Of a stretch of 64,000 nucleotides of DNA, positions 1 through 64,000 are shown piece by piece. Position numbers and translations under genes: made by a program. The stretch comes from Cerasicoccus arenae. GTDB taxonomy: Bacteria; Verrucomicrobiota; Verrucomicrobiia; Opitutales; Cerasicoccaceae. Numbering within the stretch: position 1 is the stretch's first letter; each line of letters opens with the position of its first letter. The notes beneath the pieces are model-generated. The model was given only the letters and a program-made list of their open reading frames with translations. It had not been told where the DNA came from and did not search any database. The stretch covers positions 126,591 to 190,590 of the forward strand of contig NZ_BMXG01000003.1 of the NCBI RefSeq assembly GCF_014651635.1. Direction: 5' to 3'.

Positions 1-334
1 AATAGGCTCCTCCTTGTGGAACGCAACCATCGGTATCGTGCAGCTTACCGTTCGCAACAATCTGGTCTTCTTTGCAAACATCGTTGAATGACCAAACGTC
101 AAAATAGTCACCAGGGATTGAATACTCTTTGAGGTGTTCTTCAAATTCTTCAAAATCATCGAATCCATAGATCCTTGGACAACTCGCACCTCTATAAAAG
201 CAGTGCTGAACGATTATTGGTCCTTTTGAGAGTTTGTCTTTAATCTTTTCGATATTCTCGTCTGACAGGATCTTTACGCCGTTGGGCGTCCAATTGTCTG
301 GAGTGTATCGATCTGGTTCTCTCTTCCATTTCAT
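1..334 (-). CDS. Hypothetical protein, 3' end cut by window
   Basis: An open frame runs on the minus strand from ATG at 334-332 to the window edge, giving the first 111 residues; the stop codon lies outside. The protein starts MKWKREPDRYTPDNW and is rich in acidic and aromatic residues (FDDFEEFEEHLKEY). It has no signal peptide or membrane segment. I do not recognise a family. The composition resembles small soluble immunity or cassette-type proteins, but this is only an impression. It is the first of four small minus-strand genes in an AT-rich stretch. The start is the first ATG in a frame that stays open throughout. Confidence 0.6.
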   Translation of the reverse strand, partial: MKWKREPDRYTPDNWTPNGVKILSDENIEKIKDKLSKGPIIVQHCFYRGASCPRIYGFDDFEEFEEHLKEYSIPGDYFDVWSFNDVCKEDQIVANGKLHDTDGCVPQGGAY

Positions 335-408
335 TTTCTTATAACGTCAAAGTGTATCACGTAGTGGAGCGCGGAGCGCGTAACGGAGTTGATAGCTCCG
401 TCTGGATC

Positions 409-750
409 TCATGTCTCGATTCCCATTCGGTAGTGGCTTATTTGTGAACTCGCTTCTGCCAAATGTAGCATCATTTTCTCGGAAGGCTTACTTCCACTGC
501 GAGTATAGAGTTCTAGTTGTGCTTCATTCACCGCGGGGAAATAAAACGCGATTTCCTCTGGTGTGGCACTTTGCTGACCTCGGTTTGTTTCAACCTTCGC
601 AGCTTCTGTTTTCAGTTTTTCTTTGAGAGCGGAATAATCCCTGATGATCGCTTCGATGTATCCTTCAGGCTTGTCCATCCACAGCTTTTCCATTTTTTCG
701 ATTTCAGCTTCGAATGATATTAGCGCTGTTTTGATTTCGTTTAAATTCAT
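409..750 (-). CDS. Small hypothetical coiled-coil protein
   Basis: A 113-residue protein if the ATG at 750-748 (MNLNEIK) is used; an in-frame TTG at 768 would add six residues and is less likely. The N-terminal half is highly charged and helical (EAEIEKMEKLW, YSALKEKLKTEAAKVE), suggesting a short coiled coil. The rest (PAVNEAQLELY, EKMMLHLAEASSQ) also looks helical. There is no signal peptide and no family I recognise. It sits between two other orphan genes on the same strand. A perfect hairpin separates it from the gene upstream. Confidence 0.5.
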   Translation of the reverse strand: MNLNEIKTALISFEAEIEKMEKLWMDKPEGYIEAIIRDYSALKEKLKTEAAKVETNRGQQSATPEEIAFYFPAVNEAQLELYTRSGSKPSEKMMLHLAEASSQISHYRMGIET

Positions 751-773
751 TACTTTTGAGATCGTCAAGAGGA

Positions 774-806
774 GGGATTTCGGGAAGCGCAGCTTCCCGA
801 AATCCC
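774..806. repeat. Perfect 15-bp stem-loop
   Basis: Positions 774-788 (GGGATTTCGGGAAGC) are the exact reverse complement of 792-806, with a three-base loop. The hairpin lies between the stop of the 820-1263 gene and the start of the 409-750 gene, both on the minus strand. No run of T follows on either strand, so it is not a typical intrinsic terminator. It could be a mobile palindromic repeat, an RNA-processing site or part of a recombination site. Confidence 0.7.
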
Positions 807-819
807 TTCGCTCGCCTTG

Positions 820-1263
820 TTATACTTTCTTGTTTTTATTTGCCCATTCATCCCAGTAACCTTTGCAAAGTTCGTCAAGCTCCTCAATGGACCACGTTTT
901 TTCTTGCTGATCTACAACTATTGCTGAAGTGCATGTGAAGATCATTTCACCGCCGCAGTATTTGTTTTCTGCATTGTGAATATTGCATGTGACTTCAAAT
1001 TTATCACCAGCTACATTCGCACTCAGGATCTGTGGCTCCTCTGAGAAAATTCCGTTGAAATCATTTAATCTTATTTTCTCTTTTCCCAATTCACTCGGCC
1101 ATGCCAAAAAGCTTAAGTTTTGAAAGTTACAAAGTGTTACCTTGAAATGTTCAAAGCCTGGGTGGATTCGATTGGTTAGGTAAGGAATATCTACTATTAG
1201 TTCGCAGTTTTTTTCCTTTATATTCGCAGACCCAATAATCCCGTCATGTAGGATATTAAACAT
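820..1263 (-). CDS. Hypothetical protein
   Basis: About 147 residues if translation starts at the ATG at 1263-1261 (MFNILHDGIIG). The open frame extends to 1347 from an upstream alternative start, but those extra 28 residues look like translated intergenic sequence. The protein reads as a soluble beta-rich domain (GEMIFTCTSAIVVDQQEKTW) with an acidic, lysine-rich tail (DEWANKNKKV). I recognise no family. Phrases such as FEHFKVTLCNFQNLSFLAW recall small immunity-type proteins, without any firm match. It is AT-rich compared with the core genes downstream, in keeping with acquired DNA. Confidence 0.5.
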   Translation of the reverse strand: MFNILHDGIIGSANIKEKNCELIVDIPYLTNRIHPGFEHFKVTLCNFQNLSFLAWPSELGKEKIRLNDFNGIFSEEPQILSANVAGDKFEVTCNIHNAENKYCGGEMIFTCTSAIVVDQQEKTWSIEELDELCKGYWDEWANKNKKV

Positions 1264-1347
1264 ATCAACGATGTTGGAACTATTTATTATTTTTTTATAT
1301 AACAGGTTAGTATACGCGCAGGGTGCGATTGTTGCAGGATTTGTCAC

Positions 1348-1700
1348 TGGTTGGTGTCGCGTTCATTGTGGCTGATTCAATCAGTGTGGAAGTGCCTTAT
1401 CAATATCAATTTGCGGTACGAGGTGACCAATTCAGTGGCATTTTAGGGGGGATTGTGGTGGTGGGGTGGTTTTGGCCGAAAACCTTGCAATACACAGGGC
1501 TACAGAGCGATTGAGGCTTGTCGTATATCAAAAACAGCAATCCTAACCGGCGAGATTTGGTCTTAATCCAATTGAGGGCTTCATGCGGCGTATCCTGTTG
1601 GCCAGCGAGACGCATGCGGCGCGGGGACGCGCTTGCGCTATCTGTGAGTGTGAGGCTGAGGTGCGCGATGGGTGTCGAGCTTCAGCGATTGGTTCGCTCA
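1348..1700. other. Gap of about 350 bp with no convincing gene
   Basis: Short open frames exist on both strands (plus 1323-1514, minus 1406-1615), but neither has clear gene-like features. The plus frame contains a glycine- and valine-rich stretch (FSGILGGIVVVGWFWP). The section from 1608 to 1642 is one copy of a 35-bp repeat whose partner is at 2154-2188. No tRNA or clear promoter was seen. Confidence 0.5.
1608..1642 (+). repeat. Copy 1 of a 35-bp dispersed repeat
   Basis: About 35 bp, containing GGGGACGCGC and TGCGCTA, matches 2154-2188 with only a few mismatches. Both copies are outside genes and flank the DUF2164 gene. They may be members of a larger genomic repeat family. Confidence 0.6.
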
Positions 1701-1958
1701 CTACTTCTTCTTATCATGCCAATAGGTGAGCTCGAACTCATAACAAGTGCCCTGAAGATCCTCTAATTTTGTCCTAAAAAATTTTTCTGCATCCTTCACT
1801 CCCCTGTTATATGCGTAAGGACCAATTTCCTTCATGATATAATTGAGCAATAACTGCGCTTTTAGATCTCCAATGTCTTCTTCGAATTCTTCTAGGATAT
1901 ATTTTTTAATCGAAGGAAGGATCTCTTCAATTTCTTCTTTGTTCAGTTCTATTGGCAT
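1701..1958 (-). CDS. DUF2164 family protein
   Basis: An 85-residue protein starting MPIELNKEEIEEILPSIKKY. The core (EEFEEDIGDLKAQLLLNY, EIGPYAYNRGVKDAE, LEDLQGTCYEFELTYW) matches my memory of the DUF2164 family closely, including the conserved E-x-IGDLKA, EIGP-x2-YN and GTCYE blocks. Family members are small soluble proteins of about 80-90 residues with no established function, so the length fits. The gene is AT-rich and lies at the edge of the orphan-gene stretch, flanked by the two copies of a 35-bp repeat. This is the only member of that stretch with a recognisable family. Confidence 0.85.
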   Translation of the reverse strand: MPIELNKEEIEEILPSIKKYILEEFEEDIGDLKAQLLLNYIMKEIGPYAYNRGVKDAEKFFRTKLEDLQGTCYEFELTYWHDKKK

Positions 1959-2116
1959 CGTTACAAATTCTATCGAACGCTGTTATTGATCACGCAAGAA
2001 CACTTACAAACTGGTAGCTTCGCCGTGACCGCATTATGAGGAGAGAATGAGCGCTTGGCCCTTGTTCGTCAAGGTTTGCGGGCATTTAGTGTGGATTGCA
2101 TCCAAGGTGGAGCCCG

Positions 2117-2138
2117 CTGTCCCGAGCGGGCAGTTTCA
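2117..2138 (+). repeat. Short hairpin repeat, copy 1
   Basis: The segment CTGTCCCGAGCGGGCAG continues into TTTCA. Almost the same sequence (CTGCCCGAGAGGGCAG, then TTTCA) occurs at 5716-5736 upstream of gndA. Both copies fold into short stems and sit outside genes, 5' of a plus-strand gene. Confidence 0.55.
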
Positions 2139-2153
2139 ATCAGATGGCCTGCC

Positions 2154-2188
2154 GGACGCTTGCGGATCGGGGACGCGCCTGCGCTACC
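2154..2188 (+). repeat. Copy 2 of a 35-bp dispersed repeat
   Basis: Near-identical to 1608-1642 (shared blocks GGGGACGCGC and TGCGCTA) in the same orientation. It lies about 115 bp upstream of the PAP2 gene start. Confidence 0.6.
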
Positions 2189-2302
2189 GAGGAAAACTCA
2201 TCAAAGGATTTTTGCCCAGATGAGCTTTTGGCTGGCGCGGTGTGAATTGTGCCTGGAGCCGGTGTTTCCGCGTTGTCTCACGTGGAGAATTCGTTCCTGC
2301 TG

Positions 2303-2962
2303 ATGAGCTGGATGGAGCCGTTGCGGTTTAAAGACACATTGCCCAGCCATTTTGGGTTGAAGGCGATCGGGCACTTTTTGGCGATCCCGTGCTTTTTCGC
2401 GGCCTACTTTATAGTGGCGTATTATCCCGTGCGATCGATCACGCCGATGCCTGTGTTCGCGCCCGACCGGTGGGCCCCGCTGCTGCCGTGGACGGTGTGG
2501 GTGTATTTTTCGCTCTGGGTTTATATTTGCCTGCCATCGACGTTGATCGAGTCCAAGGGGCTGTTGAAGCAATACTTTCGCGGGGCCTTCTGGATGGCGG
2601 CCATCGGGATAGCGATCTTCATTGTTTTTCCGACCTCTACGCCGCAGTGGACGGCGGACTGGGCAGGCTATCCTGGCACGCTGACCTTTATGAAGGACGC
2701 CGAGCTGTCGCGTAACGCCTGCCCCTCGCTGCACGTGAGCTTCGCGTTGTTTACGGCGTTGTGGCTGGACTGGTTGTTGCGGCGCATCCGGGCGACCGCT
2801 CCGTGGCGTTGGGGCAATGCGCTCTGGGCCGCTGCGATCATTGTCACCACACTGACGACCAAGCAGCACGTCTTCATTGACGTGGTTTTTGGCGTGTTGC
2901 TCGGGGGGGCGATTTTTGCCGTAAATATGTATTGGGTCTGGCGAGATCAGCGCTTAGCTTGA
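2303..2962 (+). CDS. PAP2 superfamily membrane protein
   Basis: A 219-residue integral membrane protein with about six hydrophobic segments. Two of the three PAP2 phosphatase motifs are visible: CPSLHVSFALF (motif 2, with its histidine) and TKQHVFIDVVFG (motif 3, H-x3-D). This version resembles the PAP2_3 group, which includes inositol-phosphorylceramide synthases and lipid phosphotransferases, rather than plain phosphatidic acid phosphatases. The likely substrate is a membrane lipid phosphate; the exact reaction cannot be read from sequence. ATG 2303 or 2312 is preferred over the upstream ATG at 2249, whose extra residues look non-coding. A polysaccharide deacetylase gene starts 9 bp downstream, so the two are probably co-transcribed. 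Confidence 0.8.
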   Translation: MSWMEPLRFKDTLPSHFGLKAIGHFLAIPCFFAAYFIVAYYPVRSITPMPVFAPDRWAPLLPWTVWVYFSLWVYICLPSTLIESKGLLKQYFRGAFWMAAIGIAIFIVFPTSTPQWTADWAGYPGTLTFMKDAELSRNACPSLHVSFALFTALWLDWLLRRIRATAPWRWGNALWAAAIIVTTLTTKQHVFIDVVFGVLLGGAIFAVNMYWVWRDQRLA

Positions 2963-2970
2963 CCGCGCCG

Positions 2971-3798
2971 ATGAAGCGCTGGTTATTAACACTATGCATT
3001 TTTCTAAAGTCCGCGGGCCTCTGGTTGGCTTGGATGACGGACTATACCTTGCTCGGGTGGATGGTGTTCCTGGGCGGCGGCACGATCATGGTGCTCCAGC
3101 TCATTGTCCCCAATTGGCAAGGTGCTTGCGACGTGGTGACTAATTTTCTGCCCGCGGGCAAATCCGTCTGGCTGACCATTGACGACGGGCCGGACCCAGA
3201 GGACACGCCGCGCCTGCTGGAGCTGCTCGCCGCGCATCAGGCCAAGGCCACGTTTTTCCTGATTGGCCAACGCGCCGAACAATACCCGGAGCTGGTGGAC
3301 GCGATTCGCGCCTCCGGTCATGAGATTGGTTGCCACACCTATACCCACCCGACACGCACTTTCTGGCTCGCAGGTCGTTGTAAAACGCGTCGCGAGCTTG
3401 ACTGCGCCTTGCCGCACATTGAGCGCGAGCGCGGTGAGGTGACGCTTTATCGGTCGCCAGTCGGCATTAAAAGCATCTTCCTGCGCGGATTGTTGCAGCA
3501 GCGCGGCTTACGCTGCGTGGGCTGGACGATTCGCAGTGGTGACGGCCTCGGCCAAGACCCCGACGTCATTGTCCACCGCGTGGTCAACAACGTGCGTCCA
3601 GGGGCGATCATCCTGATGCACGAAGGCTACCGCGTGGCGTCTGCGGTCCGCATTGTCGCGATTCAGCGCGTGTTGGAGTCGTTGACGCGTGATGGCTACG
3701 ACTTTATCCAACCGACGACGGATCAATTACGGACGGTACCGGTCAAATCTTTAACACCCGAACCCACCACCACAACGAAGGAACTACTATGCAATTAG
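2971..3798 (+). CDS. Polysaccharide deacetylase (NodB domain)
   Basis: A 275-residue protein starting at ATG 2971, 9 bp after the PAP2 stop; the ATG at 2932 would overlap PAP2. One or two hydrophobic N-terminal segments (to about residue 47) anchor it, and a NodB domain follows. The metal-binding triad is intact: TIDDGPD (Asp71-Asp72) and the pair of histidines in CHTYTHP (122 and 126). The later motifs YRSPVG and ILMHEG are also present. The family removes acetyl groups from N-acetylated sugars in peptidoglycan, chitin-like polymers or glycolipids. The next gene starts inside its last codons (10-bp overlap). The PAP2 neighbour suggests a membrane-linked glycan or lipid-bound sugar as substrate (inference). 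Confidence 0.88.
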
Positions 3799-4799
3799 GA
3801 ATGATCGGCCTCGGCCGTATGGGCGCCAATATGGTGCGCCGTCTCATGAAGAATGGCCACGAATGCGTCGTCTTCGACACCAACGAAGCCGCCATCGAAG
3901 AGCTGGAAAAAGAAGGCGCGATCGGCGCTCGCACGTTGGAGGAGTTTGCCAGCAAACTCACCTTGCCACGCGCGGCCTGGGTAATGGTCCCCGCAGCGAT
4001 TACCGATAAAGTCATTACCGAGCTCACCAGCTTTATGGACGAGGGCGACATCGTCATCGACGGCGGCAATTCCTATTTTCGCGATGACCGGCGACGCGCC
4101 AAAGAGCTGGAGCCACGCGGCATTCATTACATCGACTGCGGCACGAGCGGCGGCGTGTGGGGCATGGAGCGCGGCTACTGCCTGATGATTGGCGGGCAAA
4201 AAGCCCCCGTTGAGCACCTAGACCCGATTTTCGCCACCATCGCTCCCGGCGAAGGCGACATTGAGAAGACTCCTGGCCGTCCCGAAGGCAAGGGCACCGC
4301 TCAAAAGGGCTACCTACATTGTGGCCCTGCTGGCGCTGGCCATTTCGTGAAAATGGTCCACAACGGCATCGAATATGGCATCATGGCAGCCTACGCGGAG
4401 GGTCTCGACATCCTCAACAACGCCGACTGCGACACCAAGTCCCAAGAAGTTGATGCCGAGACCGCGCCCTCGATGCACGGTGACCTTGACTACAGCCTCG
4501 ATCTGGGCGAGATCAGTGAAGTCTGGCGCCGTGGCTCCGTTATTGCCTCGTGGCTACTCGACCTGACGGCGAACTCCTTTGTCGATGACGCGAAGTTAGA
4601 AAAGTTCTCGGGCCGTGTCTCGGACTCTGGCGAAGGCCGTTGGACAATCGAGGCCGCGATCGAATCTGGCACACCGGCCCCCGTCCTGACTTCCGCACTC
4701 TACGAACGCTTCCGCTCCCGCGAAGAACACGCCTTCGCGGATAAGGTCTGCTCGGCCATGCGCTTCCAGTTCGGCGGGCACTTGGAAAAGAAAGCGTAG
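3789..4799 (+). CDS. gnd: 6-phosphogluconate dehydrogenase, short NAD-type
   Basis: A 336-residue enzyme that oxidatively decarboxylates 6-phosphogluconate to ribulose 5-phosphate. The N-terminal Rossmann motif [11 protein letters not shown] is followed by VVFDTN, where Asp30 at the end of the second strand predicts NAD rather than NADP binding. The catalytic block [13 protein letters not shown] (Lys187) is intact. At about 330 residues it is the short form found for example in acetic acid bacteria and some Gram-positives; the long form is about 470-500. A clear Shine-Dalgarno (GAAGGA, 3779-3784) precedes ATG 3789, which overlaps the deacetylase stop. A second, long 6PGDH lies about 1 kb downstream. 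Confidence 0.92.
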
Positions 4800-4804
4800 G
4801 AAAT

Positions 4805-4892
4805 TATCTCACGCCAAGACGTAGAGACGCAAGGGAATGCCGTATGGTATTTCCTCTGCGTCTTCGCGGCTTGGGCGAAGTGTGCGTGATAT
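4805..4892. repeat. Imperfect palindromic interspersed repeat
   Basis: The left arm (ATCTCACGCCAAGACG, GAGACGCAAGGGAAT) pairs imperfectly with the right arm (TTCCTCTGCGTCTTCGCGG, GTGCGTGATA) to form a structure of about 88 bp. Repeats built from GACGCAAGG/CTGCGTCTTCGCGG blocks are common between genes in many bacteria. It lies between gnd and the PEP-CTERM gene. Confidence 0.6.
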
Positions 4893-5003
4893 GTTGTTAA
4901 GCGAGCGATGCACTATTCGATTGACTCAATTATTGTATATTATTAGTAACTTAGACTCTGCGCCTTAATCGGCCTAAGCGCTCTACTACTACCACAAATC
5001 ATC

Positions 5004-5570
5004 ATGAAGCGAATCTTACTACTACTAGGATTGATCAGCATTGTAAATTTAAGCCATGCTAGCGTCCATTACAACATTTCTGAAACGCTAACCGGGGTCC
5101 AGGTGGATTTCTCTGGAAGCATTGACTACAATGGGACTGGCTGGACGTTTGACGGCAATGCGTTCCCAGTTAGCAGAATTGCAGTTACTCCCCAATTATT
5201 GGAGTCCAATACGGGTGATGTTCTTAATCGATACCTTCACACCACCACGATTGTAACCCCCGTCGCCTCAAATGTATTTTCACTGGAAAGTCCGGGCACA
5301 ATTACTGGCGTTCCATTTACAGTGGGTAATGGCTTTGTAACTGTTCCAACCGATTATGTATCGGGCGACAATTCATTGGTCGGCTCATTTTTTATAGCAG
5401 GACAGACCTTCGACGATCTTGGGATTACGCCTGCTGTCGGGGCAACGTTCATTGATTACGGAACGGACTTGATTACTTTTACCGCTACGGCCATTCCAGA
5501 GCCAAGCACCTATGCCGCTCTTTTCGGTCTGGCAATCCTTGGTCTGGTGATGGTTAGGAAGCGTTCCTAA
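5004..5570 (+). CDS. PEP-CTERM sorting domain protein
   Basis: A 188-residue exported protein. It has a signal peptide (MKRILLLLGLISIVNLSHA), a beta-rich middle with many Thr, Val and Asn residues, and a C-terminal PEP-CTERM tail: the motif IPEPSTYA, a hydrophobic helix (LFGLAILGLVMV) and a basic end (RKRS). In bacteria with an exosortase this tail directs anchoring or secretion at the outer surface, often with extracellular polysaccharide. The body has no known enzymatic motif. It is probably monocistronic, with a hairpin terminator just downstream. It interrupts the spacing between two 6-phosphogluconate dehydrogenase genes without obvious functional link. Confidence 0.92.
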   Translation: MKRILLLLGLISIVNLSHASVHYNISETLTGVQVDFSGSIDYNGTGWTFDGNAFPVSRIAVTPQLLESNTGDVLNRYLHTTTIVTPVASNVFSLESPGTITGVPFTVGNGFVTVPTDYVSGDNSLVGSFFIAGQTFDDLGITPAVGATFIDYGTDLITFTATAIPEPSTYAALFGLAILGLVMVRKRS

Positions 5571-5597
5571 ACATTCAGTTTAGTAGCTTTATATGCA

Positions 5598-5628
5598 GGG
5601 CCCGGCGCACCAACGCCGGGCCCTTGTT
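5598..5628 (+). terminator. Terminator after the PEP-CTERM gene
   Basis: A perfect 10-bp GC-rich stem (GGGCCCGGCG at 5598-5607 with CGCCGGGCCC at 5614-5623), a six-base loop and a short T-rich tail (TTGTT). It starts 27 bp after the stop codon. Confidence 0.75.
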
Positions 5629-5715
5629 GAATTTAGCCACGGCCCCGTCCTTCCTTGGCGCTTTTTTATTGCAGAATGCGGGTGAGGTTTGAAGACTCTC
5701 AATTCCTAGTATCAC

Positions 5716-5736
5716 CTGCCCGAGAGGGCAGTTTCA
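5716..5736 (+). repeat. Short hairpin repeat, copy 2
   Basis: CTGCCC at 5716-5721 pairs with GGGCAG at 5726-5731 and is followed by TTTCA. It resembles 2117-2138. It sits about 30 bp upstream of the gndA start, so it would be in the 5' untranslated region of that gene. Confidence 0.5.
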
Positions 5737-5764
5737 CCTACCACCAAACACGTGTAAGTTTATC

Positions 5765-7267
5765 ATGCCTGAAGCAAGCTCCGACATCGGACTCATCGGC
5801 CTCGCGGTCATGGGTCAAAACCTCGCGCTCAATATCGCCGACCACGGATTCAAGATCTCGGTTTTTAACCGGACGACTTCCAAGATGGAAGAATTCGTGG
5901 CGAAGCACCCCAATACGCCCGGTGGCCTGGAAGGCTGCCCGACGCTGGAAGAGTTTGTCGCGAGCCTGAAGCGCCCCCGCAAGATCGTTATCCTCGTGCA
6001 GGCTGGCCGCGCGACTGACGCCGTTATCGACGGCCTCATCCCGCTGCTTGATGCCGACGACATCATCATTGACGGCGGTAACGCCTATTGGATGGACACC
6101 ATTCGCCGCGAAAAAGACCTCGCCGACAAGGGCCTGCGCTTCATTGGCAGCGGTGTTTCCGGTGGAGAAGAAGGCGCGCGTTTTGGCCCGTCTCTCATGC
6201 CCGGCGGCAAATTGTCTGCCTATGAGGAACTTAAGCCAATCTGGGAAGCTGTTGCAGCCAAGGTGGACGCTGAAACCGGCAAACCGCTTGAAGGCGCTGC
6301 CCCTGGTAAGCCCGTTGAAGGCGGTGTGCCTTGCACAGCCTACATTGGCGAAAATGGTGCCGGCCACTATGTGAAGATGGTTCACAACGGCATTGAGTAT
6401 GGCGACATGCAGATGATCTGCGAAGCCTACGACCTGATGAAGAACCTCTTGGGCCTGAGTGCTCCAGAGATGGCCGAGATTTTCAAGAAGTGGGACGACG
6501 GTCTGCTCGACAGCTTCCTCGTTGAAATCACCGCTGAAGTGCTCGCCCAAAAAGATCCTGCCACTGGCAAGGACTTCGTGGACATCGTTCTCGACACCGC
6601 TGGCCAAAAGGGCACGGGCAAATGGACGTCCATCAGCGCGCTTGATATGGGTGTGCCATCACCGACTATCGCCGAGGCCGTTTTCGCCCGTTGCGTTTCC
6701 GCCATCAAGGAAGAGCGCGTGGCCGCCAGCGAAATCCTCAAGGGACCTGGCAAGAAGTATGACGGTGACAAGGACGAGCTGATCCAAGCCATCCACGATG
6801 CGCTTTATTGCTCCAAGATTTGCTCCTACGCCCAAGGCTTCCAGCTGATGCGCGCGGCAGAAGGTGAATACAACTGGACGCTTAATTTCGGCGAAATCGC
6901 TCAGATTTGGCGTGGTGGTTGCATCATTCGCGCTGGCTTCCTTCAGAAGATTACCGACGCTTTTGATGGCAATCCTGATCTGGCGAACTTGCTGCTCGAT
7001 CCGTATTTCACGAAGACAGTTACCCAGCTCGAAGCCAGCTGGCGCAAGGTTGTTGCCACAGCAGTGGAATACGGCGTGCCGGTTCCTTGCTTCGGTAGCG
7101 CACTGTTCTACTTCGATGGCTATCGCAGCGCCCGCCTCCCGCAGAACCTGCTCCAGTCGCAGCGTGACTTTTTCGGCGCACACACTTACGAGCGCACCGA
7201 CACACCGCGTGGCAAGTTCTTCCACATCGATTGGCCCGATCCTGCACGCCCACAGCTCGACGCCTAA
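5765..7267 (+). CDS. gndA: 6-phosphogluconate dehydrogenase, NADP-type
   Basis: A 500-residue, full-length long-form 6PGDH of the oxidative pentose phosphate pathway, acting in the cytosol as a dimer. The Rossmann motif [12 protein letters not shown] is followed by VFNRTTSK; the Asn-Arg-Thr at 35-37 is the usual NADP 2'-phosphate site. The catalytic block [13 protein letters not shown] (Lys204) and the substrate segment [21 protein letters not shown] are intact. The C-terminal helical domain is complete. It differs strongly in length and cofactor signature from the short 6PGDH about 1 kb upstream, so the two are not a recent duplication. A strong terminator follows. Confidence 0.96.
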
Positions 7268-7286
7268 CCAACCTCCGGTTGGATCG

Positions 7287-7313
7287 AGAGATTTGCGCAT
7301 TGCGCAAATCTCT
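7287..7313. repeat. Perfect 13-bp palindrome after gndA
   Basis: AGAGATTTGCGCA (7287-7299) and its exact reverse complement (7301-7313) flank a single T. A smaller hairpin (CCAACC/GGTTGG, 7268-7282) precedes it. Neither has a T tail. They may act as RNA 3'-end structures or as a protein-binding site. Confidence 0.6.
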
Positions 7314-7346
7314 GAGGGGCAAGTGTCGTAGAGAAATCTATTTTCA

Positions 7347-7378
7347 AACCGTCGGGTCACAGGCCCGACGGTTTTTTT
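7347..7378 (+). terminator. Intrinsic terminator of gndA
   Basis: A perfect 10-bp stem (AACCGTCGGG at 7347-7356 with CCCGACGGTT at 7364-7373), a seven-base loop and a run of seven T ending at 7378. It serves the plus strand, 80 bp after the gndA stop. Confidence 0.9.
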
Positions 7379-7463
7379 ATGATTTCATCGAAGCGCCGAA
7401 TAATACGCGCAATGCACTAAACCAGTATTCTGGTCCGAAAGCGAAAATTGACCAGCAGCCTGC

Positions 7464-8957
7464 TTAGAGTAGCGGGCTGGTGAGCCGAATGATACTTTCC
7501 AAGACGCGCGTTGCGGTGGGGCGCTTAGACCATTCCTCGGCGGTGAGCTCATCACTCTGGGAAATGTATTGGTGCTGGCAGTAGCGGAGCTGGTCCGTGA
7601 AGGCGTGATTATAAACGAAGAGCGTGACTTCGTGGTTTAGCCAGACACTGCGCATATCGAAGTTAACTGAACCAATGAGGCAAAAGTCTTGGTCGACGGT
7701 AATCGTCTTTGCGTGCAGGAGGCCATCGCGGAATCGCATGATGCGAACGCCAGCGGCGAGCAAACTGTCGAAGTAAGAGCGCGAGGCATAGCGCACGAGC
7801 CGGGAATCATTATGCTCCGGTAGAACCACGGTGACTTTGACCCCGCGCGCGGCGGCGGTGCAGAGGGCGGAGTGGAGCGCATCGTCGGGCACGAAATACG
7901 GCGTGGTGATGATCAGCTCTTCCCGCGCAGAGTAAATTGTCGAAAGCAGTAATTGGTAAATCGCGTCCGGATAAAAGCCGGGACCGGAGGGCACGACTTG
8001 CACCATGGCGGGGCCATTAGCGGGCTGGCGCTTAACGCCCGTATCCTCGTTGAGGTCGATCTGGCGACCGTCGGTTTCAATATCCCAGTCAGCAAGAAAG
8101 GTCGTAGCGAGCACCTCAACGGCAGGGCCTTGTACGCGGACCATGAGGTCGATCCATTGGCCGACGCCAGCGTCTTGCTTGAAGAAACGCGCATCGACGA
8201 GGTTTAGGCTGCCAGTGTAGGCGATGTGGCCGTCAACAATGATGATTTTGCGGTGGAGTCGGAGGTCTTGACGTCGAAAGAGTGCGCGCAAAATGCCGGC
8301 GGGAAGGGCCTCAACGATTTCTACGCCCTCCTGACGAGCGTTCGCGCACGCGGTGGATTTTAAAAAGTCTTTGCTGCCGACGGAGTCCAGTAAGAGACGG
8401 GTAATGACGCCTCGTTGTGCGGCTTTGATGACGGCTTCGAGGACTTCGTCAGCCACGCCGCCGTTGTGCCAGATATAAAACTCCATGTAGAGCGTTTCTT
8501 CGGCGCGATTGACGTCTTCGATGATGGCGCGCAGGACACCTTCGCAGTCGTCAAGCAACTCCAGTCGATTGCCGGGCAGGGTCGGGGTTCCCTCGGTTTG
8601 CAGGGCGAGGCGGTCGAGTGCTTTTGCTGCTTCATGGGCTTCACTCCAATCGACCTGGTAGCCTTCTGAGAGCGACGATATCCAGGATTTGTAAGGAGAA
8701 ATGAGTTGGGCTATTCGCTTTTCTCGCCGTTTGCCCAAGCGCAGTTCCCCCATGAGTAGATAGATGCCAACGCCAAAATAGGGCACCAGCAGCATTACGC
8801 TGACCCAGGCCAAGGTCGCACCCACGCTGCGTTGTAGCATGATGACGCGGAGGCTAAATCCCAGCGATAGTATCCAGTGCAGTGCGAGTGGCACGAACAC
8901 CCAAAAACTTTCCGTTTCTTGCGGCACACCCTCAGTTATAGAAGGCGCTGCCTGCAA
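7464..8957 (-). CDS. cls: Cardiolipin synthase (phospholipase D family)
   Basis: A 497-residue membrane enzyme that joins phosphatidylglycerol molecules into cardiolipin. Two hydrophobic N-terminal segments (about 20-40 and 45-70) are followed by two phospholipase D HKD motifs: LHRKIIIVDG (His235, Lys237, Asp242) and LHAKTITVDQD (His415, Lys417, Asp422), each followed by the usual G-S-x-N. Length and layout match bacterial ClsA-type enzymes. The start is uncertain: the frame opens with a TTG at 8957, and a GTG ten codons inside is an alternative; the first internal ATG lies within the first membrane helix. It is convergent with gndA and stands alone. Confidence 0.93.
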   Translation of the reverse strand: MQAAPSITEGVPQETESFWVFVPLALHWILSLGFSLRVIMLQRSVGATLAWVSVMLLVPYFGVGIYLLMGELRLGKRREKRIAQLISPYKSWISSLSEGYQVDWSEAHEAAKALDRLALQTEGTPTLPGNRLELLDDCEGVLRAIIEDVNRAEETLYMEFYIWHNGGVADEVLEAVIKAAQRGVITRLLLDSVGSKDFLKSTACANARQEGVEIVEALPAGILRALFRRQDLRLHRKIIIVDGHIAYTGSLNLVDARFFKQDAGVGQWIDLMVRVQGPAVEVLATTFLADWDIETDGRQIDLNEDTGVKRQPANGPAMVQVVPSGPGFYPDAIYQLLLSTIYSAREELIITTPYFVPDDALHSALCTAAARGVKVTVVLPEHNDSRLVRYASRSYFDSLLAAGVRIMRFRDGLLHAKTITVDQDFCLIGSVNFDMRSVWLNHEVTLFVYNHAFTDQLRYCQHQYISQSDELTAEEWSKRPTATRVLESIIRLTSPLL

Positions 8958-9020
8958 GGGAAGGCAATTTCATAAGATCGTGCTGACCTGCTATTTTGAA
9001 TCGCCGCCTAGGGAGCTGCC

Positions 9021-11273
9021 TTACCAATCAAAGCGCGCACCAGCATAATAGGTTCGCCCGTCGAGTGGTTCAATGCCGCCCCCACCGCCGCGAACGCGGG
9101 AGTAGTATTGCTCGTCCAGCAGATTGCTGATGCCGCCGAGTACGGTGAAATGTTCGATGGGCGAAATTTCCACGGAAAAATCCCAGACCATGAAAGCGGG
9201 AATTTTTTGGGGCGACACGGTGGCTGGTACCCACGGAGCGCCGCCGCCCGCCAGAAAGCTCTGTATGCTGTTGCCGGTGTTGTTGTTGGCGTCGTTCCAG
9301 TATTGATCGTCAACGAATTGGCCGGTCAGTGCGACTTTGATGAAGTCATCCCAATCCCAGACAACGCCCGTTTTGACGATGTGATTCGGCGCATAGCTGG
9401 GCGTGTTACCATTGAATTGGCCACTGGTGAATTGAGCGTCGAGCAGTTGGACATTGGCAAAAAGCGATAATGCACCGACTTGCTCGCCGAGCTTTGTGCC
9501 AGCTTGGGCGTCGATGAATGCGAAAAGGTCACCCTGGATCGCTGCTTCGATGCCGAAGAACACGGCGTCACCCGCATTGCTAACCTGAGTGTTGCCCCCG
9601 CCGATGTTCAAGGTTTCGACGATGCCCGTGTTGTAATTATAAAAGACGCTGCCGTCGTAGCTGAACCAAGTGCTATAGCTGCCGCGTGCGCCCAGTTCGC
9701 CTTGGTAATTGTAGGCGACGTTCGCGTCGGCGCTGCGGACTCTGTTGCTGGTGGGGTTGCCGAGGTCGGTGTATTTCTTGGGCGTGTAAGAGGTGGCAAA
9801 GCTAGTGTAGAGCTGGTTGTTGATGTTGATGTCGTAGGTAATGCCCAACGAACCCAAAGGCGCGACGGAGGTGATCGTCTCGTCAAACAGCGGCCGGTTA
9901 ATCACGCCGGTGAAGGGGTCCACGGCTCCGTAGTTATAGTTTTCCTTCGTGCTAATCGTAGGAAGGTCCAGGCGGAAGGCCGGAATGACTGCCCAGCGGC
10001 CAAAACGGAATAGATTCTCCGCGAAGACAGCGCCGTAAATGGTTTCGCTCGATACGTCGTAGACGGCGGGGCCAGTCGTGCCAGTGCCGACACCGTTCTC
10101 GCGAATGTTTGGCGCGTTGCCGTAGTAAAAGGTGGCTCCGGCGGTGAAGGTGTTTGTGCCGTCGGTAAAGCCAGCGTCGTAATCTTTGCGTAAGCGGGCA
10201 TCGAGGCCCACGAAGTAGAATTCTTTGCGGTCGAGATTGGTGTAGGGCGTATTGGTAGTTGGTGCGGCGTAGGGGGGGGAGGGCTTATACCAGAGCGTTC
10301 CGCCACTGGCTCGGCGCGAGAAGCGGTCTTGGTAGCCAACCCAGGATTTTACGTCGATTAAGCCGTCCTCCAGCTCGTAAATGTAGTTGAGGGACGGAAA
10401 ATAGCGTTGAATCCAGACACGGTCGATCGGAGTGGTGGTTGTGTTGGGGTTGGCGTCCCACTGGAGGGTCGTCAGGCGACCGCCTTCACCATTGTTGGAA
10501 CTGTAGGCGTCGAAATCGATACGCAGGCTCTGTTTTTCGTCGATTTGGTAGGTGACGGTGGCGCTGCCGGTTTGGATGGAGTAGTCGGCGTTGTTGCGCA
10601 CGCCGTCTGCGCCGGAGGCTAGGAAGTCGACCCCGTAGCCGAACTGGCCATTCGTGCCGCTGGACTCAAGGTAGGTTGAATAATAGCCATAGCTGCCGCC
10701 AAAACCTTGCACGGAACCGCCAAACTCCGTGTCTTCGCGCGGAGACGCGGTGATGTAATTGAACACTGGACCGACCTGTGGGCCGTAAAGCAACGCCCCA
10801 CCGCCGCGGATAAATTCAACACGCTCCACGGATTCGATGGGCGGGATGTAGTAAATGGTTGGGTAGCCGAACCAGTCGCTTTCCAGCGGGATGCCGTCTT
10901 TGAGCACGAGGACGGATTCGGATTCGTGCGGGTCGCCAATGCCGCGATAGCTGATGTTGGATCGGGCCGGTATCGCTTCTTCAGCCACGTTGACGCCTGG
11001 CGTGGTGATGAATACCTCGCGCATATTGTTCTGCACGATCTCTGGCATGTCTTCGAGCACGACATTGGTCGTTTTTTTTGCGCCCATGATCTTCGCGCCT
11101 TGAATCTCTGGGAGGAAAAGCTGCTCACTCGGCGCGACCGGAGCCTCCATGACGACTGGCTCTAATTCCTGAATCGTCTCTTGGGAGGCTTGAGCAAGTA
11201 AGGACAATGGGGCACCCGCTAGCAGCAAGGTGAAACGGGAGCGAGAAAAGGCAAATGCCGTAATTCTGTTCAT
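9021..11273 (-). CDS. TonB-dependent outer-membrane receptor
   Basis: A 750-residue protein with a signal peptide ending near SLLAQA. A plug domain follows (about 60-190: IVQNNMREVFITTPGVNV, SYRGIG, LKDGIPL, VERVEFIRGGGALLYGP) and then a long beta-barrel ending in an aromatic residue (YYAGARFDW), typical of TonB receptors. The plug resembles FecA-like siderophore and metal-chelate receptors. The ligand cannot be told from sequence. There are no TonB, ExbB or ABC transporter genes nearby, so it is an orphan receptor. A run of C8 on the coding strand (10272-10279 in plus coordinates) lies in the barrel. Confidence 0.93.
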   Translation of the reverse strand: MNRITAFAFSRSRFTLLLAGAPLSLLAQASQETIQELEPVVMEAPVAPSEQLFLPEIQGAKIMGAKKTTNVVLEDMPEIVQNNMREVFITTPGVNVAEEAIPARSNISYRGIGDPHESESVLVLKDGIPLESDWFGYPTIYYIPPIESVERVEFIRGGGALLYGPQVGPVFNYITASPREDTEFGGSVQGFGGSYGYYSTYLESSGTNGQFGYGVDFLASGADGVRNNADYSIQTGSATVTYQIDEKQSLRIDFDAYSSNNGEGGRLTTLQWDANPNTTTTPIDRVWIQRYFPSLNYIYELEDGLIDVKSWVGYQDRFSRRASGGTLWYKPSPPYAAPTTNTPYTNLDRKEFYFVGLDARLRKDYDAGFTDGTNTFTAGATFYYGNAPNIRENGVGTGTTGPAVYDVSSETIYGAVFAENLFRFGRWAVIPAFRLDLPTISTKENYNYGAVDPFTGVINRPLFDETITSVAPLGSLGITYDININNQLYTSFATSYTPKKYTDLGNPTSNRVRSADANVAYNYQGELGARGSYSTWFSYDGSVFYNYNTGIVETLNIGGGNTQVSNAGDAVFFGIEAAIQGDLFAFIDAQAGTKLGEQVGALSLFANVQLLDAQFTSGQFNGNTPSYAPNHIVKTGVVWDWDDFIKVALTGQFVDDQYWNDANNNTGNSIQSFLAGGGAPWVPATVSPQKIPAFMVWDFSVEISPIEHFTVLGGISNLLDEQYYSRVRGGGGGIEPLDGRTYYAGARFDW

Positions 11274-11356
11274 GGGATAGATCAGGTTTGATTAGGAGAG
11301 AGGCGTTAGACTGAGTCAGGATTTCAAAACACACCCACTTGATGGGTCAATGGAAA

Positions 11357-11379
11357 TTGAGAGTGAATACTAATCTCAA
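11357..11379. promoter_or_regulatory. Candidate operator upstream of the TonB receptor
   Basis: An inverted repeat TTGAGA-11 bp-TCTCAA lies 84-106 bp upstream of the receptor start codon. The spacing would suit a dimeric regulator. It does not match the Fur consensus, so regulation by iron is not supported. Confidence 0.25.
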
Positions 11380-11480
11380 CTTAAGCACATTGCTTATCGC
11401 TTCACGACTGACCTTGCACCGGTGAGAAACGTTGTTTGAGGCGGGTCCGCTGAATCTCCGCGCAGGAAGACTTCGTTTGT

Positions 11481-12017
11481 TTATTGGGGTTTGCTCAAGC
11501 TGCCTAAAGCCTTAGCTAGTGCTGCACTTTCTGGTGCCAGCCTTGCTTCAGGTATCAGAAATTCCTTGGAATCTGATAAACGGCGAATTCTTGCTTCTCC
11601 AAGCTCAAACCCGATTAAGGTGCCAGCAAATGAATTGCCCTCAATATCCTTCCAGATGTGGATATTTGCCTTTGTTTCCAAATCGGCCAATTTTTTCCGT
11701 AGCAAAGCATTTTCAGCACGCAGCCTTCCAATGGTGTCTGCCTGTTGTTTAATGACTGTTGCAGATGCATCAGGCGTATCGCTGATATTGTTATTTACTG
11801 CCATGGTTGGAATGGAATCCGTATGATGGGGCGGCAGGCTACCATTGTCCCAAAAATACTTAGCGTCCTTATTCCAACCGGCGAACATTCTGCGTTCACC
11901 ATTGTATTCTATGACTAAGATCTCGTCACTCCACCAATTGTTTTTGATGACGGCCTTTGCATTGGAAATGTTGGCCAGTGATAATGCTAAGATGAATATG
12001 AATGCGAGATTCTTCAT
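11481..12017 (-). CDS. Secreted protein with coiled coil and SHD1-like domain
   Basis: A 178-residue exported protein. The signal peptide ends near ISNAKA. An N-terminal part rich in Trp (NNWWSDEILVIEYNGE) is followed by a coiled coil (about 88-118: QQADTIGRLRAENALLRKKL). The C-terminal block WKDIEGNSFAGTLIGFE, then IRRLSDSKEFLIPEARL, resembles the SHD1 (SLA1 homology 1) domains found in many exported proteins of Verrucomicrobia and Planctomycetes. The role of these domains in bacteria is unknown. The gene stands alone, about 200 bp from the divergently oriented regions around it, and no catalytic residues are evident. Confidence 0.7.
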   Translation of the reverse strand: MKNLAFIFILALSLANISNAKAVIKNNWWSDEILVIEYNGERRMFAGWNKDAKYFWDNGSLPPHHTDSIPTMAVNNNISDTPDASATVIKQQADTIGRLRAENALLRKKLADLETKANIHIWKDIEGNSFAGTLIGFELGEARIRRLSDSKEFLIPEARLAPESAALAKALGSLSKPQ

Positions 12018-12120
12018 GGCGATGGGCGGTTGGTCTTTGATAAAAGCATGTGATCATAGCCAAAATAATCAAGCTATGATTAATTAGGTGTGCGCTTTTT
12101 GTGCGGACCGCAAAATATCT

Positions 12121-12837
12121 TTAAAACACACCAATGACGGTCTCCATTGGCAGGCCGACGGTGTCATAGGGTGGGTCGATGGGGGCGGAACGGAGTTTTT
12201 TGGCGTATTTGGCCATGGCTGCGAGGGCGATGGCGTCGACAATGTCATCGAGCCCCACATCTTTGCGTAGGGTGGATGTTTTGGCGTAGTTAAAGAGGTC
12301 GCGCGTGTGGGGGTAATGGCGCTGAAGCACTTGGAGTCGGCCTTGGATGCCGGCCTTCTGCTTTTTAGAAATACGGAGGCCCGCGCGGTTGTTCATGGCG
12401 GCGAAGGCAATTTCTGGATGGGCTTCGCGTAGACGGCCCACGTAGTCGTGGTGGCGGCGCAAAATGTCGTCCAACTCACGTATTTTCCCTCGAATGCTGA
12501 AACATTGGCGGGCGATTTTTCTGCCAATCAGCGTTTCTGAGATGGAGCAGGCTTCCTCGTAGGTGTTGATCGCAAGGGTGCGGCGGGGCGGTGGATCAAA
12601 CACGCGGGCGGTCAGTCCCTTGCCCAGCAGTCGGCGGGCGATGGCGTCGCATTCGCGTTTTTTATTGAGCGTGTCGGGCAGACCGATGGGCATGTTGATC
12701 AGCATGGTTTCGCATTGCGAATGCATGATCAGCGCTTCGTAGACTGATTTGAAGACGCCAATAGAACCATCGCCATTGTTATTAATGGCGACCGCCAGCC
12801 ATCCGGCTTGGCAAGCAACTATTCCCAGAGTATGCAT
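12121..12837 (-). CDS. DUF429 family protein
   Basis: A 238-residue protein if started at ATG 12837-12835 ([19 protein letters not shown]). The frame stays open to 13128, but the extra residues overlap purE and look like translated antisense. The family blocks are visible: an N-terminal strand with conserved [20 protein letters not shown], the segment [12 protein letters not shown] and a terminal [16 protein letters not shown]429 proteins have an RNase H-like fold with putative acidic active-site residues and are thought to be nucleases or regulators of unknown role. It is divergent from purE with 63 bp between the starts. Confidence 0.75.
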
Positions 12838-12900
12838 CCTGCATTGACGCGCGGCTGTGCCGGCAATTGGATAGGCAGAGCAAAAGCAACTTTTCACGTC

Positions 12901-13407
12901 ATGGCAACAACTAGTAACTCCATCCCGACAGTCGGTGTCATCATGGGCAGCCAGTCCGACTGGGAAACCATGCGCCATACGGCGGAAACGCTCGCCGAGC
13001 TTGGCATTCCTTTTGAGAAAAAGATCGTCAGTGCTCATCGCACGCCCGATCGCATGGTCGACTATGCGCGCACGGCAGAGGAGCGCGGGCTTAAGGTGAT
13101 CATCGCTGGGGCTGGTGGTGCCGCGCACTTACCGGGCATGACTGCCGCATTGACTCACCTGCCGATATTGGGCGTGCCCGTGTCGAGCCGTGCGTTGAGT
13201 GGGGTGGACTCGCTGCTCTCGATTGTGCAAATGCCCGCTGGCATCCCCACGCCTACGCTGGCGATTGGCCGAGCTGGCGCGGTTAATGCCGCTTTGTCAG
13301 CAGCTGCGATTTTGGCGCTTTCCGATTCGGCGCTCCGCACGCGTCTCATTGCCTATCGTGACGGGCTCAAGGCCAAGGTCGAGGCGATGGAATTGCCCGA
13401 AGATTAA
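12901..13407 (+). CDS. purE: N5-carboxyaminoimidazole ribonucleotide mutase
   Basis: A 168-residue class I PurE. It converts N5-CAIR, the product of PurK, into CAIR in purine synthesis. The start at ATG 12901 gives the usual N-terminus ([14 protein letters not shown]), with the conserved SAHRTPDRM and [11 protein letters not shown] segments and the [12 protein letters not shown] block with its catalytic region. Length is typical. Its partner purK is encoded about 6 kb away on the opposite strand rather than next to it. An upstream ATG at 12808 in the same frame would overlap the divergent DUF429 gene and is rejected. Confidence 0.97.
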
Positions 13408-13436
13408 TTGCGCGGCAATGGAGCGGTGAGCTTTAA

Positions 13437-15164
13437 TTAGCTCGGATCGAGCAGGGTTTGGCGTTGGGCCATGTCGGCTTTGCGATCCGTCACAATTTCG
13501 ATGATGCGAATGCCCTGCTTGGGCAATTTACGGGCGAGCGCTTTGACGGTGTCCCAATCTTTGGGTGCGTGGTATTCCAACCCGTGGGCTGCCGCCAGTT
13601 GGGCGAAGTCGACGTTTTGCGGGGTGGCGAAAAAACGCTCAAAGGGGGGCTCAAATTCGGAGATTTCGAGTTTCTCAAAAATGCCGCCGCCGTGGTTGTT
13701 TACTAGGAATACGGTTAAGCTACCGGTGAATTCCGGGGCGGTGAGCAGGCCGTTTTGGTCGTGCAAAAATGCAAGGTCGCCAGTGATCAATACGCCTGGC
13801 CGTTTGGCCGCCTGAGCCATGCCGAGTGCGGTGGACAGGGTGCCGTCGATGCCGTTTGCGCCGCGGTTGACCACGAATGCGTGCCCTTTGGCGTTGACTG
13901 GCCAAAAGAATTCCACGTCGCGGATGGGCATGCTGCTAGCCACAAAAATCGGGGTGCGGGCGGGTAAGACGTTGGCCAGTACGCGGGATAATTTGCCCTC
14001 GAAGCGATGAGCACAGTCACGGAACGCCTGCTTGAATTTGCGCTGCTGGGCATTTTCCGCGGCCTGCCACTGCTCGGTGAGGGGCGTCGGTGTGGCGGGT
14101 GTTTCCGCAGACACAATTTGTGCTGGGCGGAGGGGAATTATCGGCGCTGGCGCATAGGTCGCGTTTAGGTTTTGCTTGCCGGTGCTCAAGCGCCAGCTGG
14201 GCTTCAGCCCGCACTCACGGAGGAAGGAACGCAGCGTTTTGCTGGTTGGTAATTGGCCAATGAAGAGCAGTGCGCCGGGTCGCAAATTAGCACGTTGGAC
14301 GGGGTCGCGCAAAATGGCGTCGTAGGCAGCGATGAGTGTATTACCCTCTCCCCCGAGACCACGCAGGCCGGAAGCGGTGTCAGCCAGCAGGGGCCAACCA
14401 CGCGCAGTGCAGAGTTGGACAATGGCCCCCCGGTCGGCTTCCGTCCAATGAGTTTCGGGGGGACCAACAACGACGAGTAAATCGTCCCGCTCCGCAAAGG
14501 GCAGGGCCTCGGCGTTGACAGTTGTTTCGACCATGGCGACGGGTGCCGCTAAGGGGAGGCGCTTGAAATCGATTGTCGGAAATGGCCCGCCGATTGCCCC
14601 CTCGACTGGCGCGAGCGGTTCACGAAAGGGGATGTTGATGTGCACAGGGCCAGGCTCCAGGGTGGTCGCCACCGCATTGGCGTGCGTGATGATACGCACG
14701 AGGTATTGGTGGCGATCACAAAGTTGCTTGGACACCGGCGGGAGCGCTAGTTCGTGGTAAAAATGCGCGTAATCGCCGTAGAGCTTCACTTGGTCGATTG
14801 CTTGGCCTGCGGCGCAGTCGCGCAGTTCGGCAGGGCGGTCGGCGGTGAGAACGATTAGCGGCGCGCCGCTGTAATGCGCCTCGATGACAGCGGGCAGATA
14901 GTTCGCCGCCGCCGTGCCTGATGTGCAAACGAGCGCCACGGGTTCTCCGCTGGCTTTGGCGCAGCCCAGTGCGAAAAATGATGCGCTTCGCTCGTCGAGG
15001 ATGGGCGTTGATTCGATCCGGTCATCCAGCGCGAATGCCAGCGTGAGCGGTGTCGAGCGCGAACCAGGAGAGATGATTGCCCGGCGCAGACCGCAGCGCA
15101 CCAAGGCCTCGACAATGAGTCCAGACCAGACGGTATTACGGTTGGCGCGCAGTAGAGGGTGCAT
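13437..15164 (-). CDS. menD: SEPHCHC synthase (menaquinone)
   Basis: A 575-residue thiamine diphosphate enzyme. It adds a succinic semialdehyde unit from 2-oxoglutarate to isochorismate, the first committed step of classical menaquinone synthesis. Signs are the N-terminal pyrimidine-binding domain (SPGSRSTPLTLA, VCTSGTAAANYLPAV) and the C-terminal ThDP domain with GDLAFLHDQNGLL and VNNHGGGIFEKL. The ATG at 15164-15162 overlaps the menF stop by one base (TGATG), so translation is probably coupled; a GTG one codon earlier is also possible. The remaining men genes are not in the window. Confidence 0.97.
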   Translation of the reverse strand: MHPLLRANRNTVWSGLIVEALVRCGLRRAIISPGSRSTPLTLAFALDDRIESTPILDERSASFFALGCAKASGEPVALVCTSGTAAANYLPAVIEAHYSGAPLIVLTADRPAELRDCAAGQAIDQVKLYGDYAHFYHELALPPVSKQLCDRHQYLVRIITHANAVATTLEPGPVHINIPFREPLAPVEGAIGGPFPTIDFKRLPLAAPVAMVETTVNAEALPFAERDDLLVVVGPPETHWTEADRGAIVQLCTARGWPLLADTASGLRGLGGEGNTLIAAYDAILRDPVQRANLRPGALLFIGQLPTSKTLRSFLRECGLKPSWRLSTGKQNLNATYAPAPIIPLRPAQIVSAETPATPTPLTEQWQAAENAQQRKFKQAFRDCAHRFEGKLSRVLANVLPARTPIFVASSMPIRDVEFFWPVNAKGHAFVVNRGANGIDGTLSTALGMAQAAKRPGVLITGDLAFLHDQNGLLTAPEFTGSLTVFLVNNHGGGIFEKLEISEFEPPFERFFATPQNVDFAQLAAAHGLEYHAPKDWDTVKALARKLPKQGIRIIEIVTDRKADMAQRQTLLDPS

Positions 15165-16588
15165 CACTGGAGAGAATCAAGCAACGGACGAAGTTTCAAA
15201 TCGGTTTCCGCTGTTTCACGGTCGGGCTGAGAGCCGGCCACGATGCCCGCGCCAGCATAAAGCCGTGCTCGCTGGCCATCAATCAACGCTGAGCGAATAG
15301 CGACCGCCATCTCGCCGTCGCCGTGGTAATCGAACCAGCCGATGGCTCCGGCGTAGAGTCCACGGTCAAAGTTTTCAATGCGGGCAATGTCGTCTCGCGC
15401 GGCTTTGCGTGGTTGTCCGCCGACGGCGGGTGTGGGATGCAGGCGGGCGGCGACGGCCAGAATGTCCTGATCTTGCGTGAGCTCGGTGGAAATGGGCGAC
15501 CACAGGTGCTGCACATTGGGCAGCTTGAGCAGGCGCGGGGCGGCGGGCGGCTTGACGACTAAATCGACTTCACCCAAGCGGCTGATGATCGAATCGACCA
15601 CGAGCTGGTGCTCGCGCAAATCTTTGTCGCTGGAGAGTAATGCGGCACCGTGGCGAGCGTCTTCGCGGGCGTTTTCGCCACGAGGGGCGGAGCCAGCGAG
15701 TGCCTCGGTGAACAGGCGGCCCGATTCAACGCGCAACAGGCGTTCGGGCGTTGCGCCGATGAAGCTTTGGCCGTCGCCATTGGCGAAGGAAAATGAGTAG
15801 CAGGAGGGGAATCGGTCGCGCAGGCGGGCCAGCGTTTCCAGCGGGCGGAACGGTTGGTCGGCCTTTAGTTCAACGGCCCGGGCGAGCACGATTTTGTGGT
15901 AAACGTCGATGTCGATGTTTTGTAGGGCGTGATCGACGGCAGCCGCAAACCAGCCATCTCCGCCGACGTCCTCACGCTCGACTACTGAGGGTGGCGGCGC
16001 ACCAGTTGATTGCAGGTCGTCGTAATCGAAGCGCCCGAATTTTGCGTGGGCGGCCAATACTTTGCGGGACAGCGTAGCGATGTCGCTTTCTGGCTCGATG
16101 ATGAGGTTTGCCGTGGCGACGTATTCGCCTTGGCGGCGGGCGACTTGCCAGCGTGGCACGAAGACGGTTGCGGGGGCAAAGTAGGCGTCGTCGCCCTCAG
16201 CCTCGTCACAGAAAGTGAAGCCTGCGAAAAAATGTGGCCCGGAAAACGGGGCATCCAAGTCGCCGACAGCGATTGTGTTTTCAAGCACGTGATCCGCAAA
16301 CGCTCGCACGTTGGCGAAGCGTTGAGCACCGCTGAAAGTCGCTTCCAAGATGGCCTCCGCGCCCGCAATCGCTTCTTCGCTTTGTGAGCGTTCCAGATAG
16401 AAGTGCAGCTCTGTCGGTTCGTAAATGGATTGCAGAACCGCGAGTGGGTCCAGGTGCTTGGCCCGCAGCGAAATGCTCGCGAGCTGAGGGTGCTTGCGCT
16501 GCCGCGCACGTTCCCGGCAATGCAGCAGGAACGATGCAAGCGCCTGTGGGTCGCGTTGAGGAAAACGGTCCGGAGAGATCAGTTCCAT
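15164..16588 (-). CDS. menF: Isochorismate synthase
   Basis: A 474-residue chorismate-binding enzyme that isomerises chorismate to isochorismate for menaquinone. The C-terminal half carries the family motifs: FIGATPERLLRVE, TEALAGSAPRG, LREHQLVVDSI, HLWSPIS, LHPTPAVGG and GLYAGAIGWFD. The variable N-terminal third is normal for MenF/EntC/DhbC proteins. Its immediate coupling to menD (overlapping stop and start) favours menaquinone over siderophore synthesis. The gene ends where menD begins and starts 11 bp from the metG stop, so metG, menF and menD may be one transcript. Confidence 0.95.
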   Translation of the reverse strand: MELISPDRFPQRDPQALASFLLHCRERARQRKHPQLASISLRAKHLDPLAVLQSIYEPTELHFYLERSQSEEAIAGAEAILEATFSGAQRFANVRAFADHVLENTIAVGDLDAPFSGPHFFAGFTFCDEAEGDDAYFAPATVFVPRWQVARRQGEYVATANLIIEPESDIATLSRKVLAAHAKFGRFDYDDLQSTGAPPPSVVEREDVGGDGWFAAAVDHALQNIDIDVYHKIVLARAVELKADQPFRPLETLARLRDRFPSCYSFSFANGDGQSFIGATPERLLRVESGRLFTEALAGSAPRGENAREDARHGAALLSSDKDLREHQLVVDSIISRLGEVDLVVKPPAAPRLLKLPNVQHLWSPISTELTQDQDILAVAARLHPTPAVGGQPRKAARDDIARIENFDRGLYAGAIGWFDYHGDGEMAVAIRSALIDGQRARLYAGAGIVAGSQPDRETAETDLKLRPLLDSLQ

Positions 16589-16599
16589 GCGCGTTATAC

Positions 16600-18132
16600 T
16601 TAATTCTCGATGCGTGGGAAAAGGATGGTGCGCTCTCCCAGCACATTACCCGCGAATCGGTTAATGTCCCACTCCAAGTTGCCTTCGTAGTTGGTAATGC
16701 TGTCTGCGCCCATGGCGGCAAACACGCGTTTTGAAATCTCGGGCATTACGGGTGTAAGCAGGACTGAGGCCAGGCGCAGGATTTCCGCCGTGTAGGCCAA
16801 GGCAGTGCGCGCCCGTTCTTGATCCGCCGGGTCTTCGGACTTGGCGAGCTTCCATGGTTGGCGAATTTCCAGGTAGGCGTTTCCCTTGCGGATGAAAGCC
16901 CAGAGCGTTTCCAAGCCACGGTGAAAGAGGAAGCCATTGTAATATTCAATGACCTGCGGATAGGTTTTCTCCCAAAGCTCGCGGACGTCCTTTTCGGGTT
17001 GTTCCTCAATTGTGGCTTGCGGAATTTGCTTATTGGGCAGTTTACCACCGAGCGAAAGCAGGCGGTTGAGCTGGTTGCCGAAGTCGTTGCCGAGGTCGTC
17101 TTTGTAACGGGACAGCAGGAGGTCGGCGGAGAAATCACTGTCCTGCCCCACATTCATTTCGCGGATGAAGAAGTAGCGCAGCGCGTCAGGCCCCACTTGC
17201 TCAGCGAGCACAAAGGGGTCAACAACGTTGCCTAATGTTTTAGACATTTTTTCGCCGGAGATATTCCACCATCCGTGGACCAGCAGGGACTTGGGGAGCG
17301 GGATGCCCGCCGCGTGCAGCATGATGGGCCAGTAAACGGCGTGTGGCGGCACGAGGATGTCCTTGCCGATGACATGGAAGTCCGCGGGCCATTTGTCCGC
17401 AAAGCCTTCTGTGCCATAGCCGACTGCGGAAATATAGTTCGTGAGCGCGTCAAACCAGACGTAGCAGACGAAGTCTTCGTCGAACGGCAGCGGGATACCC
17501 CATTCGAGGCGTTCCTTTGGGCGTGAAATGCAGAGGTCGTTGAGCGGCTCCTTGAGGAACTCCAGCACCTGCTTTTGGCGGAAGCGCGGGAAAATGAAGT
17601 CATCGCTTTCCTTGAGGTGCTTGATCAGCCAGTCTTGATATTGGTTGAGCTTGAAGAAATACGCGGGCTCGGAAACTTCCTCGACCTCACCGAAAATTTC
17701 AGGCCATTCGCCGTTTACCTTGTCCTTCTCTTGGAGAAACTGCTCCTGACGCTTGCTGTAAAAGCCTTGGTAGTCGGCTTTGTAGATCTCACCCTTGTCA
17801 AAGAGGTCTTGGAGGATCTTACGGACAACATCCTTGTGGCGCGATTGCGTTGTGCGGATAAAGTCGTCGTTGGAAATGAGGAGCGTTGAGCACAGGCGCT
17901 GGAATTTCTCGGCAATTTGGTCGCAGTAGTCAATGGGCTCCACGCCTTCCTTGCGCGCAGTTTGCTGGACCTTTTGTCCGTGTTCGTCGAGGCCGGTCAA
18001 GAAGTACGTGCTGTCGCCGCTCAGGCGCCGATGGCGCGCGATGACGTCGGTGAGGACTTTCTCATACGCATGGCCGATGTGAGGGGAGCCATTGGCGTAG
18101 TCGATGGCGGTGGTGATGTAAAATTGCTTCAT
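16600..18132 (-). CDS. metG: Methionyl-tRNA synthetase
   Basis: A 510-residue class I synthetase charging tRNA-Met. ATG 18132-18130 gives MKQFYITTAIDYANGSPHIG with the HIGH signature; eight further upstream codons are open but less likely. The KMSKS loop is KMSKTLGN. No CxxC zinc knuckles are seen in the connective region (GFYSKRQEQFLQE), so it belongs to the short zinc-free type, and it lacks the C-terminal tRNA-binding appendage of longer forms. The anticodon-binding helical domain is complete. It precedes menF by 11 bp. Confidence 0.97.
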   Translation of the reverse strand: MKQFYITTAIDYANGSPHIGHAYEKVLTDVIARHRRLSGDSTYFLTGLDEHGQKVQQTARKEGVEPIDYCDQIAEKFQRLCSTLLISNDDFIRTTQSRHKDVVRKILQDLFDKGEIYKADYQGFYSKRQEQFLQEKDKVNGEWPEIFGEVEEVSEPAYFFKLNQYQDWLIKHLKESDDFIFPRFRQKQVLEFLKEPLNDLCISRPKERLEWGIPLPFDEDFVCYVWFDALTNYISAVGYGTEGFADKWPADFHVIGKDILVPPHAVYWPIMLHAAGIPLPKSLLVHGWWNISGEKMSKTLGNVVDPFVLAEQVGPDALRYFFIREMNVGQDSDFSADLLLSRYKDDLGNDFGNQLNRLLSLGGKLPNKQIPQATIEEQPEKDVRELWEKTYPQVIEYYNGFLFHRGLETLWAFIRKGNAYLEIRQPWKLAKSEDPADQERARTALAYTAEILRLASVLLTPVMPEISKRVFAAMGADSITNYEGNLEWDINRFAGNVLGERTILFPRIEN

Positions 18133-18211
18133 GGCTTTTTGGGCAAAGCACTCCACTCAATCCGACTGTGCCGGAAGCTCAACGACAAAAAACAGGCCTG
18201 CGTGTTTGCGC

Positions 18212-18466
18212 TCAGGCGTCAATGACGACGTCCGTCTTGGGGATGGAGCAGCAGAGCAGGATTTTACCCTCGTCTGCCACGGCCCCATGGTCGAACTGAT
18301 ACTCCACTTCGCCCGATATCAGTTTTTGCTGGCAGGCGGTGCAATTGCCGACGCGACACCCGAAATCCAAATCGAGCCCATGCGCCTCTGCGAAATCCAG
18401 CAAGCTGTCTTCTACGGCGTCCCACTCGGCGGACACGTTGCTACGTTGAAAGGTTACCTTTGGCAT
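18212..18466 (-). CDS. 2Fe-2S ferredoxin
   Basis: An 84-residue plant-type ferredoxin starting at ATG 18466-18464 (MPKVTFQRSN). The cluster ligands are C-x4-C-x2-C in FGCRVGNCTAC, with the fourth cysteine in ILLCCSIP, as in small soluble electron carriers. The longer frame to 18640 overlaps the divergent Smr-domain gene and is not needed. The redox partner is unknown; neighbouring genes give no clue. Start-to-start distance to the divergent Smr gene is about 78 bp. Confidence 0.9.
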   Translation of the reverse strand: MPKVTFQRSNVSAEWDAVEDSLLDFAEAHGLDLDFGCRVGNCTACQQKLISGEVEYQFDHGAVADEGKILLCCSIPKTDVVIDA

Positions 18467-18543
18467 AGAACGATTGAAACAAATATTTTGGGCAATGACA
18501 AGTCTACGGCGGCGTTTTCCCAATCTTGCTTTTAAGATAAAAA

Positions 18544-18852
18544 ATGGCGTTAATTCGGGCCACCATGGATGAGCCTGATTACGATGCCCCCATCGAACTG
18601 CCGATTGACGGCGTGCTGGACCTACACACCTTTGCGCCACGTGACGTGAAGGAACTGCTGCCCGTTTATTTCGAGGAGTGTCTGGAACGAGGTATCACGC
18701 AGGTGCGCGTGATCCATGGCAAGGGCACTGGTGCGCTGCGGGAGCTGGTGCATGCTCAATTACGAAAAATCCCGCAAGTCACCCATTATCAACTGGCTGG
18801 GGAATCCGGTGGCGGTTGGGGTGCGACGATTGTTGAACTGGCGCCGCGCTGA
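18544..18852 (+). CDS. Smr domain protein
   Basis: A 102-residue stand-alone Smr domain. The signatures are LDLHTFAPRDV near the N-terminus and VRVIHGKGTGALRELV, followed by GGWGATIVEL. Smr domains occur at the C-terminus of MutS2 and as small free proteins, where some nick DNA or cleave RNA. The exact role of this stand-alone copy is unknown. It is divergent from the ferredoxin gene and convergent with the lipoprotein gene, 5 bp apart. Confidence 0.88.
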   Translation: MALIRATMDEPDYDAPIELPIDGVLDLHTFAPRDVKELLPVYFEECLERGITQVRVIHGKGTGALRELVHAQLRKIPQVTHYQLAGESGGGWGATIVELAPR

Positions 18853-18857
18853 TCGGG

Positions 18858-19307
18858 CTACTTCTTGGGCCAGACTTGCTCGCCAGTGTTCATCCCTTCC
18901 TGAATTACGCTCAGGCTGTCGATAAATTTCACGCCGACTTGGTCCGGGCCGATCTGCTTGCCGATCACATAATACACGGGTGAAATGTCAGGCAGTTTGA
19001 GTGACACGGAATCGCTGATCTCAGTGACCACCTGTGCGACCATGCCGGAAGTTTTCTCGGACAATTTGGAGATGACCCAGATTTCGTCGCCCACGACCCA
19101 GACCGACTCGATTTTGACCGCATACGCGGGTGTTGGTGCCTGAAGCTTAATTGTGTAGGCGCGATCAGTGACTTCGACCGTGCCCGACATGTCGGAGGGG
19201 TGATTTTCCGGAGGTAGTTCGATGAAGGGCTTCTCGTTTTTATCACCGCCACAAGCGGCAAAACAGAGGGATAGAGCGACTAATGCGGTGGTAACGTATT
19301 TTTGCAT
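18858..19307 (-). CDS. Putative lipoprotein
   Basis: A 149-residue protein starting at ATG 19307-19305 (MQKYVTTALVALSLCFAACGG). The lipobox FAAC places it as a lipoprotein in an outer or inner membrane. The mature part (about 130 residues) is beta-rich with repeated Val/Ile/Trp strands (ESVWVVGDEIWVISKL) and ends GEQVWPKK. I recognise no family. It lies between the Smr gene (convergent) and purK, which starts upstream on the same strand, so it may be transcribed with purK. Confidence 0.7.
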   Translation of the reverse strand: MQKYVTTALVALSLCFAACGGDKNEKPFIELPPENHPSDMSGTVEVTDRAYTIKLQAPTPAYAVKIESVWVVGDEIWVISKLSEKTSGMVAQVVTEISDSVSLKLPDISPVYYVIGKQIGPDQVGVKFIDSLSVIQEGMNTGEQVWPKK

Positions 19308-19379
19308 GGGTGTAATGGTGGGGCGACACTTCTTCGCTGGCAACGTGGAAATTCCAGCAGAGAGGAATTCAAATTTGGG

Positions 19380-20522
19380 CTACTTTAATGCGGAAAACAG
19401 GCTCTCTGCCGTCGCCAAAGCTTCTTCCACGGTGTTCTTGAGCACCGTGAAATGGCCCATTTTTCGACCGGGACGCGGGGCACCCTTGTCGTAGAGGTGG
19501 AGTTTGACGTCGGGGTCAGCTAGCAGAATCGCCCAATCGGGGGCCTCCCCCCCCTGCCAAACATCACCGAGGAGGTTGACCATCACCGCCGGACGCAGCA
19601 GTCGCGTATCGCCGAGCGGCAGGCCACAGACGGCGCGGATATGCTGCTCAAACTGGCTCGTTTGGCAGGCGTCCATGCTGTAGTGCCCGCTATTGTGCGG
19701 GCGTGGGGCCAGCTCATTAACGAGCACCGAGCCGTCCGGCTTCACAAATAATTCCACTGCCAACAGCCCAATGACGCCGATTGCCTCCGCCACGCCACGC
19801 GCCAAATTGGCTGCTTCGGCGAGCGTTTCCGCGGGCAACCGTGCGGGTACAATGCTCTGGTGCAGGATATGGTGGCGGTGGATGTTTTCCGCGACTGGAA
19901 AGGTGGTCATTGCACCGTCTGGTCCGCGGGCGACGATCACCGAGCACTCGGCGGAAAAAGGCACCCAGGCCTCAACGACTCCCAGCGGGCACCCGAGCCC
20001 GGCCCAGATCGCATCGAAGTCTGCAGCGAGGTCCTCAATTTTCACCTGCCCCTTGCCGTCGTAGCCGAAAGCCGCCGTTTTGAGCACGCAGGGGACGCCC
20101 AGCTCTTGAGTCGCCTGCGCGAGTTCGTTGGCATTTGCGACCACACGGAAATTCGCACAGGGTATGTCATTCGCGCGGAGAAATTCTTTTTCGCGCCGCC
20201 GGTTCTGGCAAATGTGGAGGACATCGCCGCTTGGGCGGACAGGCACGTTTTCGCCGGTAATCACGTCCACGGCTTCGTGGGCAACGTTTTCAAATTCTAG
20301 GGTGACGACATCGCAACTGCGGGCAAAGTCGGCCAAGGCCTGCGCGTCGTCGTAGTCGGCATTGACCTCTGTGTCGGCCACCATGGCGGCTGCGCCGCCT
20401 GCGCTGGGCTCAAATACGCGGAAGCGGTAGCCCATTGCCCGCCCGGCGAGGATGCTCATGCGCCCCAGTTGTCCGCCGCCCAACATGCCAATCGTCGCGC
20501 CGGGCTGAAATGGTTTCGTCAT
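19380..20522 (-). CDS. purK: N5-carboxyaminoimidazole ribonucleotide synthase
   Basis: A 380-residue ATP-grasp enzyme that carboxylates AIR to N5-CAIR, feeding PurE. Visible are the N-terminal pre-ATP-grasp motif MLGGGQLGRM, the ATP-grasp blocks VLKTAAFGYDGKGQ and GVVEAWVPFSAECSVIVAR, and the metal-binding segment ELAPRPHNSGHYSMDAC. Length is normal. A run of eight C on the plus strand (19547-19554) falls in the coding sequence near GGEAPDW. It is not adjacent to purE, which is unusual but not rare. Confidence 0.97.
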   Translation of the reverse strand: MTKPFQPGATIGMLGGGQLGRMSILAGRAMGYRFRVFEPSAGGAAAMVADTEVNADYDDAQALADFARSCDVVTLEFENVAHEAVDVITGENVPVRPSGDVLHICQNRRREKEFLRANDIPCANFRVVANANELAQATQELGVPCVLKTAAFGYDGKGQVKIEDLAADFDAIWAGLGCPLGVVEAWVPFSAECSVIVARGPDGAMTTFPVAENIHRHHILHQSIVPARLPAETLAEAANLARGVAEAIGVIGLLAVELFVKPDGSVLVNELAPRPHNSGHYSMDACQTSQFEQHIRAVCGLPLGDTRLLRPAVMVNLLGDVWQGGEAPDWAILLADPDVKLHLYDKGAPRPGRKMGHFTVLKNTVEEALATAESLFSALK

Positions 20523-20590
20523 GCCAACACGGTTTTCCCCGCCGCCTGAAAGGCAATCGAATTTTTCGCCAGCCGTCTAAGGGTGCTCTC

Positions 20591-21904
20591 TTAATCCCCG
20601 TCTTCGACGATTTGAATCTTGCGCACGCTGGCTGAGATGACGCGGCGTTCGTCGACTTCCTTTACGGTGATTTCGAGGCCGTAGGCGTCCATGGTGATGG
20701 TCTCGTCCGTTTCGGGGATACGCCCGAGCTCGTTGGTGATCAGGCCGCCGACGGTGGAGACTTCGTCCGTATCAATATCGATATTCAGCTCTTCCTCTAG
20801 GTCATGGATGGCCATGAGGCCGTCGACCAAATATTCATCAGGCCCGGTTTGGGTGAGCTCCTCATTGACGGGCATGTCGAACTCGTCCTCGATGTCGCCG
20901 ACGAGTTCTTCCAAAATGGTTTCCAAGGTGACAACGCCCAGCGCGCCACCAAATTCGTCACTGACCAGTGCCATGTGGACCTTTTGGGCGAGCATGCGCT
21001 GGAGGGCTTCTTCCAGAAGGGTGTCGGCGCTGAAGCGCTCGATTTTGCGGGCGAGTTTGCGTAAGTCTGCCTGTCGGAGGTCGCCTTTGTAGCGGAAAAG
21101 ATCCTTGATGTGGATGAGACCGACGCAGCGGTCGAGGTCGCCGTTGCACAACGGAAAACGCGTGTGTCCCGTTATATGGGCCAGGGCGAGATTTTCTTCC
21201 ACACTGGCGTCTAGGCTGAAGAGCTGGACTTGGTTGCGGGGCAAAATCACGTCGGAGACCTCTAAGTCGCGCAGGCGAAGGCTGTTGCGCAGGAGCTTGC
21301 GCTGGTAGGGGGACGGCGGCTCGGTATCCTCTGCCAAGGCGCGGATTTGCACCTCGAAGTCGAGGACATTGAAGTCGTGCTCAAAGCGCATGCCGAGCAG
21401 ACCAAAGAGTTTCCGGGCAATGCTGCGGATAAATTTAAACCAAGGCAGCAGAACAGCAACGACCCCGATGATGAACCACGACGTGAAGCGCAGGGCTAGA
21501 ACTGGATTGGACAGCGCAAACCCTCGTGGCACCAGAAAACCAAACAAGCTCGTGAAGGAGGCGATTACGGCAAAAGTGAAGAAGGCCTTCATGAGCTCCC
21601 CGGTCGGGCTCTCGAAGATCTCCAGTTTGTCCATCAGGTAGCCCAGCATTGGGAAGATCACCAGGCCGAGTGCGATCGTCACGGCCATGATGCCAAAGCG
21701 CATGACGGGTGCCGCCCAGTCCGCACGGTTGAGCAGGTAGGCGATGCGCTTACGCTCTCGCAGCTTGCCTAAATCGAACTCGTCTGGATCAGCGTAGCGT
21801 AGTTTTACGAGGCTAATTTCGCAGGCGACGAGCAATGCGTTGATGAACAGGAGGGCAATTAGCCCTCCGCCCAAGGCGATAAAATCCCAAAAAGTTGTGT
21901 TCAC
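20591..21904 (-). CDS. CorC/HlyC-type CNNM membrane protein with CBS pair
   Basis: A 437-residue protein with about four membrane segments in a DUF21/CNNM domain (1-190). Two CBS domains follow (about 200-330: VSDVILPRNQVQ, VGLIHIKDLF, HMALVSDEFGGALGVV), then a C-terminal CorC_HlyC domain (EYLVDGLMAIHDLEEELN, EVSTVGGLITNELGRIP). The family exports or regulates Mg2+ and Co2+; the old name hemolysin C is misleading. The GTG start overlaps the hisC stop by 4 bp (GTGA), suggesting translational coupling. Confidence 0.9.
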   Translation of the reverse strand: MNTTFWDFIALGGGLIALLFINALLVACEISLVKLRYADPDEFDLGKLRERKRIAYLLNRADWAAPVMRFGIMAVTIALGLVIFPMLGYLMDKLEIFESPTGELMKAFFTFAVIASFTSLFGFLVPRGFALSNPVLALRFTSWFIIGVVAVLLPWFKFIRSIARKLFGLLGMRFEHDFNVLDFEVQIRALAEDTEPPSPYQRKLLRNSLRLRDLEVSDVILPRNQVQLFSLDASVEENLALAHITGHTRFPLCNGDLDRCVGLIHIKDLFRYKGDLRQADLRKLARKIERFSADTLLEEALQRMLAQKVHMALVSDEFGGALGVVTLETILEELVGDIEDEFDMPVNEELTQTGPDEYLVDGLMAIHDLEEELNIDIDTDEVSTVGGLITNELGRIPETDETITMDAYGLEITVKEVDERRVISASVRKIQIVEDGD

Positions 21905-23034
21905 TTGGACGGGCGCTCATCCGGCGGGGAGTTCGACATTCCCTCATGCAGTGTGGCCTCTAAGCACTTGAGCAGACGCGTGTTTTGCGTCTCCGTGCCG
22001 ATGGTCACCCGGATATATTGAGCTAGCAGATATGGTTTCAACGGTCGAACAATGATTCCTTGTTGTTGGAAGGAATCAAACATTTGCGCTGGATTTTCAA
22101 CCTTTAACAACACGAAATTACCGCCTTCAGCGCGGTACTCCAAGCCTAAGGCTTCAAAGCCTTGGGTTAACTGATGCATTCCAGCGTGATTCACGGCCTT
22201 GGCACGAGCCACGTGTTCGTGGTCACTGAGGGCTGCGATTGCGGCCGCTTGAGCAATGGCGTTCACGTTGAACGGAGCGCGCACGCGGTTGAGCAGAGCC
22301 ATCAGTTCGGGGGCACCGTAGCCATAGCCAATGCGGAACGCCGCCAACCCGTAAATTTTGGAAAATGTGCGGCAGCAGACGACTTTTTTGCCCGCTGCAA
22401 TCAACGGGCGTAGGTCTGGTGCGTCGTCAGAATACTCGGCATAGGCTTCGTCGAAGCAGAAAATGACGTGGTCGGGCAGGCGGTCGATCAGGGCCTCAAT
22501 TGCGGCTAGAGAATGGCAATCGCCGGTCGGATTGTTGGGGCAGGGCAGGTAGACCAGCTTTGTGCGCTCGGTGACGGCGTCGGCCAGCGCGTCGAGGTCA
22601 TGGCGCATGTCTGGCATGGGGACCTCAACGGGTTTGGCACCTGCCAGCAAGACCCCGATTTTGAACGCGATAAAACTTTGGGCCCCCATTACGGCTTCAT
22701 CCCCCGGTCCACAAAACGCCTGACAAAGCAGCGTCATAAACTCGTTGGAGCCGTTGGTGATGATAAACTGGTTCGCCGCCAGCTCGAATTTTTGGGCCAA
22801 TGCTTCACGCAGGCGCGTGCACCCGCCATCCGGGTAGAGATGTGCCTCACGGAGGGCGCGTTGGGCGGCTTCCAGACCCAAAGGAGAGGGCCCGAGCGGG
22901 TTTTCGTTGGAGGCGAGCTTGAGAATGGATGCCGCCTCTAGGCCATACTCGCGCGCGACGTACTCAATCGGCTTGCCCGGCTCATAAATCGGTTGGTTCA
23001 GGACATCAGGACGGACTAATTCGCTGTAATTCAT
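21901..23034 (-). CDS. hisC: Histidinol-phosphate aminotransferase
   Basis: A 377-residue class I/II aminotransferase using PLP, converting imidazole-acetol phosphate to histidinol phosphate. ATG 23034-23032 (MNYSELVRPDVLNQP) is preferred to a TTG five codons upstream. Diagnostic segments are KLASNENPLGPSP, CPNNPTGD, FDEAYAEY and the PLP-lysine motif FSKIYGLAAFRIGYG; the C-terminal GTETQN block is also present. Enzymes of this group can also act on aromatic amino acids, so histidine synthesis is likely but not certain. It overlaps the downstream CorC-type gene by 4 bp. Confidence 0.95.
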   Translation of the reverse strand: MNYSELVRPDVLNQPIYEPGKPIEYVAREYGLEAASILKLASNENPLGPSPLGLEAAQRALREAHLYPDGGCTRLREALAQKFELAANQFIITNGSNEFMTLLCQAFCGPGDEAVMGAQSFIAFKIGVLLAGAKPVEVPMPDMRHDLDALADAVTERTKLVYLPCPNNPTGDCHSLAAIEALIDRLPDHVIFCFDEAYAEYSDDAPDLRPLIAAGKKVVCCRTFSKIYGLAAFRIGYGYGAPELMALLNRVRAPFNVNAIAQAAAIAALSDHEHVARAKAVNHAGMHQLTQGFEALGLEYRAEGGNFVLLKVENPAQMFDSFQQQGIIVRPLKPYLLAQYIRVTIGTETQNTRLLKCLEATLHEGMSNSPPDERPSK

Positions 23035-23231
23035 GGAGAAAGCGTCCAAATTGCGCGATTTTCACGGGCAGGCAAGCCAACGTTCGATCGGGCAGCGTTT
23101 GGAGCTAGTGGGAAAAGTATAAGGATATTCCGGGCGCCGGGCCTCATTGAGGAACCAGCGTGGGCTGACAACTCTCGCCTTGCCAACGCTTTGCGCGAGC
23201 GACAGGCTAACGTTCTTTTCTATCTCTACGG

Positions 23232-25493
23232 ATGAAGCTGCGTTTGCGTCACAAGGTTGCGGGTCTGGCGATATTTTCGGCCCTACTGCCAGTTCTCGGT
23301 CTGGCAATATTGATTGCTGCCCAAGATCAAAAAAGCACTGCTACGATCGAACGCGAAATCGACAAGATTATCGGCGCAAATCTTCAGCATGCCGTGCTGG
23401 ACGTTTACGACCTCTGTTCCGTCGCGAACGACCTCATCCAGAAACAGGTGACGCGTACGCTTGGAGTCGCAGACTACGTGCTTGAGGAGCAGGGTGGCTT
23501 CAGCCATGGCGAAGAAAAGGTCCGCTGGCACGCAATCAATCAGTTTGACCGCGAAACAGTTTCCGTGGAGTTGCCCCAGATCCTTATTGGGGACAAAGGT
23601 ATTGCGCCGAACACCAGCTTCGCTGTTCGTTCGCCGGTAGTCGATCAGGTTAAAGAGTTGGTCGGCGGAACGTGCACGGTTTTCCAGCGTATGAACGCCG
23701 ATGGTGATATGCTGCGGGTGGCCACCAATGTTGAAAACGCCGATGGCCAGCGTGCTGTGGGCACCTACATTCCTGCGATGCGGCCAGATGGTTCGGTGGA
23801 CCCAGTTATCCGTCGCGTGGTACAGGAGCGAGAGATTTACGATGGCCCGGCTTTTGTGGTCAATCGCTGGTACCTCACTTCCTACCGGCCCATTCTAGAT
23901 GAGACGGGTTACGTGGTGGGCATGATTTACGTGGGTGTTCGCCGAGATGAGGCTTCTTCGCTGAAAAGTGCCATTTCCGAAGCCGAGATCGGTGCCAACG
24001 GCTATTCCTGGGTCATGTTTGGCAAAGACAAAGCACGGGCAAATCAATTTGTGCTGACTGGCCCATCGTTTCCTCACGGGCTGAAAATTAATGAGATTAC
24101 GGACGAGAATGGGAAGAAATTCTTTGAGGAAATTCGCCAGAGTGCAATCGCTTTGGACTCAAAAAAAGCCGGCGAAACGGGCTCACGTACGGTCATGTGG
24201 AAAGACATGGAGGGCGAGCCTCACAAACTGGAAATTTACTACGTATACTTTAAGCCGTGGGATTGGGTGATGGGCGTCACGGCACTGGCCGAAGATTTTT
24301 CGGAGCCTCATCGACAGATCGAAGCCGTTTTTGACGAAATTCTTTTTGCTACATTGGTTGGTGCGATTGTCCTCATGTTCCTGATATTTGCTTTGGCGAC
24401 TTGGTTGGGAGGCATCATTGCCCGGCCAATATCGTTCCTCACTAGAATTGCGGGCCACGTGGCTCGTGGGGAGCTGGCGGCTGCTCAGCGTGAGGTAGAC
24501 GCTGGTTGCGGTATGGGTGTGAAGCAGAAAGACCTCTCCCGCGCAACGGATGAGACCGGTGAACTTTTTCGCGCCATTCAGGATATGATTGGCAATCTCC
24601 AGCAACTCGTATCGGAGATGAAGGGTGCCTCGGGTCAGCTCACGGAGTCTGCCACAGAAATCAACACTTCGGCCCGTCAGCAGTCTAGCACAGCTCAGGA
24701 TTTTGGTGCATCCAGCACACAGATTGCTGCCGCCGTTAAGCAGATCTCTTCGACTTCGCAAGAGCTCTCCAAGACGATGACCAGCGTTACCACTGGTGCT
24801 CGACAAACTACGACTGTGGCCAGTGAAGGGCGCAGCCACCTCGACGCGATGCGGGACGGGGTGGACGATCTGTCGCTGGCAACGCAGTCCGTGTCAGGCA
24901 AGCTTTCTACTATTGCAGAGAAGGCGCAGAACATTAACAACGTCGTCACCACCATCTCGAAAGTGGCTGATCAGACTAATTTGCTGTCACTCAATGCCGC
25001 CATTGAGGCGGAAAAAGCTGGGGAATTCGGATTGGGCTTTGCCGTGGTTGCGCGGGAAATTCGCCGATTGGCTGACCAGACTGCTGTTGCCACTCTCGAC
25101 ATCGAACAAATGGTCAAAGAAATGCAATCCAGCGTGAGTGCGGGCGTCATGGAAATGGACAAATTTAATGAAGCCGTGCGCTCCGGCGTGGACACCGTCA
25201 ACCGCTTGAGCGGTCAGATGGAAAACATTATCAATGAAGTCGAGGCGTTGACGCCGCGCTTTGAGTCTGTGCAAGAGGGCATGGAAGCGCAGGCTAGTGG
25301 CGCGTCCCAGATTTCTGAGGCAGTTGGTGCCCTGAACACTGCTGCCATGCAGACTAAGACATCACTGGAGGGCTTCCAGAGCGCCGCCAGTAAGCTAAAT
25401 TTTGCGGTGACTGCGGTTAATGGTGGCATCGCCCGTTTTAAAACCGATGATGAGGGAGACGAAAAACCCGCATCCAACCCACAAGAGTCATGA
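23232..25493 (+). CDS. Methyl-accepting chemotaxis protein 1
   Basis: A 753-residue transmembrane sensor. The first membrane helix (about 8-30) and a long periplasmic region to about residue 365 look like a Cache_3-Cache_2 sensor. The second helix (LVGAIVLMFLIFALATW), a HAMP domain and a cytoplasmic coiled-coil signalling domain follow. The hairpin tip reads VADQTNLLSLNAAIEAEKAGE, the conserved CheA/CheW-binding site. It lacks the C-terminal NWETF-type tether, and no motility genes are nearby. It opens a chemosensory operon and overlaps the next receptor gene by 4 bp. By position it matches the receptor (WspA) of Wsp-type systems. Confidence 0.92.
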   Translation: MKLRLRHKVAGLAIFSALLPVLGLAILIAAQDQKSTATIEREIDKIIGANLQHAVLDVYDLCSVANDLIQKQVTRTLGVADYVLEEQGGFSHGEEKVRWHAINQFDRETVSVELPQILIGDKGIAPNTSFAVRSPVVDQVKELVGGTCTVFQRMNADGDMLRVATNVENADGQRAVGTYIPAMRPDGSVDPVIRRVVQEREIYDGPAFVVNRWYLTSYRPILDETGYVVGMIYVGVRRDEASSLKSAISEAEIGANGYSWVMFGKDKARANQFVLTGPSFPHGLKINEITDENGKKFFEEIRQSAIALDSKKAGETGSRTVMWKDMEGEPHKLEIYYVYFKPWDWVMGVTALAEDFSEPHRQIEAVFDEILFATLVGAIVLMFLIFALATWLGGIIARPISFLTRIAGHVARGELAAAQREVDAGCGMGVKQKDLSRATDETGELFRAIQDMIGNLQQLVSEMKGASGQLTESATEINTSARQQSSTAQDFGASSTQIAAAVKQISSTSQELSKTMTSVTTGARQTTTVASEGRSHLDAMRDGVDDLSLATQSVSGKLSTIAEKAQNINNVVTTISKVADQTNLLSLNAAIEAEKAGEFGLGFAVVAREIRRLADQTAVATLDIEQMVKEMQSSVSAGVMEMDKFNEAVRSGVDTVNRLSGQMENIINEVEALTPRFESVQEGMEAQASGASQISEAVGALNTAAMQTKTSLEGFQSAASKLNFAVTAVNGGIARFKTDDEGDEKPASNPQES

Positions 25494-27703
25494 GCCTACG
25501 CACGAAAATACTCGTTTACGTGCTCCTGCCAGTCCTGTTGACGGCTGGCAGCGTGGCGGTTTTTAATATCTATCGTGGCCACACGCGGATGCTTGAGAAA
25601 GACAAGCGCTTGATGATGGAAGATTTGGCCAAAATTGCTCTGAAGGTTGAGCAAGCCAATCTGGAGGCGGTCACGGTTTCCCGCACCATCGCCGATGCTC
25701 AAGAGAGCGGCATGTTTGGTCTGCGTAATGAGTCCGTTGCGCTGCTGCGCCGGGTGTTGGAGGCCAACCCGCAATTCGTGGGTGTGTCAATCGGCTACGA
25801 GCCCAATGCCGACGGCAAAGACACTGATTTTCTGGCTTCTTTTTCGCGTCCGCCCAATTGGCTGGGTGAGGACGGGCGCTTCATCCCTTATTGGTATCGT
25901 GATCTGTCTGATGGTCAGCGAATCAAATCCGAGACGCTGGTCGATATGGACACGAGCCTCTATTATAACGGTGTGCGTCAGGCGTTGTCGAAAAACCCCG
26001 AATTACGCTATTACATCACCGAGCCGTATATCTATAATAACCTCAACCTGATCGTTGAGCAAATGTCGCCCATTGTAATCAATGGCCGCTTCCAGGGGAT
26101 CGTCGGCGTGGATCGGTCTTTGGACACACTGAACGATGCATTACAGGGCTTGCGACCGTATGCAGGCTCGCAACTTTATCTCGTCAGCAGTCGTGGCCGT
26201 TTAATTGCCACCACGCTGGGTAGCGAATTCCGCACGATGCCCGTGGACCGGTTTTACGTGCAGAGAGACGAGGACGGTGGCCGCGTCATGCTCGATATCT
26301 TTGAGCACAACGAAGAACAGGGGATGATGGAATTCAACTCGGACCGTGGTGTTCGATTGAAAGATGCAGATGTCGATCATGCCTACCGCAATCTTTTCGA
26401 TCGCATTTCCGAGACGAAGCAGGGCAGCCCACCGATTATCTTTGAAGACCCGTTAACGGGTGATGAGGCCTTTATCGCCAGCGCCTTCATTCCCACTGGT
26501 GGCTGGCGTCTGGTCATGACCGTCCCGGAAGCTGCCATTACTGGGCCAACTTGGGATGACATCAAGCGAGCAATGATTGTTGGCCTGATTGGTATTCTCA
26601 CGATGGTTCTAATCATTGTTGTTTTCGCCAATCGTTTCAGTGCGCGTATCCGCCATGCTAATGACCTCGCACAAGCCGTTGCCGACGGTGATTTAACCCA
26701 TGATGCGGAGATCGTGACCAGCGACGAAACCGGCCAGTTGCTCAAGGCGATTGATCTGATGGTCTCCAACCTCAACGCGCTCCTGCTTCAGGTGAAACAT
26801 TCTACAATCCAGCTTGTTTCGACGGCAACTCGCATCAGCGGTGCCGCTAAGAGCCAAGAGGTCACGATTCAGGATTTTGGCGCATCGACTCAGGAAATTG
26901 CCAGCGCGGTCAATGAGATCACCGCTACCTCCCGCGATTTGCTGGAGACCATGCGCGATGTGGCTGAGGGAGCCGATGAGACGGGACATATCGCCGAAGA
27001 TGGCCGTCGCCAATTACTTGATATGAGCCAGTCGATGGACAATCTGTCCTCGGCCACCAGCTCCATCGCCGCGAAGCTCGCCGTGATTAGCGAAAAGGCG
27101 AACAATATCACCAAGGTCGTTACCACGATTGGCAAAGTTTCAGAGCAGACGAATCTGCTGTCACTCAATGCGGCGATCGAGGCGGAAAAGGCCGGCGAAC
27201 ATGGTCTGGGCTTCTCTGTGGTCGCACGGGAAATCCGTCGTCTCGCTCACCAGACGGCTCAAGCCTCAGTGAACATCGATACGATGGTCAATGAGATGCA
27301 GGCAGCAGTCAGCTCCGGCGTCATGGAGATGGATAAATTTAACGAATCTGTCCGCAGTGGCGTGCAGGAGGTTGGTAGTTTGGGTGAACGGCTCGACGAG
27401 ATCATTACCGGCGTGCAGAACGTCACCCCGCGCTATGTCTCCGTACGTGAAGGCATGGAAGCGCAGACGCAAGGGGCGCAGCAGATCAGCGAGGCGATGG
27501 TCAATCTGCGCGATGGCGCGTCGCGGACCGCGGAATCTCTGAAAGAATTCGATGAGGCGACCCGAGCGCTTCATGCCGCCGTCAATGGCCTACGTCGTGA
27601 AGTTTCCCGCTTCAAGGTCAAGGAAAAGGCCTCCACTGGCATGACGCATATGCCCTTCCCAATGCGTGGTCCTTTTCCGCCCAGACCATCAGACAAAAAA
27701 TAG
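25490..27703 (+). CDS. Methyl-accepting chemotaxis protein 2
   Basis: A 737-residue transmembrane receptor. The first helix is at about 9-30. A periplasmic dCache-type sensor follows, with NPQFVGVSIGYEPNADG, YWYRDLSDGQ, ITEPYIYNN and GRFQGIVGVDRSLD, the features of Cache_1 ligand-binding modules. Helix two lies near MIVGLIGILTMVLIIVVFA, then HAMP and the signalling domain with EQTNLLSLNAAIEAEKAGE. Its cytoplasmic part closely parallels the first receptor, suggesting duplication, while the sensors differ. The C-terminal tail after KEKASTGMTHMPFP is proline-rich. It probably supplies a second input to the same CheA array. Confidence 0.92.
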   Translation: MSLRTKILVYVLLPVLLTAGSVAVFNIYRGHTRMLEKDKRLMMEDLAKIALKVEQANLEAVTVSRTIADAQESGMFGLRNESVALLRRVLEANPQFVGVSIGYEPNADGKDTDFLASFSRPPNWLGEDGRFIPYWYRDLSDGQRIKSETLVDMDTSLYYNGVRQALSKNPELRYYITEPYIYNNLNLIVEQMSPIVINGRFQGIVGVDRSLDTLNDALQGLRPYAGSQLYLVSSRGRLIATTLGSEFRTMPVDRFYVQRDEDGGRVMLDIFEHNEEQGMMEFNSDRGVRLKDADVDHAYRNLFDRISETKQGSPPIIFEDPLTGDEAFIASAFIPTGGWRLVMTVPEAAITGPTWDDIKRAMIVGLIGILTMVLIIVVFANRFSARIRHANDLAQAVADGDLTHDAEIVTSDETGQLLKAIDLMVSNLNALLLQVKHSTIQLVSTATRISGAAKSQEVTIQDFGASTQEIASAVNEITATSRDLLETMRDVAEGADETGHIAEDGRRQLLDMSQSMDNLSSATSSIAAKLAVISEKANNITKVVTTIGKVSEQTNLLSLNAAIEAEKAGEHGLGFSVVAREIRRLAHQTAQASVNIDTMVNEMQAAVSSGVMEMDKFNESVRSGVQEVGSLGERLDEIITGVQNVTPRYVSVREGMEAQTQGAQQISEAMVNLRDGASRTAESLKEFDEATRALHAAVNGLRREVSRFKVKEKASTGMTHMPFPMRGPFPPRPSDKK

Positions 27704-27722
27704 AACTATTCCTTTTCTGACT

Positions 27723-28196
27723 ATGTTGACCGTGCTCTTCCATTTGGGCGACCAGAGTTTTGCAATCGACGCCGAGTGCGTCGAGATTGTGATTCCTGCG
27801 TTGCCGCTGCGCCCAGTTCCGGGTGCGCCTGCGTTTGTGGGAGGGCGCTTTGAATACCGTGGCCGCATTATCCCGGTCATCGACCTTGGCCAACTCATCT
27901 TCAAGCACCCGCTCAACGAGGGCCTCAGCTCTCGTTATATGCTGATCCAGTACAAGAAGCCGCAGGGGGGCACTGCACTACTGGGGCTCTGGGCGGAGCG
28001 AGTGACTGAGACTCTCGAAGTGTCGGATGATATGTTGGCCGAAGGCGGCGTATCTCCACCCGATGCCCGTTACCTCGGGCGCATTTTTACTTCGCCCGAC
28101 GGCGCAATCGTCCAGTGCGTTGAGACGTCCGACCTCTTGTCAGCCGAGGTCCGGGATTTACTTTTTAACGAACCGTCCGCCAAAACTGCTCCGTGA
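27723..28196 (+). CDS. CheW-like scaffold protein (WspB position)
   Basis: A 157-residue CheW domain starting at ATG 27723 (MLTVLFHLGDQSFAID); the longer frame from 27666 overlaps the receptor gene. Typical strands are seen: VEIVIPALPLRPVPGAPAFV, GRIIPVIDLGQL and the C-terminal GAIVQCVETSDLLS. It would couple receptors to CheA in the cytosol. In gene order it corresponds to wspB. Its stop overlaps the cheR start (GTGA), so production of the two is probably linked. Confidence 0.88.
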   Translation: MLTVLFHLGDQSFAIDAECVEIVIPALPLRPVPGAPAFVGGRFEYRGRIIPVIDLGQLIFKHPLNEGLSSRYMLIQYKKPQGGTALLGLWAERVTETLEVSDDMLAEGGVSPPDARYLGRIFTSPDGAIVQCVETSDLLSAEVRDLLFNEPSAKTAP

Positions 28197-29428
28197 AATT
28201 GCCCGCTCGCATCACGCGCGATTTGCGCGAACAATTTGGACTTGACGAGGGCGTGTTCCGCGGGAGCAGTCTCAATAGCGTCATCCGTCGGCGGATGGAG
28301 GAGACTGGGCAGTTCGAGCTGGATGATTATTTTGACCTATTGCAGCAGTCGCGACAGGAATTCATAGCCTTTGCTGACGAGCTACTGGTACCGGAGTCCT
28401 GGTTCTTTCGCGATGGTAAGCCCTTCATCTGGCTGACAGAATGGCTCCGCACGGTTTGGCGTAAAAATCATCAGGGTGAGAAGCTCCGCATCCTTAGTCT
28501 GCCTTGTGCTACCGGCCAAGAGCCCTATTCCATTGCGATGACGTTGCTGCACGAGGGTTTTTCGCCAGAGAGTTTCCACGTGGAAGCTGGCGATCTCAGC
28601 GAACGCTTTATCAAGGACGCCCAACGCGGTGAATATCGCAAGATCGCCTTTCGCAGCGAGATGGCGGAAAGCTACGCTAGTTATTTTGAGGATGCTGGTA
28701 ACGACCTACGGCGGGTGCGTGATCATGTCCGAAAGCAAGTGACTTTTCGCCAGCTCAATTTACTTTCCCCGACTTTTCTGCAACACGAGCCGCCGTTTCA
28801 CGTCATTTTTTGCCGCAATGTGCTCATCTATTTCAGCTCATGCTCACGTGAGCGGGCAGTAGCTGGGCTAATGAACGCCCTCGCCCCAGACGGCGTACTT
28901 TTTGCCGGGCATGCGGATTCGCTGCCATCAATTACATCAACGGTGAAAGCGGTTGGCCCAACGGGTGCTTTTTGCTTCGAACGTCGCCCCGTCGAGCCGG
29001 AAGTGTCACAATCATCGCTAGTCAATCGAGTGATTCGCTCTACCCCCCCCCCTCGACAACCAAAACCAACCCGTCACCCCCCCCCCTTGGAATCCGCAAA
29101 ACTGTCATCTGCCGACCAATGGAACAAGGTGCGCGCATTCGCCAATAGCGGGCGCTTGGAAGAAGCAGAAAAGCTTTGTCAGGAGATGATGAAGCAATCG
29201 CCACCTACGGCGGACGCCTTTTGCACATTGGGGGAAATCTATTCTGCTCAGCGTCGCCATCGCGAAGCCGAGCCTTTGTTTCGCCGCGCTGTTTATTTGG
29301 AGGCGCGTCACGCGCAGTCCCTCTTTCACCTTGCTCTGCTGTCCGAACGCCGTGGCGATCAGGCTGGGGCCGAGCGTCTGCGGAAGCGTGCTCAGGCTGC
29401 GGAAAAAGCATCGGAGGTTAAGGCATGA
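28193..29428 (+). CDS. CheR methyltransferase with TPR domain (WspC position)
   Basis: A 411-residue protein. Residues 1-275 are a CheR-type SAM methyltransferase: LPCATGQEPYSIAM (SAM site), AGDLSERFIKDAQRGEY, and the signature FCRNVLIYFS. It methylates receptor glutamates. Residues 300-410 hold TPR repeats (AFCTLGEIYSAQRRHREAE, SLFHLALLSERRGDQAGAE), as in WspC. The domains are joined by a proline-rich linker encoded by two runs of C10 (29043-29052 and 29077-29086), which could slip and cut off the TPR part. The GTG start overlaps the preceding stop. No CheB methylesterase gene is present to reverse methylation. Confidence 0.93.
   Translation: MKLPARITRDLREQFGLDEGVFRGSSLNSVIRRRMEETGQFELDDYFDLLQQSRQEFIAFADELLVPESWFFRDGKPFIWLTEWLRTVWRKNHQGEKLRILSLPCATGQEPYSIAMTLLHEGFSPESFHVEAGDLSERFIKDAQRGEYRKIAFRSEMAESYASYFEDAGNDLRRVRDHVRKQVTFRQLNLLSPTFLQHEPPFHVIFCRNVLIYFSSCSRERAVAGLMNALAPDGVLFAGHADSLPSITSTVKAVGPTGAFCFERRPVEPEVSQSSLVNRVIRSTPPPRQPKPTRHPPPLESAKLSSADQWNKVRAFANSGRLEEAEKLCQEMMKQSPPTADAFCTLGEIYSAQRRHREAEPLFRRAVYLEARHAQSLFHLALLSERRGDQAGAERLRKRAQAAEKASEVKA
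29043..29086 (+). repeat. Two C10 tracts in the cheR linker
   Basis: Ten consecutive C at 29043-29052 and ten more at 29077-29086, separated by 24 bp. They encode short proline runs in the linker between the methyltransferase and TPR domains. Gain or loss of one C would shift the frame before the TPR part while leaving the catalytic domain intact. Confidence 0.85.
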
Positions 29429-30018
29429 GTGACGACGAACACGAGATGGCCGCCCAAGAACGCGCCGCAATGCTTCGCTTGCTCGACCGTGCGCCGCCCG
29501 AGGGCTATTTGTCCGACTGGCAGGATCGCCTCCGTGCCAAGGAAGACGAACATGAGCGCGAAACGCAGGGCGTGCTAGTCTTCCGGCTTTTCGACGAGTG
29601 GCTCGCCATTGAGGCCAGCATCGTCAAGGAGATCACGGCTGACGCCACGATACACCGCATCCCGCAGCGCACAAACAACGTCTTGCGTGGCTTGGTCAAC
29701 GTCCGCGGCGAGCTGCAATTATGCGTGTCGCTGCATGCCTTGTTGAATCTTGAGCGCACGGGTGAGGAGAAGGTGCTTTCCCGCCGAGTGCATCCACGAA
29801 TGATCGTTTTCCAAGGGCCTGATGGTGCGTTTGTCTTTCGGGCGGAGGAGGCCTATGGCGTCCATGCGCTGGAGAAATGCCTCCTTGAGGAGTCCCCCGT
29901 GACGGTCAGTAAAGCGATGGCAACCTTTACCCGAGGGCTCTTTACCTTACTCGATACGAAGGTGGGCCTGCTCGACCACGAACTCATTTTCCACAGCCTG
30001 AAAACGCAACACCTGTGA
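29425..30018 (+). CDS. CheW-like scaffold protein (WspD position)
   Basis: A 197-residue CheW protein with an N-terminal extension of about 45 acidic and basic residues (LLDRAPPEGYLSDWQDRL), a feature shared with WspD. The CheW domain follows: LVFRLFDEWLAIEASIVKEI, IHRIPQRTNNVLRGLVNVRG and ELQLCVSLHALL. The C-terminus contains GLLDHELIFHSLK. It overlaps cheR and cheA by 4 bp each. Having two CheW proteins in one operon, one beside the receptors and one beside cheA, is characteristic of Wsp-like systems. Confidence 0.9.
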   Translation: MSDDEHEMAAQERAAMLRLLDRAPPEGYLSDWQDRLRAKEDEHERETQGVLVFRLFDEWLAIEASIVKEITADATIHRIPQRTNNVLRGLVNVRGELQLCVSLHALLNLERTGEEKVLSRRVHPRMIVFQGPDGAFVFRAEEAYGVHALEKCLLEESPVTVSKAMATFTRGLFTLLDTKVGLLDHELIFHSLKTQHL

Positions 30019-32825
30019 GCGACGACCCTCAGAGTTTCCCAATGCTCGACCTCTATCAGCAAGAGGTCGAAACGCAGGGCGCAGCCCTCAACGAAGGGCT
30101 GGTGGCATGGGAAGCTGATCCCGCATCAGCCGATATCGACGCCCTCATGCGGGCGGCTCATTCGCTCAAAGGTGCCGCGCGGATTGTTGGGCTGGACTTG
30201 GTCGGCAAGGTTGCCCATGCGCTGGAAGATCTCTTTGTCGCCGCTGAAAAGGGGGAGGCGTCCCTTGGTTCCGATCAACTGGATTGGCTATTCAACGCGG
30301 TCGATATTTTGGTCGAATCTGGCCGTCAAGCTGAAGACAAAATGGCTGCTTGGCTCAAGGACAACATCGCTTGGGCCGATGAGGTGCAGAAAGGCTTGGT
30401 CGCAATCCAGGTTGCTGGCAGCGCTCCTGCGGAACCAGCAAGCCCGGCAACACCCGAGCCCGCCCCGAGCTTGGTGGAGCCACAGCCTCAAGTTGCCGCG
30501 CCCAAGCCTGCGCAAGTCATCAAGCCGCCGAAGCAGACGCCTGACCTTTCCATGATCGACCTCTACCGGATGGAGGCAGAGCAGCAGGTCGGTGCGCTGA
30601 AAGAAGGCTTGGTCAGCCTGAATCCCGAAATCGCCGATCCGAAGACTTTGGAGCCACTCATGCGCGCCGCGCATTCGATGAAAGGTGCGGCGCGGATCGT
30701 CGGTTTGCTCGCCGCTGTTGAGGTTGCCCGTGGCGTGGAGGACGCCATGAACGCCGCCATCGAGGGAAAAATCAAATTCTTCCCCCCCCATATTGACGCC
30801 TTTGAGCGTGCCGCAAATTTCTTGGCTGAGTTTAGCGCCGCTAGCGACGCCGACCTTGCTGAATGGCCTGAAGCGCATGCTGACGAATATTCCGCCGTGA
30901 TGGATGGCCTTCAACGTACGCTGGCTGGTGAATCGTTGGCCACCGCTCCCGAACCAGTCGTCAAACCTGCGCCCGTTGCAGAAGTTCCGACCGTCTTGCC
31001 GGAAGTGCAGGGCGCTGCTCCCGCCAAGGCCAAGTCTGTGCGCCGTGAGCGCTCCAAGTCCGATGCTGTGCCAGACAAACCGAAGAGCGACAGTGTGGTC
31101 CGTGTGTCGGCAGACAGCCTCAATCGTCTCATGGGACTGGCGGCAGAAACGGTGGTCGAAACGGGGCAACTGGAAAACTTTCGCGACACCCTGCTGCGTC
31201 TCAAGGAAGCCCAAGGCGAGCTGAACGGCCGCATTGGTGCCAGTGAGCACATTCTGGACAAGATCAACCTTACCGCTGATGTGCGCGTGCATTTCGAGCA
31301 AATCCGCCAGTCCGCTCAAAACGCGTTGACGCTTGTCCGTGAGCAATTAGAGCACTTTGACGCGTTTGCGCGCCGCAATACGCTGCTTTCAGATCGTCTT
31401 TATCGCGAAGTGCTGGCCAGCCGGATGCGCCCATTTAACGACGGCGTACAGGGCTTTCCACGCATGGTTCGCGACGTCGCCCGCAGCTTGGGCAAGCAGG
31501 TGCGCTTTGAGATCGAGGGGAAGGAAACTCCCGTCGACCGAGACATTTTGGAGCGCCTCGAAGCGCCTCTTAACCACATCCTTCGCAACGCCTGCGATCA
31601 CGGGCTCGAAACGCCTGAGGAGCGTGAGGCCAATGGCAAAGAGTCGACTGGCTCATTGACGCTGAGTGCCCGCCACAGCGCAGGGATGCTCGTGGTCGAA
31701 GTCAAAGACGATGGGCGTGGCATTAACTGCGAAAAACTTCGCGGCAAGATTGTGGAAAAGCAGTTCGCTACCGCGGAAATGACCGCCCAGATGAGCGAAG
31801 AAGAAGTGCTGGAGTTTCTGTTTCTACCGGGCTTTTCGACTGCTGGGAAAGTCACAGAAATTTCGGGCCGTGGCGTCGGGCTGGATGTTGTTTTGACCCT
31901 CATGCAGCAGATTGGTGGGCAAGCGCGTATCAACACCAAGGTAGGGCAGGGCACGGCCTTTCACCTGCAGGTGCCGATCACGCGTTCGGTCATTCGGGCG
32001 CTTTTGGCTGAAATCGACGGCGAGCCTTATGCCTTTCCATTGAGCCGCATTGCGCGGACTCTGCGCATGGATTACAAGGACCTGAAAATGGTCGAGAATC
32101 GCCAGTATTTTGAAATGGAAGGCCAGAACGTCGGCCTTGCCCCGGCCCGTGCGGCGCTTGGGTTCACGGGGGCAATTAGCACTACGACACCTCATCTGGA
32201 CATCGTCGTGGTTAATGACCGCAACCAGCTCTACGGCGTCGAAGTTGATCGACTGATCGGTGAGGCGGATTTGGTCGTGCGACCATTGGATAAGCGCTTG
32301 GGGAAAGTGCCGGGCGTGAGCTCGGCGTCACTCACCGAAGCCGGCGAACCGCTGTTGATTCTCGACGTTGAAGACATGATTGCCTCAATCGACAAGCTGC
32401 TCTCTGGCGGCGCGCGGTTGGAGTCTAAGCGCACATCTGAGGAGTCGCGCGTGGCCCGGAAACACATCCTGGTGGTGGATGACTCCATCACCGTGCGCGA
32501 AACTGAGCGTCAGCTTCTTGAAAACGCTGGCTATGCAGTGGAAGTGGCTGTTGATGGTGCCGATGGCTGGAATGCGGTGCGCTTGGGCGAATTCGACCTC
32601 GTCGTGAGTGACATCGATATGCCCCGCATGAACGGCTACGAGTTTGTTTCCAAGATACGCGCGGATAGCCGCTTGGAGAATCTTCCGGTGATCGTCGTTT
32701 CCTACAAGGACCGCGAGGAAGACCGTGTTAAGGGCCTCGAAGCTGGGGCTGATTATTATTTGACCAAGAGTTCGTTTCAGGACGACACCTTTATTCAGGC
32801 CGTTCGGGATTTAATTGGAGATTAG
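30015..32825 (+). CDS. Hybrid CheA kinase with two Hpt domains and receiver (WspE position)
   Basis: A 936-residue histidine kinase. It has two Hpt domains, each with the phosphorylatable histidine in MRAAHS (His49 and His220), then a proline- and alanine-rich linker and a dimerisation helix region. The HATPase domain follows (NHILRNACDHG near 520-530, DDGRGI at 565-570, GRGVGLDV near 618-625), then a CheW-like domain (660-790) and a C-terminal receiver with VDDS, phosphoacceptor Asp866 in VVSDIDMP, and the YLTKSSF lysine. WspE has one Hpt and one receiver; the duplicated Hpt here is notable. The likely output is phosphotransfer to the fused receiver. A C8 tract (30782-30789) lies in the second Hpt. 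Confidence 0.93.
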   Translation: MSDDPQSFPMLDLYQQEVETQGAALNEGLVAWEADPASADIDALMRAAHSLKGAARIVGLDLVGKVAHALEDLFVAAEKGEASLGSDQLDWLFNAVDILVESGRQAEDKMAAWLKDNIAWADEVQKGLVAIQVAGSAPAEPASPATPEPAPSLVEPQPQVAAPKPAQVIKPPKQTPDLSMIDLYRMEAEQQVGALKEGLVSLNPEIADPKTLEPLMRAAHSMKGAARIVGLLAAVEVARGVEDAMNAAIEGKIKFFPPHIDAFERAANFLAEFSAASDADLAEWPEAHADEYSAVMDGLQRTLAGESLATAPEPVVKPAPVAEVPTVLPEVQGAAPAKAKSVRRERSKSDAVPDKPKSDSVVRVSADSLNRLMGLAAETVVETGQLENFRDTLLRLKEAQGELNGRIGASEHILDKINLTADVRVHFEQIRQSAQNALTLVREQLEHFDAFARRNTLLSDRLYREVLASRMRPFNDGVQGFPRMVRDVARSLGKQVRFEIEGKETPVDRDILERLEAPLNHILRNACDHGLETPEEREANGKESTGSLTLSARHSAGMLVVEVKDDGRGINCEKLRGKIVEKQFATAEMTAQMSEEEVLEFLFLPGFSTAGKVTEISGRGVGLDVVLTLMQQIGGQARINTKVGQGTAFHLQVPITRSVIRALLAEIDGEPYAFPLSRIARTLRMDYKDLKMVENRQYFEMEGQNVGLAPARAALGFTGAISTTTPHLDIVVVNDRNQLYGVEVDRLIGEADLVVRPLDKRLGKVPGVSSASLTEAGEPLLILDVEDMIASIDKLLSGGARLESKRTSEESRVARKHILVVDDSITVRETERQLLENAGYAVEVAVDGADGWNAVRLGEFDLVVSDIDMPRMNGYEFVSKIRADSRLENLPVIVVSYKDREEDRVKGLEAGADYYLTKSSFQDDTFIQAVRDLIGD

Positions 32826-32844
32826 CGTAAAAACTCGCTGTTGC

Positions 32845-33603
32845 ATGGAGAAACTACTGCCGCGCTTTGATGTTCTCGGGGTTGAAATCAGTGCGCTCGA
32901 TCTGGCAACGGCCAGTCGGCTGATTATTCAGGCGGCGAATGAGAAACGAAAGAGTTACGTGACATTCACTGGGGTGCACGGCGTGGTCGAATCGCAGGAC
33001 GACCCCGAACTACGGTGTATTCTAAACGAGTCCTTTCTGACTGGTGCCGATGGCATGCCGCTGGTTTGGCTGGGTAAACGGCAGGCTGGGCCGCATGTGG
33101 GACGAGTCTATGGGCCTGACGCGATGCTGGCCATTTGCGCCGAAACCGCAGCGACTGGGCAAAGACATTTTCTCTATGGCGGGGGGGAGGGGGTGGCGAT
33201 TGATCTAGCCGAAAAACTCCAAGCGCGGTTCCCCGCATTGAATGTGGTGGGAACTTTTACCCCGCCGTTTCGCCCACTGAATGCCGAAGAGGAGCAAGCG
33301 TTGATTGAGCAGGTCGGGGCCGTGAAACCGGATTTTTTCTGGGTGGGCATAAGCACACCCAAACAAGAAAAATTCATGGCTGAGTGGTTATCCAGACTGG
33401 ACGCCACGGTGATGCTTGGTGTTGGTGCGGCATTTGATTTCCACAGTGGGCGTAAGCCGCAGGCACCGTGTTGGATGCAGCGTAGTGGCTTGGAATGGCT
33501 CTATCGCATGATCACCGAGCCCCGACGTCTTGGGGGCCGTTATCTGCGCAACAATACGCGTTTCCTCTGGCTACTTGCGCGACAAATCCTTACACGGCAT
33601 TAG
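32845..33603 (+). CDS. WecG/TagA/CpsF family glycosyltransferase
   Basis: A 252-residue cytoplasmic enzyme of the GT26 family. It transfers N-acetylmannosamine or a related sugar onto a lipid-linked intermediate in exopolysaccharide, ECA or teichoic-acid synthesis. Conserved blocks are TGADGMPLVWLGK, RVYGPDAMLA, FFWVGISTPKQEKFMAEW and VMLGVGAAFDFHSG. ATG 32845 is 19 bp after the cheA stop; a frame opening at 32815 would overlap cheA. Its position directly behind the Wsp-like genes hints that polysaccharide synthesis is the controlled process. A G7/G5 tract lies at 33181-33193. Confidence 0.9.
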   Translation: MEKLLPRFDVLGVEISALDLATASRLIIQAANEKRKSYVTFTGVHGVVESQDDPELRCILNESFLTGADGMPLVWLGKRQAGPHVGRVYGPDAMLAICAETAATGQRHFLYGGGEGVAIDLAEKLQARFPALNVVGTFTPPFRPLNAEEEQALIEQVGAVKPDFFWVGISTPKQEKFMAEWLSRLDATVMLGVGAAFDFHSGRKPQAPCWMQRSGLEWLYRMITEPRRLGGRYLRNNTRFLWLLARQILTRH

Positions 33604-33652
33604 GTCGAGCCTTTAGGCTTTCCCCGAAAAACGAAATCCCTATAATTACACC

Positions 33653-36238
33653 ATGGCAGCAAACTCCACCGGCAGCAGATTAAGGCTCCTCTTATTACTG
33701 CTTCCGATCCCTCTATTTTGGATCGCATTTACGGAGGCACCGTTTGCCCAAGACTTTTCCAAGCCACTCCTGAACTTGGCGATGGATTGGCGTTTTCGTG
33801 TGCGTGGTCCGGTTGACGTGCCTGAGGTAAAAATCGTCTACGCGGATATTGATGCACGGACTATCTCGGAACTGAAAGAGCGACCTTGGCCTCGTGAGCA
33901 AATGGCGCAGATTGCGCAGATTCTCTTTGAGTTTGGCGGTGCTAAGGCGATTGGTTACGATATAATATTCTCAATGAACACGCCCTCGGTGTTGGTTGAT
34001 ATGGAAAAGTTTAAAAAGAACGACGAATATTTTGGTGCGGTTTTTGATAAGTATCCAGGCATTGTTCTAGCAGCTAATTACACGGGGGTGAAAATGCCCA
34101 AAACATTTGAGCAATTGGATATGAATGAAGCGCGCGAAGTCGTCGAGCAACCGCTTGGAGAAATTCCGCTTGCTTATCTCCGTGAGGAAAATCCTAAAGC
34201 ATATAACTATACGCCAGAAAACAGTTTTCCGGAAATGCCAAGTTATCCAATTTGGCGATATTCTCGGGGCAGTGATGGCGTTGGCCTGATTGCTGTTGAA
34301 CAATCAATGAGTGCTGGGCCGGTGCCTCGGTGGGTGCCACTCTATACGAAGGCGAAGGGGCCGTACTATACGCTGAGCTTGATCAAGGGCTTTGAAGTCT
34401 TGATGGACTTGAAGATGAATGAGGAAATCCAACTGATGGACAAGGAGGATTTCGCCATGTATAAAGAGTTTGTCCAAATCCCCGCGATCAAAGAACTGCC
34501 AGACGAATCGACGGTGATGATTTATAGTAAAGAGGGGATGCCTATTGGGGCAGCTTCCTATATTACTGAGCAGACGTTTTACCATTTCTCAATAGAACTT
34601 GCGCTAAGGTACCTTGGTTTGACGCACGAGAATATCGAAATAACGGAGGATCGTTTAATCATCCGTCTGAATGATGGAACGGTATTCAGGGAGATTCCGA
34701 TGACCAACGGGCAGATATCGGAAATCAATTGGTTTTCACCATGGAGAGACTATGAACTGAATCCACGGGAAAGCGTGGATAAGATTTTTATCCATGCAAA
34801 TAATCTACTCTATGACCCTACCGTTGAAGGTGCCGCAAAAATTGATATTTCGGATGAAGAACTTGCTCAGTTAAAGGAGGATGCGAAGACGTTCTTTAAG
34901 AAATTTAATGACGCCATTGTTCTTATTGGTCCTGTGGATCCGATCCTCCAAGATTTGGCCCCGACTCCTTTTGATGCAGCGGCTGAGCCAAAGGTCGGCG
35001 TCCACGGTAACATGCTCAAAACTATTTTTTCAGGCAAATTCATCAACCGATTACTATGGTGGCAGCACGCAGTAATCACTTTGGCCCTTACTTATATCGT
35101 CGCCGCGCTGGGCACTTACACTGGTAAATATAATGTGTGGATGAAGCTCGCCAGCGCCATGGTGCTTTGTGGATATGTCTTTTTGGTTTTTGGCGTGTTC
35201 AGTACCTTTCATTTGGTGATCCCTTTTATCGCGCCAGTGGCGTCGGCGGTGACGACTACGCTCGCGGGTGCGGTCTATCAACTGATCGTAGAAGAAAAGC
35301 AACGTGGCCGCATCAAGGGTATGTTTGGCGCGTATCTCTCACCGGATCTTGTGAATAGCATGGTCGAATCTGGTGAAGAGCCAACTCTCGGTGGGGAAGA
35401 AGTTGAGATCACGGCATTTTTCTCAGACATTCAGGGTTTTTCGACCTTCTCTGAACTCCTGACAGCAGACCGACTTGTTGCCCTGATGAATGAATACCTC
35501 ACCGCAATGACCGATATTTTGCAGGAGGAATTGGGCACGCTCGACAAATACATTGGCGATGCGATGGTAGCTATGTTTAATGCGCCTATCCATGTGGAGA
35601 ACCACGCATTGCGCGGGTGCCTTGCCGCGGCCCGTATTCAGAAACGACAATTGGAATTGCGCAAAAAATGGGAGAGTGAGGGCGATGATTGGCCGAGCGT
35701 TGTCGGCAAAATGCAAACCCGAATTGGTCTCAACACCGGCCCCGCTGTTGTCGGCAACATGGGGTCAGAAAACCGGTTTAACTACACCATGATGGGCGAC
35801 ACGGTAAACCTTGCCGCGCGTAGTGAATCCGGTGCCAAGTCATATGGAGTCTACATTATGGTCACGGGCGAAACTCGCAGTGCCTGTATGGCCGTGAGCG
35901 ATGCTTGTGTCTTCCGTTATTTGGATAAAATTCGCGTGAAGGGTCGCAGCCAACCCGCCGAAATGTATGAGCTTGTTTGCACTCGCGAAGACCTGGATGA
36001 TGATACTGCGAAGTGCCTCGAAATTTATCAGCAAGGAATCGAGTGCTATCTGAAGCAGGATTTCAACGGTGCAATCGAGTTTTTCGAGCAGTCCGTGGAA
36101 CTGGAGCCTAATCGCCCGGAGAAAAATACCGAAGCCCCCACAACACCCAGTGACGTGCTCTTGGCACGTTGCCTCTACTACATCGAAGAACCTCCAGGAG
36201 CAAACTGGGATGGGGTCTTCGTAATGAAGTCGAAGTAG
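33653..36238 (+). CDS. CHASE2-domain adenylate cyclase with C-terminal TPR
   Basis: An 861-residue membrane protein. The N-terminal anchor helix (10-28) and an extracytoplasmic CHASE2 sensor (about 40-440, with DWRFRVRG and IVYADIDART at its start) are followed by three membrane helices (about 462-540). A class III nucleotidyl cyclase domain comes next. Catalytic features are intact: FFSDIQGFSTF and YIGDAMVAMF (metal aspartates), the lysine of LDKYIGD expected for ATP rather than GTP, and NYTMMGDTVNLAAR. The tail (GIECYLKQDFNGAIEFFEQ) is TPR-like. It begins 49 bp after the glycosyltransferase gene in the same orientation, probably the last gene of the chemosensory transcript. Confidence 0.92.
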   Translation: MAANSTGSRLRLLLLLLPIPLFWIAFTEAPFAQDFSKPLLNLAMDWRFRVRGPVDVPEVKIVYADIDARTISELKERPWPREQMAQIAQILFEFGGAKAIGYDIIFSMNTPSVLVDMEKFKKNDEYFGAVFDKYPGIVLAANYTGVKMPKTFEQLDMNEAREVVEQPLGEIPLAYLREENPKAYNYTPENSFPEMPSYPIWRYSRGSDGVGLIAVEQSMSAGPVPRWVPLYTKAKGPYYTLSLIKGFEVLMDLKMNEEIQLMDKEDFAMYKEFVQIPAIKELPDESTVMIYSKEGMPIGAASYITEQTFYHFSIELALRYLGLTHENIEITEDRLIIRLNDGTVFREIPMTNGQISEINWFSPWRDYELNPRESVDKIFIHANNLLYDPTVEGAAKIDISDEELAQLKEDAKTFFKKFNDAIVLIGPVDPILQDLAPTPFDAAAEPKVGVHGNMLKTIFSGKFINRLLWWQHAVITLALTYIVAALGTYTGKYNVWMKLASAMVLCGYVFLVFGVFSTFHLVIPFIAPVASAVTTTLAGAVYQLIVEEKQRGRIKGMFGAYLSPDLVNSMVESGEEPTLGGEEVEITAFFSDIQGFSTFSELLTADRLVALMNEYLTAMTDILQEELGTLDKYIGDAMVAMFNAPIHVENHALRGCLAAARIQKRQLELRKKWESEGDDWPSVVGKMQTRIGLNTGPAVVGNMGSENRFNYTMMGDTVNLAARSESGAKSYGVYIMVTGETRSACMAVSDACVFRYLDKIRVKGRSQPAEMYELVCTREDLDDDTAKCLEIYQQGIECYLKQDFNGAIEFFEQSVELEPNRPEKNTEAPTTPSDVLLARCLYYIEEPPGANWDGVFVMKSK

Positions 36239-36311
36239 CCGCGCCAAAGGCGCGGAGATTGGAGGTTAAAGCATGAGGGGAAGCGCTAACGTAGATCGTT
36301 CAACTTTAACC
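36239..36311. other. Hairpins between convergent genes
   Basis: A perfect stem CCGCGCC-AAA-GGCGCGG (36239-36255) starts right after the cyclase stop codon. A wider inverted repeat GGTTAAAG/CTTTAACC (36264-36271 with 36304-36311) follows. No T tract is present, so they may be processing or Rho-linked ends rather than intrinsic terminators. Confidence 0.45.
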
Positions 36312-36321
36312 TTTCCACTAC

Positions 36322-37848
36322 TTATATTCCGAGTGCTTCCTGGATTTTCTCCAGTGGCTCGATGCCCGCGGACATACGGATCAGCTCGGGGTTTAAGTCG
36401 TAGGAAAGCAGTCGTGCTCGCCCAGCCTCAGAAGTGACCTCCTCAAAATGCGCGAGGTACATGAATGGACACATCATGGTGAAGCCCGTGCCGAAGCTTG
36501 GCCCTTTGACGATTCGCGCGTTGTCGTAAAAATCCGTTAGTGGTCCATTCAACTCGATGGTGAAAACGGTGCCACAGGCGTCGTCGCTGCGCGCAATGGC
36601 GTTGAAATTCGCGGCGGTTTTTGCTGATCGTGGATGCCAGACTTTGCGAATCGCGGGATGCGCCTCCAGCCATTCGATGAGGCCGCGCGCATTGGCGCTT
36701 TGTTGGGTGGCTATTTCGGGCATCGTGTCGATCTGCGCAGCGAGGCGTGCGAGGTCACGCGCGTAAGGCTGCTCGCATTTGCCTGCCAGTGCCGCGGAAA
36801 GTTCGTCGGCAAACGGGCTTGTCGGATTGACTGCGGCCGCGCCGATCATGACGTCGCCTTGGTGCGCGGCGTATTTCGTAAGGCTCGTCACGAGCAAGTC
36901 GGTATGCGGGAGCACGTCGACGCTGGAGATGCCGGCAATGGTGGGGTCGTAAATACGGATGACGCCATGCTTGCGGCAAAGTTCATCGAGCAGCGCGACA
37001 TTGGGCGTTTGGATCAGTGGATTGGTTGGCAGTTCAGTAACGATTGCAGCTAGTTCATCGCCTGCCTCGGCAAATAATTGCCGTAGTGCGGTTTCGTCGA
37101 AGACATCGAACTGCACAGTTAGCTTGTTTTCCGGCCCAAGGAATTGCTCGAGGATACGTTGGGTGTCCAGATAGAGCCAGCCAAGTTGCAGGTAGCGGGT
37201 GCGTCCGCGTGGTGCCTGGACTTGGCGTGCGGCGCGCAGGGCACCGTAAAAGGCGTTCATGCCGCAGTTGGCCAAGTGGATCTCGTCGGTGGGCAGGTAG
37301 CTCTGCAATACATTGAGCACTTGGATTTTGCTTTCCTTGGCTACGCAGTTTTTCGATGCAGAGTTACCTTTCGATAGAAAATTATTATCGATTGCCGAGT
37401 CCGATGGCGGGGCTTGGCCGTGTGCACGCAGGTAGTCTTCAGCATGGCGGGAGGAGATACAAAGGCCAGTGTGCTGGAGGTATACCTTGGCGCGGTGGCG
37501 TAGCTCGGGGTTGTCGGGCAGGCTTACACAAAAGAAATCAGACTCGGGGACGACGGCGGAGTCTTCTGCATTCAGCCAGCGCACGCAGTCCTGCGCGGCA
37601 GATTCGGAAGGCAGTAGAAAGACGGCGCGTCCTGCCAAACCGAGTCTTTCGGTGGCGAGGTTCATGGCGCGGACCACGTAGTCGTGGAGCACGAAGCGCG
37701 GATAGGCGTATTTGACCTGGGCAATGGTCGCCGGGCGTTTTTCTTCGTAGCCGATGACATCGTCCATCGTGGGTAGGCTGCAGCACACTGCGTGGACGGT
37801 GTCTGGGATGGTTGCCCCGAGGGGGTAATGCTGGAGAGTGCTGGACAT
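36322..37848 (-). CDS. Cystathionine gamma-synthase-like PLP enzyme
   Basis: A 508-residue member of the Cys/Met metabolism PLP family. The C-terminal 380 residues have the fold-type I features, with the PLP lysine in VTSLTKYAAHQGDVMIG and the aspartate in IYDPTIAG. An unusual N-terminal part of about 130 residues (YPLGATIPDTVHAV, DVIGYEEKRP, YPRFVLHDYV) precedes it. This layout recalls the long fungal cystathionine gamma-synthases rather than the roughly 380-residue bacterial MetB. It would make cystathionine or related thioethers in methionine synthesis; the substrate is not certain. It is convergent with the cyclase and has no sulfur genes beside it. Confidence 0.82.
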   Translation of the reverse strand: MSSTLQHYPLGATIPDTVHAVCCSLPTMDDVIGYEEKRPATIAQVKYAYPRFVLHDYVVRAMNLATERLGLAGRAVFLLPSESAAQDCVRWLNAEDSAVVPESDFFCVSLPDNPELRHRAKVYLQHTGLCISSRHAEDYLRAHGQAPPSDSAIDNNFLSKGNSASKNCVAKESKIQVLNVLQSYLPTDEIHLANCGMNAFYGALRAARQVQAPRGRTRYLQLGWLYLDTQRILEQFLGPENKLTVQFDVFDETALRQLFAEAGDELAAIVTELPTNPLIQTPNVALLDELCRKHGVIRIYDPTIAGISSVDVLPHTDLLVTSLTKYAAHQGDVMIGAAAVNPTSPFADELSAALAGKCEQPYARDLARLAAQIDTMPEIATQQSANARGLIEWLEAHPAIRKVWHPRSAKTAANFNAIARSDDACGTVFTIELNGPLTDFYDNARIVKGPSFGTGFTMMCPFMYLAHFEEVTSEAGRARLLSYDLNPELIRMSAGIEPLEKIQEALGI

Positions 37849-37892
37849 GGATGAGAGCGAGCCAAACTAACCAATGCGAAAGGGCTCGCAGA

Positions 37893-39368
37893 TCAATTCA
37901 ATTCTCGCACGGGCCATGATTTCATCTGGTACCATGGGCTCTTGGGCGTTGGTGAAAAATTGTAATTTTTCGGGTCGAGTAGCATCGAATCACCAGAATA
38001 AGAATTGAGGTCGGTCCTTGTTGTTTCCTGCCATTGGGCGAAGTTGAGTTTCTTGCCGTTAACCATGAATGCATTTTTATCCGGTGCGTCGTAAAGGTTT
38101 TGCGCAGCTTGGAGCTGGCCGTTACGGACATCAATCAGCTGGTCGTTTTTTAGAGCAACGAACATGTTCAAGCGCAGGCTTAGCTCCGAATCGATAGGTT
38201 CACCAGCACTGCCAACACGGCCTAGGCGGCCCACGTCCTCGTCGATTGATAGCTGGCTCTTGCCATTGCCGTAAAGAACATTACCGATCAGGTTGGCACG
38301 GCTGGTCGATAGAAAAACCCCGTCGTTTTCATTGAATGCGATTTCACTTTCGGTGATCGTTAATTTGCCTGAAGAGTCGACACTCGATATACCTAATTCA
38401 TTCTGAATAGCGGTCAGTTTGCTTAATGTCTGAGCGCCTGAATTTTTTATTAAGGACAGCCCGTAGCCGTGATTTTCGACAAGTCGAAACGACCATACTT
38501 TAATGTTCTCACAATTGAAAAATTTAGCCCCGCCACCGTTTTCTCCGGCCCAACCATTGAGGTTTGCTTCACAGCCGGTGATGCCCAGTTCTTTAACTCC
38601 AGAGACACTGAGTCCCAGATTTCCGCAGCGATCGACGAGCATGCGGCGTAGACGAACGTTGGGCGTTTTGCGGATATCGACGCCGGTGTCCTGACAGTAT
38701 TCGACGGACACGTTATTGATGATCAGGCTGTCGCTTGCTGAGGCCGAGATGCCCGTTTGATATCCGCGTTCAATGGCGAGGCTCTCAATAAACAGCAGGC
38801 CGCTTTCTCCGCTGATTGCACTGCCTTGGCGTCCGATCTCCACCGTGCCGTCTCTCACGACACCCCCGATCGGCGGCAGAAGGTAAATCATGTCGGGGCC
38901 AAAAAACACCTTTCCGGCCTGCACTTGGCTGATTGAATCGACCTCCAGCAGGCGAGCGCCCTCCACGAATACCATTGGATGGCTATGGGGATTAAACTTG
39001 CGACTGAGCTCAAAAACGCTGTGTTCACCGATTTTCCAGCCGTTGACGATGTCACAGCCGTTGAGGATGGTTTTGCCGGGTTCGCTCGCCTCCAACTTGA
39101 TAGATCCACTGCCGCCAACGGAGATTGACTCCCGGTAAACGCCGGGATGGATCAGCACGCGTGCGGTTTTTTCGGCGCGGGTGAAGCCCATGGCATTGAT
39201 GACGGCGGCGTTGATCGTGCGAAAGGGTGTGGCTGGGTTGCGGTCATTCGCTGTCGGGTCCTGCGAATTGACCTCGATGATCACGTCCCACTCTTCGGGG
39301 ATTTCCGTCGCCTGAAGTGCCGAAAACACGAGGATGAAAAAGCAATATCTGATGAAGCGCGGAAGCAT
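37893..39368 (-). CDS. Secreted right-handed beta-helix protein
   Basis: A 491-residue exported protein: signal peptide (about 1-20), an opening segment (NPATPFRTINAAVINA, RVLIHPGVYRESISV) typical of pectate-lyase-like beta-helices, and repeated strands ending in N-rich turns (LIINNVSVEYCQDTGVD, LTITESEIAFNENDGVFLS). Such folds bind or cleave polysaccharides. No catalytic residues can be assigned, so hydrolase or lyase activity is not claimed. The gene stands alone on the minus strand, about 45 bp downstream of the gene encoding the cystathionine synthase-like enzyme start region. Confidence 0.8.
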   Translation of the reverse strand: MLPRFIRYCFFILVFSALQATEIPEEWDVIIEVNSQDPTANDRNPATPFRTINAAVINAMGFTRAEKTARVLIHPGVYRESISVGGSGSIKLEASEPGKTILNGCDIVNGWKIGEHSVFELSRKFNPHSHPMVFVEGARLLEVDSISQVQAGKVFFGPDMIYLLPPIGGVVRDGTVEIGRQGSAISGESGLLFIESLAIERGYQTGISASASDSLIINNVSVEYCQDTGVDIRKTPNVRLRRMLVDRCGNLGLSVSGVKELGITGCEANLNGWAGENGGGAKFFNCENIKVWSFRLVENHGYGLSLIKNSGAQTLSKLTAIQNELGISSVDSSGKLTITESEIAFNENDGVFLSTSRANLIGNVLYGNGKSQLSIDEDVGRLGRVGSAGEPIDSELSLRLNMFVALKNDQLIDVRNGQLQAAQNLYDAPDKNAFMVNGKKLNFAQWQETTRTDLNSYSGDSMLLDPKNYNFSPTPKSPWYQMKSWPVRELN

Positions 39369-39441
39369 AATATTAAACCAATGTGGGTGCCGTCGGCTTT
39401 CGGAATGTAGCCTTCAGCCAGCGGCCTGATCTGGCTGAAAG

Positions 39442-40005
39442 TCAGTTGAGCGAGGGGTCGTCGGGCGCATCGGCCAGAAAGCCAAGTTCGGGCTGCAAGC
39501 GGTGCAGGTAGATTTTCCAAAGCTCTTCGCCAGTTGCCTTCTCTACGAGAGTTTCGGTGACAGGACTGACGAGCCAGGCGTTTTGCGCCAACTCATGTTC
39601 CATCTGACCTTGGGTCCAACCGGAGTAGCCGAGGAATGCGCGGATCTCGGCGTCTTCGTCGGCTAGTTTTAGCTCACGCGCGGCTTCCTCACTCAGGCCA
39701 AAATGTAGCCGGAAAACGCGGGCTTCCTGCTCCCATCGCCAAGCGGCGAGGATTACTTGGTCCGTTTGCACGGGTCCGCCTTCGTAGATGGGTACGTCGG
39801 ACAGCGGGCTGTAGGTGAAATCGTCGTTCTTCTCGCCCAAAGTTACGCCGAGCGGGCGGTTGATGATCACTCCGAGCGCGCCATCGTCATCGGTGTGTGC
39901 AGATATCAGCACGACGGCGTGCTTGAAGTTCGGGTCGAGCAGCGAAGGATGAGAGATCAACAATTGACCGGATAGATCGGAAAAATCGTTATCTGAGTCG
40001 CTCAT
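39442..40005 (-). CDS. YqgE/AlgH family protein (UPF0301)
   Basis: A 187-residue protein starting at ATG 40005-40003; the GTG two codons upstream is an alternative. The hallmarks are GQLLISHPSLLDPNFKHAVV, GALGVIINRPLGVTLGE, YEGGPVQTDQV and GYSGWTQGQMEHEL. The family is widespread; AlgH was linked to alginate regulation in Pseudomonas, but its molecular role is unknown. Here it stands between the beta-helix and GspG-like genes on the same strand, with gaps of about 60-70 bp. Confidence 0.92.
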   Translation of the reverse strand: MSDSDNDFSDLSGQLLISHPSLLDPNFKHAVVLISAHTDDDGALGVIINRPLGVTLGEKNDDFTYSPLSDVPIYEGGPVQTDQVILAAWRWEQEARVFRLHFGLSEEAARELKLADEDAEIRAFLGYSGWTQGQMEHELAQNAWLVSPVTETLVEKATGEELWKIYLHRLQPELGFLADAPDDPSLN

Positions 40006-40067
40006 AACCACGGTTTATCGTTACCTTTATCGGTTGTTGTTGGCTAGCGAAAAACAGCCCTGGGTTG

Positions 40068-40667
40068 TTACCAATTGCCAATGTCGTCCTCACTGGGAAC
40101 GCCATCAGGGCCCAACGACCAGACGTCGTAAGTTTCCTTGTTTTGCTGTCCGGGATAGAGGTAGCGGTAGGTGTTGCCCCAAGGATCGATCAAGGTTTGT
40201 CGTACGTAGGGACCACGCCATTGGGGATGGTTTCGCAGGTTGGCAGAGAGGCTGGGGAGGTTCGGCGGAAACTCACCCAACTGTGCGGCGTAGGTCATGA
40301 TCGGTGCATTGATGTCTTCGCGGACAAATTCCTGAGCAATTATAATGCGCTCCGCCGTTTTGCCAGGGTCTGCTTTGGGGGCAGATTTAGCGGTTGGTGG
40401 CTCATAATCGGGCAGCATGGTTTCCAAGCCTTCGGCATGAACGTAGGGCACAGGTGTCAGGGCAATATTGGGTCCACGCTTGCTCACCTGCCAGACGCGC
40501 CCAGTGGCGGTGTCGAGCAGCACTTGGATATTACCCACGTCGGCGACCTGGAAGCGGCCAATCGGTGTGGCGTCATCACCAGATCCGAGTGCTGTCAGGT
40601 CATCGGCGGCGAATCCGGGGGTGGCTGCACAAAGAAGCGCTAGAAGAGGAATTAGGGAAAATTTCAT
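40068..40667 (-). CDS. Soluble GspG-like protein (T2SS pseudopilin C-terminal domain)
   Basis: A 199-residue protein with a cleavable signal peptide (MKFSLIPLLALLCAATPGFA) and a small beta domain (GRFQVADVGNIQVLLDTATG). The C-terminal part closely resembles the globular domain of the major pseudopilin GspG: YVRQTLIDPWGNTYRYLYPG, YDVWSLGPDG and the ending DDIGNW. GspG normally starts with a prepilin peptidase site and a long hydrophobic helix; both are missing here. The protein is therefore expected to be free in the periplasm instead of polymerising. No type II secretion genes are nearby. The calcium-site region of GspG appears kept. Confidence 0.85.
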   Translation of the reverse strand: MKFSLIPLLALLCAATPGFAADDLTALGSGDDATPIGRFQVADVGNIQVLLDTATGRVWQVSKRGPNIALTPVPYVHAEGLETMLPDYEPPTAKSAPKADPGKTAERIIIAQEFVREDINAPIMTYAAQLGEFPPNLPSLSANLRNHPQWRGPYVRQTLIDPWGNTYRYLYPGQQNKETYDVWSLGPDGVPSEDDIGNW

Positions 40668-40671
40668 CGGT

Positions 40672-41184
40672 TTAGAGTTTTATCACTTCGACCCCCGCCT
40701 CGATCATAAGCTCCATGGCAATGGGATCATTTTTATAATTGTGGCGAAATTTTATGCAGGCAATTCCTGCCGAGAGCAGGATTTTCGCGCAATTAATACA
40801 GGGGAAATGGGTCACGTAGGCCGTGGCTTTTTGTACGGAGATGCCACGTCGGGCGGCGTCGGCAATGGCGTTTTGTTCGGCATGCACTGTGCCCTGCTCG
40901 TGGTCGTCCCGCACACGCGATTGGTGGGGGAGGCCTGGTAAAAAACCGTTGTAACCCGCCGCAATGATGCGATTACGATGTTCTCCGCCCGAGACCAGAA
41001 CCGCTCCCACGTGAAGGCGCTCGCAGGAGGAGCGGGAGGAAATGAGCAGCGCGGTGGCCATGAAATACTCGTCCCACGAGGGCCGATCACTGCTCACGCC
41101 AACGGCGGCCTCAATCCGATCCAGCAGGCGGCTGGTGTCAAGGTCGGCGGTGGGGTCAATCGGACTGGCTGGATTGAGGCACAT
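40672..41184 (-). CDS. dCMP deaminase family protein
   Basis: A 170-residue zinc-dependent deaminase converting dCMP to dUMP for thymidylate synthesis. The zinc ligands are in TVHAEQNAIADAA (His, with catalytic Glu) and HFPCINCAK (two Cys); the segment CERLHVGAVLV is also conserved. ATG 41184-41182 (MCLNPASP) is preferred; the longer frame would overlap the divergent rhomboid gene. Similar ComEB-type proteins occur near competence genes elsewhere, but no competence gene is here. The stop is 4 bp from the GspG-like start, so these two genes are probably co-transcribed. Confidence 0.92.
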   Translation of the reverse strand: MCLNPASPIDPTADLDTSRLLDRIEAAVGVSSDRPSWDEYFMATALLISSRSSCERLHVGAVLVSGGEHRNRIIAAGYNGFLPGLPHQSRVRDDHEQGTVHAEQNAIADAARRGISVQKATAYVTHFPCINCAKILLSAGIACIKFRHNYKNDPIAMELMIEAGVEVIKL

Positions 41185-41216
41185 AGCAGGTGTCAGTTGA
41201 GTTGCCGTGCAGTTTG

Positions 41217-42197
41217 ATGCTTTCCACGGCGGTCGCAATAGATTTTCCTGTCAATCCCGTGGACGCGTCGCCCGACAATTTTGAGGAACCCTCCCCCCCC
41301 CCTCCGCCGGGGAAATTTGCCATCGGCCCCTACGCCAGCCCCAAGCGCGCAAAGGAACATGGTCTGGTTATCTTGGCCATGCGGCTTAGCTATGATTTGG
41401 TTCCAGGCGAAGAAGGCGGGTTTTATCTTTGGGTCGATGAGGGTGAGCGTGAGGCCATTTTTGAGCAGTTGGATAAGTATCGGCGGGAAAATAAAAACTG
41501 GCCACCACGTGTCTTTGCCGCCCTGCCCAATGACCAGCCCTCCTCGCCATTGACATTGCTCGCTTACGCTCTCGTGCTGACCGCGTTTTTTGTCGCGCAA
41601 ACGGAGTGGCCAAATTTTGAGAGGCAGGGCGTCAGCGTTAATCGATCAATTTTTAGCAGTGATCAGTGGCAATTGCCGATGACGGCACTGACTCTTCATG
41701 GAGGACTTGGGCATCTTGTTTCAAATATCGTTTCCGGGGTCTGTTTCGGTTTGCTGATCAATTGTAGATTTGGCGCTGGTTTGGCTTGGACCCTTTTTGT
41801 CCTCAGTGGCTATTTCGGTAACTTGTGCAACGCTTGGTTTTATTGGCCGGGGAGGCACGCTTCGCTAGGAGCGTCCACGGCGATTTTCGGCGCGCTTGGG
41901 ATGTTGGTGGGTCATGCGCTGGCTAGCCAGTTTACCACTGCTGAGCTTATGAGCCTGAAACACCGGGCAATCCCCTTCGCGGCGGGCGTTATTATCCTCT
42001 TACTGACAGGATTTGGTGGTGGTAATACCGATGTGATGGCGCACGTTTTCGGGTTCGCAGTGGGCATCCCATTGGGGGCAGTGGGCTTCTGGTTACTTAA
42101 GTGTTGGCCGGGGCTGGCTCGGTCTCGTGTGCTGTTGGCGGTGCCACTCGCGTTAATCGGTCTGGCTTGGGCGGTATCCTTAAGCATTGCTCGTTAA
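41217..42197 (+). CDS. Rhomboid family membrane protein
   Basis: A 326-residue protein with a cytoplasmic N-terminal part of about 120 residues (including a proline run and a domain with [20 protein letters not shown]) and six or seven membrane helices. The candidate serine-protease site is [11 protein letters not shown], with the histidine in [12 protein letters not shown] and the [10 protein letters not shown] block. Most rhomboid proteases have GxSG; here Thr replaces the last Gly, so activity is uncertain. ATG 41217 is chosen; a GTG at 41190 would add nine residues. A C10 tract (41293-41302) lies near residue 27-30 and could slip the reading frame almost at the start. Confidence 0.85.
41293..41302 (+). 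repeat. C10 tract near the start of the rhomboid gene
   Basis: Ten consecutive C encode part of a run of five prolines, about 25-30 codons after the start. A change of one C would stop production of almost all of the protein. Confidence 0.85.
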
Positions 42198-42246
42198 TCG
42201 CATTTCGCGGCTTGCCAAAGGGCCGCTGCTGGGCCTTTTTCACTGC

Positions 42247-43393
42247 ATGCAAATCGAAGCCGAAACCCGTTCTCAGATCGAAGAAATTACCCGTCGCGCG
42301 GGCCATTTGTGGAGGTATCTTTGACGTCGCGGCCAAGCAAACCCGTATTTCCGAACTCGAAGAAAAGATGAGCTCGGCTGGCTTCTGGGATGACCAGAAG
42401 GCCGCTCAGGTTGTCATTGCCGAGAGCAACCAGTGCAAGCAGATCATTGAGCCGCTTGTTAAGTTTAAGCCCAAGGTGGACGACCTGAATGCGCTCATTG
42501 AGCTTGTTGAGGAAGCTGAAGAGGCCGATGGAGCGGAATATCTTACCGAGCTTACTCGGATGACCGCAGAACTTTACGAGAAGGTGGACGAGCTGGAAAT
42601 CCAGTCGTTCCTCTCGGGGCCGATGGACCACAACAACGCCATCCTGTCCATCCAGGCAGGTGCCGGTGGCACCGAAAGCTGCGACTGGGCGGACATGCTT
42701 TACCGCATGTACACGCGCTGGGCCGAGCGCCGTGGGTTCAAAATCGAAGTCTTAGACCTGCAACAGGGTGAAGAAGCTGGTATCTCCGGTGCGAGCTTGC
42801 GCCTGGAGGGGCCGAATGCTTATGGCTACGCTAAGGCAGAACGCGGCGTCCACCGCCTCGTCCGCATCAGCCCATTTGACTCCAATAGCCGCCGCCACAC
42901 CTCGTTTTGTGCGGTGGACGTGGTGGCCGAAGTCAGCGACGACATCGACCTGGAAATCAAGCCGGACGAAATTCGCATCGACTTGCAACGCGCCAGCGGT
43001 GCCGGTGGCCAGCACGTTAACAAAACGGAGTCCGCTGTTCGCTTGACTCACTTGGCCACCAACATCGTTGTCTATTGCCAGAGCCAACGCTCCCAGCATA
43101 AGAACAAGGATCAGGCCATGCGACAGCTCAAGTCCAAGCTCTACGAGCTCAAGCTCGATGAGAAGCGGCAGGAAATGGAAAAATTCTACGGCGAAAAAGG
43201 CCAGATCGGCTGGGGAAACCAGATCCGCAGTTACGTTTTTCAGCCCTATCAGATGGTCAAAGACCTGCGCACTGGCGTGGAAACAGGCAACGTGCAAGCC
43301 GTCATGGATGGCGACCTTGACGCCTTCGTCAACGGCTGGCTCCGCGCCGGCTGCCCGCGCCAACGCAACAAGGACGTGCAGATCGAGGACTAG
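42247..43393 (+). CDS. prfB: Peptide chain release factor 2 (programmed +1 frameshift)
   Basis: RF2 recognises UGA and UAA stops. The first 25 codons run from ATG 42247 to CTT (42319-42321) and meet an in-frame TGA (42322-42324); translation must slip +1 to GAC (42323-42325) and continue in the second frame to 43393, giving about 381 residues. Visible motifs are the [15 protein letters not shown] segment with the tripeptide SPF for stop recognition, and [18 protein letters not shown] with the GGQ peptide-release loop. The N-terminal helical domain ([16 protein letters not shown]) is complete. The first-frame start is short but conserved in this gene family. It follows the rhomboid gene by about 50 bp. 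Confidence 0.97.
42311..42325 (+). promoter_or_regulatory. prfB programmed frameshift site
   Basis: GGAGG (42311-42315) acts as the internal Shine-Dalgarno, followed by TAT, then the slippery CTT and TGA C. This is the classical RF2 autoregulation site: low RF2 levels stall at the poor UGA-C stop and favour the +1 shift. Confidence 0.95.
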
Positions 43394-43620
43394 GCCGCTA
43401 CAGATACCATCCAGTCGATGCCGAACTGGTCCTTGAGCATCCCGAAGCAGGGTGACCAGAAGGTCTTGCCAAGTGGCATCTCCACCTTGCCGCCATCTTG
43501 GAGCAGGGCGTTGAAGCATTGGGCGACCTCGGCTTCCGTGGGGAGTGAGATCGAGAGGGAAAAGCCTGCAAATTTCGCCCCGACCTCGCAACCGTCTGAG
43601 GCTTCTTCCGTCCTGTTCAC
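43390..43620 (-). pseudogene. Truncated PhnB-like VOC domain protein
   Basis: Only about 76 residues remain. They match the second half of PhnB-like (glyoxalase superfamily) proteins: FSLSISLPTEAEVAQCFNAL, GGKVEMPLGKTFW, CFGMLKDQFGIDWMV. The usual first half of about 65-70 residues, with its own metal and substrate sites, is missing upstream of the GTG at 43620. It may still be translated from that GTG, but it is better seen as a decaying relic. It is convergent with prfB, overlapping its stop by a few bases. Confidence 0.7.
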
Positions 43621-43676
43621 TTTTAATGGGGCTAATCCGCTAGTGTTGAAAGAAGTTATTAGGGCATTGAACCTAG

Positions 43677-45893
43677 ATGGATTGTAGTATTGGCTTAGAT
43701 CAATCTATACCATTTAGCATGGCATCACGAATTTGGGGCACAGATAATTTCTGCCGAGTCATCGTATTTATACTGGGCTTGGGGGCTGTGTTTTTGATGA
43801 GTGCCATCACTGCTCTAGCTGATGATTCGGACTTGCCCACGCACAAGCATGAATCAATCAAGGTTCAGTTGAAATGGCGCCATCAGTTTCAATTTGCGGG
43901 TTTCTACACTGCGCTTGAAAAGGGCTACTACGACGATGTCGGCTTGGATGTTGAATTGATTGAGGGAGGGCCTGAAATTAATCCAGAGGAAGTCGTGCTG
44001 ATGGGCGATGCTGATTTTGGTGTTGGCACGCCGGAGGTTCTTCTTTCCTTTGCCGCGGGTAAACCAATCGTTGTTTTAGGGGTGATTTTTCAGCATTCGC
44101 CTTACTCATTTCTCGTAACCAATGAATCCGGCATTGATGATATCAATGATCTCGTTGGTCGCAGTGTGATGATAGAGACGCAGGCAAGTGAACTTTATGC
44201 CTATCTAAAACGTGAGAAGGTGCCCACTGAGATGTTAACCATCCTGCCGCATACACAATCGGTGGATGACCTCGTTAGCGGCAAAGTGGGGGCGATTTCG
44301 GCCTACTCATCCACAGAGCCTTATTTTTTAGAGGCGGTTGGCGTGCCTTATAAAGTTTTTAATCCACGTTCCAGTGGGATCGATTTTTACGGTGACTGCA
44401 TCTTCACCACGGAGCATTTGCTCAATGAGAACCCTGATTTGGTGAAGCGATTCTATTCGGCGACGATCAAGGGCTGGGAATACGCGATGGATCATCCGGA
44501 GGAGGCGATTGATTTGATTTTGGAAGAGTGGCCCACTCAATCGAGCCGAGAGGCATTAAGGTTTGAGTCGGAGAAAATGGAAGAGCTGATGCATACCGAG
44601 CTGATTCCCATTGGGTATATGTATGCGGGGCGGTGGGAGCACATTCGTGATACCTACATTGAGTTGGGTATGCTTGATGAAGCCATCTCCCTCGACGGCT
44701 TTCTCTATGATGCCGATCCTCATCCGGACACGAAAGGGCTTTACTGGTTGCTTGGGGGGACACTTTTAACAGCCGGTATTGCATTGGTCATTTTATTCCC
44801 GATTTGGAAACTGAATAAGCGCCTGCGCAAGGAGGTCGTCGAGCATCAGCGGACGGCGGCTTTGCTCATTGAAGCCAAGGAGCAGGCCGAAAAAGCAAAT
44901 CAGGCCAAACGGCAGTTTGTGGCGCAAGTCAGCCATGATTTACGCACGCCGCTCAATTGCATTCTCGGTTTTTCTGAGCTCATGCATGATGATGAGAAAG
45001 ACATTGAGCGCCGCAGTTATTTGTCTTCGATTAATTCGGCTGGTAAGGGGCTACTTTCGCTCGTGGATGAATTGCTTCACATCGATCGGATTGAATCCGG
45101 CAGGGTCGAACTCGACAGTATTGATTTCATTATCGATGATGTACTGGACTCGCTGGTCGAACTACTGTCTCCCACCGCCGAGAGTAAGGGGGTCGAATTG
45201 GTTACCTGCGTCGAAAAACCGTTTCAGGGAAACATGGTTGGGGATGCAGAGAAGCTTCGTCAGATCCTTTTGAACCTGGTGGGCAATGCGATTAAGTTTA
45301 CCGAAGCGGGATATGTCTCAATTCGTATCGAACAGGGGGCTCCCGGTTGGGCCAATATACGCATTGCGGACTCGGGCCCAGGCATTCCAAGCGATATTAT
45401 TGGCGGCATTTTCGAGCCATTTGTGCGCGCAAATAATATCCGGCATAAAGATGGTTGTGGCTTGGGCTTAACGATTGTTCATCGCTTGGCTATTGCGATG
45501 GGAGGGACGATTACGGCGGATAATACAGATCAGGGCGCGGTTTTTGTCCTATCGCTTCCAATGGCTGTGGACTCGCCAAAAAGCCTGTCCGATTTGTCAC
45601 CATTCAGGGACTTTCAAGGAATGGAGGTGGCGGTTGCTCTAGGTGAGAATGTTCGTGCGGAGTCAGCCATTGCAAATCTCTTAAGCCTTGGGGCCAACGT
45701 GAGCAACTTCAGCGAAAACCCCAACGCGTTGATTGATTGTCAGATTTTGATCACCGACAAAGACCATCAAGGTAAGGCTGCGATTGATCAATTTTTAAAG
45801 CAGAAAAAGCCGGTTGTATTGATAATCCGGAATCATCCAATGATGACCCGCCGGTTTCTTGCGCGTTACATACTCGAAGCTGGATGCAACTGA
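43677..45893 (+). CDS. Sensor histidine kinase with NMT1/THI5-like binding domain
   Basis: A 738-residue protein. After an N-terminal membrane helix (about 27-48) comes a periplasmic NMT1/THI5-like substrate-binding domain (about 60-285: VQLKWRHQFQFAGFYTALEKG, VLGVIFQHSPY, SAYSSTEPYFLE), as used by ABC importers for thiamine precursors and similar compounds. A second helix (about 358-380), a HisKA domain with SHDLRTPLN (His near 420) and a HATPase (LVGNAIKFTEAG, DSGPGI, GCGLGLTIV) follow. The last 110 residues look like a receiver that lost its acidic pair (VAVALGENV). It resembles fused binding-protein kinases; no response regulator is adjacent. ATG 43719 is an alternative start. Confidence 0.88.
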   Translation: MDCSIGLDQSIPFSMASRIWGTDNFCRVIVFILGLGAVFLMSAITALADDSDLPTHKHESIKVQLKWRHQFQFAGFYTALEKGYYDDVGLDVELIEGGPEINPEEVVLMGDADFGVGTPEVLLSFAAGKPIVVLGVIFQHSPYSFLVTNESGIDDINDLVGRSVMIETQASELYAYLKREKVPTEMLTILPHTQSVDDLVSGKVGAISAYSSTEPYFLEAVGVPYKVFNPRSSGIDFYGDCIFTTEHLLNENPDLVKRFYSATIKGWEYAMDHPEEAIDLILEEWPTQSSREALRFESEKMEELMHTELIPIGYMYAGRWEHIRDTYIELGMLDEAISLDGFLYDADPHPDTKGLYWLLGGTLLTAGIALVILFPIWKLNKRLRKEVVEHQRTAALLIEAKEQAEKANQAKRQFVAQVSHDLRTPLNCILGFSELMHDDEKDIERRSYLSSINSAGKGLLSLVDELLHIDRIESGRVELDSIDFIIDDVLDSLVELLSPTAESKGVELVTCVEKPFQGNMVGDAEKLRQILLNLVGNAIKFTEAGYVSIRIEQGAPGWANIRIADSGPGIPSDIIGGIFEPFVRANNIRHKDGCGLGLTIVHRLAIAMGGTITADNTDQGAVFVLSLPMAVDSPKSLSDLSPFRDFQGMEVAVALGENVRAESAIANLLSLGANVSNFSENPNALIDCQILITDKDHQGKAAIDQFLKQKKPVVLIIRNHPMMTRRFLARYILEAGCN

Positions 45894-45901
45894 CGGATTT
45901 G

Positions 45902-45912
45902 CCCCCCCCCCC
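45902..45912 (+). repeat. C11 tract after the sensor kinase gene
   Basis: Eleven consecutive C begin 9 bases after the kinase stop codon. This is the longest homopolymer seen in the window. It lies outside the present coding sequence, in the 118-bp gap before obgE. Confidence 0.85.
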
Positions 45913-46011
45913 TCAACGAAACCAGATCTGAAAATTGAGTCCCCAGCTGATTCGTTACGGACGCAATCGCCGTGATTGACTTCAGGCCCGCGCCACAACG
46001 TAATAGGCGGA

Positions 46012-47019
46012 ATGTTTGTCGACGAAGTCAAAGTTAAGCTTAAAGCGGGAGATGGTGGTAATGGTTGCCTGAGCTTCCGCCGTGAGAAGTATGAACCTCG
46101 GGGTGGCCCCAACGGGGGGAACGGTGGGCGCGGCGGCGATGTTGTGCTCGTGGGGGACGAAAACACCACGGACTTGGTTGATTACAAGTTTATGCCACAC
46201 GCCACTGCTCAGAATGGTGAGCCCGGACGGGGTGCCGACCAACATGGGGCTTCGGGTGACGATAAACGCCTGCGCCTCCCCTTGGGCGTGCAAGTCTATG
46301 ACACTATTAGTGGTCAGATGGTCTGCGAGTTGCTCGAACACGGCCAGGAGATCATTTTGCTCAATGGAGGACGCGGCGGTCTGGGCAATCAGGTCTTTAA
46401 GTCATCCGTTAATCAGGCTCCACGCAAAATCACACCCGGTAAGCCTGGAGAAGAGGGTGAATATCGCCTAGAACTCAAAACCATCGCTGATTGCGGCTTG
46501 GTCGGCTTTCCCAATGCAGGCAAATCGTCCATCATGGGCCTGATGACCAAGAATCACCCGAAGATTGGCCATTATGCTTTTACCACGCTCCAGCCGAGTG
46601 TTGGCGTGCTTGAGTTCCCAGAGACTTACGAGCGTCTGACGATTGCGGACATTCCGGGTCTTATTGAAGGCGCGCATGAAAATAAAGGCCTCGGGCATCG
46701 GTTTCTCCGTCACATTGAGCGCTGCCGGATGCTCCTGTTCATGATAGACATGGCCGGAGAAGAAAACCGTGATCCGCTTGAGGATTATGCCATGCTTTGC
46801 AATGAGCTAGAGCTTTACCAAGAAGACCTCAAGGATCGCGCCCGCATCATTATCGCCAACAAAATAGACGAGCAGCCTGCCGCAGGAGACAACTTGAAAC
46901 GCTTTCGCGCTGCCCACCCAGACCTTAAGGTTATTCCGATTTCCTGTCTGAGCGAAGAAGGCGTCTCAGAGCTGCGCGATGCACTCTACAACGCAATTAT
47001 CAGCTCGGCTGCGGAGTAA
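46012..47019 (+). CDS. obgE: GTPase Obg
   Basis: A 335-residue ribosome-associated GTPase, starting at ATG 46012 (MFVDEVKVKLKAGDGG). The glycine-rich Obg fold (GGPNGGNGGRGGDV) is followed by the G domain with G1 GFPNAGKSS, switch region TLQPSVGVL, G3 DIPGLIEGAH and G4 IIANKIDE. The optional C-terminal OCT domain is absent, which is common. It acts in 50S subunit assembly and stress control. The earlier in-frame start at 45976 is not needed. It stands about 120 bp after the sensor kinase and 150 bp before trpD. Confidence 0.97.
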   Translation: MFVDEVKVKLKAGDGGNGCLSFRREKYEPRGGPNGGNGGRGGDVVLVGDENTTDLVDYKFMPHATAQNGEPGRGADQHGASGDDKRLRLPLGVQVYDTISGQMVCELLEHGQEIILLNGGRGGLGNQVFKSSVNQAPRKITPGKPGEEGEYRLELKTIADCGLVGFPNAGKSSIMGLMTKNHPKIGHYAFTTLQPSVGVLEFPETYERLTIADIPGLIEGAHENKGLGHRFLRHIERCRMLLFMIDMAGEENRDPLEDYAMLCNELELYQEDLKDRARIIIANKIDEQPAAGDNLKRFRAAHPDLKVIPISCLSEEGVSELRDALYNAIISSAAE

Positions 47020-47168
47020 GATCCCATGTTGAACAGAGACGTGCCTCGTAGCCATAATTTTGAGAAATGAACGTCGCGGACATTCAACTGAGGATGCTCC
47101 TGTCGCGCTTCTAGGGGATTTTTGGCTTGTGGCCGGTTGCGGCAAGACGATAACTCTTTTTCATCTGT

Positions 47169-48245
47169 ATGTCTGATGCGATCTTAACCGACCTAACCGT
47201 TCTTGCGACTTCAAGCGAAGGATTGTCTGCGTCAGACGCCCATCAAGCGGCTCATCAGCTGGCTTCGCCCAAAGTGGGAGCCGAAGCTAAGGCAGCGCTA
47301 CTCACCGCAATGAATGAACGCGGGGAAACGTCCGTCGAGCTGGCAGCCTTTGCCGCAGCCTTCCGCGATTTGGCCCGTGACCCTGGTCTAGGTAGTATGG
47401 CTGAGCGGGCGATTGACATCGTAGGCACGGGTGGGGACAAGTCCGGCAGCTTTAATATTTCGACGACATCGGCCTTCGTTGTAGCGGCCGCAGGGGTGAC
47501 CGTCCTCAAGCATGGCAACCGATCCATCACCTCCAACTGTGGCAGTGCGGACTTGCTTGCGGTGCTGGGGGTGGATCTAGAGGCGACGTTGCCAACCATC
47601 CGTCATTCGGCAGAGGAACTTAATTTCGCGTTCTTTTTTGCCCCTGCATTTCACCCAGCGTTCAAGGAGATCATGCCTGTGCGCAAGGCGTTGGCAGAAA
47701 CGGGTCGTCGCACGATTTTCAACCTGCTGGGGCCATTAATTAACCCCGCTCGCCCTGCGCATCAACTGCTCGGCGTCTATCCGGCAAGATGGGTGGAACC
47801 TGTCGCCCATGCTCTGGACGCAGTAGGCTTGAAGAGCGGGCTGGTGGTCCATTGTGATCTGGGTGAAGGCGCTGGAATGGACGAATTTTCGACAGCAGGC
47901 GTGAATCTAGCGGCAGGCGCTGGTCGCTTGGGCCCAGATGGAGAAGGCGTTCGTTGGACGGGGGAGGCCCCGTTGCCTCTAGCGAAGCTTGGCCTAGAGC
48001 CTGCGCCAATGAGTGATCTGAAGGGCGGGGATCTTAACCAAAACCTAGCCATCCTAGAAAAACTGATGGCTGGCAAAGCACCTAAGGGCTTGGAAGACAC
48101 TGTTAGCTTAAATGCTGGCGCTGCGCTTTGGGTGGCTGGGCGTTGTAGCACCTTGGAAGAAGGCCTCGAGGTGGCGCGGGAGATTATGGTCGGCGGTGCC
48201 TTACGCCGCTGGCTTACACAGCTCAGGGAGTTTTACGCGGGATGA
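47169..48245 (+). CDS. trpD: Anthranilate phosphoribosyltransferase
   Basis: A 358-residue enzyme of tryptophan synthesis joining anthranilate to PRPP. The substrate and PRPP-binding segments are GTGGDKSGSFNISTTSAFV, KHGNRSITSNCGSADLL, and FFFAPAFHPAFKEI with LLGPLINPARP. Helical N-terminal and alpha/beta C-terminal domains are complete. It is encoded away from other trp genes and overlaps glmM by 4 bp, an odd pairing. I looked for a leader peptide with tandem Trp codons in the 149-bp gap upstream and did not find one. Confidence 0.96.
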   Translation: MSDAILTDLTVLATSSEGLSASDAHQAAHQLASPKVGAEAKAALLTAMNERGETSVELAAFAAAFRDLARDPGLGSMAERAIDIVGTGGDKSGSFNISTTSAFVVAAAGVTVLKHGNRSITSNCGSADLLAVLGVDLEATLPTIRHSAEELNFAFFFAPAFHPAFKEIMPVRKALAETGRRTIFNLLGPLINPARPAHQLLGVYPARWVEPVAHALDAVGLKSGLVVHCDLGEGAGMDEFSTAGVNLAAGAGRLGPDGEGVRWTGEAPLPLAKLGLEPAPMSDLKGGDLNQNLAILEKLMAGKAPKGLEDTVSLNAGAALWVAGRCSTLEEGLEVAREIMVGGALRRWLTQLREFYAG

Positions 48246-49594
48246 AATTGAAGTATTTTGGCACTGATGGAATTCGTGGCAAGGTGGGGGGCGATGTGCT
48301 CACCCACGAGTTTGTGCGCCGCGCTGCCTATGGCATCTCAGCGTTTATGCGTAAGCACAACCAGGCGAAGCCGATCACGGTCGTCATTGGCCGCGACACT
48401 CGGGCATCGGGCGTGGAGCTGGAGGCCCTGTTGTGCGAAGCCCTGTGCCAAGACCACATCCATGTGATCCGACTCGGGGTGCTCCCAACGCCCGGGGTCT
48501 CAATGAGCCTGCGGGATTTGCATGCTGATCTTGGCGTGGCGATCACCGCCTCGCACAACCCGGCTTCGGACAACGGGTTGAAGTTTTTCGACAATCGCGG
48601 GCTGAAATTTTCTGAGCAAGCCGAGGCCGAAATCGAGCGCTTCATTGATGCGGCAGTCATCAAAACCCCTGATGTAAACAACGATTGCGGCCATGACTAC
48701 GATGGCAGCGCGTTTTATATTAACGTCCTGCGCTCGTTGATGCATCAGGATTGCCTGAAGGGCTGGAAGGTTGTTGTGGACACGGCTAATGGCGCGACGA
48801 CAACGACGACGCCCGCTGTTTTCCGGCATTTTGGGGCGGAAATTATCCAACTCGGCGCGGAGCCTGATGGCCAGAATATCAATGAGGGTGTGGGCAGCGA
48901 ATGCCCGGACAAGCTTGCTGCGGCAGTCAAAAAACACGGTGCTCGCCTTGGCGTGGCGCACGATGGCGACGGTGATCGTTTAGTGATTTGTGACGAGCTG
49001 GGGCGCATTGTTCATGGGGATCAGTTGCTCGGCGTTCTTGGGCTTTATGGCATCAAAACCGGCCGTTTGCGCAAGAAAACTGTCATCGCGACGGTGCATA
49101 GTAATATGGGGCTGGACCGTGCTATCGCGCAGGCTGGCGGCAAGGTAGAGCGGGTGGATGTGGGTGACCGCAACGTCTTGCACCGCATGCTGGAAGGGGA
49201 TTTCAACTTTGGCGGCGAGTCTTCAGGGCACATTATTTTTCGTGATTATTCGGTGGCTGGAGACGGCCTGCTGGCGGCGATTCAGCTGCTCTCAATGCTC
49301 TTGGAAACGAAGTTGCCGCTCTCTGAGCATGTGAAAGCGGTGGAGCTTTTTCCGCAGCTTACGCGCAACCTGAAGGTCGCTGAGAAGCGTCCATTGGCCG
49401 ATTGTCCAAGCTTGAGCAAGGCCATTGCTGAGCTGGATGAGGGCCTTGCGGGGCGGGGGCGTATCCTCGTTCGCTATAGTGGCACGGAGCCGAAATTACG
49501 CCTGTTGGCGGAGGCCGAAACCGACGCAATCGCGGCGGAAACCATCGAAAAATTAGAAGCCGCCGCTCGGGTGGATTTGGACGTCCTGAACTAA
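48242..49594 (+). CDS. glmM: Phosphoglucosamine mutase
   Basis: A 450-residue alpha-D-phosphohexomutase converting glucosamine-6-phosphate to glucosamine-1-phosphate for UDP-GlcNAc, thus peptidoglycan and surface glycans. Key segments: YFGTDGIRGKVG at the N-terminus, the phosphoserine loop TASHNPASDNG, the metal loop DGDGDR, the sugar loop GGESSGHIIF and the phosphate-binding RYSGTEPKLR. The ATG overlaps the trpD stop by 4 bp. An intrinsic terminator follows about 25 bp downstream. Confidence 0.97.
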   Translation: MKLKYFGTDGIRGKVGGDVLTHEFVRRAAYGISAFMRKHNQAKPITVVIGRDTRASGVELEALLCEALCQDHIHVIRLGVLPTPGVSMSLRDLHADLGVAITASHNPASDNGLKFFDNRGLKFSEQAEAEIERFIDAAVIKTPDVNNDCGHDYDGSAFYINVLRSLMHQDCLKGWKVVVDTANGATTTTTPAVFRHFGAEIIQLGAEPDGQNINEGVGSECPDKLAAAVKKHGARLGVAHDGDGDRLVICDELGRIVHGDQLLGVLGLYGIKTGRLRKKTVIATVHSNMGLDRAIAQAGGKVERVDVGDRNVLHRMLEGDFNFGGESSGHIIFRDYSVAGDGLLAAIQLLSMLLETKLPLSEHVKAVELFPQLTRNLKVAEKRPLADCPSLSKAIAELDEGLAGRGRILVRYSGTEPKLRLLAEAETDAIAAETIEKLEAAARVDLDVLN

Positions 49595-49618
49595 TCCTCG
49601 TTTGTTGAGGGGGGGTAT

Positions 49619-49641
49619 TGGCCAGATTTTGGCCATTTTTT
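49619..49641 (+). terminator. Intrinsic terminator of glmM
   Basis: TGGCCA (49619-49624) pairs with TGGCCA (49630-49635), which is self-complementary, around a five-base loop, and six T follow (49636-49641). Confidence 0.75.
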
Positions 49642-49676
49642 AATGCAAGTCATTGAATGACAAGTTCATGTGCGAT

Positions 49677-49790
49677 TTTCGCCAAAAAATGCTATTAAAA
49701 AATACTGATACTTTTATGTCCCATTTGGAGGGCAAGCTCGGACAAAAATGTAATAAAAGTATCAGTCCTTGCGAATAGCGGTTGGCGAAA
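49677..49790. repeat. 114-bp imperfect palindrome (MITE-like)
   Basis: Three nested arm pairs are seen. TTTCGCCAA (49677-49685) pairs with TTGGCGAAA (49782-49790). GCTATT (49691-49696) pairs with AATAGC (49774-49779). A perfect 14-bp arm ACTGATACTTTTAT (49704-49717) pairs with ATAAAAGTATCAGT (49753-49766). A 35-bp centre separates the inner arms. It is AT-rich, lies wholly between glmM and the antiporter gene, and carries no open frame. It could be a miniature inverted-repeat element or a structured RNA. Confidence 0.75.
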
Positions 49791-49862
49791 TGGGCGGATT
49801 TCGTGGGCGGATTTGTTTCCGGCGCTTGCGTTTTGGGCAAATCGGGCGAGCATGCGTGACCA

Positions 49863-51524
49863 ATGGCTAATGCTGCGCAGACCGATTCTGTATCGACGGC
49901 CCGGTGGGGTGTGGCGGCGGCATTGTGGGGCGTAAGTTGGCCGCTGGGGTGGTTTATGGGCGGCGAATCGGGGGCATTGCTCCCGGCAATTTGGCCAAGC
50001 ATTGTCGCGCTGGGCGTGGTTTATTTAACGCGACAAGCCCTGTTGGGGTTGGTGGCTGGGGCCATCGCGGGCGCGATCATTCTCACCAACGGCCAACCCT
50101 GGGCGGCGTTTTTGTCACTTATGGGTGACTATTTTGCGCCGCACTTCACGAACGAATGGAAAATGAGCGCCGTGGCCTTCACGCTGTTGCTGGGCGGGTT
50201 TGCGGCGGTGCTGGAGCGCAGTGGCGGGCTGGAGTATTTTCTCCGTCGCTACCTGCTGCGTGGCGGGGAAAGCCCGACGCGGTTGCAGGCGGGCGCGGCG
50301 GGTCTTGGGCTGGTGTGTTTCTTTGACGGTCTCGCCAACAGCGTGCTTGTTGGGCGGCTCGTGAGCCCCTTGGCGGACCGGCACGGCGTGTCCCGCGTCA
50401 AGCTGGCCTACATCGCGGATTCCACCAGCTCTGCGGTGGCCTGCGTGGCGTTTCTCTCGACGTGGATTGCCTATCAGCTGTCAATGATTCGCGATGGATT
50501 TGCCCAGATTGGCGAGGAGGCGAATCCCTACGCGTGGTTCCTGCGTTCGCTGCCGTATAACTACTATTGCTGGTTCACGTTGCTGCTGGTGGGGCTGGTG
50601 ATTTTCCGTCAATTCAACCCCGGCCCAATAGGCACCTACGAACGCGCGGCGCGGGAAAAAGTCGGGCAGGGCGACGCGGTGGCGGAGACTTCGACGGCAA
50701 CTTCGGGCGGGCTGATCCTCTGCGTTATTGGCTTGGCGACCTTATTTTTCTCCCTGTTGATCGGTCTTTACGGCTTCGGCCTGCCCAGCGCTGAGGGCGA
50801 TGCGGCAGCCTATTTCCCCATCACCGCTGACAAGCTAACGGCGGCCTTTGGGAGTCAAGCTGGAGCCTTCGTGCTGGTCTTTGGCGGGGTGATGGCGTCC
50901 GTGTCGGCGCTCGTGCTGTTTCCGGTCAGCGGGCGATCCTACGCCAAGGGGGCGCGGGCCTACGGGCAAGGCGTCAAGCACCTGCTGGCCCCCGTAATGA
51001 TCCTCGTTGGCGCGTGGATGCTCAGCTCGACGCTCTCCTCGCTTGGGACTGGAAAACTGCTCGGCGACCTCGTGGGCCAATGGGCACCACTGAGCTTGAT
51101 CCCCGTGCTGATCTTCCTGTTCGGCGCGGTGATTTCCTTTTCCACCGGCACATCGTGGGGCACGATGGGCATCTTGATGCCACTGGCGATCCCGCTGATT
51201 GCCAACCATCCGGGCGCGGCGGGCATCGATCTCACACCATTTTACGCGGCGGCGGTGGGCGCGGTCTTCAGTGGGGCGGTCTTTGGCGACCATTGCTCCC
51301 CGATCAGCGACACGACAATCGTCAGCGCAATTTCCTGCGATGTTTCCCCGCACGACCACGTCCGCACGCAGTTGCCCTTCGCATTACTATCGGCGCTGAC
51401 GGCGGCGTTAGTGGGCTTCCTGCCCGTGGGCTTCGGAACCTCGCCCTGGATCGGCCTACTGCTGGGCGCCTTGGTCTTAATCGGGGCAACTTTCCTCTGG
51501 CCCGTTAGGCGAGTCGGGGCGTGA
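49863..51524 (+). CDS. NhaC family Na+/H+ antiporter
   Basis: A 553-residue membrane transporter with about 12 helices. Signature segments of the NhaC family include FFDGLANSVLVGRL, YIADSTSSAVACVAFLSTW, STGTSWGTMGILMP and GAVFGDHCSPISDTTIVSA. It would exchange Na+ (or an organic acid) for protons at the inner membrane and help in salt or pH tolerance. Its substrate may not be Na+ in all members. It is monocistronic; the 114-bp palindrome lies about 70 bp upstream of the start and could affect expression. Confidence 0.93.
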   Translation: MANAAQTDSVSTARWGVAAALWGVSWPLGWFMGGESGALLPAIWPSIVALGVVYLTRQALLGLVAGAIAGAIILTNGQPWAAFLSLMGDYFAPHFTNEWKMSAVAFTLLLGGFAAVLERSGGLEYFLRRYLLRGGESPTRLQAGAAGLGLVCFFDGLANSVLVGRLVSPLADRHGVSRVKLAYIADSTSSAVACVAFLSTWIAYQLSMIRDGFAQIGEEANPYAWFLRSLPYNYYCWFTLLLVGLVIFRQFNPGPIGTYERAAREKVGQGDAVAETSTATSGGLILCVIGLATLFFSLLIGLYGFGLPSAEGDAAAYFPITADKLTAAFGSQAGAFVLVFGGVMASVSALVLFPVSGRSYAKGARAYGQGVKHLLAPVMILVGAWMLSSTLSSLGTGKLLGDLVGQWAPLSLIPVLIFLFGAVISFSTGTSWGTMGILMPLAIPLIANHPGAAGIDLTPFYAAAVGAVFSGAVFGDHCSPISDTTIVSAISCDVSPHDHVRTQLPFALLSALTAALVGFLPVGFGTSPWIGLLLGALVLIGATFLWPVRRVGA

Positions 51525-51758
51525 TTGAGTGCTGTGGATATAATGGATTTATGCGGGCTCCTTAAATAAGTTTGTTAACAGCATTAAACATGTGATTATT
51601 GAATCGCCTACAAGTTGTCCTTGCACGCCTTGTATCGTGGCATGTCGGAATGGATTATGATCTAAATGATAATTCTGAATCAAAATAGTTGTTTTATATG
51701 TTAAAAACTAGAGTGTATTTTGATTGCCATCGGGCTTATGTAAGTCACGTTTTTAATC
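51525..51758 (+). other. AT-rich intergenic region
   Basis: About 230 bp, clearly more AT-rich than the flanks, between two plus-strand genes. No open frame, hairpin with a T tail or tRNA was recognised. It presumably carries the promoter of the downstream secreted protein. Confidence 0.4.
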
Positions 51759-53312
51759 GTGAGACTGTATTTCTTATTATTATTTTGTCTAACATCGCTT
51801 CTTCATGCGCTGCCGCCTAGTAATTCTTCATTTGTTGAAGCTGGGCATGATGGAGGCTTAGATGCTTTGAAAATGGAGCTGCGGGCAATACAGCATGGAG
51901 AGTCGCAAACCCTGCGGGTGCTACGAGTGGGGGACTCGCTTGCAGGCCGAATTAGCCAGGAAATCGAAAGGCAGGTGTTGACCAAGTGGTTCCCAGGAGC
52001 GGTGTATGCGAGTGACTCAAAGGGTCGTGGGGGTATTTACACCCCGACTTATCCAAGTGGATTGCGCTATACAAAATCGGACTATAGCTTAACATTTGTA
52101 GGTTCCTATATACTGTTGCCTATTGAAGGAGGCTTTAAATTTTCGGCCTACCAGAGTGGCGATTATTATGCCCCATTCCTCGTTGATCGTCTAAAAATCC
52201 CGTATCTTAAAGAGTCTGGAAGCGGGTCTTTTCGGGTCAAAATCAGTGGAGAGAATCCGCTGCAAGAAAATGTTTTTCGCGGTCCAGAATTAACAAATGG
52301 AGAACTCGTTGTGAATGCGGATGGCTCGGGAGAAATGGATTGGATAGAGTTGCGCTTTGATTCAGTTCAAAGCCATATTATCGATATTGAGCATGTTAGC
52401 GGCAGTGAAGTGCGATTTCTTCATCCGACCATGGAAATTACGACGGAGCCGACCGTTAATTTTTACCACTTGGGTGAGGGTAGCAATAACTTCATAAATA
52501 TTGAGGATAGTTCAGTAGTGGTGATGGCTCGGCTCATCGAAATGCTTGAGCCAGATATTATTTTGACGCAAAGCGATGATGAGCTTGGGGCGTATGAGAA
52601 TATGCTGCCAAAGCTGAAGTCCGCTATTGATTTAGCTGGGTTGGAAACCAGACCCGCCGTTATTTTGGTTGGCGAGGGCCCAAAATTGAACTTTTCGTTC
52701 AATTATGACTACACATTGAAAATCGAGGCAGCCAACGCCTATCAACGTGCATACGCCGCAGAGCAAGGTTGGTCCTACATCGATCTGATGGGTATTGCCA
52801 ATGACATGGACACCCTGCTTGCCCGAGGGCTAGCCGGAGATGGCGTTCACCTTGATCGTAATTTTTATTTGCTGGGTGCCCAAATCGGAGCATGCGGTCT
52901 TGGGCTTTATCCGAGCGATGATGCTTTGCCCGTGCTTGACTTGGACGGTGACAGCCTATCTGACCTGAATGAGTATTTGCTAGCTGGATCGCATCCACTG
53001 CTTGCTGACACAGATTCAGATGGGCTTGAAGATGACTTTGAGGCTCAGGCCGGGTTGTCTCCGAGAATTAGCATAGCAACAACTCTTGAGGCATTAGGCA
53101 GCGTGGCCCCGCAACTATTGATGAGCAATTCGCTAATCTCGGTTGATGCTGAATCTGGGGTCACTATTGGTTTTCAGATCAAAAAATCGACCGATTTAAT
53201 TAATTGGAATCCGGTTGCCCCACAGTCAGTTCATATTGATGGCGAGCATATCAATGTTGGCCTTGGTGAAGTGCAGTCAGAATCAGAATTCTACCGTATT
53301 GGCGTAAAATAG
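51759..53312 (+). CDS. Secreted SGNH/GDSL-like protein with Ca-binding repeats
   Basis: A 517-residue exported protein starting at GTG 51759 (MRLYFLLLFCLTSLLHA). An SGNH hydrolase fold is suggested by LRVGDSLAGRI (block I with its Ser) and, about 330 residues later, DGVHLD (the block V Asp-x2-His). Between them lies a beta insert. After it, LDLDGDSLSDLNEYLL and DTDSDGLEDDFE look like calcium-binding thrombospondin-type repeats, followed by a C-terminal beta domain. It could remove acyl groups from polysaccharides. It heads a group of surface-glycan genes. Confidence 0.72.
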   Translation: MRLYFLLLFCLTSLLHALPPSNSSFVEAGHDGGLDALKMELRAIQHGESQTLRVLRVGDSLAGRISQEIERQVLTKWFPGAVYASDSKGRGGIYTPTYPSGLRYTKSDYSLTFVGSYILLPIEGGFKFSAYQSGDYYAPFLVDRLKIPYLKESGSGSFRVKISGENPLQENVFRGPELTNGELVVNADGSGEMDWIELRFDSVQSHIIDIEHVSGSEVRFLHPTMEITTEPTVNFYHLGEGSNNFINIEDSSVVVMARLIEMLEPDIILTQSDDELGAYENMLPKLKSAIDLAGLETRPAVILVGEGPKLNFSFNYDYTLKIEAANAYQRAYAAEQGWSYIDLMGIANDMDTLLARGLAGDGVHLDRNFYLLGAQIGACGLGLYPSDDALPVLDLDGDSLSDLNEYLLAGSHPLLADTDSDGLEDDFEAQAGLSPRISIATTLEALGSVAPQLLMSNSLISVDAESGVTIGFQIKKSTDLINWNPVAPQSVHIDGEHINVGLGEVQSESEFYRIGVK

Positions 53313-53406
53313 GCTGAGACAAAACGCCTGCCGTTTGGTGGGGCGATTTGCAATAAAGACTGCGGCGACCTCGTGCATTGCGTTTCAGAAAATAAATGAT
53401 AGTGCT

Positions 53407-53415
53407 AAGGGGTGA
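53407..53415 (+). promoter_or_regulatory. Ribosome-binding site choosing a TTG start
   Basis: AAGGGGTGA is close to the ideal anti-16S match and lies 5 bp before TTG 53421. It overlaps an in-frame GTG at 53412, which could not use it. The TTG is therefore the better start. Confidence 0.6.
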
Positions 53416-53420
53416 TTTTT

Positions 53421-55109
53421 TTGCGTCTGCTATGGTTACTGGCGATACCCTGCCTTTTTCTGGTCGCTGGTTGCGGTGATCCAGCTGCGGGCAGCGCCGT
53501 CGGGCCGCATGCGCCCGATCGCTCGGATGCCATTCGTGAACAGTATTTGGACCGTGAAGCTGCCGTGGAGGCCTCTATGGAGGGGCGGATGGCGTATCAG
53601 GTCAAGCCGCGCACTGGGGCGCTTGGCGCTCTGACGGAGGAACAATTGAAGGCGCAACGCGCCATGCTTCGCACGCTGTTGATTGATGCGGGGGAGTCGC
53701 CATTGCAGGCCGCCATCGCGCTGGACACCGTGAACGCCGCACCAGAGCTGGCACCAGACATGGACTTGGCTCCCGTCCGCGCAACGCTCAAGGCGACATT
53801 GGGCCAAGCACGTGCTCGATTGGGGGAGCAGAGTGACGCAGCCCCTGTCACAGTGGATTCCGTAAATGACCTGACTTTGCTCACGGTGCTCAGCCTTGCG
53901 CTGGGCCGCGAAGAATACGCAGAGGACTATGAGCGCGGGGTGTTGGGGCTGCTGAAGGCGATGGATTCTACGGGGCGTTTTGGGGATTTACGCGGGGGCA
54001 TTGTGCGCGCGTTTGGGATCGATGATGCGCTGATACAGGCCGCCTATGCCACTGCTTTGCAGGGTGACGACCGCTTGCGTGGCCATTCGTATTTCGCGTT
54101 TGCGCCGTATTGGTTTATGCACCGTTTTCAGCCAAATGGCGCGCCCTACATCACCCATCAGATTACGCCTGAGCAGGCCCGGGCGATCAAGCGCATGACC
54201 GACGGGACTTTGTCCAGTATGGCCTCGCTTTACCCATCGCCAGAAATCCAATGGTGGTTTGAACATTTTGGGCCGGAGGAGTCGAGCGCGAGAGAGGTGT
54301 CGGTTAATGAGTTCTTGGGGCCCAATGCGTTGCCTGCGGATTTTGCGCCGCCGCCCTATGGCCTTTATCCCCACGCGGGCGTACTGTTTTGGCGTTCCAG
54401 TTGGGAGCGCAATGCGGATAGTCTGCTGGTGCGAGGAGCCGTGGAGGCTGACACGAACAGCGTGCGAGATGCGGGTAATCTCCTCTGGATTGCCCATGGT
54501 GACCCGGTGCTGGTCGACGCAGATATGGCGTATGAAGTCGCACCGGTTTTAACGGATGAGACCAAACCCCGCGCGATCGAAACCCGGCTGATACCCGCCG
54601 ATAACGTGCTCCGCGTAGGCACCGCCGAACCGATTGATGGGCGGGCACCAATCATCACGCGAGAGCTAAATTCGCAAGGAGGCAATTTGCGCATCGACGC
54701 CTCGGCGTTGTTCCCCGAGCTGGGCCAGTGGCATCGTGATGTCTTCTGGGAAGCGGGCGGCGAAGTGCGCATTATTGACACCATCCGCTACGCGCTTGGC
54801 CAGCGTGAACGCACCTCGGTGTTTTGGCATTTGAACGCGACGGAGCCAGTCAATTTGGAAGCCGACCGCTCCCGCACAATCGTGGAGTGGGACGAGTTCG
54901 CGATCGTGATTCAGGGTAATTCGCCGTTGGAAATTGAGCAGTTCCTCGTCCCTGATGGGCGCGGTGTCGACACGAGCCACATTGTTTTGGCGATGCGCAC
55001 GATCGGCCGTCCGCCGTCGTTGCGAATCCTCACGCGAGTGCTCCCTCGGGAGAAAGGTAAGGGTGGGGCTTTGCCGAAAAAAGAATCGCCTGCGCCCGAC
55101 GCAGAATAG
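53421..55109 (+). CDS. Heparinase II/III-like lipoprotein
   Basis: A 562-residue lipoprotein: signal sequence with lipobox VAGC soon after the TTG start, an alpha-helical N-terminal half (about 60-300) and a beta-sandwich C-terminal half. The segment YPHAGVLFWRSSWERNADSLL, then GNLLWIAHGDPVLVDADMAYE, matches the Heparinase II/III domain, where the family has a tyrosine and histidine for lyase chemistry; the expected glycine/histidine cluster is partly altered here (DAGNLLWIAHGD). It probably cleaves or binds an acidic polysaccharide at the cell envelope. Its neighbours also concern glycans. Confidence 0.65.
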   Translation: MRLLWLLAIPCLFLVAGCGDPAAGSAVGPHAPDRSDAIREQYLDREAAVEASMEGRMAYQVKPRTGALGALTEEQLKAQRAMLRTLLIDAGESPLQAAIALDTVNAAPELAPDMDLAPVRATLKATLGQARARLGEQSDAAPVTVDSVNDLTLLTVLSLALGREEYAEDYERGVLGLLKAMDSTGRFGDLRGGIVRAFGIDDALIQAAYATALQGDDRLRGHSYFAFAPYWFMHRFQPNGAPYITHQITPEQARAIKRMTDGTLSSMASLYPSPEIQWWFEHFGPEESSAREVSVNEFLGPNALPADFAPPPYGLYPHAGVLFWRSSWERNADSLLVRGAVEADTNSVRDAGNLLWIAHGDPVLVDADMAYEVAPVLTDETKPRAIETRLIPADNVLRVGTAEPIDGRAPIITRELNSQGGNLRIDASALFPELGQWHRDVFWEAGGEVRIIDTIRYALGQRERTSVFWHLNATEPVNLEADRSRTIVEWDEFAIVIQGNSPLEIEQFLVPDGRGVDTSHIVLAMRTIGRPPSLRILTRVLPREKGKGGALPKKESPAPDAE

Positions 55110-55117
55110 CCGCAGAC

Positions 55118-55885
55118 TTATGTCTTGGCAAAAAGCGCGGTGCCGATGGGGGCGGTGAGGGCGGCTTCGCCTTCGCCGGTTGCGGAGGCAGCGTCGATCA
55201 AGGTAAAGCCCAAGGCGTTGAGTTTGGTGAGCAGGGACAGGCCCGGCTGTTCGGGGTGATGCCATTCGATCAACAAGTGTTGGCCATGGGCGGTCAGCCA
55301 GCTCCCCCAATGCTCCAGCAGGACGGCTTCCGCGCCCTCGATGTCGATCTTGATAAGGTCCAGCGGGCCGTCGAACTGGCCCACCAACGCCTCCAAATCT
55401 GCGACTGGGCGGGTGACTTTTTTTCCGCGCGAACCGAGTGACGACAGGCGCGATTTGTGCGAAGTTTTGCCTTCGTAGAAATCAATGTGAGTGACGCCTT
55501 TGGGGCCGACGGCGGCCTCGACAAGTTGCATTTGTGTTTTGGGCTGGCTGAGGGCAATGGCGTCGCGGGCGGCGGAAAGCGCCTCGGCATTGGCGTCAAC
55601 GAGGACTGCCTGACGAGGCGTTGGCCACGTTTTTTGCTGGGCCAGCATTTCTAGTCGCAAGCTGAACATCCCGCAATTGCAGCCCAGATCCAGCCAGCGC
55701 GAGACCGGCCCAATACGCTCCAGGAAACAGTCGTATTCGCGCTGGATAAAAATTTCCCGCAGGATGAGGAAGTCTCCACGGTTGCGTAGAACGACAGTGC
55801 AGCCAGGCCCCAGCTCCAGACGGAGTCGGGTCCAAGGGAAAATGCGCCACGCCAGCGAGCGCTTGAGGTCATCGAGGGCCTTCAT
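55118..55885 (-). CDS. FkbM family methyltransferase
   Basis: A 255-residue SAM-dependent methyltransferase starting at ATG 55885-55883 (MKALDDLKRSL); upstream residues in the frame overlap the divergent deacetylase region. Seen are the SAM motif WLDLGCNCGMFSLRLE, VLVDANAEALSAA, and the FkbM-specific segment LDLIKIDIEGAEAVLLEHW. Such enzymes O-methylate hydroxyl groups in sugars or polyketides. In this setting a surface sugar is likely. It is convergent with the heparinase-like gene. Confidence 0.87.
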   Translation of the reverse strand: MKALDDLKRSLAWRIFPWTRLRLELGPGCTVVLRNRGDFLILREIFIQREYDCFLERIGPVSRWLDLGCNCGMFSLRLEMLAQQKTWPTPRQAVLVDANAEALSAARDAIALSQPKTQMQLVEAAVGPKGVTHIDFYEGKTSHKSRLSSLGSRGKKVTRPVADLEALVGQFDGPLDLIKIDIEGAEAVLLEHWGSWLTAHGQHLLIEWHHPEQPGLSLLTKLNALGFTLIDAASATGEGEAALTAPIGTALFAKT

Positions 55886-56020
55886 GGTAATGTTGAGGAT
55901 GTAATGATGAATGATGAAAGCGAACGCAAGGGGAGATGCAACGCACGAGGGAGAGAGGGTATAATTACGCTGGGCAGCAATATCTTGCCTTTGAAGGGGC
56001 GAATGCATTTACACTTCGTA

Positions 56021-56695
56021 ATGAAACTCCCCTCGATTGCATTGTTCGCTGTGGCATTGATTGCCGCCAGCGCCCCAACATTGGCCCAGAAAATATCCCG
56101 GGTCACCACCGATCAGCCGCTGGTGGCCCTGACGTTTGACGATGGCCCTAATGGGGAAAACATGGAGCAGATTCTTGCGGTCCTCGCAGGGGAGAATGCG
56201 ACGGCGACGTTCTTTCTGATCGGCAAAAATGTAAAGACGCAGCCTGAGCTTGCGCGCAAGGCATTGGCGCAGGGCAATGAATTAGCGAATCACACGATGA
56301 CGCACCCGCACCTGCCCAAACTGAAAACGCGGGAGGAGATTGAAAAACAGATTGTTGATACCCAAAAAGTTATTTTCGAGATGACAGGCGTTGAGCCGGT
56401 ATTGTTTCGCCCGCCGTATCTTGATTCTGACGACCGCTTGGTGGAGGTTTTGGCGGAGAATAACCTTCCGTCTGTTTACTGTACGCGCGGCGTCGGTGAT
56501 TGGGAGGAAGGGATCACGGTGGATAAGATCACCAGCCGCGCATTGGATGGAGTCCAAGGTGGAGATATCATCCTAATGCACTCTTGGTCGCCCCAAACGC
56601 TGGCAGCCCTGCCGGCCATCCTTGGCGCTCTCAAGGAACAGGGCCTCAGCTGTGTGACGGTTTCCGAGCTGATGGCCTCCGCTGAGCCCAAGTAA
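56021..56695 (+). CDS. Secreted polysaccharide deacetylase (NodB domain)
   Basis: A 224-residue exported protein starting at ATG 56021, with signal peptide MKLPSIALFAVALIAASAPT ending near LAQ. The NodB active site is complete: ALTFDDGPN (Asp40, Asp41), LANHTMTHPH (His91, His95), VLFRPPYLDSD and IILMHSW. It should deacetylate periplasmic or surface amino sugars. It is a different protein from the deacetylase at 2971, lacking a membrane anchor. The open frame continues upstream to 55904, but the extra part has no signal-like start and is rejected. Confidence 0.92.
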   Translation: MKLPSIALFAVALIAASAPTLAQKISRVTTDQPLVALTFDDGPNGENMEQILAVLAGENATATFFLIGKNVKTQPELARKALAQGNELANHTMTHPHLPKLKTREEIEKQIVDTQKVIFEMTGVEPVLFRPPYLDSDDRLVEVLAENNLPSVYCTRGVGDWEEGITVDKITSRALDGVQGGDIILMHSWSPQTLAALPAILGALKEQGLSCVTVSELMASAEPK

Positions 56696-56791
56696 AGCGC
56701 TGGAACCCATTGGTTCGACACTCCTAATTGATCATTCGGCAAAATCGCCCTTGGCGTGGGGGGTGTTTGCGCTTTTGTTGTGGGGTTTGTC

Positions 56792-57775
56792 ATGGAGACT
56801 TTGCGGCCAAAGGTGAAAGTAGCGTTTGTGGATTTCTGGGAAACATTTGACCCAGCGAACCACTATCTGATGCGCCAATTGAAGAAAATTGCGGGTGTTG
56901 AGCTGTCGGACTCGCCTGATGTGCTCTTCTATTCCGATGGCAAGGGCGGCGTACATCGGCACTTTCGCGGGAAAAAAGTCTACGTCGCAATTGAGGACCG
57001 GACGCCGAATTTCCGGGAGTGCGATTACGCTTTGAGCTTTCGGGAGATGGACGACGAGCGCAACTTACGTCTGCCGTTTTATGTGACCGTTGGCAATGGC
57101 GCGGAGCCGCTCATCCGAGGTGATGAGGCTGCGGAAGCCCAACTGCGGGGGCAGCGTCGGCGTTTTTGTGCATTTGTGGCCTCGAACGCCAACCCTCGTC
57201 GGACGGCGCGTCGTCGATCGTTTTACAAGATGCTTCATGCCCAGCGGCACGTGGACTCGGGTGGCAAATTTTTAAACAACGTGGGGGGGCCAGTGGTTGA
57301 CAAGCACGCGTTTATCTCGGGCGCACGCTTTTGTCTGGCACTGGAGAACTACGCTCTCTCAGGCTACACAACAGAAAAGCTTTATCAGGCGATGGCGGCG
57401 CGCTGCATCCCGATTTACTGGGGCAACCCCGATGTCGCGGAGGATTTTAACCCCACCAGCTTCATCAACATTACCAATTTCGATACCGACGCCGAGGCCG
57501 TGGAACACATTCTTGAGGTCGATCAGAATCCGGATTTGCAGGCCAAGTATCACCGCGAACCGTTCTTCCCTGGCAACAAGCCCACGAAGTATTTCCGCGA
57601 CGATTACCTGCTGCCGCAGTTGGAAAAAATCATAGCCGATCCGAAAAAGCGGCGTTCGCATTTCTGGTTTGGCGACATTGTTTACGACCTGCGCAAACGC
57701 TGGGGCTTCCATATACCGGTGCTTGCGCCCAATGCCCATCTGGGGCCACGCTTCGCCAACGCCGAGGTGGAGTAG
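56792..57775 (+). CDS. GT10 family (alpha-1,3-fucosyltransferase-like) glycosyltransferase
   Basis: A 327-residue cytoplasmic glycosyltransferase starting at ATG 56792. Family GT10 features include CAFVASNANPRRTARRRSFY, the donor-binding block FCLALENYALSGYTTEKLYQ and AARCIPIYWGNPDV, then SFINITNF. Bacterial members add fucose or related deoxysugars to O-antigen or other surface glycans. The G7 tract at 57282-57288 lies in the coding sequence. It follows the deacetylase gene after about 95 bp on the same strand. Confidence 0.93.
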   Translation: METLRPKVKVAFVDFWETFDPANHYLMRQLKKIAGVELSDSPDVLFYSDGKGGVHRHFRGKKVYVAIEDRTPNFRECDYALSFREMDDERNLRLPFYVTVGNGAEPLIRGDEAAEAQLRGQRRRFCAFVASNANPRRTARRRSFYKMLHAQRHVDSGGKFLNNVGGPVVDKHAFISGARFCLALENYALSGYTTEKLYQAMAARCIPIYWGNPDVAEDFNPTSFINITNFDTDAEAVEHILEVDQNPDLQAKYHREPFFPGNKPTKYFRDDYLLPQLEKIIADPKKRRSHFWFGDIVYDLRKRWGFHIPVLAPNAHLGPRFANAEVE

Positions 57776-57799
57776 TCTGGGGAGATCCCTCCAGGACGG

Positions 57800-58198
57800 C
57801 TAATTATTCCGGTGGGACTTAGGCTCAAAGGGCTGAAGGAAGGCCTCGCGGAAGTCGTAGCCGCCGCTAAAATCTTCCCGTTGGTCGTTCTCTGTTTTGC
57901 CGAGCACGCCCCATTCGACGAGGTTGAAAACGATGTCGCCGAAGTCTTCACAAGTATTGAGGCCCCAGTGTGTAAGCAACGTGTAGGAGAGGGGGCCGTA
58001 TTGATCCAGTGCGTAGTCACGAATGCCCGAGAGCAGTTCCTGGCCAGAAACGTGGCGGGATTCGCGGTCGGGGTTGTCCTTGAGCTGCTTGATGGTGTGG
58101 TCCAGCCCCAAGCGAACGAAGTGATACGCGCCAGGCTCATAGCGGGCGTCCTCCTTGCGGATCAGGGCAACAACTTCGTCAAAATCTTTGGCGGGCAT
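57800..58198 (-). CDS. Minf_1886 family protein
   Basis: A 132-residue soluble protein starting at ATG 58198-58196 (MPAKDFDEVVALIRKED). The pattern YEPGAYHFVRLGLDHT, HVSGQELLSGIRDYAL, GPLSYTLLTHWGLNTCEDFG and IVFNLVEWGVLGKTE matches the Minf_1886 family known from Verrucomicrobia and Planctomycetes. Its function is unknown. It is convergent with the fucosyltransferase-like gene, whose stop is 25 bp away. Confidence 0.8.
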   Translation of the reverse strand: MPAKDFDEVVALIRKEDARYEPGAYHFVRLGLDHTIKQLKDNPDRESRHVSGQELLSGIRDYALDQYGPLSYTLLTHWGLNTCEDFGDIVFNLVEWGVLGKTENDQREDFSGGYDFREAFLQPFEPKSHRNN

Positions 58199-58377
58199 TT
58201 TGATTATTGAAAATCGTTGGAGCGGCGAGGTCAAGGTCAAGCGATTTGGCATTGGCCAAGGGTAAAGGCGCGCCAGCGGGGCTTGAGTTCAGCGTTTGCG
58301 GGCTAGTTATATGGCCCCGATTTTCAGTGGCTCCACCTTTGGAGTGGCCATTATGAAGTTTATTCAAATTCACCAGA

Positions 58378-58758
58378 TTAGATGACCTTTGAAATGAGGC
58401 TGCGGTTGTTAGCCACACGACGGTAAACCCATTCACTGATCGTGGCGAAGATTTGGCTGCCTTGGTAAAAACGGAGCAGCCAGGCGTATTTGGGTTGTGT
58501 GGCTAGGGCGCGAAAGACGGCCTGGGCAGCAGGGTAGATGGCACCGTCCACATCGACTAATTGCACGGCCTTGGCGAAATCTGCTTCGGGAATTTCCGGA
58601 TAATCCGGCATTGCCTGCTGATAGGGCGCGAAATCGACCGCGTTGCCCGTTCGCCGTTGGAGCCATCGTGCGGAGCGCCCGCAAAAGCGGCAGTCGCCAT
58701 CCCAGAGAAGGATGGGGCGCGTCGGTGGAGGCGTGGCGCTAAGGGCGGATGTTTTCAA
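58378..58758 (-). CDS. DCC family thiol-disulfide oxidoreductase-like protein (DUF393)
   Basis: A 126-residue thioredoxin-like protein. The family motif LLWDGDCRFCGRSARWLQR contains the DxxC-x2-C site (Cys-Arg-Phe-Cys). The later part (VDVDGAIYPAAQAVFRAL) is also typical. The frame opens with TTG 58758; no better internal ATG is seen. Its partner is unknown. It is divergent from the large DUF1592 gene. Confidence 0.85.
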   Translation of the reverse strand: MKTSALSATPPPTRPILLWDGDCRFCGRSARWLQRRTGNAVDFAPYQQAMPDYPEIPEADFAKAVQLVDVDGAIYPAAQAVFRALATQPKYAWLLRFYQGSQIFATISEWVYRRVANNRSLISKVI

Positions 58759-58852
58759 GTTGTCTCTTTCAAATCAAGTTTGGGCAATCCTACGAACATA
58801 TTGCTATTGTGGAAAGAAGCGTTTTATTGGCGTTTACTCGTTCTTGCGGATC

Positions 58853-61114
58853 ATGTGTTGCCCTGTAAAAAAAGCTCAGCTCTGGTTGGCTGCCTATCTT
58901 TGGATTGCCGCGGTGCCGTTGGCGTTGGCGGATTCGGCGTTTCCGACCGGTGAATCCCTGTCGTGGCAAGATACGCGCATGCTGATGGCCGAGTATTGCT
59001 TTGACTGCCATGGCGGCTTTTTGACTGAGGGAAACGTGGACTTGGTTGCGGCGAAATTTGAACGCAGCGTGGCCGAGACGCCCGAAATGTGGGAGAATGC
59101 GGCTAAGGCCCTGCGCATTCATTATATGCCACAGGAGGAAGCGATGCCAGTTGAGCGTCGGGAAGCGTTGATTCGGTCCATTGATGCTCGTTTGTTGCAA
59201 GCTGCACAACTGACGCGCCCAGACCACACGACCATGCGGCGGCTGAATCGCTATGAATTCGCCAATACGCTCAATGATCTGCTCCTGATTGATTTTCCCG
59301 CCCGTGCCCGCCTGCCTGCGGATGATAGCGGCTACGGCTTCGATAACAACGCCGACGTGTTATCGGTCTCGCCTTTGCTGCTGGAAAAATACCTGTCCGT
59401 GTCCGCCGAGGCCGCGGAGTGGGCAGTGCCGCTGAGAGTCGAATCGCGTAAGCAGCAATTTACCGGAGCAGAGTTTGCGGCTGGCTTTGAACCTGCGGAA
59501 GGGTTTAGCCGGAAGATATATGCCGGTGGCATGAGCAACGCTGCCCGCATTAGCCTGAATCTGATGGCTGGAGAATATCGGGCAAAGCTATACTTAGCCG
59601 GCGATCAGGCGGGCGATGAATACGTGCGGGTGCGTATGTATTCGGGCGATGAACCGCCCCGCGAAGTCGAGGTCCCCTCGGATGATGTTAACTCCCCGAC
59701 GGTGGTCGACTTGAATTTCAGTGTGCGTAAGAGCGAACCTTATCACTTAGCTATCGAATTGGCCAATGACTACTATGATGATAGCACGTCGCCACCCAGT
59801 GACCGTAATCTCTATGTGGTCGGGCTGGATCTGGATGGGCCATATCAGACTGCCGAGGGGCTGTATTCGCCGTTTCTGGAACGCCATTTTGGCGGGGCGT
59901 TGGAGCAACTCAAACCAGCAGAAATCCGGGCCGGGATTCAGCGATTTGCGAGCCGGGCGTATCGTCGCCCCGTAACCAGCGAAGAGCTGAATTCACTGTG
60001 GCACATTTATCAGGAGGAGTTTGCCCGCACTGGTCAATCTCCCCGCCGAGCACTTCACGCCGTGATGGACACCGTGATGGCCTCGCCCAATTTTATTTTC
60101 CGCTGGGAGCCGCGTGAGGCGGTGAGTGAGTACGGGTTGGCTAGCTGGCTTTCCTATTTTCTTTGGGGATCGATGCCCGATGATCGTCTCTTTGAGCTGG
60201 CCCGGAAAAATGAATTGCGCACTCAGCTCAACAGCGAAATCCAACGCATGTTGCAGGATCCGCGCGCCGCGACCTTGACCGAGGAATTCGCCGCCCAGTG
60301 GCTGCAATTCCGCGACTTGTGGAACCTGCAAGTCGACCCCAAGAGCTACCCCGCCTATAGCGATCAACTGCAAGCTGCGATGTGGCAAGAAACCACGCGT
60401 TTCTTTGCCGATTTGATCCAGCGAGACGGCTCGATTATGCGCATACTCGATGCTGACTACACCTTCGCCAATCCGCTGCTCGCCAAACATTACGGGCTTA
60501 AAGACGCCCCCAAGAAAGACTTCCAGCGCGTTTCGCTCGAAGGAACCGACCGCCGGGGCATTTGGAGCCAAGCCGGGGTGTTGACCGTGACGTCGCACCC
60601 AGACCGTACCAGTCCAGTCCTCCGGGGGAAATTCATTCTGGAAAATTTGTTGGGCATGGCCCCACCACCACCACCTGCCAATATCCCTTCATTGAGCGCC
60701 AAAACGGACCACCCGACGCCAGCAGATTTTCGTGAGAGCTTGGCGCTCCACCGCGCTGATCCGAATTGCGCATCCTGCCACAACATCCTCGACCCGATAG
60801 GCCTGTCTTTGGAGAGCTATGATGGCATTGGTGCCCGTCGGCAGGAGCCAATGGTGGCGGAAACTCTTTTTGATGGGACGGTCATTGACGGGCCGGATTC
60901 GCTGGTCGCTTACCTCGTCGAGACGCGACGAGATGAGTTTGTGGCGACCTTTGCGGAGAAGCTTACTACCTATGCCACGGGCCGTGGCGTCAACTGGCGA
61001 GACCGTCCCGCCTTGGAGCGCATTGTTCAGGAAACCGAAAGTCAGGACTTCCGCATTTCCGCATTAATCACCGCCGTGGTCGAACACTACGCCCCAGGTC
61101 GCCCTGCCCGATAG
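58853..61114 (+). CDS. DUF1592-type cytochrome c domain protein (DUF1587/1595/1592/1588/1585)
   Basis: A 753-residue exported protein starting at ATG 58853, with signal sequence ending near ALADS. A cytochrome c-like part has one heme motif CFDCH (49-53) soon after. Five planctomycete-type domains then run in order: DUF1587 (RRLNRYEFANTLNDLL), DUF1595 (YRRPVTSEEL), DUF1592 (LASWLSYFLWGSMPDD), DUF1588 (SPVLRGKFILENLL), with a second motif CASCH, and DUF1585 (FAEKLTTYATGRGV). These proteins probably act in periplasmic electron transfer or oxidation. The DUF1552 gene follows, the usual pairing. Confidence 0.93.
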   Translation: MCCPVKKAQLWLAAYLWIAAVPLALADSAFPTGESLSWQDTRMLMAEYCFDCHGGFLTEGNVDLVAAKFERSVAETPEMWENAAKALRIHYMPQEEAMPVERREALIRSIDARLLQAAQLTRPDHTTMRRLNRYEFANTLNDLLLIDFPARARLPADDSGYGFDNNADVLSVSPLLLEKYLSVSAEAAEWAVPLRVESRKQQFTGAEFAAGFEPAEGFSRKIYAGGMSNAARISLNLMAGEYRAKLYLAGDQAGDEYVRVRMYSGDEPPREVEVPSDDVNSPTVVDLNFSVRKSEPYHLAIELANDYYDDSTSPPSDRNLYVVGLDLDGPYQTAEGLYSPFLERHFGGALEQLKPAEIRAGIQRFASRAYRRPVTSEELNSLWHIYQEEFARTGQSPRRALHAVMDTVMASPNFIFRWEPREAVSEYGLASWLSYFLWGSMPDDRLFELARKNELRTQLNSEIQRMLQDPRAATLTEEFAAQWLQFRDLWNLQVDPKSYPAYSDQLQAAMWQETTRFFADLIQRDGSIMRILDADYTFANPLLAKHYGLKDAPKKDFQRVSLEGTDRRGIWSQAGVLTVTSHPDRTSPVLRGKFILENLLGMAPPPPPANIPSLSAKTDHPTPADFRESLALHRADPNCASCHNILDPIGLSLESYDGIGARRQEPMVAETLFDGTVIDGPDSLVAYLVETRRDEFVATFAEKLTTYATGRGVNWRDRPALERIVQETESQDFRISALITAVVEHYAPGRPAR

Positions 61115-61162
61115 CGATTTCGCTTTTTTTTATCTGCATTTTTCATTACCATAAAACTTGTT

Positions 61163-62533
61163 ATGAGCGCTAACGCATCCACAGGCAGACTTCCCCGCCG
61201 CACATTTTTGCGTGGCATGGGCTCGGTGATTGCGTTGCCGATGCTCTTTTCGCTGCCTGCTCGCCTGCTCGCCAATACGACTGCGCCAGCGACACCATTT
61301 GGCTGCACGCCTGCGGGAAATCCACTGCGGGTGGGGTTCATTTACCACCCCAATGGTGTGATTCACGAGAACTGGTTTCCCGCCAGCGCGGGGGCGCTCA
61401 AGCAACTGCCGCCGACCTTGGAGCCATTGTCCGAGCTGCGCGAACACGTGCAGGTCCTCTCTGGCCTCAAGCATGATAACGCGAATGGAAACGGCGATGG
61501 GGCCGGGGATCATGCCCGCGCGAATGCCACGTTTTTAACCGGTGCCCAAGCTCGGAAAACCGGCGGGGAAGACATCATGGCAGGTACGTCGATTGACCAG
61601 GTGCTGGCCCGCAAGATGGAAGGCGTTACCCCGCTGCCGTCGCTTGAGCTGTCGTGCAGCAGTCGCCGCAAAACGGGCTCTTGCGACAGTGGTTACAGCT
61701 GCGCCTACCAGTATAATCTTTCGTGGCGGACGCCCAACTCGCCGAATATGCCGGAGGTCAATCCTAGGATGGCCTTTGAGCGACTGTTCGGCGCAAACAA
61801 TGCCCAAGAGCGCCATTTGGTAGCCCAACGTTGGGCGCGCAGACAGAGTGTGCTCGACGGTGTGCGAGACGACACACGCCGCCTTTATCGTCAGGTTTCC
61901 GTTGATGAGCGGGGTAAGCTCGAAGCCTATTTGGAAGCCGTTCGCTCAGTCGAAAGCCGCATCCAGACGAATCTCGACGCCCCTCGTCCGCCGGAGGATT
62001 ATGATGCTCCAGTTGGCGTGCCGCCCGATCATAGTGCCTATCTGGACGCCATGTTTGACCTGCTGGCGCTCGCTTATTCGACGGACTCCACCCGCGTGGC
62101 CACGCTGATGCTGGCCCATGACGGCAGTGATCAGACTTTCCCCGAGATCGATGTGCGCGGCAGCCACCATCAGCTGTCTCACCACGAAAATGACGCAGAG
62201 AAGATTGAGAACCTCAAGCGCATTGACCGTTTTTACATGGAGGCCTACAGTCGGTTTTTAACGAAGCTCGCCAACACGCCCGATGGCGAATCCAGCAAGC
62301 TGATTGATTCCTGCCTGCTGGTTTATGGCGGTGGCATTAGCGACGGCAATCGCCACAACCATGACAACCTGCCAGTCTTGTTGGCAGGATCAGGCGGCGG
62401 CCAAATTAAGGGTGGGCAACATGTGCGCTACAACGATACGCCCATGTGTAATTTTTACGTGGACCTTGCCCGCCGCTTCGGCGTCGAGCTGGATTCGTTC
62501 GGCGACAGCACCGGTCAGCTCAAGTTGGCTTAG
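61163..62533 (+). CDS. DUF1552 family protein with Tat signal
   Basis: A 456-residue exported protein. The twin-arginine signal contains RRTFLRG (residues 12-18) and ends near LLANT, so it is probably folded before export. The body carries DUF1552 blocks such as FIYHPNGVIHENWFP, LSGLKHDNANG, DHARANATFLTG and DSCLLVYGGGISDGNRHNHD, a sulfatase-like (DUF1501-related) layout. It follows the DUF1592 gene after about 48 bp on the same strand. The two families almost always occur together, and their joint activity is unknown. Confidence 0.93.
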   Translation: MSANASTGRLPRRTFLRGMGSVIALPMLFSLPARLLANTTAPATPFGCTPAGNPLRVGFIYHPNGVIHENWFPASAGALKQLPPTLEPLSELREHVQVLSGLKHDNANGNGDGAGDHARANATFLTGAQARKTGGEDIMAGTSIDQVLARKMEGVTPLPSLELSCSSRRKTGSCDSGYSCAYQYNLSWRTPNSPNMPEVNPRMAFERLFGANNAQERHLVAQRWARRQSVLDGVRDDTRRLYRQVSVDERGKLEAYLEAVRSVESRIQTNLDAPRPPEDYDAPVGVPPDHSAYLDAMFDLLALAYSTDSTRVATLMLAHDGSDQTFPEIDVRGSHHQLSHHENDAEKIENLKRIDRFYMEAYSRFLTKLANTPDGESSKLIDSCLLVYGGGISDGNRHNHDNLPVLLAGSGGGQIKGGQHVRYNDTPMCNFYVDLARRFGVELDSFGDSTGQLKLA

Positions 62534-63090
62534 GCGCTTTTCTTCGCCGCGGAGGCCAGAGTGAGGAGGGTCATGCCGCCCATCAGGAAGTTCACGCCCA
62601 CGATCAGGCCGATGAACCAGTGTGCGGCGCTCGGCCACTCCGAGAAGACGATGCCTGCAATGATCAGTCCGAAAATGCCGTTCATGAAGATGATGCCGCG
62701 CCCTGGAAGATGCTGTCCTTGGGCGGCGGCGAGCAGCTTGAAGATACCGTCGATCAGATAAAAAATTGCTAGGAGGCCGGTTAGCGCGATCACGCCAATG
62801 ACGGGTTGGGCAATGAGCAATGCGCCGACAATCGCTGCGAGCACACTACTAATGAGCGCCCAGCCGTAGCCTTTGACGGTGATGTGAGAAAAGGCCGACA
62901 CTGCTTGGAGGATGCCGCCGATTAAAAGTAACCAACCAAGAAACAGCTCTAGCCCAAGGGAGAATACGCCAGGAAGCATTACTGCCAACACGCCCAAGAT
63001 GATCAAAATGATCCCGGCAAGCTGCGCCTGAGACGCGTTTTTCTTCAGTTTTTCCGGATCGATGCCGGCAAAGGGGCTTTTGAGATTCAT
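62530..63090 (-). CDS. HdeD family membrane protein (DUF308)
   Basis: A 186-residue protein with six membrane helices in two repeated sets (IILIILGVLAVMLPGVF, FLGWLLLIGGILQAV, LLAIFYLIDGIFKLL), which is the DUF308/HdeD pattern. The E. coli HdeD protein helps survival in acid at high cell density; the role here is unknown. A cytoplasmic N-terminus (SPFAGIDPEKLKKNASQ) precedes the first helix. Its stop overlaps the DUF1552 stop by 4 bp in opposite orientation. Confidence 0.88.
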   Translation of the reverse strand: MNLKSPFAGIDPEKLKKNASQAQLAGIILIILGVLAVMLPGVFSLGLELFLGWLLLIGGILQAVSAFSHITVKGYGWALISSVLAAIVGALLIAQPVIGVIALTGLLAIFYLIDGIFKLLAAAQGQHLPGRGIIFMNGIFGLIIAGIVFSEWPSAAHWFIGLIVGVNFLMGGMTLLTLASAAKKSA

Positions 63091-63172
63091 TGGATTGAAT
63101 GGATTGGGATTCGTCAGATTGTTCGTCGTTCGGGGCGTGAGAACTCACGTTGCCAAAATCGACGAAGAGCCT

Positions 63173-64000
63173 TTATTTATACTGCATGTCTTTGGCGGCG
63201 AGGGTCTGAGTCCAGAGCTGTTCGCCCAAGGTGTCGTAAACGGTCAGGGTCAACTGGCGATTGTCCTCGGGTCCGTGGAACTTCATGACCGCGAATTGGC
63301 GCTTGAAGGTCGCGGTGCTGGGCACGCGGTAGAAATTGAGTTCACTACTGCTGTCAGCCGGGCGGTCAGTCAGTGGGCCGAGGGTCAGTTCGTAAAGGTC
63401 AGGTGCATTGGCGCGAACCATTTTGGTGAGTTCACCGAAGTCCTTGCCACCCGCTACGAAAATGAGGCCGCCGATATTGTCGCTCTTGAGTGCATCGAGC
63501 ATGGCGTCGCGCTCATGCTTGGCAATCTTGTGATTGCGGGGGGAGTCCGAGGGGCTGAGCGCGGGCGAGCCGGTGACGACTACCTTGAAGGTCGCGGTGC
63601 TTTCACGAAGGGCTTGGCGGAGCCAATCGAGCTGATCGTCCCCCATGATTTTTCGCCACTTGTCGACGTCGTGCGCGAGATCGCGTGAGCTGCGGTCGTC
63701 GAGCAGGAAGAATTCGGCATCACCATAGCGGATCGAGGTTGCGGTGCCATCGACGCTGGGGGCTGCTGGCGGATTGGCCCAAAAGAGTTCAAAGACGTTC
63801 TGAGCGTCCTCGAGATTGCGGAAATGTTTGCCTGTGTTGGCGGGGCCAAAGTCGGATTCGCTCCAGACAGCGGCTTGGGGCACGGCGGCCAACAAGGGCT
63901 GTAGCTCCGGCTGGGCGCGGTTCTGGCTGTAACGGGCGATCATGCCTTCGCGGGAACCCCAGTCGGGCTCGCGGAGGGCGACGTTGTTACCCGCCCAGAT
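63173..64000 (-). CDS. PhoD-like phosphatase family protein with altered active site, partial
   Basis: The last 275 residues of a larger protein whose start lies past the window edge; the frame is open through 64000 (the end reads IWAGNNVALREPDWG). Family features are REGMIARYSQNRAQPELQPL, RYGDAEFFLLDDRSSRD and ELTLGPLTDRP. In active PhoD-like phosphatases an aspartate/histidine pair occurs in a W-D-D-H-D block and in G-D-R-H; here these read VWSESDFGP and VAGGKDFGEL. The metal ligands therefore appear lost. It is probably a periplasmic protein that no longer cleaves phosphoesters. Confidence 0.85.
   Translation of the reverse strand: MWAGNNVALREPDWGSREGMIARYSQNRAQPELQPLLAAVPQAAVWSESDFGPANTGKHFRNLEDAQNVFELFWANPPAAPSVDGTATSIRYGDAEFFLLDDRSSRDLAHDVDKWRKIMGDDQLDWLRQALRESTATFKVVVTGSPALSPSDSPRNHKIAKHERDAMLDALKSDNIGGLIFVAGGKDFGELTKMVRANAPDLYELTLGPLTDRPADSSSELNFYRVPSTATFKRQFAVMKFHGPEDNRQLTLTVYDTLGEQLWTQTLAAKDMQYK

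Follow-up and report, generated by a model that had tools for sequence, protein, structure and literature searches.

On what does a Wsp-type chemosensory cluster act in a genome in which no GGDEF domain is found? In textbooks, Wsp couples surface contact to c-di-GMP. The question is raised by a stretch of 64,000 nucleotides from the marine bacterium Cerasicoccus arenae (Verrucomicrobiota; the window) in which six chemosensory genes are followed on the same strand by a glycosyltransferase and an adenylate cyclase gene. An earlier note on this DNA had read the six as the order wspA to wspE, lacking both CheB and a GGDEF regulator, and had proposed that the two downstream genes carry the output to polysaccharide synthesis and perhaps cAMP. 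These claims were examined in the window genome (G000) and nine relatives (G001 to G009), together a set of 10 Cerasicoccaceae genomes, in 52 genomes of the order, and in a survey of 80 loci encoding relatives of the window CheA across the GTDB genome collection.

The proposed order of the core genes holds, with all six on the plus strand:

23232..25493, plus strand: MCP1, a WspA-like receptor with Cache_3-Cache_2 and MCPsignal domains (Pfam PF17201, 6e-75; MCPsignal, 3.2e-37)
25490..27703, plus strand: MCP2, a second receptor with a PDC/dCache sensor, HAMP and MCPsignal (Pfam)
27723..28196, plus strand: CheW1, WspB-like (CheW PF01584, 7.6e-20)
28193..29428, plus strand: CheR with C-terminal TPRs, WspC-like (CheR, 1e-40, plus TPR)
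29425..30018, plus strand: CheW2, WspD-like (CheW, 7.5e-16)
30015..32825, plus strand: CheA, WspE-like, with two Hpt domains, HATPase, CheW and a C-terminal REC (Pfam); the Hpt His motifs are residues 49 and 220

The order MCP, MCP, CheW, CheR-TPR, CheW, CheA-REC (23232-32825) is kept in the nine family relatives, with orthologs of MCP1 and of MCP2 in the same position in all nine, and CheA is 59-83% identical across the family. The 4 bp stop-start overlaps described for most of the genes are present at four junctions (MCP1/MCP2, CheW1/CheR, CheR/CheW2 and CheW2/CheA) but not at MCP2/CheW1; judging by the starts of the relatives, CheW1 most likely begins at the ATG at 27723, 19 bp past the end of MCP2. 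The Hpt domain of CheA (window 30015-30900) is duplicated in Cerasicoccus, G004 and G005; the g4 genus, which belongs to this family too, has only one.

According to one survey, a CheR with TPRs is characteristic of ACF pathways (PMC3447774). The published description of Cerasicoccaceae gives the family as non-motile and lacking flagella (PMC10288369). The cluster contains neither Pil-Chp genes nor single-domain regulators of the PilG/PilH kind, and in an NCBIfam search no Wsp-specific model was matched. It is a Wsp-type chemosensory core of the ACF class, in a bacterium that by the description of its family has no flagella. In a CheA tree the window protein grouped with G018 and the f17 genomes. 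G018 forms a long branch and, beyond the order, the raw nearest neighbours of this CheA are mixed, and therefore little weight is given to this tree.

The cluster is also the sole CheA/CheW system of the genome, as CheW1, CheW2 and the cluster CheA account for all CheW-domain matches. Four MCPs are encoded, two in the cluster, one on contig C5 and one on contig C7. The C7 receptor, an orphan, forms a row of three genes on one strand (locus L144, 4184-8815) with a cyclic-nucleotide-binding histidine kinase and a urea/amide-type periplasmic binding protein; this row is a possible entry point of cAMP into signalling. In agreement with the earlier note, no GGDEF gene lies in the cluster, and a genome-wide search of the 97.6%-complete assembly found no GGDEF domain either.

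The situation is different for CheB. The full-genome search for an unlinked copy, which the earlier note had itself named as a check, found one:

G000:C6:38406-39443: CheB with a receiver domain, single copy in the genome, not linked to the cluster

The absence of CheB is thus rejected, which by the earlier note's own criterion speaks against a system devoid of it, and only the lack of the gene within the cluster stands. The C6 gene supplies the CheB with receiver (WspF) that belongs to a Wsp/ACF system. It is the ortholog of the cheB located directly behind cheA in G003, G006, G007, G008 and G009 (54-82% identity across orthologs). In G001 the two genes are about 5 kb apart, and in G002, G004 and G005 they are unlinked. 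From this distribution, the cheB-containing unit is widespread in Cerasicoccaceae, with cheB having left it repeatedly. The cheB on contig C6 (locus L002, 8404-17488) has polysaccharide export and Wzc-like genes at a distance of about 5 kb; in G001 (L125, 5350-9741) a large adhesin-like gene with Ig and DUF5122 repeats separates cheA from cheB, and in G002 (L199, 3292-7650) a gene of similar size adjoins cheB, the two products being 1452-1463 aa long.

Where, then, is the terminal regulator? In the surveyed loci, the gene behind cheB often encodes a receiver fused to an enzyme, which by Pfam is a GGDEF protein, a SpoIIE phosphatase (including the Verrucomicrobiota loci L111 and L121), a class III cyclase (in cyanobacteria) or a histidine kinase. 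Scored against the receiver of P. aeruginosa WspR, 74 proteins reach 139-204 bits, below which the scores drop to 100 and 74, and by this measure the receivers behind cheB form one class, called WspR-class here. The outputs on these 74 receivers, counted with local HMMs whose seed members are mostly Pfam-confirmed and with the family's own orthologs included, are SpoIIE (30), GGDEF (19), cyclase (15) and histidine kinase (10). In nine cyanobacterial loci (L048, L049, L050, L054, L060, L062, L090, L098 and L112) a WspR-class receiver-class III cyclase lies behind cheA-cheB, so that these Wsp-like clusters probably give a cAMP or cGMP output; they come close to the cAMP output imagined in the earlier note, but in a different phylum. 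Some Verrucomicrobiota of the order to which the window genome belongs have a WspH-like regulator behind cheB (L258, 11835-14006; L259, 11742-13823; L260, 12086-14197), consisting of a WspR-class receiver, HisKA, HATPase and two more receivers.

In the window genome, the sole WspR-class receiver found belongs to a protein encoded on contig C8:

G000:C8:134356-135477, minus strand: REC-SpoIIE, a WspR-class receiver with a SpoIIE/RsbU-type serine phosphatase (Pfam PF07228, 2e-37)
next gene after it: RsbW-like (anti-sigma-factor) kinase (HATPase_c_2, 5e-22)

The C8 receiver is 59% identical to that of P. aeruginosa WspR and scores 168 bits against it, the next among the receivers fetched from its own genome scoring 67. 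Its best PDB matches are 3BRE (4.9e-48), which is PA3702/WspR (PMC2270323), and WspR 3I5A (4.6e-47), followed by RssB (4.6e-21). With the L111 protein as query, exactly one full-length REC-SpoIIE was found in each of the 10 family genomes, 56-57% identical to L111; in the window genome the C8 protein scored 430 bits and the next receiver 57. The earlier call to look for an unlinked WspR is hence answered in part: there is a WspR-class receiver, but it carries SpoIIE and not GGDEF. As defined by a receiver fused to GGDEF, the Wsp R-system is not what this genome encodes; in the wide sense, with a WspR-class receiver on the terminal regulator, the C8 protein would take that place.

The REC-SpoIIE orthologs are 73-89% identical in the 10 family genomes, and in all 10 the RsbW-like kinase gene directly follows. 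The metal-binding aspartates (D187, D205, D327 and D379/D380) and the phosphoacceptor aspartates are invariant in 26 homologs. Two parts of an RsbU/RsbW partner switch are present, a SpoIIE-type phosphatase with its metal-binding Asp residues and an RsbW-like kinase; the latter is matched by the NCBIfam RsbW/SpoIIAB models below cut-off only. An AlphaFold model of the C8 protein (pLDDT 91) consists of a receiver, a long helix and a PP2C domain, with RssB and then WspR as closest folds. No STAS gene was recognised by eye in the 18 kb around the C8 locus. In a receiver tree, based on few columns and with many open forks, the Cerasicoccaceae proteins fall among SpoIIE-type proteins that are linked to che clusters in other phyla.

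Since the phosphatase gene is unlinked to cheA throughout the family, its pairing with this CheA is drawn from the receiver class, from co-occurrence and from linkage elsewhere. The CheA core and REC-SpoIIE were joined into a single query, with which the 52 genomes of the order were searched. Wsp-like CheAs, scoring 323 bits or more as against 214 or less for other CheAs, are found in 11 genomes; a WspR-class receiver is found in the same 11 and in none of the 41 others. This would correspond to a Fisher p of about 2e-11 if the genomes were independent, which they are not, the 11 falling in about six families. The receiver is attached to SpoIIE in eight of them and to a histidine kinase directly behind cheB in three (G017, G043 and G057). 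GGDEF domains are present in 9 of the 52 genomes and absent from 8 of the 11 with a Wsp-like CheA. In G018 the REC-SpoIIE gene lies directly behind cheA, at 40 bp. Weaker REC-SpoIIE/RsbW pairs exist in G021, G022, G039 and G054, which have neither a WspR-class receiver nor a Wsp-like CheA, and some of these pairs lie beside other kinases. The SpoIIE/RsbW output module is therefore a shared one that can serve other inputs. Because the receiver-phosphatase is better conserved than CheA, it may have further duties.

Taken together, it seems likely that the cluster core, the unlinked CheB and the C8 receiver-phosphatase constitute a Wsp/ACF pathway that is free of c-di-GMP and leads to a partner switch, with the glycosyltransferase and the cyclase as bystanders. 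By analogy with the known families, the two receptors, coupled by the two CheWs, would control CheA, and their methylation would be set by CheR-TPR from the cluster and CheB from contig C6. CheA would pass its phosphate to CheB and to the WspR-class receiver on C8, and the phosphorylated receiver is expected to render the SpoIIE/RsbU-type phosphatase active. The active phosphatase would then dephosphorylate a putative STAS antagonist, which in this state may divert the RsbW-like kinase and so release its presumed target. A partner switch is the most likely output, as a SpoIIE/RsbU-type phosphatase takes the place of the WspR diguanylate cyclase, with an RsbW-like kinase as the next gene; the phosphotransfer and the direction in which control runs are inferred, as are the STAS partner and the target at the end of the chain.

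Other candidates for the output must be weighed against this one. The pathway could act through a stand-alone CheY-like protein, perhaps on type IV pili:

contig C5, L143, 7466-10008: CheY-like protein of 144 aa and orphan MCP, with a 4 bp overlap

The overlap of this cheY-MCP pair, the similar receivers in other family genomes and the genome's four PilT-family ATPases that score over or near cut-off speak for such a route. However, its receiver falls outside the WspR class (52 bits, as against 168 for the C8 protein), the receptors, CheR-TPR and CheA-REC fit the Wsp/ACF layout, and the family is described as non-motile (PMC10288369), so that we regard this route as unlikely.

A still smaller probability is assigned to the idea that all eight genes are one functional unit, in which CheA signalling controls the two genes behind cheA and produces a polysaccharide and cAMP output:

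32845..33603, plus strand: WecG/TagA/CpsF glycosyltransferase (PF03808, 1.7e-54; TIGR00696 over cut-off), judged to lie outside the system
33610..33646, plus strand: promoter-like element 5' of the cyclase, CCTTTAGGCTTTCCCC...TATAAT, kept in the genus
33653..36238, plus strand: CHASE2 class III adenylate cyclase with a C-terminal TPR-like part (CHASE2, 1.3e-28; Guanylate_cyc, 9.5e-20)

The gaps of 19 bp before WecG and 49 bp before the cyclase were given correctly, and the common strand and the short gaps speak for such a unit; the cyclase may be co-transcribed by read-through. Between cheA and the cyclase no clear terminator was seen in a promoter and terminator scan of 32400-36500, in which the numbers of sites were at chance level (5 terminator-like sites against 3.9 expected). 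The motifs of the cyclase, whose nearest solved relative is CyaB (3r5g), look intact, cyanobacteria encode a REC-cyclase behind cheB, and on contig C7 the cNMP-binding histidine kinase is situated two genes from the orphan MCP. On the other hand, this cyclase lacks a receiver domain and has a CHASE2 sensor of its own, and the eight-gene order was found in none of the nine relatives. A cyclase ortholog exists in all 10 family genomes and is near cheA in the window genome only; the two genes are 96 kb apart in G001, and on other contigs or more than 1 Mb apart in the remaining relatives. A close WecG ortholog (63%) is encoded in G002, while those of G004 and G005 are weaker, and none of them lies beside cheA. 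The G002 copy is separated from the cyclase gene by about 5 kb and three genes.

An alignment of the window, G001, G002 and G003 reveals, at about 40 bp before the cyclase, the conserved element CCTTTA(A/G)GCTTTtCCC...TTATAA/TATAAT, which suggests that the cyclase has a promoter of its own; in the three relatives the gene bearing this element is far from cheA. Of the two separating signals that were to speak against a common operon, there is a conserved promoter-like element; the terminator scan gave chance numbers. Furthermore, the cyclase has the same convergent neighbour (window 36322, minus strand) in G001 and G003, which places the new junction, or breakpoint, on the cheA side. On synteny in the nine relatives and the conserved element, WecG and the cyclase are rejected as parts of the operon, and they look like bystanders put behind cheA by a recent rearrangement; an output through them is left unsupported.

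Least probable of all is a REC-histidine kinase on contig C2 (G000:C2:254997-255299) as terminal regulator in the manner of the Burkholderia WspH systems: a REC protein of similar size occurs in 10 of 10 family genomes and WspH-type outputs exist in the same order (G017, G043 and G057), but with 66 bits to WspR its receiver falls well short of the C8 protein (168) and of the proteins of those three genomes (about 190-200), and as a non-WspR receiver it was rejected as a WspH.

With the C8 receiver-phosphatase as the preferred end point, the Cerasicoccus pathway can be set beside known systems. It shares with Pseudomonas Wsp (wspABCDEFR, an R-system) the six-gene core order, CheR-TPR, CheA-REC, CheB-REC and the WspR receiver, and differs in having two MCPs, an unlinked cheB and terminal regulator, and a SpoIIE phosphatase for GGDEF. 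Similarly, in the Burkholderia H-system a WspR-like receiver is joined to a different output domain (WspH, a REC-histidine kinase; PMC8552884), there a kinase and here a phosphatase. A 2021 study gave WspR or WspH as the only end points of Wsp in beta- and gammaproteobacteria and noted their shared receiver (PMC8552884). The ACF clusters with CheR-TPR surveyed in 2012 have the same core, and REC fused to phosphatase 2C, nucleotidyl cyclase, HK and GGDEF is listed there (PMC3447774), so that a modular output was already known. For a Wsp core with SpoIIE output, this general survey was the only source found in the literature. Its regulators lie inside the clusters, whereas that of Cerasicoccus is dispersed, was recognised by its WspR-class receiver and is joined by an RsbW partner. 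Shewanella Che1 with CrsR/CrsA likewise ties a chemosensory locus to a partner switch, with proposed control of RpoS, but is a different pathway class (F7 array) with a different regulator and a linked locus (PMC9855816). Finally, P. aeruginosa RssB (REC-PP2C; PDB 3EQ2/3F7A) has the same REC-helix-PP2C architecture and is the best fold match, yet the C8 receiver is far closer to WspR (5e-48 versus 5e-21). What is new is the identification of the unlinked regulator of a c-di-GMP-free Wsp core through its WspR-class receiver, together with a conserved RsbW partner.

Conclusions from gene neighbourhood in one genome alone can be misleading: the supposed cAMP and polysaccharide output vanishes on comparison with nine relatives. 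We lean, with some reserve, towards regarding Wsp pathways as a superfamily defined by the receiver, in which the WspR-class receiver is combined with at least four enzymes: a diguanylate cyclase, a histidine kinase, an adenylate or guanylate cyclase in cyanobacteria and, in Verrucomicrobiota and other groups, a SpoIIE phosphatase with RsbW. The form found in Cerasicoccaceae would be a c-di-GMP-free Wsp with scattered genes that drives an anti-sigma partner switch. A Wsp core in bacteria devoid of GGDEF proteins, paired through its receiver class with a partner switch run by a phosphatase, would demonstrate that sensing core and output are separable modules.
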